Shown here in pieces: positions 1 to 46,710 of a stretch of DNA of 46,710 nt. The DNA lies in contig JALWJX010000078.1 of the NCBI GenBank assembly GCA_026996895.1, positions 1 to 46,710 on the forward strand. The letters run 5' to 3'. The position numbers and the translations under genes are program-made. The notes under the pieces are model-generated. The model did no database searches. It saw only the letters and a program-made list of their open reading frames with translations, and was not told the DNA's origin. The stretch is from Candidatus Kapaibacterium sp. GTDB lineage: Bacteria > Bacteroidota > Ignavibacteria > Kapaibacteriales > WFXC01. Numbering within the stretch: the first letter of the stretch is position 1; each line of letters begins with the position of its first letter.

Positions 1-1
1 C

Positions 2-589
2 CATTTGTCCGAGGGACACCTTGCCCGGAGTTTTGATCGAAGTGAAGCAGAAGCGCGCTGGATGCGACAGTACTTTTTGCTGACCGATAAGCCCATTCTG
101 TATGTTGCGAACACCGATGAAGAAGGCTTTCGGCAGAGTAATCAATGGATTGAGCAGGTGCAGCGGTGGGCAGAGCAGCGGCAGGCAGAAGTTGTCACCA
201 TTTGTGCGGCTCTGGAAGCAGAGTTGGCACAGCTTTCGGATGAAGAGCGGCAGGAATTTCTCCGGGAATTTGGCATAACAGAACCTGCATTGCATCGGGT
301 GATTCGGAAAGCGTATGAGTTGCTGGGGTTGATTACTTTCTTTACTGTGGGTCCCCGGGAAGTTCGGGCGTGGACCGTTCGCCGTGGGGCAACGGCGCCA
401 GAAGCAGCCGGGAAAATTCATTCGGACTTTGAGCGGGGATTTATTCGAGCTGAAGTGATGCATTTTGCGGATTTGGAGGCACTGGGCTCGGAGCAGGCGG
501 TCAGGGAAGCCGGGCGATACCGGATTGAAGGGAAGGATTACCGCGTTCAGGATGGGGATATTTTGTACATCCGCTTCAATGTTTCGTAA
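2..589 (+). CDS. ychF: Redox-regulated/Obg-like GTPase YchF, C-terminal part including TGS domain (5' truncated by window edge)
   Basis: Reading frame is open to the window start (codon at 2-4 is CAT). LLTDKPILYVANTDEEGF and the C-terminal TGS-like ...AWTVRRGATAPEAAGKIHSDFERGFIRAEV... are typical of YchF. Confidence 0.9.
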   Translation, partial: HLSEGHLARSFDRSEAEARWMRQYFLLTDKPILYVANTDEEGFRQSNQWIEQVQRWAEQRQAEVVTICAALEAELAQLSDEERQEFLREFGITEPALHRVIRKAYELLGLITFFTVGPREVRAWTVRRGATAPEAAGKIHSDFERGFIRAEVMHFADLEALGSEQAVREAGRYRIEGKDYRVQDGDILYIRFNVS

Positions 590-1294
590 ATGGTTGCTCT
601 GCCGCGGGGATACGTTGCGTTTGATATTGATGGTACGTTGTTGCGCTGGCATTTCGGCAAAGGGTTACGAGTAATGGTGGAAGTTTTTGAGGAGCTCTTT
701 CAGGTTCGGATACCGGAAGCGCGTTATCCGCAGGCGGCAGGGAAAACAGATTGGCAATTGTTCCGTGAACTTCTGGCAATCGCAGAGATAGATGCTCAAG
801 TGGGCGAGCAGCAGCGCCCTGCCTTTTTTCGGCACTTTGCCCGTCAGATACGGCGTTATGGCAGCGAAGAGTTTCAACTGTTGCCCGGTGTGCGGGAACT
901 CTTTGCAAGGCTCCGCGCGCAGGAAATTGGCATTGGGGTGGTGACGGGGAATATTCAGCCAGTAGCAAGGTGGAAATTGTCCCTGTTTGCTCTGGACCGA
1001 TTCGTGGAGCTTGGAGCTTATGGAGATGAGTCGCCGGAACGGACACAGCTGGTTCAGCTCTTTGCACAACGGTTGCAGGCGCGGTATGGCCAGAAAATTC
1101 CCTTTGTGCTGGTCGGAGACTCACCGAATGATGTTGCGGCGGCACGCCAGGCAGGAATGCCAGTCATTGCAGTTGCTACCGGTCCGGTTTCCGAACAGCA
1201 ACTGAGGGCAAGTGCTCCTGATGCTTTGCTGGATTCCCTTGAGAATAGCCAACGTGTGCAACAACTGGTCGAAGCGCTATGGGAAAGAAATTGA
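590..1294 (+). CDS. HAD-superfamily hydrolase (phosphoglycolate phosphatase-like)
   Basis: N-terminal FDIDGTLL motif, VVTGN motif II, VGDSPNDVAAARQAG motif IV. Confidence 0.85.
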   Translation: MVALPRGYVAFDIDGTLLRWHFGKGLRVMVEVFEELFQVRIPEARYPQAAGKTDWQLFRELLAIAEIDAQVGEQQRPAFFRHFARQIRRYGSEEFQLLPGVRELFARLRAQEIGIGVVTGNIQPVARWKLSLFALDRFVELGAYGDESPERTQLVQLFAQRLQARYGQKIPFVLVGDSPNDVAAARQAGMPVIAVATGPVSEQQLRASAPDALLDSLENSQRVQQLVEALWERN

Positions 1295-1971
1295 TCATTG
1301 CTATCGATGGTCCGGCTGGATCGGGAAAAAGTACAACGGCGAGAGCGTTAGCCCAACGGTTGGGATATTTGTACATCGACACGGGGGCGATGTATCGCGC
1401 CCTGGCATTAGCGTTTCTGCGGGAGCATTTCCCCATCGATGAAGCTCATGCCCGTCAGATTCTTCAGAAATACACCGTCCGACTGGCAATGGTCAATGGG
1501 GAACAACGAACGTTTCTCAACGATGAAGATGTGTCGGAAGCGATTCGGCGTCCCGAAGTCACGAAGATTGTCAGTCCTGTCAGTGCGCTGCCCTCCATTC
1601 GATCGGCGATGGTGGAGTTGCAGCGGGCATTAGGCAAAGAAGGGGGCGTTGTGCTGGATGGGCGAGACATTGGGACGAATGTCTTTCCGGATGCTGACAT
1701 CAAAATTTTTCTCACAGCTTCTGTCGAAGCTCGGGCTCGTCGCCGGGCTGCTGAGCTGGAACGGAAGGGGATTCCGGTGGATATAGAGCAGTTGAAACAG
1801 GAAATTGCGGAACGGGATTATCTGGATTCCCATCGCCCTATTGCCCCGCTACGGAAAGCACCAGATGCCATTGTGATTGATACGACCAATCTGAGCTTTG
1901 AGGAACAGGTTGAGCAAATTTATCAGATTGTGCAGGAACATCTTCGTCACCATTGCAAAACAACCGAATGA
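1279..1971 (+). CDS. cmk: Cytidylate kinase
   Basis: IIAIDGPAGSGKSTTARALAQRLGYLYIDTGAMYRALAL is a cmk signature; also GRDIGTNVFPDADIKIFLTAS. Confidence 0.95.
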   Translation: MGKKLIIAIDGPAGSGKSTTARALAQRLGYLYIDTGAMYRALALAFLREHFPIDEAHARQILQKYTVRLAMVNGEQRTFLNDEDVSEAIRRPEVTKIVSPVSALPSIRSAMVELQRALGKEGGVVLDGRDIGTNVFPDADIKIFLTASVEARARRRAAELERKGIPVDIEQLKQEIAERDYLDSHRPIAPLRKAPDAIVIDTTNLSFEEQVEQIYQIVQEHLRHHCKTTE

Positions 1972-2015
1972 GCGGTTCGTTTCTCGCCTTTCGGAACGAG
2001 AAAGTGAGGAGCACG

Positions 2016-2975
2016 ATGCAGGTAACCATTGATCCGTCCGCTGGCTTTTGCTGGGGCGTAGTGCGCACCATTGAGATTGCCGAATTTTATCTACGCCAGG
2101 ATCCCGGTAATGTCTACGTACTGGGCGATATTATTCACAATCCTGCGGAGATTGAGCGGTTACAAAAGCTGGGGCTGAAGACCATTACCCATAGCGAGTT
2201 ACCAAAGCTCAAAGGCACCGGAGCGAAAGTTTTGATCCGGGCGCACGGGGAACCGCCGTCGACCTATCGGATCGCTTATGAGTGTGGCATCGAACTGATC
2301 GACGCAACCTGTCCCATCGTGACAAAACTTCAGGAGCGGGTGCGGAAATACTACAATCTGGGGTATCAGATTGTGCTGTACGGTAAGAAGAACCATCCGG
2401 AAGTTCGGGGCGTTTGTGGGGTGTGTAATGATGAATGTGTGGTAGTCCTGAGCGTTGACGAAGCGTTGCAGTTGGTCGATCGCACCCGTAAAACAGCGCT
2501 GTTTACGCAGACGACGATGGACCGGGCAACCTTTCATCAGATCGAGCAGGCGCTTCGAGAGGCACTCACAGCAGAATTCGTTGTTGATCCAGATGGCGAT
2601 GGACAACCGGGGTTTTCATTCTTTGAAGCGAAAGATACGATTTGTGGACAGGTTGCCGGTCGAGAGTCGAAGTTAGCGCAATTTGCCCAGGCACAGGATG
2701 TGGTCATTTTTGTCGCCGGAAGAAATTCTTCCAATGGCAAAGTTCTGTATGCCACAGCAAAGGCGGCAAATCCCCGGACGTACTTTATCTCAGATGTGGA
2801 TGAGCTCCGTCCAGAATGGCTTGTGGGGGCAGAGCGCGTGGGGATTTCCGGAGCGACGAGCACACCCCATTGGCTGATGGCAAAAGTCAAAGAATACATC
2901 GAGAAAAATTTTGCTTCGGAGCCTGCGACTGTAGAGCACAACAACACCGAGCATCACTCGTTTTATAGTTCTTGA
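2016..2975 (+). CDS. ispH: 4-hydroxy-3-methylbut-2-enyl diphosphate reductase
   Basis: AGFCWGVVRTIEIA, RAHGEPP, DATCPIVTKLQ, FTQTTM, VGISGATSTPHWL. Start chosen at the internal ATG at 2016 (GAGGAG just upstream) because ORF start 1953 lies inside cmk. Confidence 0.93.
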   Translation: MQVTIDPSAGFCWGVVRTIEIAEFYLRQDPGNVYVLGDIIHNPAEIERLQKLGLKTITHSELPKLKGTGAKVLIRAHGEPPSTYRIAYECGIELIDATCPIVTKLQERVRKYYNLGYQIVLYGKKNHPEVRGVCGVCNDECVVVLSVDEALQLVDRTRKTALFTQTTMDRATFHQIEQALREALTAEFVVDPDGDGQPGFSFFEAKDTICGQVAGRESKLAQFAQAQDVVIFVAGRNSSNGKVLYATAKAANPRTYFISDVDELRPEWLVGAERVGISGATSTPHWLMAKVKEYIEKNFASEPATVEHNNTEHHSFYSS

Positions 2976-2986
2976 TTTTCCCCGTT

Positions 2987-3057
2987 GGCAACGTGGCCGA
3001 GTGGTTAGGCAGGGGTCTGCAAAACCTCGTACGGCGGTTCGAATCCGCCCGTTGCCT
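2987..3057 (+). tRNA. tRNA-Cys (anticodon GCA)
   Basis: Cloverleaf GGCAACG...CTGCAAA...GGTTCGAATCC...CGTTGCC with U73 discriminator typical of tRNA-Cys. Confidence 0.95.
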
Positions 3058-3095
3058 CTTTTTGTGCTTTGTGTGTTTAAGAGTATGAAAAGCGA

Positions 3096-3659
3096 ATGGG
3101 AAGTGCTTCAGATCTGCGGGTGGGGGCTGTGATTCGGTACAACAACACGCCCTGCTTGATCCTTGCGTGCGAGCATCGGTTTATGGGTCGGGGCAGTGGG
3201 TTTTACCAGGTCAAAATGCGGGATCTTAAGAGTGGACGGTTGTATGAGCATAAGTTTCGCTCCAACGATGACGTCGAGTTCATCCGGCTGGAACGTCGCC
3301 CCTACCAGTACCTTTACAACGACGGCGATTTGTTCTACTTTATGGATGTTGAAACGTACGAGCAAATTCCCGTTTCTAAGGAGTTGGTGGGTGATCAAAT
3401 CAAATTTTTGAAGGAAAATCAGGTGGTCGATCTGGCTTTTGACGGTGAGGAGGTGATTGCCGTGGAACTTCCTCCGCACGTCAACCTCCGGGTTGTGAAA
3501 ACGGAGCCAGGGGTTCGTGGGGATACAGTGACCAATGTCCAGAAGCCGGCGACCTTAGAAACGGGAGCAACGATTCAGGTGCCGATTTTTATCAATGAAG
3601 GGGACGTGGTGCGGGTCGACACCCGGACTGGAGAATACATTGAGCGGGTAAAAGAGTAG
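3096..3659 (+). CDS. efp: Elongation factor P (Arg in modification-loop position)
   Basis: Full-length EF-P: KOW-like N-terminus (LRVGAVIRYNNTPCLIL) and C-terminal ...VKTEPGVRGDTVTNVQKPATLETGATIQVPIFINEGDVVRVDTRTGEYIERV. Confidence 0.95.
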   Translation: MGSASDLRVGAVIRYNNTPCLILACEHRFMGRGSGFYQVKMRDLKSGRLYEHKFRSNDDVEFIRLERRPYQYLYNDGDLFYFMDVETYEQIPVSKELVGDQIKFLKENQVVDLAFDGEEVIAVELPPHVNLRVVKTEPGVRGDTVTNVQKPATLETGATIQVPIFINEGDVVRVDTRTGEYIERVKE

Positions 3660-3930
3660 CGCCTGTGCGCTATTTTGCTGCAGTATTCCCGGTGGCAGTA
3701 CCCAGGCAAACTGTCTTCTCTGCCAACGTTCAAGAGATGTACAATCTCCCATTAGCCGGGTTATCGTTGTGGTGTAGCAATTCAGCGTGGGCTTGGCACA
3801 CGTAATTCCCTCTCTCTTCACCGATCCAATTTTCTCTCGTGTGAAAATGCTGCTGGCGTTGAGCAGAAAGCAATACTGCCCCCGTAAGAACAACAGGTCT
3901 TGATGTCCTTACGGGGTGCAGCGCTAAGCC

Positions 3931-4533
3931 TTAGCGAGCGTAGAACTCAATCACCTGCGGTACTTCGCAGATCACGGGAATTTCCTCTCGTGGAGGAATA
4001 TACAGAAATCTTGCTTTGAGCTCAGCTTTCGATAGCTCAATGTATGGTGGCGGCGACGCAACTCGGATCGCTTCCTGGAAGCAGGGGAGCTTCCGGCTTT
4101 TCTCTTTGACCTGTACTTCGTCGTTGACATTGAGCTGGTAGGAAGGAATATTGATTTTTTTGCCGTTGACCAGGATATGACCGTGGGTCACGTATTGGCG
4201 AGCTGCCCAGATGGAGCGAGCCAGCCCAGCGTGGAAGACAAAAGCGTCCAGACGGCGCTCCAGAAGCTGGATGAGATTGTCAGCAGTGTTTCCTTCCATT
4301 CGGCTGGCTTTTTCAAAGTATCGGCGCAACTGGCGGTCGCTGATATTGTACTGATACCGCAGCCGTTGCTTTTCCAGCAACTGTTTGCCGTAGTCAGAAA
4401 GTTTTGAGAAACGGCGATTGCGCCCGTGCTGCCCTGGTGGATAGGGCCGCTTCTGCATATACTTTCGCGCTTTGAGGGTTAAAGGAATCCCCAGCTTGCG
4501 GGATAACTTGACTTTGGGTCCTGTGTAATTCAT
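3931..4533 (-). CDS. rpsD: 30S ribosomal protein S4 (uS4)
   Basis: MNYTGPKVKLSRKLGIPL...KRPYPPGQHG...DYGKQLLEKQRLRYQY...RRLDAFVFHAGLARSIWAARQYVTHGHILVNGKKINIPSYQL. Confidence 0.97.
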   Translation of the reverse strand: MNYTGPKVKLSRKLGIPLTLKARKYMQKRPYPPGQHGRNRRFSKLSDYGKQLLEKQRLRYQYNISDRQLRRYFEKASRMEGNTADNLIQLLERRLDAFVFHAGLARSIWAARQYVTHGHILVNGKKINIPSYQLNVNDEVQVKEKSRKLPCFQEAIRVASPPPYIELSKAELKARFLYIPPREEIPVICEVPQVIEFYAR

Positions 4534-4545
4534 AACTGCATCCGT

Positions 4546-5220
4546 TTATCTGTTCCACGAACTTGCTTGCGATACTAAGGGTTTGGAGGCAGGGAGATGA
4601 CCAAATTTTTCCCGTGACTCGGCATTGACTTCCGTCATAGCACGCTCTGGTCCCAGCAAAATCATCTTGTCCAGGGCACGGACAGCATCTTCCAGCATTT
4701 CCATTTTTGCCTGTTCCTCTTCGGGCGCAAAAGGGGAAAGGACATACTGAGCCATACCGCCGGGACCGAAATTTCGACCGATACCGCAGCGGAGGCGCCA
4801 GAATTCCGTTGTGCCCAGATGCTCAATAATCGAAGCGACACCGTTATGCCCTCCCGGACCACCGCCACGTCGCAAATGAATGCGCCCGACCGGGAAATTA
4901 TACTCATCCACAATCACGACAATCCGGCTGATGGGGACGTTGTACATCTCTTGCGCGCTGGCAACTGCTTCTCCGGAGTTGTTCATATAGAGCATAGGCA
5001 GGATGACAGCAATGCGCTTGCCCTTGAAGGTGAAGAGGCACTCCATCCAGCCGTCGCGTTTCTGGAAGTCGAAGCAGTGGTGCTGGAAAGCAAAGACCTT
5101 AGCGACGGACCATCCGATATTGTGTCGGGTGCCTTCGTATTCCGGGCCGGGGTTGCCCAGACCAACAATCATCCAGTCTACCTTGGGTCCCCGTCGTCGC
5201 TGTTTTTGCTTTCCTTTCAT
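4546..5220 (-). CDS. pth: Peptidyl-tRNA hydrolase
   Basis: IVGLGNPGPEYEGTRHNIGW, PMLYMNNSGEAV, GGGPGGHNGVASI. Confidence 0.96.
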   Translation of the reverse strand: MKGKQKQRRRGPKVDWMIVGLGNPGPEYEGTRHNIGWSVAKVFAFQHHCFDFQKRDGWMECLFTFKGKRIAVILPMLYMNNSGEAVASAQEMYNVPISRIVVIVDEYNFPVGRIHLRRGGGPGGHNGVASIIEHLGTTEFWRLRCGIGRNFGPGGMAQYVLSPFAPEEEQAKMEMLEDAVRALDKMILLGPERAMTEVNAESREKFGHLPASKPLVSQASSWNR

Positions 5221-5251
5221 AGACGGTTTTCAGCTTTGTTGTTGATCCCCA

Positions 5252-5869
5252 TCAAGCCGAAGCTTCGGCTGTTCCTTCCTGCGTTTCGCCTTCACTTTCC
5301 TCAGCACCTGATACTTCAGCCTCCTTTGCGGGCGCAATAATGGTAACGATCACCTCTTCCGGATCGTTGAGGATTTCAATATTTGGTAAGTTGAGATCTG
5401 CAACGCTGATACTGTCGCCAATTTTCAGTTCTGAAATGTCGATCTCAATGTGATCGGGGATATTCGTTGGTAAACATTCGATTTCCAGCTTCGACACAGC
5501 CTGCTGAAGAATCCCTCCAACTTTCGTTCCTGGCGCTTCGCCCACTAAGGTCACTGGTACTTCGACCGTGATTTTATGTCCTTCCGTTAGCAACTGAAAA
5601 TCAAAATGCACAATTCGGTCGGTAATAGGATCGAGTTGAAAGTCTTTTAGAATGCAGGTTTGATCAGGCTTTCCATCAATTTTCAGCGTTACGGTATGGA
5701 AGTGCTGGGTGTAGACTAAGGGCCAGAGGGATTGTTCTCGAACTGCGATAGGAATTCCCTCTTTTCCCTCGCCGTAGACAATGCCAGGAACCATCCCTTT
5801 GCGCCGAAGGGCTTTAGCGTGCTGTTTCCCTGTGTTTCGTTCAACTGCCTGAATGACCACATCGCTCAT
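5252..5869 (-). CDS. rplY: 50S ribosomal protein L25 / general stress protein CTC (bL25)
   Basis: AVERNTGKQHAKALRRKGMVPGIVYG... plus acidic C-terminal tail. Start taken at ATG 5869 (MSDVVIQ) downstream of AAGGGAG. Confidence 0.92.
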   Translation of the reverse strand: MSDVVIQAVERNTGKQHAKALRRKGMVPGIVYGEGKEGIPIAVREQSLWPLVYTQHFHTVTLKIDGKPDQTCILKDFQLDPITDRIVHFDFQLLTEGHKITVEVPVTLVGEAPGTKVGGILQQAVSKLEIECLPTNIPDHIEIDISELKIGDSISVADLNLPNIEILNDPEEVIVTIIAPAKEAEVSGAEESEGETQEGTAEASA

Positions 5870-5904
5870 AGCCTTCTCTCCCTTGTTGTGCTTTATTTGG
5901 ACTC

Positions 5905-6843
5905 TCAAAAGTCGGTAATTTCAAAAAGCGAGCTAATGGAACGATTGTTATGCGTTCGGATTATAGCTTCGGCAAAAATTTTTGCGATGCTGCATACTTC
6001 GATTTTTTCTGAAGCGCGCTGGAGCGGAATCGTGTCAGAAACGAACAGCTTTTCAATCGGGGCATTTTCAATCCGCTCAATAGCATTGCCGGAAAATACT
6101 GGATGCGTACAAATACCGTAAATTTGCTGTGCTCCTGCTTCCTTCAGTGCCGTAACGCAGCTTACGAACGTGCCGCCGGTATCGATCAAGTCATCGACGA
6201 TGATTACTGTTTTGTCGGATGGATCTCCGATGATGTGAAGCACTTCCGCAACGTTTGGCTGGGGCCGCCGTTTATCGATCAGCAGCAAATCCGCTTTGAG
6301 CCGTTTAGCATAAGCACGCGCTAATTTGACTCCGCCAACATCGGGAGCTGCGATTGCTAAGGTAGATGGATCCAGTTCCAGCTCCAGCACCCGTCGCAGG
6401 AAGACCGTCGAGGCGTACAGGTGATCCAGTGGAATGTCAAAAAAGCCCTGAAGCTGGGGAGCGTGAAGATCCATTGTGATGACCCGGTCAGCACCGGCAG
6501 TGGTCAGCAGGTTGGCGACCAGTTTCGCTGAAATTGCAACTCTCGGTTGATCTTTCCGATCCTGCCGGGCATAGCCAAAGTAAGGGATCACTGCCGTAAT
6601 CCGACTGGCTGAGGCGCGGCGAGCAGCATCAATCAACAGCAGCAACTCCATCAAATTATCTGCCGGGGCAAAGGTGGATTGAACGATAAACAAATCCACA
6701 CCGCGGATGTTCTCTTCGTATTTTACCCAGATTTCGCCATCGCTGAAGTTTCGGATACTGACGGCAGCCAGTTCCATATCCAGATGGTGGGCGATTTTCT
6801 GCCCCAATGCTGGGTGGGAGCGCCCCGTTACGATTTTCAGCAT
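5905..6843 (-). CDS. prs: Ribose-phosphate pyrophosphokinase
   Basis: LVTIPYFGYARQDRK-type motif (AVIPYFGYARQDRKDQPRVAISAKLVANLL), VIIVDDLIDTGGTF PRPP loop. Confidence 0.96.
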   Translation of the reverse strand: MLKIVTGRSHPALGQKIAHHLDMELAAVSIRNFSDGEIWVKYEENIRGVDLFIVQSTFAPADNLMELLLLIDAARRASASRITAVIPYFGYARQDRKDQPRVAISAKLVANLLTTAGADRVITMDLHAPQLQGFFDIPLDHLYASTVFLRRVLELELDPSTLAIAAPDVGGVKLARAYAKRLKADLLLIDKRRPQPNVAEVLHIIGDPSDKTVIIVDDLIDTGGTFVSCVTALKEAGAQQIYGICTHPVFSGNAIERIENAPIEKLFVSDTIPLQRASEKIEVCSIAKIFAEAIIRTHNNRSISSLFEITDF

Positions 6844-6889
6844 ACTTCCATAGACGGTTAACTATCCCCTTCGCCCAAAATAAAAAAAG

Positions 6890-6961
6890 CTGGGGCGGCA
6901 GGATTCGAACCTGCGAATGGCGGATCCAAAGTCCGCTGCCTTGCCGCTTGGCTACGCCCCA
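6890..6961 (-). tRNA. tRNA-Gln (anticodon UUG)
   Basis: Minus-strand cloverleaf TGGGGCG...GCGGACTTTGGATCCGC...GGTTCGAATCC...CGCCCCAG. Confidence 0.95.
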
Positions 6962-7050
6962 ACACCGCGAAAAGAACGGTAAGCTTTCTTCTGAGTTAAA
7001 AAATGCCACTTTTCGTGTACAGCAAAGGCGTTAACGTGCAACCATCAACG

Positions 7051-7686
7051 TTATTGCAGGTCGTCGAAAAGTTCTTCGATGATCAGGCGAATGGTATCCC
7101 AGGTAAAGCCGCGGCGTTGCAGGAATTGAATCAGTAACTGCCGTTGTTTAGCAGCCGGTTTGTGTTGTAAAGCCCGGAGTTTGCGAAGCGCTGCTTCCCG
7201 CGCCAGATGGTGTTGGTGGATGTCATCTTCGAAAGGAGCAAGAGCAGCTTCAATCAGATGCTCGGCTATGCCGCGCCGGCGAAGTTCATATCGTACCCGG
7301 TAATAACCAGAAGGCTTCCGCTTGAGATAGCTGCGGATGAATTCTCGTGCAAATTCCGCATCGTTCAGATAGCAGTACCGATGCAAAAATGCGATGACCT
7401 GATCAATAACTGGTGTCTTGAATCCCTTTTTGCTCAGATGTTGCCGTACCTGATATTCCGTTCGCGCTTTGTAGCCCACGTAGTGAAGCGCAGCTTCCTG
7501 AGCGCGGTGGTATTCGGAAAGGTGGTGTAATGTCTCAAGATCTTCTGTTCCGATTTGCTTGCCGACCCACAATTGCTGTTGTAAGATCACGGTTTTCGGT
7601 AACTCGATGACGCTGCCATCACTCAAATAAACCTTTTGCCACTGCGGTTTGCCCTTTCGAGGACCGATCTCCTGGACATGCAGCAT
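7051..7686 (-). CDS. recX: Regulatory protein RecX
   Basis: ALHYVGYKARTEYQVRQHLSKKGF..., YCYLNDAEFAREFIRSYLKRKPSGYYRVRYELRRRGI; directly downstream of recA. Confidence 0.88.
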   Translation of the reverse strand: MLHVQEIGPRKGKPQWQKVYLSDGSVIELPKTVILQQQLWVGKQIGTEDLETLHHLSEYHRAQEAALHYVGYKARTEYQVRQHLSKKGFKTPVIDQVIAFLHRYCYLNDAEFAREFIRSYLKRKPSGYYRVRYELRRRGIAEHLIEAALAPFEDDIHQHHLAREAALRKLRALQHKPAAKQRQLLIQFLQRRGFTWDTIRLIIEELFDDLQ

Positions 7687-7704
7687 AGCAGTTGATACAG
7701 AGCG

Positions 7705-8751
7705 TCACTCCGAAGCAGTTGCTGGTTCTGGCGCAATACCTAACTTTTCCCGAACCTGCCGTTCAAGGCGTTCCAGCACTTCCGGCTGTTCATTGACCAG
7801 GGTTTTAAATCCGTCGCGTCCCTGGACGCGTTCCTCTTCAAAAGTGAACCACGAGCCACTGCGGGTGATAATGCCCAGTTCAATAGCTAAATCCACCAGA
7901 TCCGAGATTTTCGAAATGCCCTCGTTGTAGTAGATGTCAAACTCCGCTTCTTTGAAGGGAGGTGCTACTTTGTTCTTCACAATCTTTGCCCTGACCCGAT
8001 TTCCGATGATTTCTTTGTTCTCCCCTTTGATCGGTTCCCGGCGTCGGATATCAATGCGCACAGAAGCATAGAATTTCAAGGCATTCCCGCCAGTTGTGAC
8101 TTCGGGATTGCCGTAGGTAATGCCAATTTTCGATCGCAACTGATTGGTAAAAATCACAGCAGTGCGGGAGCGACCAATGGCGGCGTTTAACTTCCGCATC
8201 GCCTGCGACATCAGCCGGGCGTGGGCACCCATTGTAGCGTCCCCCATTTCCCCTTCAATCTCTGCTCTTGGAGTTAAGGCGGCAACGGAGTCGATAACGA
8301 TAACGTCAACGGCATTACTCCGTACCAGTGTTTCCACAATCTCTAATGCCTGTTCGCCAAATTCTGGCTGCGAGAGCAGCAGAGAATTCAAATCCACTCC
8401 CAGTCGCTGCGCATATCGGATATCCAGCGCATGTTCTGTGTCGATAAACGCAGCATAGCCACCAGCTTTCTGCGCTTCGGCAATGACGTGAAGACAAACG
8501 GTTGTTTTCCCGGAGGATTCCGGACCAAAAATCTCCGTGATACGACCGCGGGGAACACCGCCAATGCCTATGGCATAGTCCAGCGATAAGCAACCGGTAG
8601 AAATTGCTTCAACGGGTGCAAAAGCCTGATCCGTGAGGCGCATAATGGAGCCTTTGCCGTACTGCCGCTCGATTTGCTTGATTGCTTCTTGCAATGCCCG
8701 CTGGCGAGCTTGCTGTTCACTCGCTTGATTCGCTGCCGTCTCCTTTGCCAT
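7705..8751 (-). CDS. recA: Recombinase RecA
   Basis: [29 protein letters not shown]..., [31 protein letters not shown] just upstream of ATG. Confidence 0.98.
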
Positions 8752-8921
8752 TGCAAAACTCCTGTAATGTGACTTGTTGCTGGTTATCCGCTACAACGAT
8801 TATTCGCGCGCAAAAATTGCACTCCCGTACGCTGCACCTCCCTGGCTCGTTTTCGACGCGCTTCCTCAGCGAGATTGGACCCTGCTCTGGCACAAACCAG
8901 AGCGATACGCAAAGGGCAAAT

Positions 8922-9353
8922 TTAACCCTCTTGCGATTCAGCCGCTGCCGCTTCGTTTTCTGCTGCCGGCGCTGGCTGCGGTTTGGATTTCTGATATTTC
9001 TTTTGCTTCTTCTCCAGGATCCGCTGGACGCGTTGAGCAACGATTTCTCGATGGCGGGCAACCGCCTGCTCGATTTCTTCGGCTGGAATGCCTTTACGCT
9101 CCAGATGGAGTCGTAGCAGAATGCCCTGGGTGCTGAGTAGGTGCCGAACGATGTCTGTTGGTTGGGCGCCGACTCGAAGCCAGTACAGGGCACGTTCTTC
9201 GTTGATAACAATGGTCGACGGTGTTGTCATCGGGTCATAGTAGCCGATGCGCTCGATAAATTTGCCGTCCCGTCGGGCGCGGGAATCGACAGCAACAATA
9301 TCGTAAAAAGGTCGGAATTTGCGTCCCCGTCGTCTCAATCGGAGTTTGACCAT
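8922..9353 (-). CDS. rpsP: 30S ribosomal protein S16 (bS16)
   Basis: MVKLRLRRRGRKFRPFYDIVAVDSRARRDGKFIERIGYYDP. Confidence 0.96.
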   Translation of the reverse strand: MVKLRLRRRGRKFRPFYDIVAVDSRARRDGKFIERIGYYDPMTTPSTIVINEERALYWLRVGAQPTDIVRHLLSTQGILLRLHLERKGIPAEEIEQAVARHREIVAQRVQRILEKKQKKYQKSKPQPAPAAENEAAAAESQEG

Positions 9354-9372
9354 TGTTCATCCCCTTTGTTGT

Positions 9373-10791
9373 TTAAAATCCTCGCAGTTTATTGCGTTTT
9401 TTCTTTTTCTTCATCCGCGGTGCTGGCGCCCCGCCGTGCACAAATGCAGCCGGATCCATTTGCCCCGGTGGCGGCACCAGTCGTTTGCCAAAACGCTTTT
9501 GATTTTTCGAGATCTGCCGCATCAATTTCCGCATTTCCTGGTACTGCTGGATGAGCTGGTTAACCTCTTCCAGCGTTGTCCCACTTCCCCGCGCAATGCG
9601 GCGTCGGCGAGAAGCGTTTTGGAGCAATTCTGGCTTTTGCCGTTCTTCCTTCGTCATTGAGTTGATAATGGCTTCGACGCGTTTGAGAGCGGAATCTTCA
9701 ATCTGCACCTCGCGCAGCATACTGCTCATTCCGGGAATGAGACTAATCAGGTCTCGCAAAGGACCCATCCGCTTAATGATTCGCAGTTGCTTGCGCAAAT
9801 CTTCGAAGGTGAATTCGTCTTTGAGGAGTTTTTCTTCTAACCGGCGGGCTTCTTCTTCATCGATTTCCCGCTGGGCTTTCTCCACCAGGGTCAGCACATC
9901 CCCCATTCCCAAAATGCGGGAAGCGATTCGGTCAGGGTGGAACAGTTCCAGTGCATCAAGAGATTCCCCGACGGAGACAAACTTAATAGGTTTCCGAACC
10001 ACGGCTTTGACCGACAGAGCTGCACCGCCACGGGTATCGCCATCTAATTTGGTCAGCACCACGCCGGTAAAGTCCAGTCGTTCGTTGAACGCCTTTGCGG
10101 TGTTGACAGCATCCTGGCCAATCATTGCATCGCAGACAAAGAGGATCTCTTGTGGGGAGACTGCCTCTTTGATCGCTGCAACCTCCTGCATCATTGCCTC
10201 GTCGATGCTGAGTCGTCCGGCGGTGTCAATGATCACAACGTTTCTTCCCTGTTTCCGGGCAAAGCGTACACCCTCTTCTGCTAAGGCAACCGGTGAGAGC
10301 CCTTCCTGATAGAAAACGGGCGTTTCTGCTTGCTGTCCTAAGAGTTGAAGCTGTTCAATAGCAGCGGGTCGGTAGATGTCCGCAGCAACTAACAGGGGAA
10401 GGAGCTTCTTCTCCTTCCGAAGATACTGTGCCAGTTTCGCAGCAAAGGTTGTCTTCCCGGAGCCCTGCAGTCCCGCAATGAGAATCACGGTTGGAGGAAT
10501 CGGAGCCAGGTGCAACTGTGCGTGCTCCGATCCCATTAACTTCACCATTTCATCGTAAATCAGCTTGATGAAGAACTGTTCAGGGTGTACTTTCCCCCGA
10601 ACTTTAAGCCCGATCGCCTCTTTCTTGACGTCTTCAATAAATTGCTTCACAACGGTGAAGTGAACATCTGCCTCCAGCAAAGCCCGGCGAACCTCTCGCA
10701 AGGCTTCTTCAATGTTGGATTCAGTGATGGTATCTAAGCCCCGAACCTTTCGGATCGCCTGTTCAATTTTTTGCTGTAGAGTCTCAAACAC
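9373..10791 (-). CDS. ffh: Signal recognition particle GTPase Ffh (GTG start)
   Basis: VILIAGLQGSGKTTFAAKLA, DTAGRLSIDEAMMQE, TKLDGDTRGGAALS; Met-rich M domain at C-terminus. Confidence 0.97.
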   Translation of the reverse strand: MFETLQQKIEQAIRKVRGLDTITESNIEEALREVRRALLEADVHFTVVKQFIEDVKKEAIGLKVRGKVHPEQFFIKLIYDEMVKLMGSEHAQLHLAPIPPTVILIAGLQGSGKTTFAAKLAQYLRKEKKLLPLLVAADIYRPAAIEQLQLLGQQAETPVFYQEGLSPVALAEEGVRFARKQGRNVVIIDTAGRLSIDEAMMQEVAAIKEAVSPQEILFVCDAMIGQDAVNTAKAFNERLDFTGVVLTKLDGDTRGGAALSVKAVVRKPIKFVSVGESLDALELFHPDRIASRILGMGDVLTLVEKAQREIDEEEARRLEEKLLKDEFTFEDLRKQLRIIKRMGPLRDLISLIPGMSSMLREVQIEDSALKRVEAIINSMTKEERQKPELLQNASRRRRIARGSGTTLEEVNQLIQQYQEMRKLMRQISKNQKRFGKRLVPPPGQMDPAAFVHGGAPAPRMKKKKKRNKLRGF

Positions 10792-10873
10792 GCGGCTGTC
10801 CCGCTTTGGTTCGACTCACGATCGTAGCCTTTTGCAGTTCGAGCCAAGGACGTTTTGGCGACGAGAGAATTTT

Positions 10874-10907
10874 AAAAAAACAAAAAGGCAACCTTAAAGG
10901 CTGCCTT
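10874..10907 (-). terminator. Rho-independent terminator downstream of rpsR
   Basis: Minus strand AAGGCAGCCT-TTA-AGGTTGCCTT (10-bp stem, one G.U) followed by TTTTTGTTTTTTT. Confidence 0.85.
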
Positions 10908-10937
10908 TCCAAAGGTTGCTACTGTGACAAAGGAGAT

Positions 10938-11192
10938 TCAACTAATGTCTCGTGCGACAAATGGCAGCAGTGCCAGATGTCGAGCCCGCTTGATAGCCTC
11001 TGCGATACGCCGCTGCTGATAGGCGGTAACGCCAGTGATACGACGTGGCAGAATCTTACCCTGATCGTTGATAAACTCTTCCAGCAGATCGACATCCAGG
11101 TAGTCGACGAACTTGGAGGATCCCAGAGGATTGGGACGTCGCCGACCACGGTTGCGATCGCCATAAATGGTCATTAAGGGAATCTGGCTCAT
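10938..11192 (-). CDS. rpsR: 30S ribosomal protein S18 (bS18)
   Basis: [51 protein letters not shown]. Confidence 0.96.
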
Positions 11193-11458
11193 CCTTGCTC
11201 CTCAGTTGTTTGTTGTTGGGACTGTTGCTGCTTTCGCTGCTCTTGAATCTTGCGTGATTTTTCCAATCGCTTTTTGAAGCGATCTACCCGACCGGCCGTA
11301 TCAACCAGGACCTGCTTACCGGTAAAAAAAGGATGGCTTTTAGAATCAATTTCCAGCACCAGTCGGTCCTTCGGATAACACGATCGGGTTTTGAAGACTG
11401 TTCCGTCTGTCATCACAACTTCAATAGTGTGGTATCGTGGATGAATGCCTTTTTTCAT
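11189..11458 (-). CDS. rpmE: 50S ribosomal protein L31 (bL31) with Q/K-rich C-terminal tail
   Basis: [49 protein letters not shown]; only one Cys, so no zinc-ribbon. Confidence 0.93.
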
Positions 11459-11483
11459 AGCCCTATATCCTTTTATTGCTGCT

Positions 11484-11672
11484 CTACAAATTTGCGGCTA
11501 TTGCGTCGATTTCCGATAAGTCCTTCACTTTGACCATTTTTTTTCGCAGCCGAATCGTTCCTTTCGCAGAACGGTACGGCTTGATGACCATTACATTCAT
11601 AATGCCGGGTCCCGCTTCCCGCTTTTGCTTGCTCTTCAATACCTTGGCAAAAAACGATTGATCCTTTCCCAT
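11484..11672 (-). CDS. Small basic protein of unknown function (62 aa), first gene of the rpmE-rpsR transcription unit
   Basis: Lys/Arg-rich ORF ([62 protein letters not shown]) 25 bp upstream of rpmE on the same strand; TATTTTTG promoter-like element 45 nt upstream. Confidence 0.65.
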
Positions 11673-11731
11673 CGTACCAGTATTGTTTTAACCGTTAGAC
11701 AAATTTCTGCAAACCGCAAAAATACGAAATT

Positions 11732-13207
11732 TTACGGAAATACACCCAGTTGCATATATGCCAGTGCAACTTTATCAATGCCAGAGACGTATGCCGCTGT
11801 CCGGAGATTTTCAATTTCAGGATTTGCGTTCCAGTAGCTTTTGATTTCGTGGTATGCGAAAATCATTGTTTCTTCCAGTCCTGAGTAAACCAGATCCTGT
11901 TCTTCAGCGCCACGAATCAGGAGGTTACGTTCAATTTGCGAAAACTGTTTGCCAACCAGGCGTTCGATTGAATCGACCAGTCGGGTATTGACCGCTTCGT
12001 CGAAACGCTTTCCCATCCGTCCAAAGCGAATATGGGAAATGTTTTTAAGCCATTCAAAATACGATACGGTGACGCCACCGGCGTTTAAATAAAGGTCGGG
12101 GATGATTAAGATGCCACGTTTTTCCAGAATTTCTTCTGCCTGGCTGGTTACCGGACCATTGGCTGCTTCAGCAACGATTTTTGCCTGAATGTGCTCTGCA
12201 TTTTCTACTGTGATCTGATTTTCTAGAGCGGCAGGCACCAGAATGTCGCAGGGAAAGGTAAGCAACCGATGCCCATTTTTGTATGTTTTCGCTTTGGGAT
12301 AACCCGTGATGGAACCCGTTTCCTGACGCCAGCGCTGGACATCTTCGACATCCAGCCCTTTTGGATTATAGATTGCGCCGTCATACTCGATGATTCCTAC
12401 GATAATCCCACCACCTTCCTGGATGAACTTTGCTGCGTGGTAGCCCACGTTGCCGAATCCCTGAACAATGACGGTTTTACCCTCAATGCCGGGCAGGATT
12501 CCGTAGCGTTTCAGCAGATCCGTATCGCGAAGTGCTTCTCGAAGGCCATAGTAGACTCCTAATCCAGTGGCTTCCCGGCGTCCCCGCACACCACCTTGAT
12601 TGATGGGTTTGCCGGTCACACACGCCAGGGCATTGATGTCGCTGCCGCCGGTGAGCATCATATACGTATCGGCAATCCACGCCATTTCCCGCTCTCCGGT
12701 ACCATAGTCCGGAGCTGGTACGTCGACCGCAGGACCAATGAAGTGTTTGTGAAGTAATTGCGTTGTATACCGTCGGGTAATTCGTTCTAATTCAGTTACT
12801 GAATAGTTGCGCGGATTGATTTTGACCCCGCCTTTTGCACCGCCGAAGGGAACATGAACGATGGCACATTTAAAGGTCATCAGTGCTGCTAAGGCTTCCA
12901 CTTCGTCTTGGTCTACTAACTCGCTGAACCGGATACCTCCTTTTGTCGGTAATCGATGATGGCTATGCTCTACCCGGTAAGCATGTATCACCTCGATGTT
13001 TCCGTCGTCGCGACGCAGCGGAAAGTGGAACGAGTACACAGCATTGCATTCCCGAATCTGCTTCAGCAAGCCAGCAGGGTATTCTTTTAGCAGGTGATTC
13101 GCAGCACGGTTGAAGTAGATCGAGACCGATTTGAAAAACGGAATAACGTCCTTTTTTCGCCGCGAGCTTGTCCGCCGCTGCTTGACCACATCCTTTGCAA
13201 CTGCCAT
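11732..13207 (-). CDS. gdhA: Glu/Leu/Phe/Val dehydrogenase (glutamate dehydrogenase family)
   Basis: HSHHRLPTKGGIRFSELVDQDEVEALAALMTFKCAIVHVPFGGAKGGVKINP; NAD domain VIVQGFGNVGYHAAKFIQEGG. Confidence 0.92.
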   Translation of the reverse strand: MAVAKDVVKQRRTSSRRKKDVIPFFKSVSIYFNRAANHLLKEYPAGLLKQIRECNAVYSFHFPLRRDDGNIEVIHAYRVEHSHHRLPTKGGIRFSELVDQDEVEALAALMTFKCAIVHVPFGGAKGGVKINPRNYSVTELERITRRYTTQLLHKHFIGPAVDVPAPDYGTGEREMAWIADTYMMLTGGSDINALACVTGKPINQGGVRGRREATGLGVYYGLREALRDTDLLKRYGILPGIEGKTVIVQGFGNVGYHAAKFIQEGGGIIVGIIEYDGAIYNPKGLDVEDVQRWRQETGSITGYPKAKTYKNGHRLLTFPCDILVPAALENQITVENAEHIQAKIVAEAANGPVTSQAEEILEKRGILIIPDLYLNAGGVTVSYFEWLKNISHIRFGRMGKRFDEAVNTRLVDSIERLVGKQFSQIERNLLIRGAEEQDLVYSGLEETMIFAYHEIKSYWNANPEIENLRTAAYVSGIDKVALAYMQLGVFP

Positions 13208-13254
13208 TTCCTTCTGCGTCCTTTCGTCTGTTGTTGCTACTTGTTATCCAGGAT

Positions 13255-14415
13255 TTATTTGTCCAGTGTGCCACGCAATGCCTGTTCACGCTCGATGGCT
13301 TCAAACAGCGCTTTGAAGTTGCCTTTACCAAAGGACTGTGCACCTTTGCGTTGAATGATTTCAAAAAAGAGCGTGGGGCGATCCACCAAGGTTCGGGTGA
13401 AAATCTGGAGCAGGTATCCCTGATCGTCGCGATCCACCAGGATGCGCAGCCGTCGGATAGTGTCTACCGCTTCATCAATGGCTCCCACCCGGCTGGGCAA
13501 CGCGTCGTAGTATGCATCCGGGGTGTCCATAAACTCAATACCGTTAGCACGCAGTTTTTCCACAGTCGTCACAATGTCGTTAGTCAACAATGCAATGTGC
13601 TGAACTCCTGGACCCTCATTGAACTCTACAAACTCCTCGATCTGGGATTTTTTCTTTCCTTCTGCTGGTTCGTTGATGGGGAACTTGATCAGCAAATTAT
13701 CGTTAGCAACCACTGTAGATCGCAAAGCGGTGTACTCCGTCGAAATGTCCTTGTCATCAAATGACACAAACCGTTTGAAGCCAAAAACCCGGTTGTAAAA
13801 GTTGACCATTTCTTCCATCTGATTCCATCCCATATTGCCAACAATGTGGTCAATGCGGACAAAACCAACCGGGTCGGCAATTGGATCTTTGTCGACGCCC
13901 TGGAAGCCGGGGAGGAAAACGCCCTGATAGTCTCCTTTTTCAATGAAGCTATGCACAATGTCCCCGTATGCCCTGACGGTTGCAATCTTTACTTGCCCAT
14001 TCTCATCTTCAACCACGTGGGGCTCTACCACACTCTCAGCGCCACGCGCAGTGGTCGTTTCATACGCTTTTTCAGCATCATCGACTAAGAATGCGATGTC
14101 TCGTACCCCATCACCGTGCTTTTGCAAAAACTCATAGATGGGACTGTTGGAGTGATACGGTGCGGTAAGTACAAAAACGACTTCATTCTGCCGGAGTGCA
14201 TGCGAAGTGGACTTGCGGTTACCCGTTTCCAAACCGCTGTAAGCGAACCATTCAAAACCGAAACCACGGCGGTAGAAGTAGGCTGCCTGTTTGGCATTGC
14301 CGACAAAGAACTCCACATGATGGATCCCGAGGATTTTGAATGGTTGCTGCGCTTGCTGTTGCAGTGTTTCGGGGGATTGAACTTCCATTGGATGCTCCTT
14401 TTGGTTGTTTGACAA
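13255..14415 (-). CDS. hppD: 4-hydroxyphenylpyruvate dioxygenase
   Basis: Two VOC domains; [25 protein letters not shown]...; C-terminal [46 protein letters not shown]. Confidence 0.96.
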
Positions 14416-14535
14416 GAATTTTTATTTTATCTCAACTGCTGGCTACTCCGGAACGGATCATAACGTTGTCTCCCGGTCGCCGGTTTATCAAACTTCAAAA
14501 TTACGCAAAACTGTTCCATTGGCTATTCACCTCCG

Positions 14536-16296
14536 TCAAAGTTTTTGCAACGGTTTGGCATTTGTGATCAAAATCCGAACCTTCCGCTGTTCAGGACTGG
14601 TATCGGATGTTACCGATCCAGCAATTTTCCAGTGAATGTGATCTGCCAATGCCTTCCACTGTGGATCTTCGGACAGCATCTGTTGCAATGAGCGGAGGAC
14701 GAAATATGCCCGCAAGCGAGCCAACAGCGAGGGGGTTAGCGGCATATCGGATGTTACGAAGAGGTTGTAGTGTTCGTCCCATACGTCAACTCCGATATAG
14801 CGAGCATGCTCCGGAATTTCTTTTGGACTTGCATATCCTTCCACGATGATAAAGAGATCGGGACCCTGGCTCCGACACGGGTCACTGGTAGCCTGGAGCG
14901 CCTGCTGGAGCTGGTCTCGAAAGATATCCAGTTGTTTCTGGACAATCTGAGCATAAAGGTCATAGCTGCTATCCGGGTAAGCGATGGCAGCGTGTGCTAA
15001 AAGGTTCATCTCCAGCAGCAGCCGGAGATCCTGAAGGTTATGCAGCGTTGTGGGTTTGTGATAGCCGGGAACGAAGTAGGGAATGTCGACTGTAAATGGG
15101 AACGTAGGCTCTGGTATTGGAATGGGAGGGATCGTAAAATCGGCTCGAATAACCGTCGGTTGCAGGGTGCACGGTGTTGTCACATCAATGGTAATGGGAT
15201 CTCCTGAGTAGCAGAGATTTTCGTATACCAACTGGTATTGCCGTCGCGCTGGCAATTGGAGTTGAAAGCGACCATCGGATTGGACGACCGTTTCGGCAAA
15301 GCGTCGGTGGTAATGATCGATGGCAACAATCCGCTCGCGGGAATGCATTCCGGGATCTGAAAAGACAGTTCCAATCACCTGAACGGGTGGGCAGAGGGGG
15401 AAAGCGTAGAGATCAAAGCCGCCGCATCCTCCCGGTCGATTAGAGCTCAACAGCAGTGAATCTCCCCAGAGTTGAGGGGTGATTTCGTCACTGTTGGTGT
15501 TGATGGGAAAAGGGAGCAACTCGGGAGAACTCCATTGTCCCGCACCGGTTGATGCTGCGCGTACAATATCAAAAGTCCGTTGCGCACTCATTGCCTGGGT
15601 TGCAAAGTAGAGCGTTCCATCGTGATCGATGACCGGGGACATTTCATCCCACCGGGAATTAAGCTCTCGAAGTGGTTGCGGAATGGACCACAGGCTATCG
15701 CTTAACCGGAAAGCGATGTAAAGGTCCAGACCTCCCTGCCCCTGGGGACGGTCAGAAACGAATAAGAGGTATGAACCATCCGGTGCGACGGCAGGGTATC
15801 CATCCCAGTGAGGGGAGTTTAGCACGGTCAGCGGTTGGGGTTGCGACCATCGTCCTTCAGACCCGGAAACAACAAACAGATCAAAATTTCCTTCTGAGAC
15901 AGGAGCGGCAAAAAAGACATTGGTGGTCCCGGTAGCCGAATCATAAAAGTACGTGGCGCCAGCCCCGCCGCCATAGTGGTTGACCGGCGGTTCCTGGACC
16001 ACGGCTGGCTCCGCCCAGCCGTCCCGGTATCGAGTTGATGTAAGAAAAATTGGCTGGTCGTTGTCCAGCTCTATGGTAGTGCTATCTGTTTCAACGGTGA
16101 CGGAGCGGTCCGATGCAAAGATCAGAACCTTAGAAGCGTATGGGAGCGGCGCCAGATCATCCGCAGGGGAGTTCAGCGATGCAAGATTCCCCGTAGCGTT
16201 CAGGTTTTCACAGCGAGGGGCAGAAGCACAGGCAGCTATGGTGAGAGACAACAGGCAGAGAGGTAGCCATTGCCACCCCCTTTTCCAGCTCTGCAT
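14536..16296 (-). CDS. PD40 beta-propeller / carboxypeptidase-regulatory-like / OmpA-C-like lipoprotein (PorE-like architecture)
   Basis: Start reassigned to ATG 16296 (MQSWKRG...LLSLTIAACAS, lipobox). The longer ORF runs through tRNA-Glu. Repeats such as GYPAVAPDGSYLLFVSDRPQGQGGLDLYI, DEITPQLWGDSLLLSSNRPGGCGGFDLY; OmpA-like tail with IIVEGYASP...RLRAYFVLRSL...RKVRI. Confidence 0.75.
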   Translation of the reverse strand: MQSWKRGWQWLPLCLLSLTIAACASAPRCENLNATGNLASLNSPADDLAPLPYASKVLIFASDRSVTVETDSTTIELDNDQPIFLTSTRYRDGWAEPAVVQEPPVNHYGGGAGATYFYDSATGTTNVFFAAPVSEGNFDLFVVSGSEGRWSQPQPLTVLNSPHWDGYPAVAPDGSYLLFVSDRPQGQGGLDLYIAFRLSDSLWSIPQPLRELNSRWDEMSPVIDHDGTLYFATQAMSAQRTFDIVRAASTGAGQWSSPELLPFPINTNSDEITPQLWGDSLLLSSNRPGGCGGFDLYAFPLCPPVQVIGTVFSDPGMHSRERIVAIDHYHRRFAETVVQSDGRFQLQLPARRQYQLVYENLCYSGDPITIDVTTPCTLQPTVIRADFTIPPIPIPEPTFPFTVDIPYFVPGYHKPTTLHNLQDLRLLLEMNLLAHAAIAYPDSSYDLYAQIVQKQLDIFRDQLQQALQATSDPCRSQGPDLFIIVEGYASPKEIPEHARYIGVDVWDEHYNLFVTSDMPLTPSLLARLRAYFVLRSLQQMLSEDPQWKALADHIHWKIAGSVTSDTSPEQRKVRILITNAKPLQKL

Positions 16297-16340
16297 TTGC
16301 CACCGTTTGCCGTTCAAGATTAACAGCCTTTTGGAATCAG

Positions 16341-16381
16341 ACAAAAAGAAAAGCGCCTCCCAATATCCGAGGCGCTTTTCG
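16341..16381 (-). terminator. Rho-independent terminator of tRNA-Glu
   Basis: Perfect 11-bp inverted repeat AAAAGCGCCTC(16349-16359)/GAGGCGCTTTT(16369-16379); on the minus strand the stem is followed by CTTTTTGT. Confidence 0.88.
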
Positions 16382-16385
16382 AGTG

Positions 16386-16457
16386 TGACCCCTACGGGAC
16401 TCGAACCCGTATCGCCGCCTTGAAAGAGCGGTGTCCTAACCATTAGACGAAGGGGCC
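16386..16457 (-). tRNA. tRNA-Glu (anticodon UUC)
   Basis: Minus strand GGCCCCTTCGTCTAATGGTTAGGACACCGCTCTTTCAAGGCGGCGATACGGGTTCGAGTCCCGTAGGGGTCA. Confidence 0.96.
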
Positions 16458-16588
16458 ACCATTTTTTGAAAATCAGGCTTTGTAACGAACAACTGACAAA
16501 TATAGTTTGCATTGCTATCGCTCATCCCTGACGATTTTCTTTCTCCGTCCGTCAATTGGAAACAAACAAAGCAACAGAGGATGCAGCA

Positions 16589-18421
16589 ATGCCAATTCCA
16601 GAGGATATCATCGAATTGGTTCGTTCCCAGGCGGATATTGTCGAAATCATTGGAGAATTTGTTCCGCTGCGCCGCCGGGGGCGTTCCTATGTTGCTTTGT
16701 GCCCGTTTCACAAGGAGCGAACACCCTCTTTTTCGGTTTCGCCAGAGCGTGGCATTTTTAAATGCTTCGGTTGTGGAAAGGGAGGGAATGTTTTCACGTT
16801 CTTGATGGAATATCACGGGATTTCGTTTACTGAAGCGGTCCGGATGGTTGCACATCGAGTAGGAATCGACATTCCGGAGCAACAGGCACAGGATGCGCCG
16901 ATTCGGAGTGAGAAGGAGCAGTTGTATCGAGTACTGCGGGCAGCGACGGATTTTTTTGTACAGCAACTGCATTCTCCGGCTGGACAGAAGGCGCGGCTAT
17001 ATCTGGAACGCCGCGGGATTCGGAAACAGATCATTGAACAGTTCCAGTTGGGCTATGCACCTGCTGGGTGGGACGCGTTGCAAAACACGCTCCGGCAACA
17101 GGGCTTTTCTCCTGAACTCCTTGTCAAAGCAGGGCTGGTGGTTGAAACGGAAAAATCCGTTTATGATCGCTTCCGCCATCGACTGATCTTCCCTATCTTC
17201 CACTCTTTTGGGCAGGTTGTGGGGTTCGGCGCACGTCGCTTGCGGGAAGAAGACACGCCGAAATATCTCAATTCTCCGCAAACGATGGTGTACGACAAAA
17301 GTCAGGTGCTTTATGGCCTGTATCAGGCACGGGATGCAATTCGCCGGGAACAGAAGGCGATCGTTGTGGAGGGATATATGGATGTGTTAGCGCTGGTGCA
17401 GGCTGGTATTGCCAATGTTGTTGCCACGTGTGGCACGGCGCTCACGGCACAGCATCTGCGTACGCTAAAACGGTATGCGCCAGCCATTGCATTACTCTAC
17501 GATCAGGATGAGGCGGGACAACAGGCGGCTGTTCGAGTGGTCGAACTTGCTTTTGCAACCGGGATCGACGTATTTGTCGTGCAACTGCCTGAAGGAGAAG
17601 ATCCCGATAGCTTTGTTCGCCGCTTCTCCGTCGAAGAATTGCGACGTCGCATTGACGAAGCAGCAGATGGTTTGGCTTTCCTGCTCCATCATTTGCACCG
17701 ACAGGGACGAATGGCAACGCCGGTACAGCAGGCGCAGGCAGTTAAATATCTGATCGAAGTAATTGCGCAGATACCTGAGCCGTTGCAGCAGGATTTTGCG
17801 ATTCGCCAGTTAGCCCAACACCTTCATTTTCCAGAAGCACGGTTGTATCAGACACTTCAGCAGCTTCGACGGAAACGGCGACTGCCGACAGCTTCTGCTG
17901 CTGCCCCGTCATCTACGCAACCAGAACAAACACCATCGGCTGCTGAATCGACCGGTTTGCTGCCCGAAGAGGAAACCATCTTTCGGATTCTTCTTCGGCA
18001 TCCGGAAAGCGTTACTTCTGTCATTGAGCGTCAGATTGTGAAAGAGGAGCTTTTCATCAGTGATGCAGCTCGGACTTTATTCCAGGTGCTGCACCGCCGG
18101 GCACAGCCGGATGGGGAATGGATTCACGGTATTTTGCAAGACGAGGCAATTCCGGAATCAATACGAATGCTGCTGGCAGGACTGCTGGTAGATCCGGAAA
18201 CCCCCAGCGACCGCTGGCGTGCTTATGAAGTGCGGATTGAAGTGGATGAGCGAGCAGCATTTCGGGATAGCATTCGTCGGCTTCAGCTTCGGCAACTCCA
18301 GCAACGGCAGGAACAGCTCAAACAGCAATTAGCAGGAGCGGATGATGCTGAAATGGTGCAGTTGCTACAGCAGCTTCAGCAATTACAGGAGCAAATAGCT
18401 GCTCTCCAGCAGTCGGAGTAA
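16589..18421 (+). CDS. dnaG: DNA primase
   Basis: CHC2 zinc finger CPFHKERTPSFSVSPERGIFKCFGCGKGG; TOPRIM VEGYMDVLALVQAG; start at ATG 16589. Confidence 0.95.
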   Translation: MPIPEDIIELVRSQADIVEIIGEFVPLRRRGRSYVALCPFHKERTPSFSVSPERGIFKCFGCGKGGNVFTFLMEYHGISFTEAVRMVAHRVGIDIPEQQAQDAPIRSEKEQLYRVLRAATDFFVQQLHSPAGQKARLYLERRGIRKQIIEQFQLGYAPAGWDALQNTLRQQGFSPELLVKAGLVVETEKSVYDRFRHRLIFPIFHSFGQVVGFGARRLREEDTPKYLNSPQTMVYDKSQVLYGLYQARDAIRREQKAIVVEGYMDVLALVQAGIANVVATCGTALTAQHLRTLKRYAPAIALLYDQDEAGQQAAVRVVELAFATGIDVFVVQLPEGEDPDSFVRRFSVEELRRRIDEAADGLAFLLHHLHRQGRMATPVQQAQAVKYLIEVIAQIPEPLQQDFAIRQLAQHLHFPEARLYQTLQQLRRKRRLPTASAAAPSSTQPEQTPSAAESTGLLPEEETIFRILLRHPESVTSVIERQIVKEELFISDAARTLFQVLHRRAQPDGEWIHGILQDEAIPESIRMLLAGLLVDPETPSDRWRAYEVRIEVDERAAFRDSIRRLQLRQLQQRQEQLKQQLAGADDAEMVQLLQQLQQLQEQIAALQQSE

Positions 18422-18507
18422 AAGTAAAGTTCACATAAATTCTGGCGGACTAATGCACCCTTTTGTCCGTCTGAGAGGGTGATTTGTACAAAAACCTGTT
18501 GCACTAT

Positions 18508-20460
18508 ATGGACACGACGGCTGAGAGTCTTCAGTATCGCGTCGCCGATTTTCTTCGACAATATCCACCCTTTTCTGCGCTTGACGAAGAGGACTTGCTC
18601 CAGTTAGCGCTCCATTGTCGCGTTCGTTTTGTTCCTGAAGGAGCTTATGTGTTTCGAGAAGGGGAGCGACCATCAGAAGATTTTTTTGTGGTTCAGAAAG
18701 GGCTCATCGAGCTTTTGAAAATGGTGGGCGATCAGGAACAGTTGATAGAAATTTGTGATGAAGGGGATATATTCGGCGTTACTGCTCTGTTGGCTGGCAC
18801 AGAGTATGGTTTGAGCGCACGGGCTCGGGAAGATACACTGCTGTACGCCATTCCGTGGCATCAGTTTCAGCCATTGATTGAACACTATAACGATGTTGCC
18901 GTGTTTTTTGCCGCTGGTTTTGCCGCCGGAATGCAAATGCTGCGGCGATTGGTCAGAGAACCTGGGGCTGGCGAGACGCTGGAACTGACCCAGAGCGATC
19001 AGCCAGTGTCGCTGTTGCCGATCGAGGGAGTTAAACTGCATCCCCGGCGAGCGCCGGTGACCGTGACGACCGAGACCTCCATTGCTGCCGCCGCCCGCTT
19101 GATGACAGAGCAGGATGTGGGATCGGTGATTATTGCGGATGAGCATCGTCGTCCGCTGGGCATTGTGACCGACACAGACCTGCGGCGGTATGTTGCGACG
19201 GGGGAAGTACCGGTAGAGGCGGTGATTGCCCGTATTATGCATTCTCCTGTTGTGACAGTTCCGCCCGGTATTTCCGCTGCCGATGCTCTGATCCTGATGA
19301 TGCAGCACCGCATCCGCCATCTGTGTGTGACGGCCGATGGGACGGACCGCAGCCCTGCTCTGGGGATGATCTCCGAGCGGGATTTGTTCTTACGAATGGG
19401 CAACAGTCCAGCCGTACTGGTGAAAGAGATGGTGCGGGCTCGGGACATTGACACGCTGGCGGCAACTCGGGATCGTGCCGAAGAGCTCTTGCAGTTCTAC
19501 ATCGAGCACGGCGTTAATATTGCTTTTGTGACGAATGTAATGACCCATATCAATGATGCATTGATCCAGCGGGCGGTGCAGTTGGTGCAACAACAGTTGC
19601 GTTCTGAAGGCCACGAAGCGCCACTCCCCTTTTGCTGGCTTTCGATGGGGAGTGAGGGACGGAAGGAACAAATGCTGCGAACCGACCTGGATAATGCACT
19701 GGTATATGCGGATCCTCAGTCAAAAGAGGAAGAAGGATATGCGAGGGAATATTTTTTGCTCTTTGCAGAGCGGGTCATTGAGATTTTGACGCAGTGTGGG
19801 TTTGCTCTGTGTCCCGGCGGAATGATGGCAAATAACCCGACGTGGTGTCAACCGTTATCGGTATGGAAAAAATATTTCTGGCGATGGATGACTGAGCCAG
19901 ATGAAAAGGCGGTTATGCATACCACAATCTTTTTTGACCTGCGCCCGGTAGCTGGTGACACCCGATTAGCAGAGGCTTTATATGATACCATCCGTACGGG
20001 CAAAGAGGAAGAGCCGGCGTACTTGATTTTCCTGGCAAAAAATGCTTTGCAGAATCCTCCGCCGTTGAGTTTCTTCCGCAACTTTATCCTGGAGCGGAGT
20101 GGGGAGCACAAGGATCGGTTTGATATTAAACTCCGGGCAATGATGCCACTGGCAGATGCCGCTAGGGTATTAACCATTGATGCTGGCACTGTGCATATTA
20201 CCAATACAATGGAGCGATTCCAGGCAGCTGGAGAGCGGGAATCGGCGAATCGCCAATTGTACAACGAAGCGGCAGAAGCATATGGGCTCTATCTTCGACT
20301 GCGGACGCGCACAGGCTTGCGCCATCATAATTCAGGGCGATACATCGATCCCCGGGAACTCTCGAAAATTGAGCGACAGACGTTACGGAATTCTTTCACC
20401 GTTATCGAAGAGGTGCAGAAAATTCTGGAAGTTCGCTACCAGTTAGACTACCTCCGATAA
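18508..20460 (+). CDS. Cyclic-nucleotide-binding / CBS-pair / DUF294 putative nucleotidyltransferase
   Basis: N-terminal cNMP-binding fold, two CBS motifs (DVGSVIIADEHRRPLGIVTDTDLRR; MISERDLFLR), then WLSMGSEGRKEQMLRTDLDNALVY (DUF294 NTase). Confidence 0.85.
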   Translation: MDTTAESLQYRVADFLRQYPPFSALDEEDLLQLALHCRVRFVPEGAYVFREGERPSEDFFVVQKGLIELLKMVGDQEQLIEICDEGDIFGVTALLAGTEYGLSARAREDTLLYAIPWHQFQPLIEHYNDVAVFFAAGFAAGMQMLRRLVREPGAGETLELTQSDQPVSLLPIEGVKLHPRRAPVTVTTETSIAAAARLMTEQDVGSVIIADEHRRPLGIVTDTDLRRYVATGEVPVEAVIARIMHSPVVTVPPGISAADALILMMQHRIRHLCVTADGTDRSPALGMISERDLFLRMGNSPAVLVKEMVRARDIDTLAATRDRAEELLQFYIEHGVNIAFVTNVMTHINDALIQRAVQLVQQQLRSEGHEAPLPFCWLSMGSEGRKEQMLRTDLDNALVYADPQSKEEEGYAREYFLLFAERVIEILTQCGFALCPGGMMANNPTWCQPLSVWKKYFWRWMTEPDEKAVMHTTIFFDLRPVAGDTRLAEALYDTIRTGKEEEPAYLIFLAKNALQNPPPLSFFRNFILERSGEHKDRFDIKLRAMMPLADAARVLTIDAGTVHITNTMERFQAAGERESANRQLYNEAAEAYGLYLRLRTRTGLRHHNSGRYIDPRELSKIERQTLRNSFTVIEEVQKILEVRYQLDYLR

Positions 20461-20465
20461 CACCG

Positions 20466-21254
20466 ATGTTGGTGCATACCGAAGCCATTGTGTTAAGTAC
20501 CCGCCGGTATCGAGAAAGTAGCCAGTTGGTGACGTTGTACACAGAAGCGTGTGGAAAGTGCTCAGTGGTTGCGCCGCAGGCGCGACGATCTATAAAACGT
20601 TTTGGCGGTGCACTCCAACCGATGCGGTGTTCGTGGGTTGCTTTGTATAAAAAGCCGAATCGTACGCTGCACACGCTGGCGAAAGCAGAGCCTGTTTTGC
20701 CATTTCGGCAGATTTTAGCCTCCTATGATCGTATGAGCGTCGGTTTTGCGATTGTGGAAGCAGTGTATCGGACCCAGCCGGCAGAAGAGCCCAATCCTTC
20801 ATTGTATCAAACGCTCAAGCAAGGATTGTACTATCTCAACGAAATGTCGCAGAATTTCTTTGCCCTCTACTGCTGGATGATGCTTCAGATAGGCAGGCTC
20901 AGCGGTTTCGCCATCGAATTGTTTACGGATCTTACGGCTGGACAGCCAATAGAAATTCTGGGATCCTCGGTATTGTTTTCCATCGACCGCGGATGTCCGC
21001 TCCGCCCATCCAGCATTCCTACCAGTGTCGTCGTACGGCTGGAGCAGCCAGCACTCTCTTTCCTGCAGCAGGTTGCCCAATTGTCTTGCGAACAGTTGGA
21101 GCGCGTTACACCGCTACAACAGGTAGCATATCGACAGCAGATCCTTCGACTGTTCGATCGGTTTTATCGGTATCACTTTGGAACACCCGTGATTTCTGAT
21201 GTTACCCAGGCGATGCTCAATGGTGGTATGGCAGAATCAGTGAGATGGCAATGA
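20466..21254 (+). CDS. recO: DNA repair protein RecO
   Basis: TEAIVLSTRRYRESSQLVTLYTEACGKCSVVAPQARRSIKRFGGALQP. Confidence 0.87.
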   Translation: MLVHTEAIVLSTRRYRESSQLVTLYTEACGKCSVVAPQARRSIKRFGGALQPMRCSWVALYKKPNRTLHTLAKAEPVLPFRQILASYDRMSVGFAIVEAVYRTQPAEEPNPSLYQTLKQGLYYLNEMSQNFFALYCWMMLQIGRLSGFAIELFTDLTAGQPIEILGSSVLFSIDRGCPLRPSSIPTSVVVRLEQPALSFLQQVAQLSCEQLERVTPLQQVAYRQQILRLFDRFYRYHFGTPVISDVTQAMLNGGMAESVRWQ

Positions 21255-22573
21255 TCGCAGATCTCTTGCTCACATTCTTTCTGGTCTTTTTGAATGGCTT
21301 CTTTGTTGCTGCTGAATTTGCCCTGGTGAAAGTCCGGCACTCGCAGTTGCAGGTTCGTACACAGCAAGGGCAAAAAGTTGCACGGCTGGCACTCCATCTG
21401 GTAGATCATCTGGATGCATATTTATCGGCAACACAATTGGGGATCACGATCGCCAGTATCGGTCTTGGATGGATTGGTGAAAGCGTTGTTGCGGATATGA
21501 TCGCTACAGTGTTAGAAGCGCTTGGTATTGGAGTTGATCCGCAACTGGTTCATCAGATTTCTTTGCCGCTGGCATTTGGCGTTATCACTTTTCTGCACAT
21601 TACCTTAGGAGAACTGTTCCCAAAGTCTCTGGCGATTCGGTTCCCAGAATCGGTCACGCTGGGGGTTGCCTATCCGATGCGATTTTTCTATATCGTGTTG
21701 TATCCCTTTATTGTGGTCCTCAATGGTTTTGCGAACTGGATACTCCGGGTGGTCGGATTGGAAGCCAGTGTGGAGCACGGCGTTCATAGTCCGGAAGAGT
21801 TGCAGTATGTGCTGGAACAGTCAGTTGAAAAGACAGCGACTGATCCCATAGTCCCTCAGTTGGTACGGAATGTGTTCCGCTTTGCCCGTTTAAGGGCGCA
21901 TCACATTATGGTGCCGCGAACGGAAATAGTTGCAGTGGATATTACAATGTCGCTGGATGCCATTCTGGAGTTGGTCGTGGAGGAAGGATATTCTCGATTG
22001 CCTGTTTATCGTGACACGCTGGATAACATCGTTGGTATCCTGTACGTTAAAGACCTGCTGACGTTGCTGCGCCATCCTCAGTTGATTGTACTGGAAGACG
22101 TTTTGCGATCGCCATTTTTTGTTCCTGAAACAATGGCGGTTTCTACGCTATTACAAACCCTGCAGCAACACCAGGTGCATCTGGCTATTGTTCAGGATGA
22201 ATTTGGAGGAACGGCAGGACTGGTCACTATGGAAGATGTGCTGGAGGCATTGGTTGGCGAAATTCGTGACGAGTATGATGAGGAAGAACCGGAAGTCGTT
22301 TCTCAGCCGGATGGCAGTTTTGTGGCGTGGGCAACAACTCCTATCCACGAACTGAACGCCATCCTTCCTCATCCCCTACCAGAAAGTGAGCGGTACGATA
22401 CACTGGGCGGCTTGTTGATTTATCACTGTGAGCGACTACCGGAGGAAAACGAGAAAATTCAAATTGATGGATATGAGTTCACGGTGCTGGAGCGTTCAGA
22501 TCGACGGCTGGAGAAAATCCGAATTCAACCATTATCCTCAACCGATCTTTCGTCTAAATTAGAGAATTCGTGA
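21245..22573 (+). CDS. HlyC/CorC-family CNNM-CBS transporter
   Basis: DUF21 membrane domain (LNGFFVAAEFALVKVR...), CBS pair and CorC_HlyC C-terminal domain (YDTLGGLLIYHCERLPEENEKIQIDGYEFTVLE). Confidence 0.92.
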   Translation: MAMIADLLLTFFLVFLNGFFVAAEFALVKVRHSQLQVRTQQGQKVARLALHLVDHLDAYLSATQLGITIASIGLGWIGESVVADMIATVLEALGIGVDPQLVHQISLPLAFGVITFLHITLGELFPKSLAIRFPESVTLGVAYPMRFFYIVLYPFIVVLNGFANWILRVVGLEASVEHGVHSPEELQYVLEQSVEKTATDPIVPQLVRNVFRFARLRAHHIMVPRTEIVAVDITMSLDAILELVVEEGYSRLPVYRDTLDNIVGILYVKDLLTLLRHPQLIVLEDVLRSPFFVPETMAVSTLLQTLQQHQVHLAIVQDEFGGTAGLVTMEDVLEALVGEIRDEYDEEEPEVVSQPDGSFVAWATTPIHELNAILPHPLPESERYDTLGGLLIYHCERLPEENEKIQIDGYEFTVLERSDRRLEKIRIQPLSSTDLSSKLENS

Positions 22574-22605
22574 AGATTGTGGAATAAAAAACGAGGCAAA
22601 ACACA

Positions 22606-23310
22606 ATGAGACAGGCAACGTTGTCTATACCCCAGCAGGCGCTGCAACAAGCAGTGCGAGAATATATCCTCGGGATTTATCAATGGATGGTCGGAGGATT
22701 GTTGCTCACCGGCACTATTGCTGCTGTTGTGAGTAGCTCGCCTGCCCTGCTTTCCATTGTCCTGGGAAGTCCCATTATCTTCTTTGGTTTGATCATCGGT
22801 GAGTTGGGTTTAGTTGTGTGGCTCTCTGCCCGAATTGACAAAATGTCCGTATCGGCAGCCAGAGCGGCTTTTCTGGGATATGCAGCGCTCAATGGACTCA
22901 CACTTTCGGCAGTCTTTGTGGCGTTTACTGAAGAAAGCATAGCGGTTGCTTTCTTCTCCGCTGCGGGGATGTATGCTGTGATGGCAGTGTATGGGTATCT
23001 GACGAAGCGGGATCTGAGCAGTCTTGGCAGTTTTGCCCTGATGGGTGTGTTTGGAATTTTAATCGCTTTGCTGGTTAATCTCTTTCTGCAGAGTGATGCG
23101 CTGGACTTCGCCATTTCTTTGATTGGCGTTGGTGTGTTTGCCGTCCTTACAGCTTATGATATGCAGCGGTTGAAGGCGCAGTATGTAGTAGGAGAAGAAG
23201 CAACTGCTGTAGGAAAGAAAAAAGCGATTCTGGGGGCACTGGCATTGTATCTGGATTTTATCAACCTCTTTTTGTTCCTGCTGCGGCTGCTTGGTGGAAA
23301 TCGGGATTAA
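22606..23310 (+). CDS. Bax inhibitor-1/YccA family membrane protein
   Basis: Seven hydrophobic segments; ALYLDFINLFLFLLRLLGGNRD C-terminus. Confidence 0.92.
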   Translation: MRQATLSIPQQALQQAVREYILGIYQWMVGGLLLTGTIAAVVSSSPALLSIVLGSPIIFFGLIIGELGLVVWLSARIDKMSVSAARAAFLGYAALNGLTLSAVFVAFTEESIAVAFFSAAGMYAVMAVYGYLTKRDLSSLGSFALMGVFGILIALLVNLFLQSDALDFAISLIGVGVFAVLTAYDMQRLKAQYVVGEEATAVGKKKAILGALALYLDFINLFLFLLRLLGGNRD

Positions 23311-23335
23311 TCCAATTCCTGAAGTGTGTTGATGC

Positions 23336-23995
23336 ATGGGCAATTTCGTCCATCATTTGACCGGTGGTGTTGTTGCAGGTGCTGCTGTTGGATATGCAGC
23401 GAGTGTTTATGCGAATTTACCAGTCGCCGATTCGGCAGCGATTGGACTGGTTTGTACGGTTGGCAGCTTACTGCCGGACATTGATTCGCAGGAAAGCCGT
23501 CCAAATCAATTGCTTTTCCAGACGCTCAGTGCCGTGGCACCGGTTGTTGTAGTCCAACGGTTTTCAGCTCAGTTCCGATGGTCAACGCTTCTGCTTCTGG
23601 GTGCTGCGGCTTACGTGATTGTTGGATGGGGACTGAGGGTCGTGTTTGCAAAGCTAACCGCCCACCGCGGGATCTTCCATAGCATTCCTATGGCAATTGT
23701 TGCCGGTGCAGTAACCTTTCTGTTAGCACCACCGCTGCTACCGCTGGAACGCCACTGGCTTGCTGCTGCTATGACCCTTGGCTACGCAGTGCATCTGGTT
23801 ATCGATGAGCTCTTTGCCTTCGTCAATTTTGAAGGCGTGCGGCTTTCACCGAAGGAATCGTTCGGCACAGCGCTCAAATTTGGAGCACCATCGATGATGG
23901 CAACGATTGCTACTTATCTTGTGATGGGAATGTTGCTCTATGAATGCTGGCAGATCGATCCGTTCGCTTCCCGGCTCCTTTCGCTATTGCCATAG
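23336..23995 (+). CDS. Membrane-bound metal-dependent hydrolase (YdjM/DUF457-like)
   Basis: GSLLPDIDSQESRPN and TAHRGIFHSIPMAIV motifs, DE near end of TM segments. Confidence 0.75.
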   Translation: MGNFVHHLTGGVVAGAAVGYAASVYANLPVADSAAIGLVCTVGSLLPDIDSQESRPNQLLFQTLSAVAPVVVVQRFSAQFRWSTLLLLGAAAYVIVGWGLRVVFAKLTAHRGIFHSIPMAIVAGAVTFLLAPPLLPLERHWLAAAMTLGYAVHLVIDELFAFVNFEGVRLSPKESFGTALKFGAPSMMATIATYLVMGMLLYECWQIDPFASRLLSLLP

Positions 23996-24033
23996 TATCT
24001 GTTGATTTACTCTGTCCACCTTGCCATAGCCTG

Positions 24034-26085
24034 TTATGGCAGCACAACTTTCCGGACCTTTGAGGGCAGACTATATGCTCCGGAAAGAGAGCGTGCTCGA
24101 ACGCGGTAATAACACACAGGCTGGCAAAGAATCGCCCGATCTACAAAGTGGCGAGTCTGGGGGGATAAAAGAGGGCTGATGGGTACGAAGCGGCGACCAT
24201 CAACGCTCCGTTCCACCAGAAAACTATGAATTGGAGGTGATTTGTATGGATAGGAGAAAAACAGGGTGACAGCATTGGGTTCAACAGCTACTGAATCGAT
24301 CACAGGGGGTGGCGGTGGGGTATGCAAATACGTGTGTCCCTGGACACGAGGTGCGAAGGCGGAAAGGTTCCCGGCGCTGTCCAGCGCAGCCAGCGTATAC
24401 CAGTACGTTTGTCCCGGCAGAACGGTAGAGTCAATGTATACGGTTGTGTTTTTGGGTAACGGCTGCTGCGTCAGCCGCAGCGGTGGCAGTGTGGTGTCCT
24501 GGTAACGGAAGAGAAGGTATCCGTAGAGATCAGGGTCGTACGGTGGTTGCCACCGGATGATCAGCGCGTTCGGTCGTGCCTGGACACCAATGATCCACGG
24601 AGGATGAGGCGGTACAACGTCCGGAAGCCGAACAGCAATGGGAACACTCCAGCGACTCCGATTTCCAGCCCGGTCAACAGTTCGGACTCGATACCAGAAG
24701 GTGGTACGCCCTGCTTCGACTGGCAATCTATCGACAAAGGTGGTGTCCGTTAGCAGGGAATCAGAAACGAGAGTAAATTCCCCGCGCTGGGGATCGATGC
24801 TCCGCACCACTTCATAAGCGTAGGCATCTTGCGACTTGCTGGATTGCCATCGCAACGTGATGGTACCCACGGCTGGTGTTGCCTCAATGTTTGTCGGCGG
24901 TGCTGGCGGAATGGTGTCGGGTTGCGGAACGGCGTGTGGAAGGGAGAAATTGCTTTCGCGACCGTATTGGTCGACGGCGGTTACGGCGTAGACAATGTAT
25001 TCAGCACTGGTTTGAGGCTGATCCACGAAGAAAGTATCCCGAATCGGCTGTGCGTTCATACGCTGCTTTTGATCCTCCTTTGCCCATTCCCATCGGTATA
25101 GGTTGTAGCCAACGACTCGAGTATCGGGGGACGGGTGCCACCGAACAAAGACTCGCCCTCCAATGGTTGTGGCAATGACCGCAAAAGGAGGAATAAGTGG
25201 ACGGGCATCCATTGCTGCAACGATCACTGAATCGGAGGGAGGGCTGGTTCGGAACAGCAAGTCCACCGAGCGGATGCGGTACCAGTATTGAGTGCCCAGG
25301 GTGAGACCCGTGTCCAGATACAGGTATTGAGTGGGCAGGTCGGGATTGAGCAGTAGGGCTCGCACCGGTTCCTGTGTCAGTTGCTCCCAGGTCTTTTGAT
25401 TCTCTTGCCGGCGTTCGACGATGTATCCCCAGATACCATTGGCACGGGCAGAGCGAATGTCCCACCGTAACTGGATGTGGTTACTATCCGCTGGCTCCGC
25501 TTCCAGTCCAGACGGCGGCAGTGGCAATCGTTCCCCATTCCAGCGGACGGACCGCACTTCGCCAATGATGTTTCCTGCAACTTCAATCGCATAGTCGTAC
25601 GCAACGCCACGCTGCACCGTGGAATCTATCCATACAGTACCAAAAACTCGATGGAGCAGAGGAAAATCGATCAACAGCGTGGTGTTCAGGAGGTCGATGA
25701 TGAGATAGCGAACGCTATCTGGTAGATCCTGACGTTGCGCTTCCGCAATAAGCTGCCGCAGGGTGTCGGCGCCGGGATGACGGCGAATTTGAGTATCCCA
25801 CTGGTCGAAAGGAAGGAGTCTCTGGACGCCGATGGGCTGGTAAACTGTTTCACCAGCAATACGCCGCATAATCCGCCATGCCGACGGCAGCGGATGATCA
25901 TGAGGAAGCGACCATCCTAAGGCAATACCCTGCGGCGTGGAAAAGGTCCATAGCAAAAACGAACTCTTCTGTGACTGCGCTTCCGTACGGCTCACCAGGA
26001 GCAGCGCAAGCAGACAGATCCACAGAGCATTGAAGGTCCAAACAGCACCCCTTTTCTTTGTCACACGCATCCAGCACTTCCTCAT
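24034..26085 (-). CDS. Secreted fibronectin type III repeat protein
   Basis: Signal peptide MRKCWMRVTKKRGAVWTFNALWICLLALLLVSRTEAQ from ATG 26085 (preceded by AACAAAGGG). Multiple FN3 repeats with ...YWYRIRSVD/YWYTLAALDSAGN patterns. Confidence 0.85.
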   Translation of the reverse strand: MRKCWMRVTKKRGAVWTFNALWICLLALLLVSRTEAQSQKSSFLLWTFSTPQGIALGWSLPHDHPLPSAWRIMRRIAGETVYQPIGVQRLLPFDQWDTQIRRHPGADTLRQLIAEAQRQDLPDSVRYLIIDLLNTTLLIDFPLLHRVFGTVWIDSTVQRGVAYDYAIEVAGNIIGEVRSVRWNGERLPLPPSGLEAEPADSNHIQLRWDIRSARANGIWGYIVERRQENQKTWEQLTQEPVRALLLNPDLPTQYLYLDTGLTLGTQYWYRIRSVDLLFRTSPPSDSVIVAAMDARPLIPPFAVIATTIGGRVFVRWHPSPDTRVVGYNLYRWEWAKEDQKQRMNAQPIRDTFFVDQPQTSAEYIVYAVTAVDQYGRESNFSLPHAVPQPDTIPPAPPTNIEATPAVGTITLRWQSSKSQDAYAYEVVRSIDPQRGEFTLVSDSLLTDTTFVDRLPVEAGRTTFWYRVRTVDRAGNRSRWSVPIAVRLPDVVPPHPPWIIGVQARPNALIIRWQPPYDPDLYGYLLFRYQDTTLPPLRLTQQPLPKNTTVYIDSTVLPGQTYWYTLAALDSAGNLSAFAPRVQGHTYLHTPPPPPVIDSVAVEPNAVTLFFSYPYKSPPIHSFLVERSVDGRRFVPISPLLSPQTRHFVDRAILCQPVCYYRVRARSLSGAYSLPSKVRKVVLP

Positions 26086-26131
26086 TAGCAGCCGTCCCTT
26101 TGTTGCTTCAGCCAGTGCTTGAGCAATCTTT

Positions 26132-29100
26132 TCACCGAGCGTTCTGGTCTTCACGATCTGTAGGTTGGCAAGGTACAGGAACCCATCCTGCGGAAATACA
26201 TCGGATACCCTGCAACTGAAATTCGGCAGATCCAGAGACCACTTCTATTCGTATTCCTACAACTTGGTAACTGTCGTGCGAATCATCCAGCGTTGCGACG
26301 CGGGGAGTCAGGCTAATCGGAATGGTAAGAGAATGACCCGGCAGCAATGCTGCTGGAAGCTGGACCTGAAGCGTCGTGGTGAGGGTTGTCGTGTCTTTTT
26401 CCGATTCAACAAATTTCTGGATATGCAGTTGCAACGGTGTTCCCGGATAAATTGGTGCGGTGCCAGCATTCCGAAGCTGTACCCACGCGCTGGGTGCTCG
26501 AAGATCCGGCGGTGATTGCCACCGGAGTGCTAATCGGAGTGTTGTTTGCAAGGAGGCATACGGCAGCTTTACAACTCGCCATTGTGCAATTGGACTGGGC
26601 AGTGCGTCCAGGAATGCTTGTGCTTCCGGGGAACTGGGTGTCCCGCTGGTTTTATAGATGCGGAATTCGTAAATACCGGACTGGAGGACAAAGCGATGGT
26701 GTCCATCGTCGATCCCAGCACTGGGAAGTTCAGCCGCAAACGGCTGGAAATAGCTGGTATCCAGCAGGAATCTGGTGCCGATGGGTATTCCGAGAATCCG
26801 CACCTGCATCGTGTCCTGCACCGGCGGCATCGGTGTCCCACGCCACCAGTATCGGCGACCCGTTCGCAGGTTTCGGATTTCCAGCCACCAATCCCGTCCC
26901 GGATGGAGCGCATAGAACGAAAAAACTGCGGTATCCAGAGCTTCGCGAACATCGATCTGGTCAATAGGACGAGAGGTTGCCAGCACACCAATCCATGAGC
27001 CAACTGGTCCCTGTCGAACGATCCCGGCAGAGGGCAGGTAAATAGCAAGCTGGGCAGCCAGCATCTGATCGGCGGTGCGGAACCAGATCGTGTCCCGCCG
27101 TGGTAATGCGGCTGATGGATTCGGTGATCGCATCGTGCCAGTGATCACCAGGCGGTACCACGAACCGGGAGTTAGCGCAGCATTTGCCCATGCACCAGGT
27201 CCTACAGAAATCTGCGGTGATAGCCGAGCCGTGTCATCCCCGAACTCAATGCCTAAATGCCAGGATTTGCGTACTGTTGTCCGGTCGTCCTCCATCTCAT
27301 CGAGCCGGAACTGGAGCGTGCCGCGGTCGATGTACCAGCATCGGGTTGAGGCACTGCCGGTACAGGTGTTGCTAATCGGCGCACCAAAAACTACTGTGAT
27401 TGTCGGCGTTGCCGGTTCGACTGCTGGGAATCCCGAAGCAGGATCGGTAAATCGGATGAAAGCCGGCGGTTGTTGTTGGGAGCGATTGTCTTCAGCCCAG
27501 TTATCCGCTTCATTTTCAAAGGTGCTGCAACTCCACCATCGTGCCTGATCTGTCAATATTGAATTGTTTCCTCCGGATTTTGCCCATTCTCTTCCACCGG
27601 ACGAAGCGCGAGCATAGTACCCATAACGGATCGATGGTCGACTCCCCAGCCAGTTGGGAACTGCAAGAGTATGGCTGCCTGCGGTGATCTGCACCTTGGG
27701 AACAGAAAGTTCCCCTTCGAGAACGCTGCCAAAAGTAAAGCCAATAGCTGCTTGCTTACACTTGTTCCCACCGCACGGTAACCAGTGCTGCGACAGCGCA
27801 ACCGGGGGATTGTTACGAATATGATCCCACGCCTGCGTTCCTTTCCAGCCCAAGGACCACCATCCGGAGTAATCAAAATTCACACTGGTGTTCAAAAATG
27901 CCCCGGCTTTTGCCCGTGCCCAGAAGGTCGAAGGGCGATTTTCCAGTTTGAGCGAATAGCGGAGACAAAGATCGGAGTTCAATGATAAGCCGGCGTGGAA
28001 GGGTACGTGTCCGATTCCTGCTACGTGAAGCAAAGCACCGGCAACACCGGCGCCCTGAATACTGCCGATGAATTGGCCTTCGGAGGGACATAACCGGAGG
28101 TACATCGTCGCTAAATCGAGGTATGCCCGGGCAACGACATCGGTGCCCAGTAGATTCGTACCAAAGCTTTCGTTCATATCCACCAGAATCCATCGCCGCT
28201 GCAGAGGACCAATTTGAAGACAGGGATTGCTGGGAGTAAAAGTCGTGCTGAACCCTGTGCCAATGCTGCTTAGATTCAGCAAATTGACCGTAACTGCGCC
28301 GCTCAGGCTGAGAAGCGGCACGTCGCTGGTATATCGGTACTGCGCTGCCAGCGTTCCAGATGCCAGCTTAATGGCAGGGAGTAGTTCTAAGTTCCCATCC
28401 AGACCCAGCTGGAAAGAGCTGCCCAGAGCTAAGGAAGAGGTGAGTCGGAACAGATATGCCTGAAGGGAAGGATCGGCAAAGAGCAATCCTGCTCGAAGGA
28501 GCAAATCAATGGTGTGATCAGGCACAATCGGCGGTGGGGAATTGAACCCGCTGCTGGTGATCAAATGATGGTTAAAGTTGTCAAGTCGCACATGCCAGCC
28601 AGCGCCCAGTATACCACCGACCAGATGAAAAGCACCGGGGATAATGGGAACTCCACCGGGAATGGCTGCTTCACCGCTCAGGTACCAGAAACGGAACGGC
28701 GAGCTTCCTTTGGTGCTACCGAAAGCAAAGTCAATCCCCGTCTGGAATCCTCCGAGACAGTCGAAGCGTCCGGTCAAACGACCGGTCATTCCACTGGTGA
28801 GTGTACTTCCATACGCAATGTCACCCCAGAAGAGCGTTCCGCTGATGTTGAGAGCCCCGCTGATGGAGAACTGGACGTGCGCACCGTCACTGACCATCCG
28901 CCCATCATCAAAGATGCGGAGCCGATGCAGGTACATCCCGTTGGCGCCGCCGCTCAATCCGGAAGCAGCAGGAATTTCGAAGCCGCCACTCAAACCTGCC
29001 CACCAGTGGCCCCCCTCATAGCCAATTCCGATTTCTCGCACCTGAATCGTTAATCCACCGATGTGAAGTCGAGCCCACGAGCTTATGTCAAACCAGCCAT

Positions 29101-31372
29101 CCGCATCTTCCAGTTGCACCTGTCCATCGTTCCAGATTCTCAAACCCGCAAGGTGTACGACGGCAGTCGGGTCGTTCGGTGGCGCCTGAAAATCGATATT
29201 GGTAAACTCTACGTAGCCGCGATGGGTGCCGACTTTTGCAATTTGTCCATTTTGGAGTCGGAGCATCGCAACCGGATTGGAAGGTGGCAGAGCTAAATTC
29301 ACACCGCCAAACAGGTCCAGAGTGCCAAGCCATTCAAATTGTGATCCGCGTTGGTGTCCGGCAAGGCGCAGGTAGAGACTGTCTAACCGTGCCCACTCAG
29401 TTGGTTTCTGAAGCGAAGCCGGGAGTTGGAGAAGACCGTTTGCCCGGAGCGTTGCAAGCGTATTCTGACAGAACCGGATTTTTGCTGAATCTAACCGGAC
29501 GGTAAATCCTGCAAGCTCGATAGGATGTGGCGGTACAAAGGTTGCCTCTCCTTCAAAGCTGGCAAGCAGATGTCCAGAGCCGTTTTCCAGAACAATATCG
29601 CGAATGTCCCATTGCAAAGTGTCTTGCTCCACGAGGAATTTAAGGTGAGCAGCAGGAATCCACAGTCCTTTCCACAGCGGATCGCTCCAGCTACTGATGC
29701 CGCACAGTGCTGGAGGAAATCCCGCCGGATTTTCCAGACTGGAAGCGTCCAGAATCAGGCTATCGAGCGACAACCAGATGGGCAATCCCACAACGCGGGC
29801 GTCTCGCAATGGAGCGTGAACGGTCAGGAGTAAGTTCACCTGTCCCGGTGAAATTTGACTTCGGAACACAAGCTGTACTGGCTGATCATCCACCGTCCAG
29901 CAGGCAATGGTTACGGTTCCGTCCAGAAAAGCGGTGGCGGTCCATCGGCTGCCGTCCCAGCGCAGAGCGACGGATAGCGTATCAAAGTGGAAGGTAAAAC
30001 AGTCGCCGATCGCTAAATCGATGCCTGAGCAGACCCATCCGGTCGGCAGTTCCAGCCGGAGGGAGTCCGGGAAGAATTCCAGGCTGTCCAGCGGTAGAGT
30101 TTCCGATATAACGCACGGCAGATCCCACGTTTGTCCGTTGAAAAACACATCTCCGTTCAGCAGTGCTCTATCGGGCGTAAAGCGCCATTCGTTGATTTCA
30201 AGACGGAATTCTGGATAGCCCGGAAAAATTTCTCGCATCCACGCTCCAGCTACTGCTACAACGCCGGCAACTACCCGTGCAACGCCGGGGGTGTCGGTAA
30301 CGGTGGCTTGCAAGTTGGTAAAGTGGACCGTCAAAGAATCATCCAGCCAGGGAATAAACAGCGTCCCAGTGCCACTGATGGAACATCCTCCGCCGGAGGA
30401 GCAGCGAACGGTGTCTCGAAGGCGGATCTCAAAGTATCCGATGCGCAACACGTGCACATCGACCACTGTGGCAGTGTCGCTTCCTTTCTGCTTCCCTTTG
30501 GGTTCCTTATCACCCAGCAGTTGCTCACGGGGTTGGTAGACAAAGGTAAAAGGTTCTGCCCGTCCATCAGGTGCAAACAGGGGGCGGTGGTAGGAATCGG
30601 TGACCTGGACGGTCCAGATATAAGTACGTCCCGGCTGAAGCAGCCCCAGCTCCGGCTGGTACGGAATGGTTGTCCCATCGTGGATTGTGTATTGCAGCAC
30701 CGGAGGGTTTTCAAGGTAGGCGTCCATAGGGGTCTGCCCTTCAAAGACCTCGAACACCTGAAGGGTGTAGAGAATCGGTTGGGGAGCAGCCGGAACGACC
30801 GGTGTCCATTGAAACCGTAGATCGGTCAGGGATCTTACCGTGTCTCTGTCGGCCGGCTGGAGGAGTACCGGTGGGGTGTAGAGGATGATAGTGAAGGAGC
30901 GGCAGTATTCTGGCAGGGGCGTCAGTGGCTCATGCGTTTGAGGATCCAACAACTGGAAGCAGAACTGATAGTGCCCAGCCGGAAGTCGACCGGAACGTTC
31001 CACTGATTTCCGGCTATCACCGTAGAAGTTAATTGCTTCTAATTGCAGAAAATCCTGAGCGTAGAATGTAGAAACTCCCGGTGGAATGGTGACTGGCTCC
31101 AGCTTGTCTACATCGGTTTCCGCCTGTAGCTCTCCGTCTAAGTAGAGCTTGACCTTGAGAATGGCCGCTTGCGGAGCAGATCCACTATTGTGGACAGTCA
31201 CCATTACCTCCTCGCGTCCAGCGATCCAATCCGCAAGGTAAGGACTGGGTTGCGGTGGCATAATGACAGTCACGCTCAGAGTTTGCGACCACACAGCTGT
31301 TCCGAAAGCAAGGAAAACCAGCAGACTGAACCACCAGGAATGTCCCCTCTCAGAAATAATTGCCGCTTCCAT
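26132..31372 (-). CDS. Giant (~1747 aa) secreted protein; N-terminal TANFOR-like/FN3-like region, large beta-rich middle region
   Basis: Start reassigned to ATG 31372 (MEAAIISERGHSWWFSLLVFLAFGTAVWSQ signal peptide). N-terminal pattern SPYLADWIAG...GRLPAGHYQFCFQLLDP...PPVLLQPADRDTVRSLTDLRFQWTP...LLQPGRTYIWTVQVTD. Confidence 0.75.
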   Translation of the reverse strand: MEAAIISERGHSWWFSLLVFLAFGTAVWSQTLSVTVIMPPQPSPYLADWIAGREEVMVTVHNSGSAPQAAILKVKLYLDGELQAETDVDKLEPVTIPPGVSTFYAQDFLQLEAINFYGDSRKSVERSGRLPAGHYQFCFQLLDPQTHEPLTPLPEYCRSFTIILYTPPVLLQPADRDTVRSLTDLRFQWTPVVPAAPQPILYTLQVFEVFEGQTPMDAYLENPPVLQYTIHDGTTIPYQPELGLLQPGRTYIWTVQVTDSYHRPLFAPDGRAEPFTFVYQPREQLLGDKEPKGKQKGSDTATVVDVHVLRIGYFEIRLRDTVRCSSGGGCSISGTGTLFIPWLDDSLTVHFTNLQATVTDTPGVARVVAGVVAVAGAWMREIFPGYPEFRLEINEWRFTPDRALLNGDVFFNGQTWDLPCVISETLPLDSLEFFPDSLRLELPTGWVCSGIDLAIGDCFTFHFDTLSVALRWDGSRWTATAFLDGTVTIACWTVDDQPVQLVFRSQISPGQVNLLLTVHAPLRDARVVGLPIWLSLDSLILDASSLENPAGFPPALCGISSWSDPLWKGLWIPAAHLKFLVEQDTLQWDIRDIVLENGSGHLLASFEGEATFVPPHPIELAGFTVRLDSAKIRFCQNTLATLRANGLLQLPASLQKPTEWARLDSLYLRLAGHQRGSQFEWLGTLDLFGGVNLALPPSNPVAMLRLQNGQIAKVGTHRGYVEFTNIDFQAPPNDPTAVVHLAGLRIWNDGQVQLEDADGWFDISSWARLHIGGLTIQVREIGIGYEGGHWWAGLSGGFEIPAASGLSGGANGMYLHRLRIFDDGRMVSDGAHVQFSISGALNISGTLFWGDIAYGSTLTSGMTGRLTGRFDCLGGFQTGIDFAFGSTKGSSPFRFWYLSGEAAIPGGVPIIPGAFHLVGGILGAGWHVRLDNFNHHLITSSGFNSPPPIVPDHTIDLLLRAGLLFADPSLQAYLFRLTSSLALGSSFQLGLDGNLELLPAIKLASGTLAAQYRYTSDVPLLSLSGAVTVNLLNLSSIGTGFSTTFTPSNPCLQIGPLQRRWILVDMNESFGTNLLGTDVVARAYLDLATMYLRLCPSEGQFIGSIQGAGVAGALLHVAGIGHVPFHAGLSLNSDLCLRYSLKLENRPSTFWARAKAGAFLNTSVNFDYSGWWSLGWKGTQAWDHIRNNPPVALSQHWLPCGGNKCKQAAIGFTFGSVLEGELSVPKVQITAGSHTLAVPNWLGSRPSIRYGYYARASSGGREWAKSGGNNSILTDQARWWSCSTFENEADNWAEDNRSQQQPPAFIRFTDPASGFPAVEPATPTITVVFGAPISNTCTGSASTRCWYIDRGTLQFRLDEMEDDRTTVRKSWHLGIEFGDDTARLSPQISVGPGAWANAALTPGSWYRLVITGTMRSPNPSAALPRRDTIWFRTADQMLAAQLAIYLPSAGIVRQGPVGSWIGVLATSRPIDQIDVREALDTAVFSFYALHPGRDWWLEIRNLRTGRRYWWRGTPMPPVQDTMQVRILGIPIGTRFLLDTSYFQPFAAELPSAGIDDGHHRFVLQSGIYEFRIYKTSGTPSSPEAQAFLDALPSPIAQWRVVKLPYASLQTTLRLALRWQSPPDLRAPSAWVQLRNAGTAPIYPGTPLQLHIQKFVESEKDTTTLTTTLQVQLPAALLPGHSLTIPISLTPRVATLDDSHDSYQVVGIRIEVVSGSAEFQLQGIRCISAGWVPVPCQPTDREDQNAR

Positions 31373-31753
31373 TCCTCCGAATCCCCTGGAAAAACCGCAT
31401 TGCACAGAAATGGTTATTGTCAAAAACAATGCCAAAATACGAAATTGCCTGCAAATAGAGAATAGGAGAGCGGAAGTGTCAACCTGGTTGCCACGGGTGC
31501 CTGACAGTGTCACGTTCACGGTACTTACAGGCTTCCAGATCGGGTGCTGGATGCAGCCGCTATCCGCAGGAAAATCCGTAATTTTGAGAACTGAAAGGAG
31601 CGTTTTGGTATAGAGCGAGTTGGTGATGGGCAATAGACTGCTGAGTGGTCCGGCAGAGGTGGGATGAACAACAATTTTTCGAAGAATTCATAACCTGTGA
31701 ATGATAGAGAGAACCGCTCAGGGTTTGTTTCACAAAATAAAAGGAACAACACA

Positions 31754-33085
31754 ATGGCATCACGGAACGGACAATTGCAGTATCAATCGGGATTTGGAAG
31801 TTTTTTCGCAACAGAAGCGCTACCGGGCGCTTTACCGGTTGGACAGAACTCGCCGCAGAAAGTGCCGTATGGATTGTACGCTGAGCAGATCAATGGAACC
31901 GCCTTTACAGCGCCTCGCTGTGAGAATCGCCGTACCTGGATGTATCGGATCGTTCCATCGGTCAATCATAAGCCTTTCCGGCAAATTGAGCAGGGGTTGC
32001 TGCGCGGAACGCCCTTTAACGAAGTGGTAACGCCTCCAACGCAGTTCCGGTGGGATCCGATGCCGATTCCAGAAGAACCAACCGATTTTGTGGAAGGCTT
32101 AGTTACGGTCGGGGGGAATGGAGATGCTTCTCTGCACACGGGTGTTGCGATCCATTTCTATGTTGCCAATCGCTCGATGCAGGATCGGTATTTCTACAAT
32201 GCGGATGGAGAAATGCTCATTGTGCCTCAACTGGGGAGTTTGCGGTTCTACACGGAGCTGGGAATTTTGGAAGTATCGCCCGGCGAGATCTGTCTGATTC
32301 CACGGGGCATCAAGTTCAAAGTAGAGTTGCTGGATGGCAAAGCGCGAGGGTATATTTGCGAAAACTTCGGTCCGCTGTTCCGCCTGCCAGAGCTGGGACC
32401 GATTGGCGCAAATGGATTGGCGAATCCTCGCGATTTTCTGGCACCGGTTGCTTATTATGAAGAGGCGGAAGGGGAGTTCCAGATTATTGGGAAATTCGAT
32501 GGAAAACTGTGGGCAGCCGATACCCGCTATTCGCCACTCAATGTGGTTGCCTGGCACGGAAACTATACGCCATACAAGTACAACTTAGCGTATTTCCAGG
32601 CAGTCAACACCGTAACCTTTGATCACAGTGATCCCTCTATTTTTACCGTTCTCACGGCTCCTTCAGGACAGCCGGGGTTTGCCAACGTCGATTTTGTTCT
32701 CTTCCCGCCACGCTGGATGGTCGCAGAGCATACGTTCCGTCCGCCGTGGTTCCATCGGAACTTTATGAGCGAGTTTATGGGGCTGATCAAGGGGAAGTAC
32801 GATGCCAAAGAAGAAGGGTTCGTGCCGGGTGGTGCCAGTCTGCACAACTGTATGACCGGACACGGTCCTGATCAGCCGACGTACGAAAAAGCAATCAGCG
32901 CAGAACTGAAGCCGGAGTTCCTTGGCAATACCCTCGCCTTTATGTTTGAAACCTTCTACCAGATTCGGCTGACCCGCTTTGCACTGGAAACCGATCTGTT
33001 GCAAACGGACTACTACAAAGTGTGGGAAGGGCTGGGACCACGCTTCCAGAAGGATTGGCGTCCGGAGGTTTCGGCACAGGCATAA
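31754..33085 (+). CDS. hmgA: Homogentisate 1,2-dioxygenase
   Basis: [46 protein letters not shown]...; [31 protein letters not shown]. Start at ATG 31754 after AAAAGGAACAACACA. Confidence 0.96.
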
Positions 33086-33112
33086 AGTTCGGAAGCAAAA
33101 AGCCATTGTTGT

Positions 33113-34234
33113 ATGTCGCTGACGGAACCGCCGTTTGACTTGGAACAAACAGAGCAACGCATTACTGTGGTATGTCGATTGCCCCTGCAATTGCCGCAGG
33201 GGCATCATTATGCCTCACTGTGGGAACAGTTGGAAGCCAGAGCGTTTGAACAGCTCACCGTGGACTTCAGCTATATTGTAGCGTATGACACTTTTCTGGT
33301 TGTCTTTATCCGCCGCCTCCGGCAACTGGCGATGGACCGTTCTGCCACTTTGCAATTGCGGGGTCTCTCACCAGAGATGGAGCGGCTGCTCCAGTTTTTT
33401 GAACAACAGACAGGGGAACAGCCGGTCCCGCCCGCAGTCGCTGGTTGGCGCCGCTTCTTTGAGCGATTGGGTGAAAGTCTGCTTCGGAAGCTGGGCGATA
33501 TTCGAGCATTTTTTGTGTTCCTTGGAAGCCTGATCGTGGATCTTGTGCGCCATCCCCATCGAGTCCGCTGGGAAGATCTTCCCCTGTTTGTTTTTGCAGC
33601 CGGCGTGAGTGCTGTGCCGATTGTTTCCCTCATTGCACTCCTCATTGGGGTCATTCTCGGATACCAGGGCGCTGTGCAACTCCATCGCTTCGGTGCCGAT
33701 GTTTATCTGGCTGACCTGATAGCAATTTCCGTAACCCGCGAACTGGGTCCCTTGATGACTGCCATCATCGTTGCCGGGCGCACTGGATCTGCCTTTGCGG
33801 CGGAAATTGGCACGATGAAGATCAACGAAGAGCTGGATGCGTTGCAGGTGATGGGCATTGATTTTGTCCGATTTCTCCTCTTACCCCGAATCCTTGCCGT
33901 TGTACTCACCTTGCCACTGCTCAGCCTCATCGCCGATGTTGCTGGCATCATAGGAGGATTGCTCACGGCTCTAACGACGCTGGATTTCACTATCTCTGGT
34001 TATCTGCTGCAAACGCAACAGGCACTGAACTATGCACACGTTTTCACGGGGATTTTCAAAAGTTTCTTTTTTGGTTTTGTGATCGGCATTATTGGCTGCT
34101 TCCAGGGACTTCGGGTTTCCGCCGGAAGCGCCAGCGTTGGGCGGGCAGCAACGATCGCCGTTGTGACCAGTATCCTGCTTATCATCGTTCTGGATGCTGT
34201 GTTTGCTGTTCTGTTTCAGGTGCTGGGAATATGA
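33113..34234 (+). CDS. MlaE-family ABC lipid transporter permease with N-terminal STAS-like domain
   Basis: C-terminal two-thirds is MlaE: ALLIGVILGYQGAVQLHRFGADVYLADLIAISVTRELGPLMTAIIVAGRTGSAFAAEIGTMKINEELDALQVMGID. N-terminal ~100 aa resembles STAS/MlaB. Confidence 0.92.
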   Translation: MSLTEPPFDLEQTEQRITVVCRLPLQLPQGHHYASLWEQLEARAFEQLTVDFSYIVAYDTFLVVFIRRLRQLAMDRSATLQLRGLSPEMERLLQFFEQQTGEQPVPPAVAGWRRFFERLGESLLRKLGDIRAFFVFLGSLIVDLVRHPHRVRWEDLPLFVFAAGVSAVPIVSLIALLIGVILGYQGAVQLHRFGADVYLADLIAISVTRELGPLMTAIIVAGRTGSAFAAEIGTMKINEELDALQVMGIDFVRFLLLPRILAVVLTLPLLSLIADVAGIIGGLLTALTTLDFTISGYLLQTQQALNYAHVFTGIFKSFFFGFVIGIIGCFQGLRVSAGSASVGRAATIAVVTSILLIIVLDAVFAVLFQVLGI

Positions 34235-34995
34235 GTAACCGTCAGCCATTGGTCCAGGTGCACAATGTTACGGTTCGGTTCGAGGACCGTCTGGTGCTGG
34301 ACAATATCTCTCTGGAGGTCTTTGCCGGTGAAATTCTCTGCATTCTGGGGGAAAGCGGCTGCGGAAAAAGTACGCTGCTTCGGGTGATGACGGGATTACT
34401 CCCGCCAACTTCCGGGGAAGTCTGGATTATGGGGCAGAATCTATGGGCGGTGCCAGAGCAGCAGCAGCGGCAGATTCTCCGCCATCTCGGCGTATTGTTC
34501 CAGTCCAGCGGGTTGCTCCGATCGCTGACAATCGCTGAAAATATTGCCCTGCCATTGCAGATGTACACCCATTTGACGGATCTGGAGATTATGGAAATTG
34601 TTCGCTTGAAATTGGCAGCAGTGGGGTTGAGTGGGAGCGAAGCACTGCTCCCTGCGGAGTTATCCGGTGGGATGCAGAAGCGTGCCGGTATTGCCCGCGC
34701 ATTGGCGCTGGATCCACCGCTCCTTTTTCTGGACGAACCAACTTCTGGGTTGGATCCGGTGACGGCTGCTTCGATCGATCAGTTGGTGCTGGAGTTTAAA
34801 CAAATCTTTGGTACAACGATGGTCGTGGTGACCCACGATCTGGAAAGTACGTTTACCATTGCGGATCGAGTGCTGCTGTTAGATCGGCACACTCATACGA
34901 TCATTGCGGAAGGAGATCCGCGCACCCTACGCAATCGAACGGATCATCCAGCCGTTTACAGCTTTTTTAACCGTCTGGCGAAACTGGAACGATGA
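34231..34995 (+). CDS. ABC transporter ATP-binding protein (MlaF-like)
   Basis: GESGCGKSTLLRVMTGLLPP Walker A; LSGGMQKRAGIARALALDPPLLFLDEPTSGLDPVTAASID. Confidence 0.94.
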   Translation: MSNRQPLVQVHNVTVRFEDRLVLDNISLEVFAGEILCILGESGCGKSTLLRVMTGLLPPTSGEVWIMGQNLWAVPEQQQRQILRHLGVLFQSSGLLRSLTIAENIALPLQMYTHLTDLEIMEIVRLKLAAVGLSGSEALLPAELSGGMQKRAGIARALALDPPLLFLDEPTSGLDPVTAASIDQLVLEFKQIFGTTMVVVTHDLESTFTIADRVLLLDRHTHTIIAEGDPRTLRNRTDHPAVYSFFNRLAKLER

Positions 34996-35966
34996 CATCG
35001 ACGATTCCAACACGGCGAGTTTCCCATCCCTTCTGGATCGGTTTATTTGCTTTTATTGGATTCAGCTTTCTGGTTTTTTTTATCCTCTGGTTGGGTGCTG
35101 CTCGCTGGTTCCAGGAGTATCAACTGTACGTTACGTACTTCGATACCTCGGTTGAGGGAATCGAGCCGGGAACAGCCGTCAAGTATCAGGGCATTCCGGT
35201 AGGGCGGGTCAAAACTGTTCATCTGGCGCCGGACGGCAAGCTGATTGAAATTGTGATGGAATTGGAAGCTGATATGCAGGTTGATACCACCTTGCGGGTC
35301 AAGCAAGCGCTCGCAAGCATCGCTGGAGGAAAGTTTTTGCAATTGTTCTATCCTGAAAATCCGGAAGAGTATCCCCCAATACCGCTCCAATTCCAACCAC
35401 CGCATCCGGTGATCCCATCGGCTCCATCGGACATAGAAACCTTAGAGTTGGCATTGAACGAAGTTATCAACAACCTCCGGATGATTGATACGAAGGGGAT
35501 TTCCGAAGGAACAAAGCGATTTCTCCATTCCATCGCAAACTTTGTGGATAATCCGGAGCTGCGAACCGCTATTGCCCAGACGGCTCATATTACCGCCCAG
35601 TTTCGGCAACTGCTGGAACGCTTTGACTCCACCGGTGTGATTGAACAGTTGGGACGGACTGGGCGGAGTTTATCGCAGACCAGTGCTCGTTTAAGTGAAA
35701 CGATAGAGAATTTGCAGCAACAAATCACGCATTTGCGCCTGGACCAGAAAGCAGACCAGATCGTTGCTCGCTATGACACGGTAATGGTACGCTTGGAACA
35801 GACCATTCTCACCCTGCAACAGCTTTCTGCTTTGACAACCGAGCGCCTTTTGAGTGCTGCTGCTGAGCTGGAGCGGACCAGTCGGGAACTACGGCTCACG
35901 CTGCGGACGCTGCGCGAAGATTTTGGTCCACTGATGTTGACGGAGCCGCCAGATGAAGAAGAGTAA
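34992..35966 (+). CDS. MCE/MlaD-family periplasmic lipid-binding protein
   Basis: N-terminal TM then YFDTSVEGIEPGTAVKYQGIPVGRVKTVHLAPDG (MCE domain); long coiled-coil tail. Confidence 0.9.
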   Translation: MTSTIPTRRVSHPFWIGLFAFIGFSFLVFFILWLGAARWFQEYQLYVTYFDTSVEGIEPGTAVKYQGIPVGRVKTVHLAPDGKLIEIVMELEADMQVDTTLRVKQALASIAGGKFLQLFYPENPEEYPPIPLQFQPPHPVIPSAPSDIETLELALNEVINNLRMIDTKGISEGTKRFLHSIANFVDNPELRTAIAQTAHITAQFRQLLERFDSTGVIEQLGRTGRSLSQTSARLSETIENLQQQITHLRLDQKADQIVARYDTVMVRLEQTILTLQQLSALTTERLLSAAAELERTSRELRLTLRTLREDFGPLMLTEPPDEEE

Positions 35967-36609
35967 ACCGTTGCGAAGAATACAACACTGGATCGCTTCG
36001 AGCCTGCTGATAGCTGGTTTAGCGGGATGTATGTCGATCCGTACCGAGTATCCGGACATTACGTACTACCACCTGGTGCAACAACCGTTGCAATCCTCGC
36101 TGCAACACTATCGCTTTCCAGCCAGTTTGTGGATTCGGCTTCTGACCGTTGATGCGGAGTTTGCGACCGATCGATTTGTTATCCTTTATCCTGAAGGTAC
36201 AGTCAAACGATTGTTCTACCATCGGTGGGCGGCAGAACCGTCCAGCTTGATTACCGATGCGGTTGCTCGCCGCCTGATTCGCTATGGCAGTTTTACCAGC
36301 GGCATTTTTCGTGAACGCGTGTTGATGTCGCCCCGGTACTTGCTGGAAGGACGGGTCTTGGAATTTGCTGCCCGCTGGGATGAGGAGAATGATCGGTATG
36401 TCGTGCATCTCAGCATCTATTACACGTTCTCCCGCCGCACGCAGAAAACAGCATTGAGCTACCATCCGCTGTTCCAGGAGTTGTTCAGCATTACCTTGCC
36501 GTGCCCGGACGATGAGCTGGAACAGATCGCGCCAACAATGAGCCGGGCAGTGGCACACCTGACGGATCAGTTATTGCAAAAGATTGCGGATTTTGTACAG
36601 CAGCAATGA
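35953..36609 (+). CDS. ABC-type transport auxiliary lipoprotein (PqiC-like)
   Basis: Lipobox LIAGLAGC; overlaps MlaD gene by 14 nt; YYHLVQQP... resembles ABC_trans_aux. Confidence 0.72.
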   Translation: MKKSKPLRRIQHWIASSLLIAGLAGCMSIRTEYPDITYYHLVQQPLQSSLQHYRFPASLWIRLLTVDAEFATDRFVILYPEGTVKRLFYHRWAAEPSSLITDAVARRLIRYGSFTSGIFRERVLMSPRYLLEGRVLEFAARWDEENDRYVVHLSIYYTFSRRTQKTALSYHPLFQELFSITLPCPDDELEQIAPTMSRAVAHLTDQLLQKIADFVQQQ

Positions 36610-36631
36610 GTGAGAGCAGGATCGAAGAGCG

Positions 36632-38149
36632 ATGGCAGATTCGGGATCGGGAATGCAGTGCAGTTTGGTAGAACGATACTTGCGTCGTAACACATCGCTC
36701 AGATTGCCTACGCGGCGGTGGATGCAGTTGCTGTTACTCCTTTGCATTGTGCCGCTGTATAGCTTCGGGCAGTGGCGATCCTTTCCGTCTATTCACAGTG
36801 AACAGGACCGATTTTTTCAACGGTGGCAATTTTCTTCCGAGGCAGCGTGGGATTCTCTACAGGGATGGCACGCTTCCGAAGCGCTTTCTGCTATCCACCG
36901 GTTTCGGCGAACGCCGTCCCGCCTTCGCGTAATGGGCTGGCATCCCTACTGGATGGGGACTCGATACAAACAGTACCGGTATGAGCTGTTGCACACCGTT
37001 GCTTATTTCTCCTATGCGGTTGATCCGCAAACGGGGTCCTATAAAACAATTCGGCAGTGGAAGACCACCGATCTGGTGCCGATAGCGCATCAATATGGAA
37101 CCAGAGTGGTGCTGTGTGTGACCAATTTCGGTAGTGATGCGAACCGTCAGCTTCTAACCAATCCGCAGGCGAAGCAGGTGCTGATCGATAGTCTTATTGC
37201 ACTGGTTAAGTTGCGCAATGCAGATGGGGTGAATATTGACTTCGAGCTGATTCCCTACCCGTGGCTGCGAGATTCCCTGACGGCGTTTTTGCGCCAGTTA
37301 GCAGATCGTTTTCATCAGGAGATTCCCGGCTCAGAAGTATCTATTGCATTGCCGGCGGTAGATTGGTACGATGTGTTCGACGTGGCGGCGTACAACGATT
37401 TTCTGGACTACTGCGTGATGATGGGCTACGAATATCACTGGACAGGTTCTGCTTATGCTGGTCCGGTTGCTCCCCTTTCTTGCGGAACGACCTGGAGTAG
37501 TTGGTGCGTGGATCGTTCGGTTTCAGCCTATCTTGCAAAGGGCTTACGGCCGGAAAAGTTATGGTTGGGCGTTCCGTATTATGGGCGAGAGTGGCCCGTT
37601 GCGGATACGATCCCGCCAGCAAAAGCAACGGGATCGGGAACTGCCTATACGTACGAACAGATCGTCAAGCATCGACTGAAGGAGGCTTCCTGGCACTGGG
37701 ACGAAAGCTCGATGACGCCGTACTATAACCGCCCGGCGCAGCTTCAGGGGTGGTACGATGACACGATGAGCTTGCGACTGAAATATCGCTATGCACAGCA
37801 GCGGCGGCTCGGAGGAATTGGCATCTGGGCGCTGGGATACGATGGGGATCGCCCTGAACTGTGGGAGCTGTTGCGCGAAACAACCACCACCGCTGCTTCT
37901 GAATCTTCCAGAGTTTCAACCGGTTGGCATTACCTTCGCCTGCCAGATCGCATCCTGCTGTATCCTCCTGCTCCAGCAGCGCTACCAGTGGAGGTGGAAG
38001 TCTATACGATGCTGGGACAACGAATTGCCCAGAGTCGGGTAGCAGGACAGCAACCCGTGGTTATTCCTTTGCCATCGGCAACGGCTCAGCCGATCTATCT
38101 GCGCATACGCACCGGTAATCGCTCGACCACCTTAGTCATTGTTCCGTAG
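36632..38149 (+). CDS. Secreted glycoside hydrolase family 18-like protein with T9SS-type C-terminal domain
   Basis: DGVNIDFELI (GH18 DxxDxDxE-like), MMGYEYHWTGS, LGVPYYGREW, LGGIGIWALGYDGDRPELW; C-terminal VEVYTMLGQRIAQSRVAGQQPVVIPLPSATAQPIYLRIRTGNRSTTLVIVP. True start may be 36722 (signal peptide MQLLLLLCIVPLYSFGQ). Confidence 0.85.
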   Translation: MADSGSGMQCSLVERYLRRNTSLRLPTRRWMQLLLLLCIVPLYSFGQWRSFPSIHSEQDRFFQRWQFSSEAAWDSLQGWHASEALSAIHRFRRTPSRLRVMGWHPYWMGTRYKQYRYELLHTVAYFSYAVDPQTGSYKTIRQWKTTDLVPIAHQYGTRVVLCVTNFGSDANRQLLTNPQAKQVLIDSLIALVKLRNADGVNIDFELIPYPWLRDSLTAFLRQLADRFHQEIPGSEVSIALPAVDWYDVFDVAAYNDFLDYCVMMGYEYHWTGSAYAGPVAPLSCGTTWSSWCVDRSVSAYLAKGLRPEKLWLGVPYYGREWPVADTIPPAKATGSGTAYTYEQIVKHRLKEASWHWDESSMTPYYNRPAQLQGWYDDTMSLRLKYRYAQQRRLGGIGIWALGYDGDRPELWELLRETTTTAASESSRVSTGWHYLRLPDRILLYPPAPAALPVEVEVYTMLGQRIAQSRVAGQQPVVIPLPSATAQPIYLRIRTGNRSTTLVIVP

Positions 38150-38247
38150 GGAGCTACCGGCGCGGGTATTGCTGGCGTTGAGCTGTTTTTTGCCCCGAAC
38201 GATGTTGGCTGCATAGAGAGGACCAGTGAAAGCAGCCGTTGTACCGC

Positions 38248-38640
38248 TTAATTATTTTTTGCCCCTTCCGCAATCCATTGTCGAATGCCGCGAATATGGT
38301 TTTGCGTCACTCGCGCTTGAAAGGATGGGGGATGGGGGAGTCGCCCTTCTAAGATCTGGACCAGCACGCTGTTGTCCGGATCACCGGGAATGATCAATCC
38401 GGGTTTGGTCCACAGGTTGAAGTACGAAGTAAGCGCAATTCCCCCTGCCTGCGTTTGATCATCGTGACAGCCGGCATAGGCACAGGTGAGCTGGAAGAAA
38501 GGCAGAACGTGGCGTTGAAAGCTCACGCTGGAGTCAGGAAAAACAATGTCTTCGGGTTTGCTGACCGTGTTTTCGTCACAACCAGCGCCCAGCACAACTG
38601 TAAGTATACAGCCGATCCACCAGTTAATAGCTTTCTTCAT
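38248..38640 (-). CDS. Small lipoprotein with candidate CX4CH c-type heme motif
   Basis: [21 protein letters not shown] lipobox; [22 protein letters not shown]. Start at 38640 overlaps the panB 3' end by 17 nt. Confidence 0.7.
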
Positions 38641-39430
38641 CGGACGGAAAATCTCCTTGTCGAACATCCGCGATATAGCGTTGTACCGCATCTGCGATGC
38701 GCTGGTAGAGGTGTTCATAGCGGCGGACAAAACGGGGGGAGAAGTCTATGGTGAGTCCCAGCATATCGGTGTAGACCAGAATTTGAGCGTCGCAATGAGG
38801 ACCGGCGCCAATGCCGATGGTGGGGATATCCAGCGACTCAGTGATTTGCCGTGCCAGCCGGGCTGGAATTTTTTCCAGCACGATGCTGAAGACTCCTGCT
38901 TCCTGGAGGATTAGGGCATCTTTGCGAATGCGTTCTGCCTCTGCTGGATCGACGCCGCGTGTTCGGTACGTGCCGAATTGATAAATGCTTTGAGGCGTCA
39001 ATCCCAGATGTCCCATAACGGGAATGCCCGTTTCCGTCAGTCGGTGGACGGTTTCCGCAATCCGTTCGCCTCCCTCCAGTTTGACCGCTTCCGCCCCTGC
39101 TTCTTTCATCAGGCGTCCCGCGTTGCGCAGTGCCTGTTCAGCCGAAATCTGGTAGGTAAGAAATGGCATATCGGCAACGACCATCGCGTATTGCACCCCC
39201 CGTTTCACCATCTGGGTGTGGTAGATCATCTGATCCAGCGTGACGGGCAGCGTAGTCGGGTGTCCCTGCAGGACATTCCCCAGAGAATCACCAACCAGGA
39301 GAACGTCGATCCCTGCTTCATCAAAAATTCGAGCAATGAGGGCATCGTAAGCAGTCAGACAGACAAAGCGTTCGTTGCGGTGCTTCATCTGCCGAATCGT
39401 TTCGGTTGTCACTTTTCGCCGTTTTTCCAC
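38624..39430 (-). CDS. panB: 3-methyl-2-oxobutanoate hydroxymethyltransferase
   Basis: [80 protein letters not shown]. Confidence 0.96.
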
Positions 39431-40167
39431 TGTTCTATCCTCTGATTTGTTGCACTGGTTTGCTTCGAGACTATAAAGGAAGATTGCGAGCTTTGTTCAG
39501 AATCTTTGCGTTGCAATCGCACGATCTCGCTGCGGATTTCTTCGATGATTTCAGGATTGAGAATTCTTTTCTCTTTGCCTTCCGAGATGGAGAACACGAG
39601 GAAAACTTTACCGCCAAATTCCTGGGTGAACTGTTGGTGTGTCTGTGAAAGCCAGTCCTGCCATTTATGAAATTCTGGAGTTTTGAGGGTAGCTGATAGG
39701 CTTGATTTGCGAGTCGATGTAGTGTTTGCTACAGCAATGCAAAAATCTACATTGTATCGCCTGTCCCATTCGTCGGGCGCAGGTTGGATTTCTACGCCCA
39801 GTGCCTGGGACAGTTGTTGATATACGGTAGCGATTTCTGTTTGATACCCTGCAAAGGTTCGGTCAATGACCAGATTTCGAATGTACTGAATACAATCTTC
39901 TTCTGCGACCGACTCAATCTCAGATCGTAACACCTCGGAAATTTTGATGTACAGTTTTTGACCTAAGTCACGAAGATAGGCTTCGGGAGAGAGAGGAATG
40001 CCTTTTTGCCGGAGGAAAGAAGAAAGTTTCTTGAAGTGTTCGGACTTCCATTCTGCTACGGATTTCGGGGCAACGTCGCGAATCCATTCGGAGACTGGGC
40101 CGACACGGGATTTCTTGTTGAGACCCCATCGATTGGTCGCGATGTTTAAAATCCATTCCTTCGCCAT
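39409..40167 (-). CDS. Type II restriction endonuclease (MjaI-like candidate), catalytic strand apparently out of frame
   Basis: Start overlaps the methyltransferase stop (TAATG). [33 protein letters not shown]...[14 protein letters not shown]. Family assignment from recollection of MjaI-type enzymes, not a search. Confidence 0.7.
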
Positions 40168-41423
40168 TACTGGTGCTCCTTTTCAAGCTGGACGAATTTT
40201 TGCTTATACGGATGTTCTACTCCCCGGTCGGCTTTTGCCCATCCTGCTTTGATGAGGTATGCGTTGATGAAAATCTTGTTTTTGAGAAAAACGTACGCCT
40301 CTACTTTCTGATCGTCGGTTTTCAGTTCGCCAGAGTGGCTGTTTGGAGATGCGAATTTGAGCAGAACCGGTTTTTTGAGAATTCGGCTTTTGAGATATTC
40401 CATCGCCTTTTTTCTGTCGGAAATCACAATGCCCAGGAATCGAACGCGAAGCCCTGAATCGAGTTCAACGGTATCCTCGCTGAGGACTCGGACAACTTTA
40501 TGGAGCGTGGGTTGCTGACTCTCCCACTTTTGGGGATCAAGTTGCGGAGTAGCATTTTGGATTCTGGGAGTATACGATACGGGTTTGGGGCTGACGACTT
40601 CCTGCTGTTTCTCAATCTGTACCGAAGGGGCGAAAAGAGAACTTTCAGTGATGCCGATTTTGCTTTTGATTGTTTCAACAAACGCCGGGTTGATTTCGTA
40701 ACCAATAGCGTTGCGCTGGAGACCCAAAGCAACCTTTGCTGTCGTTCCGCTGCCGAGGAAAGGATCGAGAACAGTGTCATTGACGAAGGAGAACATCTTG
40801 ATCAGCCTTTTGGGCAACTCTTCAGGAAACATTGCTTCGTGTTCCTGCTGGCGGACGCCGGGAAATGTCCAGTGACCGGAGAAATATTCTTTCCATTCCT
40901 CTTTGTGGAGTTGGGATTGGTGTTTTAGTGCAGAAGGGACCTTTGGAGATTTGCCCGGCTTTTTGAAAATCAGGATGAATTCGTAGTCAATCTCAATCAT
41001 ACCATTGGGAGGATAGGGATACGACCCCATCACGGGAGCACCGCCAGTAGTTCGCAGAGTGGTTTTCTTCTGCCAGATGATGGCGCCCATATAATCAAAA
41101 CCCAGGGATTCGCATTGCGCGATCAATTCAGCGTGCAGGGGGATGATTTTATAGCGCCCATAGATTGTGGATCGAGCAAATTGGTCGCCGATGTTGATAC
41201 ATAAGCGACGCCCTGGTTTCAGGACCCGGTGAGCTTCACTCCAGACGCGGTACAGGTCGATGAGGTATTCGTGCAGACTTTGTCCATAGCCAATTTGCCC
41301 CGGTATCCCGTAATCCTTGATGTGCCAGTAAGGGGGAGAGGTGATGATGAGGTCAATGGAATTGTCAGAGATTTCTCCCATATTGCGGCTATCACCGATA
41401 ATAATTCGTGCCCAATTCCGCAT
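40167..41423 (-). CDS. Site-specific DNA methyltransferase (beta-class order, probable m4C) with C-terminal nuclease-like (SNase/TNase-fold) domain
   Basis: Motif IV TSPPYW near the N-terminus, motif I region VNDTVLDPFLGSGTTAKVALGLQRNAIGYEI later; C-terminal HKVVRVLSEDTVELDSGLRVRFLGIV...VEAYVFLKNKIFINAYLIKAGWAKAD. Confidence 0.88.
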   Translation of the reverse strand: MRNWARIIIGDSRNMGEISDNSIDLIITSPPYWHIKDYGIPGQIGYGQSLHEYLIDLYRVWSEAHRVLKPGRRLCINIGDQFARSTIYGRYKIIPLHAELIAQCESLGFDYMGAIIWQKKTTLRTTGGAPVMGSYPYPPNGMIEIDYEFILIFKKPGKSPKVPSALKHQSQLHKEEWKEYFSGHWTFPGVRQQEHEAMFPEELPKRLIKMFSFVNDTVLDPFLGSGTTAKVALGLQRNAIGYEINPAFVETIKSKIGITESSLFAPSVQIEKQQEVVSPKPVSYTPRIQNATPQLDPQKWESQQPTLHKVVRVLSEDTVELDSGLRVRFLGIVISDRKKAMEYLKSRILKKPVLLKFASPNSHSGELKTDDQKVEAYVFLKNKIFINAYLIKAGWAKADRGVEHPYKQKFVQLEKEHQ

Positions 41424-41443
41424 CTGTCCGCCGCTGCTCCGAT

Positions 41444-42157
41444 CTATTGCACGATTCCCCGGTAGAGAAAAGCGATGCCGCCGAACAGTGGGCGGGCTTC
41501 TGAATGAGCGAAAGCCTGACTGGTGTCCATCAACTTCAGGAATTCTGAGCCGGAAGGGAAGTGCCAGGCTGAATGCTGCAGGTATTCGTATGCCCTGCGG
41601 TCGCCGGAGATCCAGCCGCCAATGCGGGGAAGAAGCCAGCGGCTGTACCAGCGATACAGAGGCGCAATGAGACCGGAAGGTTGTCCAAACTCCAGAATGC
41701 CGACAATTCCGCCGGGACGCACCACGCGTGCCATTTCCTTCAGCGCTTTCGGGGGATCATCCACATTGCGAATACCGAAGGCAATTGTTGCCCGGTCGAA
41801 TGTATTGTCGGAAAATGGGAGTTGCAGGACATCCGCTTGCTGAAATTGAATGGGCATCTGCTTTGCCTGCGCCCGCCGCCGTGCCCGCTCTAACATTGGC
41901 GCGCAGAAATCAATGCCAACGATAGTCTGCGGCGTTCCGGTTGCACGGGCGGCTAAAAATGCAATGTCGCCGGTGCCAGTAGCGCAGTCCAGCCATCGAA
42001 GGTGAGGTTGCGGATCGCAGAGACGAACCAGTTGCCACTTCCAGAGCCAGTGGACACCGAACGACAGCACCGTATTGCCCAGATCGTATCGATCCGCAAT
42101 CCGGGCAAACATCACGCGGATCGCTTCACCCATCCCCTTCCATCGTTTCTGCAACAA
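41444..42157 (-). CDS. ubiE: Demethylmenaquinone/ubiquinone biosynthesis C-methyltransferase
   Basis: MFARIADRYDLGNTVLSFGVHWLWKWQLV; LDCATGTGDIAFLAA; ATIAFGIRNVDDPPKALKEMARVVRPGGIVGILEF. Confidence 0.93.
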   Translation of the reverse strand: MLQKRWKGMGEAIRVMFARIADRYDLGNTVLSFGVHWLWKWQLVRLCDPQPHLRWLDCATGTGDIAFLAARATGTPQTIVGIDFCAPMLERARRRAQAKQMPIQFQQADVLQLPFSDNTFDRATIAFGIRNVDDPPKALKEMARVVRPGGIVGILEFGQPSGLIAPLYRWYSRWLLPRIGGWISGDRRAYEYLQHSAWHFPSGSEFLKLMDTSQAFAHSEARPLFGGIAFLYRGIVQ

Positions 42158-42269
42158 TGCAAAGAGACGGCTGGTGGTGCCGAAGATTACCCGGCGGACT
42201 GCAACCTCTGGTCATACGGATTCGTAAAGGAAGCAGCCATAAAAGTCTGTCAAACAGAAGGAAACCGGG

Positions 42270-43034
42270 GTGATGAGAGCTATAAGAACACTGGTTGCAC
42301 TGTCGGTGGTTTTTTTAGTCACAACCGCTTTTCACGGCTGTGAAGACTGGATGTGGCGATGGGATCGGATTAAGGGAAATGGGGAGATCGTCGATCGCTG
42401 GTATCCCGTGACACAGCCTTTTACCCGGTGTAGCATTGGCATTGGTGAGGCAAATTGTCGATTTGTCGTCCGTTCGGACTCAATGGGCATTCGTATTGTC
42501 GGAGATGAGAATTTGCTGGATCGCATAGAGGTGCGGGTGACGAAAAAAGGAAAGTTGCGCATTCGTGCCAATCAGTGGCTGGAGCCAACAGGGAAAATGC
42601 AGGTGACGGTGTATATGCCCGGTCCGCTGGAAGAGATCAGTATCGGTGGAGCGATCGATATTGTGGATAGCGTCCCACTTGCTGGCAAGCGCGTGAAAGT
42701 CGAAGTTGCTGGAGCGGCGGAAGGTACAGCTTTGGTGCAGGCGGAGCGGGTTGATGTTGATCTTGCCGGCAGCGGTGAGATTGCATTAACGGGCAGTGCA
42801 CGGAAGTTAAGCGTTGGTATTGCAGGGTCCGGCGAGGTGGATGCCGCTGCACTTTCGGTGGATAGTTGTTGCATTGACATTGCCGGTGCCGGCGATTGTC
42901 GGGTGTTTGTGACCGACTACCTGAAAGTTGCAGTGGCTGGCTCCGGCGATGTCTGTTATTATGGGAATCCCCGGAAAATCAAGCAGTCGATACTGGGCAG
43001 TGGCGACGTGCAGCCGTGTCCGAAAGAGCCGTAG
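42270..43034 (+). CDS. DUF2807 (GIN-domain, head-like) lipoprotein
   Basis: Lipobox-like TTAFHGC; repeated AGSGE/AGAGD/AGSGD motifs typical of DUF2807 beta-solenoid. Confidence 0.8.
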   Translation: MMRAIRTLVALSVVFLVTTAFHGCEDWMWRWDRIKGNGEIVDRWYPVTQPFTRCSIGIGEANCRFVVRSDSMGIRIVGDENLLDRIEVRVTKKGKLRIRANQWLEPTGKMQVTVYMPGPLEEISIGGAIDIVDSVPLAGKRVKVEVAGAAEGTALVQAERVDVDLAGSGEIALTGSARKLSVGIAGSGEVDAAALSVDSCCIDIAGAGDCRVFVTDYLKVAVAGSGDVCYYGNPRKIKQSILGSGDVQPCPKEP

Positions 43035-44105
43035 TCAGGCTATCTGGCGGTTGCGAACCAGTTGCAGCAACGCCTGTGCCCATCGAAAGCGGTACTGCGG
43101 ATTCCAGATGCGGTTAGCAACCGCTTGCTTCAGCGCTCCAGGTGGCGCCAGTGCAGTTGCCAGTCCTGCGAATGCCCAGAGCAAGCGGCTGGAAGGTGAC
43201 AGTTCCGGGCTTCGAAGGACGGTTGCAACATAGTTCCAGACGCGCGGCATCGGTCGATCCGGGGCAATAGAGCGGTATTCTTCCGGAGCTAATTGTGCCA
43301 GCAGAAAGCGCCGACGCATGTGTTCCGCATTCCGCCGCAACACGGCTTCTCCGTCAAAAGCAATCCCGTGGTCGTGGAGAACTTTTTCGATAGCTTCCGT
43401 TCGCTGAAAATCGTCCATCACAGTGTTTTTGAGCTTCGCCGGATTGGTGAGACTGTCCGCCTGCGCAAATTTATTGGCAAGATGGATCCGGTATTCGCCT
43501 AATACCCTGGGAACCGAAACGACATCACCAAAGAACGGTGCCAGCCACGCCAGGTAAGCATCGGCACAGAGTTTCCCAAAGGAGTGACGAAGCGGAAACA
43601 CCTGCTCCAGAAATCGCCGGGACCACACATTGCCACTGGTTGGTGGCGCAGGATACCCACCTCGCTGGAGCAACAGAGGACGGACGTTGCGCTGCTTCGG
43701 CATTTGCTCCGGCACCGACCATCCCAGCGGTCGACGGTCGGAATCAACACAGCGGAGGAAAAACTGGATTCGGGAGACCTGCGGATCTGCTACCGTCATA
43801 CATTCAGCAACAGCATCTGGCAACAGAATGTCATCAGCATCCAGGAAAACGAGATATTCCCCTTTGGCTTCTGCAACACCTCGCTGGAACGCCAAGGCTT
43901 GCCCCTGATTTTCCTGGTAGATGACGCGAACTTTCCCCGTCGCTGCGTATTGCTCCAGAATCTGCCGTGAGTGGTCCGTTGAACCATCGTCAATGACCAG
44001 CACTTCGAGAGGATGGTAGCGCTGGGACAATGCACTCTCAATGGATTCAGGAAGAAACTGTGCATAGTTGTAGTTTGTGATCACAACGCTCACCAATGGA
44101 TTCAT
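43035..44105 (-). CDS. Family 2 glycosyltransferase
   Basis: VSVVITNYNYAQFLPESIESALSQRYHPLEVLVIDDGSTDHSRQIL...VFLDADDILLPDAV. Confidence 0.92.
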   Translation of the reverse strand: MNPLVSVVITNYNYAQFLPESIESALSQRYHPLEVLVIDDGSTDHSRQILEQYAATGKVRVIYQENQGQALAFQRGVAEAKGEYLVFLDADDILLPDAVAECMTVADPQVSRIQFFLRCVDSDRRPLGWSVPEQMPKQRNVRPLLLQRGGYPAPPTSGNVWSRRFLEQVFPLRHSFGKLCADAYLAWLAPFFGDVVSVPRVLGEYRIHLANKFAQADSLTNPAKLKNTVMDDFQRTEAIEKVLHDHGIAFDGEAVLRRNAEHMRRRFLLAQLAPEEYRSIAPDRPMPRVWNYVATVLRSPELSPSSRLLWAFAGLATALAPPGALKQAVANRIWNPQYRFRWAQALLQLVRNRQIA

Positions 44106-44180
44106 TGCTGCAGCACAACCTTGTCTTGTTTTTTTGAGCTATAGACGCTTGGAGCTCTCCATAGGTGCAGATGTACTCTT

Positions 44181-44285
44181 TTTTGAAAGAAAAATAGCTG
44201 TTGTCTGAAGCCGGTAGCCTCCTTGTCGTCGGCGGTAAGCCAGGCGTTTTGAAAAGAAAGATAACCGTTGTCTGAAGCCAGAGAG
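44181..44285. repeat. Pair of ~38-bp imperfect direct repeats in the GT2/trpB2 divergent intergenic region
   Basis: ttttgaaagaaaaatagctgttgtctgaagccggtag (44181-44217) and ttttgaaaagaaagataaccgttgtctgaagccagagag (44247-44285). Confidence 0.8.
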
Positions 44286-44382
44286 AACATTCTTTGAGGA
44301 GCTCAGCCTCTTTTTATATGCAGGATTTTTTGTAACTTGCAATTGCGGTTAGAGCGATGTTTAACAAATACTGGAGCGATGG

Positions 44383-45750
44383 ATGAAGAAGTATCATTTG
44401 AGTGAGCAGGAGTTGCCTCGAGCGTGGTACAATGTTCTGGTGGATCTGGATGAACCATTACCGCCGGTTATTCATCCGGGAACGGGCAAGCCGATCGGGC
44501 CGGACGATTTAGCGCCCATTTTTCCGGAAGAGCTGATTTTGCAGGAAGTGGCAGCCGGACCCTATGCCACACGGTTTGTCCCAATTCCTGATGAAGTGCT
44601 GGAAGCGTATCGTCTTTATCGTCCTACGCCGTTGATCCGGGCAACCCGTCTGGAGCAGGCGTTAGGGACACCGGCAAAAATTTTCTACAAATACGAAGGA
44701 ATTTCGCCCACAGGGTCACACAAGCCGAACACGGCAATTCCGCAGGCATACTACAACAAGAAAGCGGGAACAAAACGGTTGACCACTGAGACAGGCGCGG
44801 GACAGTGGGGAAGTGCCCTTTCTTTTGCCTGCTCCATCTACGATCTGGAGTGCAAGGTGTATATGGTGCGGATTTCCTATCAACAGAAACCGTATCGCCG
44901 GACCCTGATGGAAATTTTCGGAGCGAATATCGTGCCGTCTCCGTCACCGGACACGCAAGCAGGACGGAAGTTTTTAGAGGAGGATCCGAACCATCCCGGC
45001 TCCTTGGGCATTGCAATTAGCGAAGCGGTGGAGGATGCGCTGCAGCGAGAGGATACCAAGTATTCGCTGGGCTCGGTTCTGAATCACGTATTGATGCATC
45101 AAACGGTCATTGGAGAAGAAGCGTTGAAACAACTGGAGCTTGCCGGTGCTTATCCCGATGTTGTCATTGCCCCCGTTGGTGGTGGCTCCAATTTCGGAGG
45201 ATTGATCTTGCCGTTCTATCGGGAGAAGAAAGAGCGGAATTTATCGACGCGCATCGTTGCAGTCGAACCGACGGCAGCCCCATCATTGACGCGAGGAGTC
45301 TATACCTACGATTTCGGCGATACTGCGCATATCATTCCGCTGGTCAAAATGCATACGCTGGGTTCTACCTTTATTCCTGCTCCCATTCACGCTGGGGGAT
45401 TGCGCTATCACGGGATGGCACCTTTGATTTCCTACCTGTATGAGAAGCAGGAAATCGAAGCAATCGCAGTGCCGCAGACCGCGATTTTCCAGTCCGCCAT
45501 TACGTTCGCCCGCGCCGAAGGCATTGTACCGGCACCGGAAGCGGCACACGCCGTCCACGCTGCTATTCAGGAAGCATTGCAGGCAAAGGAAAGCGGGGAG
45601 TCCAAAACGATTCTTTTCAACCTCTGCGGACACGGCCATTTCGATCTGCTGGGATATGAGAAGTTCCTCCGTGGTGAGCTGGAAGACTTTGAGTATCCCG
45701 AAGAAGAAATCCAGAAAGCCATCTCGGAGTTGCCGAAAGTAGAAGCATAA
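44383..45750 (+). CDS. trpB2: TrpB2-type tryptophan synthase beta subunit-like PLP enzyme
   Basis: KYEGISPTGSHKPNTAIPQAYYNKKAGTKRLTTETGAGQWGSALSFAC; VIAPVGGGSNFGGLILPF; TrpB2-type N-terminal extension (WYNVLVDLDEPLPPVIHPGTG). Confidence 0.92.
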   Translation: MKKYHLSEQELPRAWYNVLVDLDEPLPPVIHPGTGKPIGPDDLAPIFPEELILQEVAAGPYATRFVPIPDEVLEAYRLYRPTPLIRATRLEQALGTPAKIFYKYEGISPTGSHKPNTAIPQAYYNKKAGTKRLTTETGAGQWGSALSFACSIYDLECKVYMVRISYQQKPYRRTLMEIFGANIVPSPSPDTQAGRKFLEEDPNHPGSLGIAISEAVEDALQREDTKYSLGSVLNHVLMHQTVIGEEALKQLELAGAYPDVVIAPVGGGSNFGGLILPFYREKKERNLSTRIVAVEPTAAPSLTRGVYTYDFGDTAHIIPLVKMHTLGSTFIPAPIHAGGLRYHGMAPLISYLYEKQEIEAIAVPQTAIFQSAITFARAEGIVPAPEAAHAVHAAIQEALQAKESGESKTILFNLCGHGHFDLLGYEKFLRGELEDFEYPEEEIQKAISELPKVEA

Positions 45751-45758
45751 AGCCCTTG

Positions 45759-45930
45759 CTGGGAGCGCCGGCTTTCGTCGGCGAGAATGCACGCTGAAGC
45801 GTGCGCTCCCAGTGAACCAAAAGCGCCGACGCTGAGAGCGCCGACTTTCGTCGGCAAAATACAAAAACGTACGCCTAAAAGTGTGCGTTTCTACTGGTAT
45901 GCGTTGAAACGTGCGCCTTCAGCACCCCAG
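45759..45930. repeat. Intergenic palindromic repeat cluster with nested hairpins
   Basis: Perfect 10-bp outer inverted repeat CTGGGAGCGC/GCGCTCCCAG (45759-45768/45803-45812) enclosing hairpins GCCGGC-TTTC-GTCGGC (45767-45782) and GCACGC-TGAA-GCGTGC (45789-45804). A second GCCGAC-TTTC-GTCGGC hairpin lies at ~45840-45855, then degenerate GTGTGCGTTT-type arms. Confidence 0.85.
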
Positions 45931-46020
45931 AGTGTCTCGAAGAGCGATGGGTGAAACCAGTGCTTCACCCAAGGGATTTCGATAGGCATTTCATCGTGCT
46001 TTTGGCTTTTGCGAGTTTTG

Positions 46021-46028
46021 TATATTTG
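46021..46028 (+). promoter_or_regulatory. Bacteroidota-type -7 promoter element (TATATTTG)
   Basis: Exact TAnnTTTG 19 nt upstream of the ATG at 46047. Confidence 0.45.
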
Positions 46029-46046
46029 CTGCTGGTGGAGGTGAAA

Positions 46047-46710
46047 ATGCGAAGGATAGCGAAAGAGAGTCTGTCCAACTGCGGATTGGAGCGGATGTGG
46101 TCACGCAGCCGGTATTTGTCTGGTAGCATTGTCTGGATGCTGCTTTTGCTGCTGAGTGGTGGGTGGGGTGGATGCCGGGATGTTCCCGTGCAGCCGTCCC
46201 CACCGCCATGTGAATGGGGATATAATGGGATTCGACCTATTTTAACGCCATCGGGGCATATTGTCGTAGGAGCATCACCCGACGGAGCGATGGTGGCTTA
46301 TACAAGCATACGGGGGAATAGTCCTTTGCGTATTGTCAATGTGGAGACCTATGTGGTATACGAATTTGACGTCCAGCTGTATCTACCGGAGGGCAAGCTG
46401 TTTACTGAATTGCATGATATACTGTGGTGTCCGTATGACCGCAATCGTTTGGTAGTGTTAGCCGGATCGGTAGATCAAAAAGGAATGCGACGTGGCTATG
46501 CTTTTGCGATCGCTCTTTCAGGTGGTACGGCGGTCCGAGTGGAGAAGGTGATCCCGGAAAGCCCCGAAGATCGCATCTTTCTGCACTGGATGGCGATCTC
46601 CAGACCCGGAGAAGATTATTTTGTGCTGTCAGGAGAGCGGATGTACTGGTTGCAGCAGGATACGATTTTGCCGCTTCCGGAGAAGTATCGCGGAGAGCCG
46701 CAGCGGCGGG
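46047..46710 (+). CDS. Lipoprotein with probable beta-propeller/PD40-like domain, 3' truncated by window end
   Basis: Manual translation from ATG 46047: MRRIAKESLSNCGLERMWSRSRYLSGSIVWMLLLLLSGGWGGCRDVPVQPSPPPCEWGYNGIRPILTPSGHIVVGASPDGAMVAYTS...; open to window end, hence absent from the ORF track. Confidence 0.75.
   Translation, partial: MRRIAKESLSNCGLERMWSRSRYLSGSIVWMLLLLLSGGWGGCRDVPVQPSPPPCEWGYNGIRPILTPSGHIVVGASPDGAMVAYTSIRGNSPLRIVNVETYVVYEFDVQLYLPEGKLFTELHDILWCPYDRNRLVVLAGSVDQKGMRRGYAFAIALSGGTAVRVEKVIPESPEDRIFLHWMAISRPGEDYFVLSGERMYWLQQDTILPLPEKYRGEPQRR

What the first reader, a model, noticed from the sequence alone, without database searches (positions are those of the whole stretch)
26132..31372. 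Giant ~1747-aa secreted protein with TANFOR-like N-terminus, paired with an FN3 protein
The signal peptide is followed by a region (LADWIAG...GRLPAGHYQFCFQLLDP...LRFQWTPV...LLQPGRTYIWTVQVTD) that resembles, from memory, the N-terminus of very large uncharacterised Bacteroidota proteins, some annotated TANFOR. The middle ~1000 aa is repetitive beta-rich sequence with no family I recognise. The FN3-repeat gene starts only 46 bp downstream, so the two look like one secreted or cell-surface module.
Basis: partly seen in the sequence, partly recalled or inferred. Interest (0 to 1): 0.62.

Follow-up and report, generated by a model that had tools for sequence, protein, structure and literature searches.

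The report
Giant TANFOR-like protein with FN3 partner
A Kapabacteria genome encodes a 1,746-residue exported protein, followed by a fibronectin-type-III protein in a gene pair that is conserved across its order and in much of its phylum; its head domain belongs to a phylum-wide family that is elsewhere paired with, and sometimes fused to, an undescribed large outer-membrane barrel, which suggests how such giant proteins are docked or exported.

Summary
The gene is real: window 26132-31372, MINUS strand, 1,746 aa, signal peptide, no family over cut-off; the genome is a Candidatus Kapaibacterium. The FN3 pairing is conserved: 49 of 65 giants surveyed across the phylum have the FN3 gene immediately downstream. 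The head (residues ~30-285) is in the TANFOR superfamily but far below the TIGR02542 cut-off. It does not look like a TANFOR polymorphic toxin: the C-terminus is conserved in this branch, and no toxin or immunity gene was found. The 'repetitive' middle has no sequence repeats; AlphaFold gives a long all-beta body without a PDB match.

New: the head co-occurs almost perfectly (57 of 58 genomes, against 4 of 190) with an outer-membrane protein that has no family model. It is usually a neighbouring gene and is fused to the head in four genomes; one fusion models as two Ig-like domains plus a ~26-strand barrel. In the window the barrel gene is not adjacent, but three copies lie elsewhere in the genome. 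Best reading: the head docks on this barrel, and body plus FN3 protein form a non-toxin envelope or surface structure. Docking is inferred; the export route is unknown (T9SS is present, but the giant has no recognised T9SS tail).

The parts
26132..31372 (-). Giant secreted protein, 1,746 aa (ATG 31372): signal peptide, TANFOR-like head, all-beta body, conserved C-terminus
   Evidence: Frame and translation; full-length relatives
30518..31285 (-). TANFOR-like head, residues ~30-285, two Ig-like domains (by homology with the modelled fusion L138)
   Evidence: Head profile A2, own match 1.8e-121; weak TIGR02542; AlphaFold of the homologous head in L138
27023..30520 (-). Body, residues 285-1450: long antiparallel beta strands, no known fold
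   Evidence: AlphaFold pLDDT 74, pTM 0.52; no PDB match
26135..26571 (-). Conserved C-terminal region, residues ~1601-1746, shared by families f1, f4, f5, f6 and f9; no toxin or T9SS sorting family
   Evidence: Alignment and sub-profile m1600; no Pfam/NCBIfam hit
24034..26154 (-). FN3 partner protein, up to 706 aa (GTG 26154, or ATG 26085)
   Evidence: Pfam fn3 1.2e-11; conserved as next gene

Best explanation
A two-gene secreted cassette of the TANFOR superfamily that is structural rather than toxic. Both proteins have signal peptides and are expected to cross the inner membrane by Sec (read from sequence). The giant's TANFOR-like head docks on a dedicated ~26-strand outer-membrane barrel, which this genome encodes elsewhere (inferred from fusion, adjacency and co-occurrence in relatives). 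The long all-beta body extends from that anchor and the co-expressed FN3 protein binds it, giving an envelope-anchored or surface-exposed adhesive or scaffold structure (inferred). Whether the barrel exports the giant (as TpsB does TpsA) or only anchors it (as SprF anchors SprB) is open. In the fusions the head is N-terminal to an even-stranded barrel, which by the usual topology of outer-membrane barrels puts it on the periplasmic side.
For: FN3 gene next in 49 of 65 giants, often overlapping, against 11 of 477 other genes in the same loci. Barrel-family gene within three genes on the same strand of 47 of 65 giants, directly upstream of 34. Head and barrel fused in L107, L121, L122, L138, none of which was in the profiles' training sets. 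Strong head and strong barrel hits coincide in 57 of 58 genomes, against 4 of 190 without the head. Own genome has three barrels, each beside a head paralogue; G018 and G010, with the window type as their only head match, encode an unlinked barrel. Fusion model pLDDT 84, pTM 0.81: Ig-like head plus 26 strands. Body and C-terminus conserved, no toxin family.
Against: No barrel gene is adjacent in the window branch, so its use of the barrel is indirect. No interaction was modelled or measured. Co-occurrence counts ignore shared ancestry and the E-value thresholds were chosen by me after seeing the lists. The body model is only moderate (pTM 0.52). Surface exposure of the giant is not shown. A binding of the FN3 protein to the giant rests on gene order alone.
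Confidence: 0.5

Rival explanations
1. A T9SS-exported surface adhesin: the T9SS translocon carries the giant out, and the barrel and FN3 protein are accessory surface factors, the barrel acting as an anchor in the manner of SprF/PorP.
For: T9SS is present (SprA_N 1e-38; over 50 CTD matches over the cut-off). T9SS genomes and substrates are enriched around TANFOR genes (PMC7073777). A barrel anchoring a giant adhesin is precedented by SprF-SprB (PMC9143113).
Against: No type-A CTD on the giant in the genome-wide search, and no NCBIfam hit other than weak TANFOR. PorP-like proteins are 14-stranded, whereas this barrel models with ~26 strands.
Confidence: 0.22
2. A periplasmic structural protein that never leaves the cell: the head attaches to the inner face of the outer-membrane barrel and the beta body lines or spans the periplasm.
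For: No recognised outer-membrane sorting signal; in fusions the head should face the periplasm (plus general topology rule); long alternating-hydrophobicity strands whose weak fold matches include LptD.
Against: Fold matches are at TM about 0.1 and mean little. FN3-rich partners are typical of extracellular proteins (general knowledge). A relative with the same head carries a nuclease-toxin end, which would need to leave the cell (L125).
Confidence: 0.17
3. A TANFOR polymorphic toxin with an unrecognised C-terminal toxin domain.
For: Same head superfamily; FN3 genes enriched near TANFOR genes (PMC7073777); some relatives carry toxin ends, e.g. L125 Col-Pyo_DNase 3.9e-41.
Against: The C-terminus is conserved over several families of the order; no toxin family is found; the downstream gene is a 706-aa FN3 protein, not a small immunity gene. 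The clear toxin-tailed relative has no FN3 partner.
Confidence: 0.06

Closest known systems
TANFOR-domain polymorphic toxins of Bacteroidetes (TIGR02542; PMC7073777)
   Same: Sec signal, homologous head, very large protein, FN3 gene nearby, T9SS-bearing genome
   Different: Below the family cut-off; C-terminus conserved rather than polymorphic; no toxin or immunity gene found. The paper sections read do not mention the barrel.
SprB-SprF and PG1035-PorP (type-B CTD protein anchored by a barrel; PMC9143113)
   Same: Giant exported protein genetically linked to an outer-membrane barrel in the same phylum
   Different: PorP-like barrels are 14-stranded FadL-family proteins that bind a C-terminal CTD; here the linked domain is N-terminal, the barrel models with ~26 strands, and no CTD was found
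Two-partner secretion (TpsA/TpsB)
   Same: Large beta-rich protein whose N-terminal domain would be recognised by a paired barrel (analogy only)
   Different: No POTRA domains seen in the barrel model; FhaC appears only as a poor match to the body; no homology to TpsA or TpsB found
MtrB and FimD/PapC ushers (large outer-membrane barrels)
   Same: Best fold matches of the barrel fusion (prob 1.00; TM normalised by target 0.33-0.44)
   Different: About 9-11% identity; no ORF under 1,500 aa with three or more CxxCH in the fetched loci; pilus genes were not among the annotated neighbours

Membership tests
TANFOR domain family TIGR02542 | score over the curated cut-off (67 bits) | tested here: not met
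   15.5-20 bits; no genome searched reached the cut-off
TANFOR domain family TIGR02542 | homology of the head to proteins found by TIGR02542 | tested here: met
   head profile A2 hits nearly all of them at 1e-28 or better
TANFOR polymorphic toxins (PMC7073777) | polymorphic C-terminal toxin domain | tested here: not met
   conserved C-terminus, no toxin family
TANFOR polymorphic toxins (PMC7073777) | downstream immunity gene | tested here: not met
   next gene is the FN3 protein
TANFOR polymorphic toxins (PMC7073777) | T9SS in the genome | tested here: met
   SprA_N and CTD matches
T9SS cargo (type-A CTD, TIGR04183) | C-terminal sorting domain | tested here: not met
   no match on C78:26132-31372, none in NCBIfam scan
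Extracellular contractile injection system | tail-sheath gene in the genome (PF04984) | tested here: not met
   no match; positive controls rang
Two-partner secretion | TpsB with POTRA domains | tested here: not met
   barrel fusion model shows Ig-like head and barrel only; no Pfam POTRA or TpsB hit for barrel members scanned
Head-barrel export or anchoring system (proposed) | physical binding of the head to the barrel | not testable with these tools
   no complex prediction available; only fusion, adjacency and co-occurrence

The most novel reading that the evidence does not exclude
TANFOR-superfamily proteins, toxins included, are recognised through their N-terminal head by a dedicated, undescribed ~26-strand outer-membrane barrel that exports or anchors them: a Bacteroidota-wide giant-protein system separate from canonical T9SS CTD sorting, of which the window pair is a non-toxin branch whose barrel is encoded in trans.
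Probability: 0.33. Interest if true: 0.82.

Novelty: new variant of a known kind. Interest (0 to 1): 0.6.

Why it matters
How TANFOR proteins leave the cell is open: the 2020 paper could only hypothesise T9SS export. A barrel family that coincides with the head in 57 of 58 genomes and is fused to it in four gives a specific candidate partner and makes the question directly testable. It also shows that part of the TANFOR-like giants are conserved proteins with an FN3 partner rather than toxins.

Tried and rejected
PDB sequence search of the giant: only chance-level hits. PDB profile searches with head and body: none. Foldseek of the body: LptD/ApoB-type long beta sheets at TM about 0.1, not a match. 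Contractile injection: no sheath match. Porin-cytochrome conduit, suggested by the MtrB fold match: no multihaem ORF under 1,500 aa in the fetched loci. Tandem or internal repeats: none. Two alignments for the fusion model misplaced the start of the barrel against the head and were replaced by A8. The search for related loci found only near-identical records. The ~685-aa gene after the FN3 gene in genus g5 is a PPIC-type peptidyl-prolyl isomerase, not a general partner. Proteins over the TIGR02542 cut-off were sought to compare directly, but none turned up.

Full report
What is there. The genome (2.7 Mb, 138 contigs) belongs with Candidatus Kapaibacterium: a 94%-identical orthologue is on WFXC01000016.1. 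The surrounding genes look like housekeeping genes (dnaG, recO, a homogentisate dioxygenase gene divergent upstream, an Mla-type transporter, a GH18 protein). Pfam and NCBIfam give nothing over cut-off for the giant. The FN3 protein is confirmed.

Conservation. 48 of 61 related genomes carry a homologue. The closest full-length relatives (36% in the multiple alignment, 38-39% in pairwise matches) align to the C-terminus; family f9 members lack residues of roughly 1290-1600 but keep the last ~100. The C-terminus is therefore not polymorphic in this branch. The body is essentially confined to the order: outside it only short weak matches were found.

Pairing with the FN3 gene. In the relatives of the window branch whose downstream side was fetched, the FN3 gene is the next complete gene. 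Over 65 giants from 55 genomes of the phylum it is next in 49, mostly overlapping or within a few tens of bases, against 11 of 477 other genes in the same loci. The loci were chosen by head matches, and close relatives are among them, so the counts are not independent events.

TANFOR. TIGR02542 reaches only 15.5-20 bits (cut-off 67). A profile of 32 window-family heads finds 79 of 248 phylum genomes, and nearly every protein that TIGR02542 detects in the phylum and order searches is also found by the head profile, much more strongly (the weakest locus, L180, gave no head match). The superfamily is shared; formal family membership is not met. Jana, Salomon and Bosis (PMC7073777) described TANFOR proteins as polymorphic toxins, noted FN3 enrichment nearby and hypothesised T9SS export. 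Among 53 C-terminal regions I scanned, toxin families were rare (Col-Pyo_DNase, LHH and a weak TNT), and the clear DNase-tailed example, L125, has no FN3 partner. The window branch has none.

The barrel. A frequent neighbour of these giants is a protein of about 520-660 aa with no Pfam or NCBIfam family (one member matches outer-membrane barrel models weakly). A gene of this family lies within three genes, same strand, of 47 of 65 giants. In four loci (L107, L121, L122, L138) head and barrel are one polypeptide, and these were in neither training set. At genome level strong head hits (E <= 1e-20) and strong barrel hits (E <= 1e-40) coincide in 57 of 58 genomes, against 4 of 190 without the head; I chose the thresholds after seeing the lists, and shared ancestry inflates the nominal P of 4e-50. 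In the window branch the barrel is not adjacent, but the own genome has three copies, each beside a head paralogue, and G018 and G010, whose only head match is of the window type, still encode an unlinked barrel. The fusion L138 models at pLDDT 84, pTM 0.81: two Ig-like head domains, a low-confidence linker and 26 barrel strands by my count (the first strands rest on four sequences). The best fold matches are MtrB and the FimD/PapC ushers, at 9-11% identity.

The body. Residues 285-1450 model at pLDDT 74, pTM 0.52 as long antiparallel strands, best over residues of roughly 300-900, with alternating hydrophobicity (mean lag-1 autocorrelation -0.34). No solved structure matches (TM about 0.1). 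There are no sequence repeats.

Mechanism. Shown: gene order, homology, fusion, co-occurrence, modelled folds; signal peptides are read from sequence. Inferred: the head docks on the barrel; since the N-terminal domain of an even-stranded outer-membrane barrel is expected in the periplasm (general knowledge), docking would be from inside; body and FN3 protein then form an anchored structure, either exported or left in the periplasm. T9SS is present and could export the giant, but no sorting tail was found. The toxin reading is disfavoured.

Verdict. A real, conserved, apparently non-toxin branch of the TANFOR superfamily, with an unreported outer-membrane partner of the superfamily as the main new lead. 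'Unreported' means: absent from Pfam and NCBIfam and not found in the open-access papers searched.

Noticed in passing
L156 244-7186; L157 528-7478; L158 637-6987; L159 1201-7746; L162 602-6062: A long (797-915 aa) branch of the barrel family sits in a separate conserved operon: a ~340-400-aa protein (head-like in L156/L157), a FecR-domain protein, the long barrel protein and a CHASE2 plus adenylate/guanylate cyclase protein. Looks like an undescribed envelope sensory operon.
   Followed up: partly
L137 456-18423 (G000:C136): A second head-bearing giant (3,264 aa) in the same genome, followed by a barrel, an Omp28-like protein with a marginal T9SS tail, an FN3 partner and a TPR protein.
   Followed up: partly
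L041 6906-11957 (G040): The window-type giant is broken into several frames in one relative while its FN3 gene is intact; assembly error or pseudogene.
   Followed up: no
window 39409-41423: MjaI-type restriction endonuclease gene next to an N6/N4 DNA methylase gene, minus strand: an ordinary restriction-modification pair.
   Followed up: no
window 36632-38149: GH18 protein whose C-terminus looks by eye like a T9SS type-A sorting domain, although the genome search did not list it.
   Followed up: no
L114, L117, L118, L120, L135, L119 (G073:C7): Head-bearing giants of about 3,900 to 6,400 aa occur elsewhere in the phylum.
   Followed up: partly
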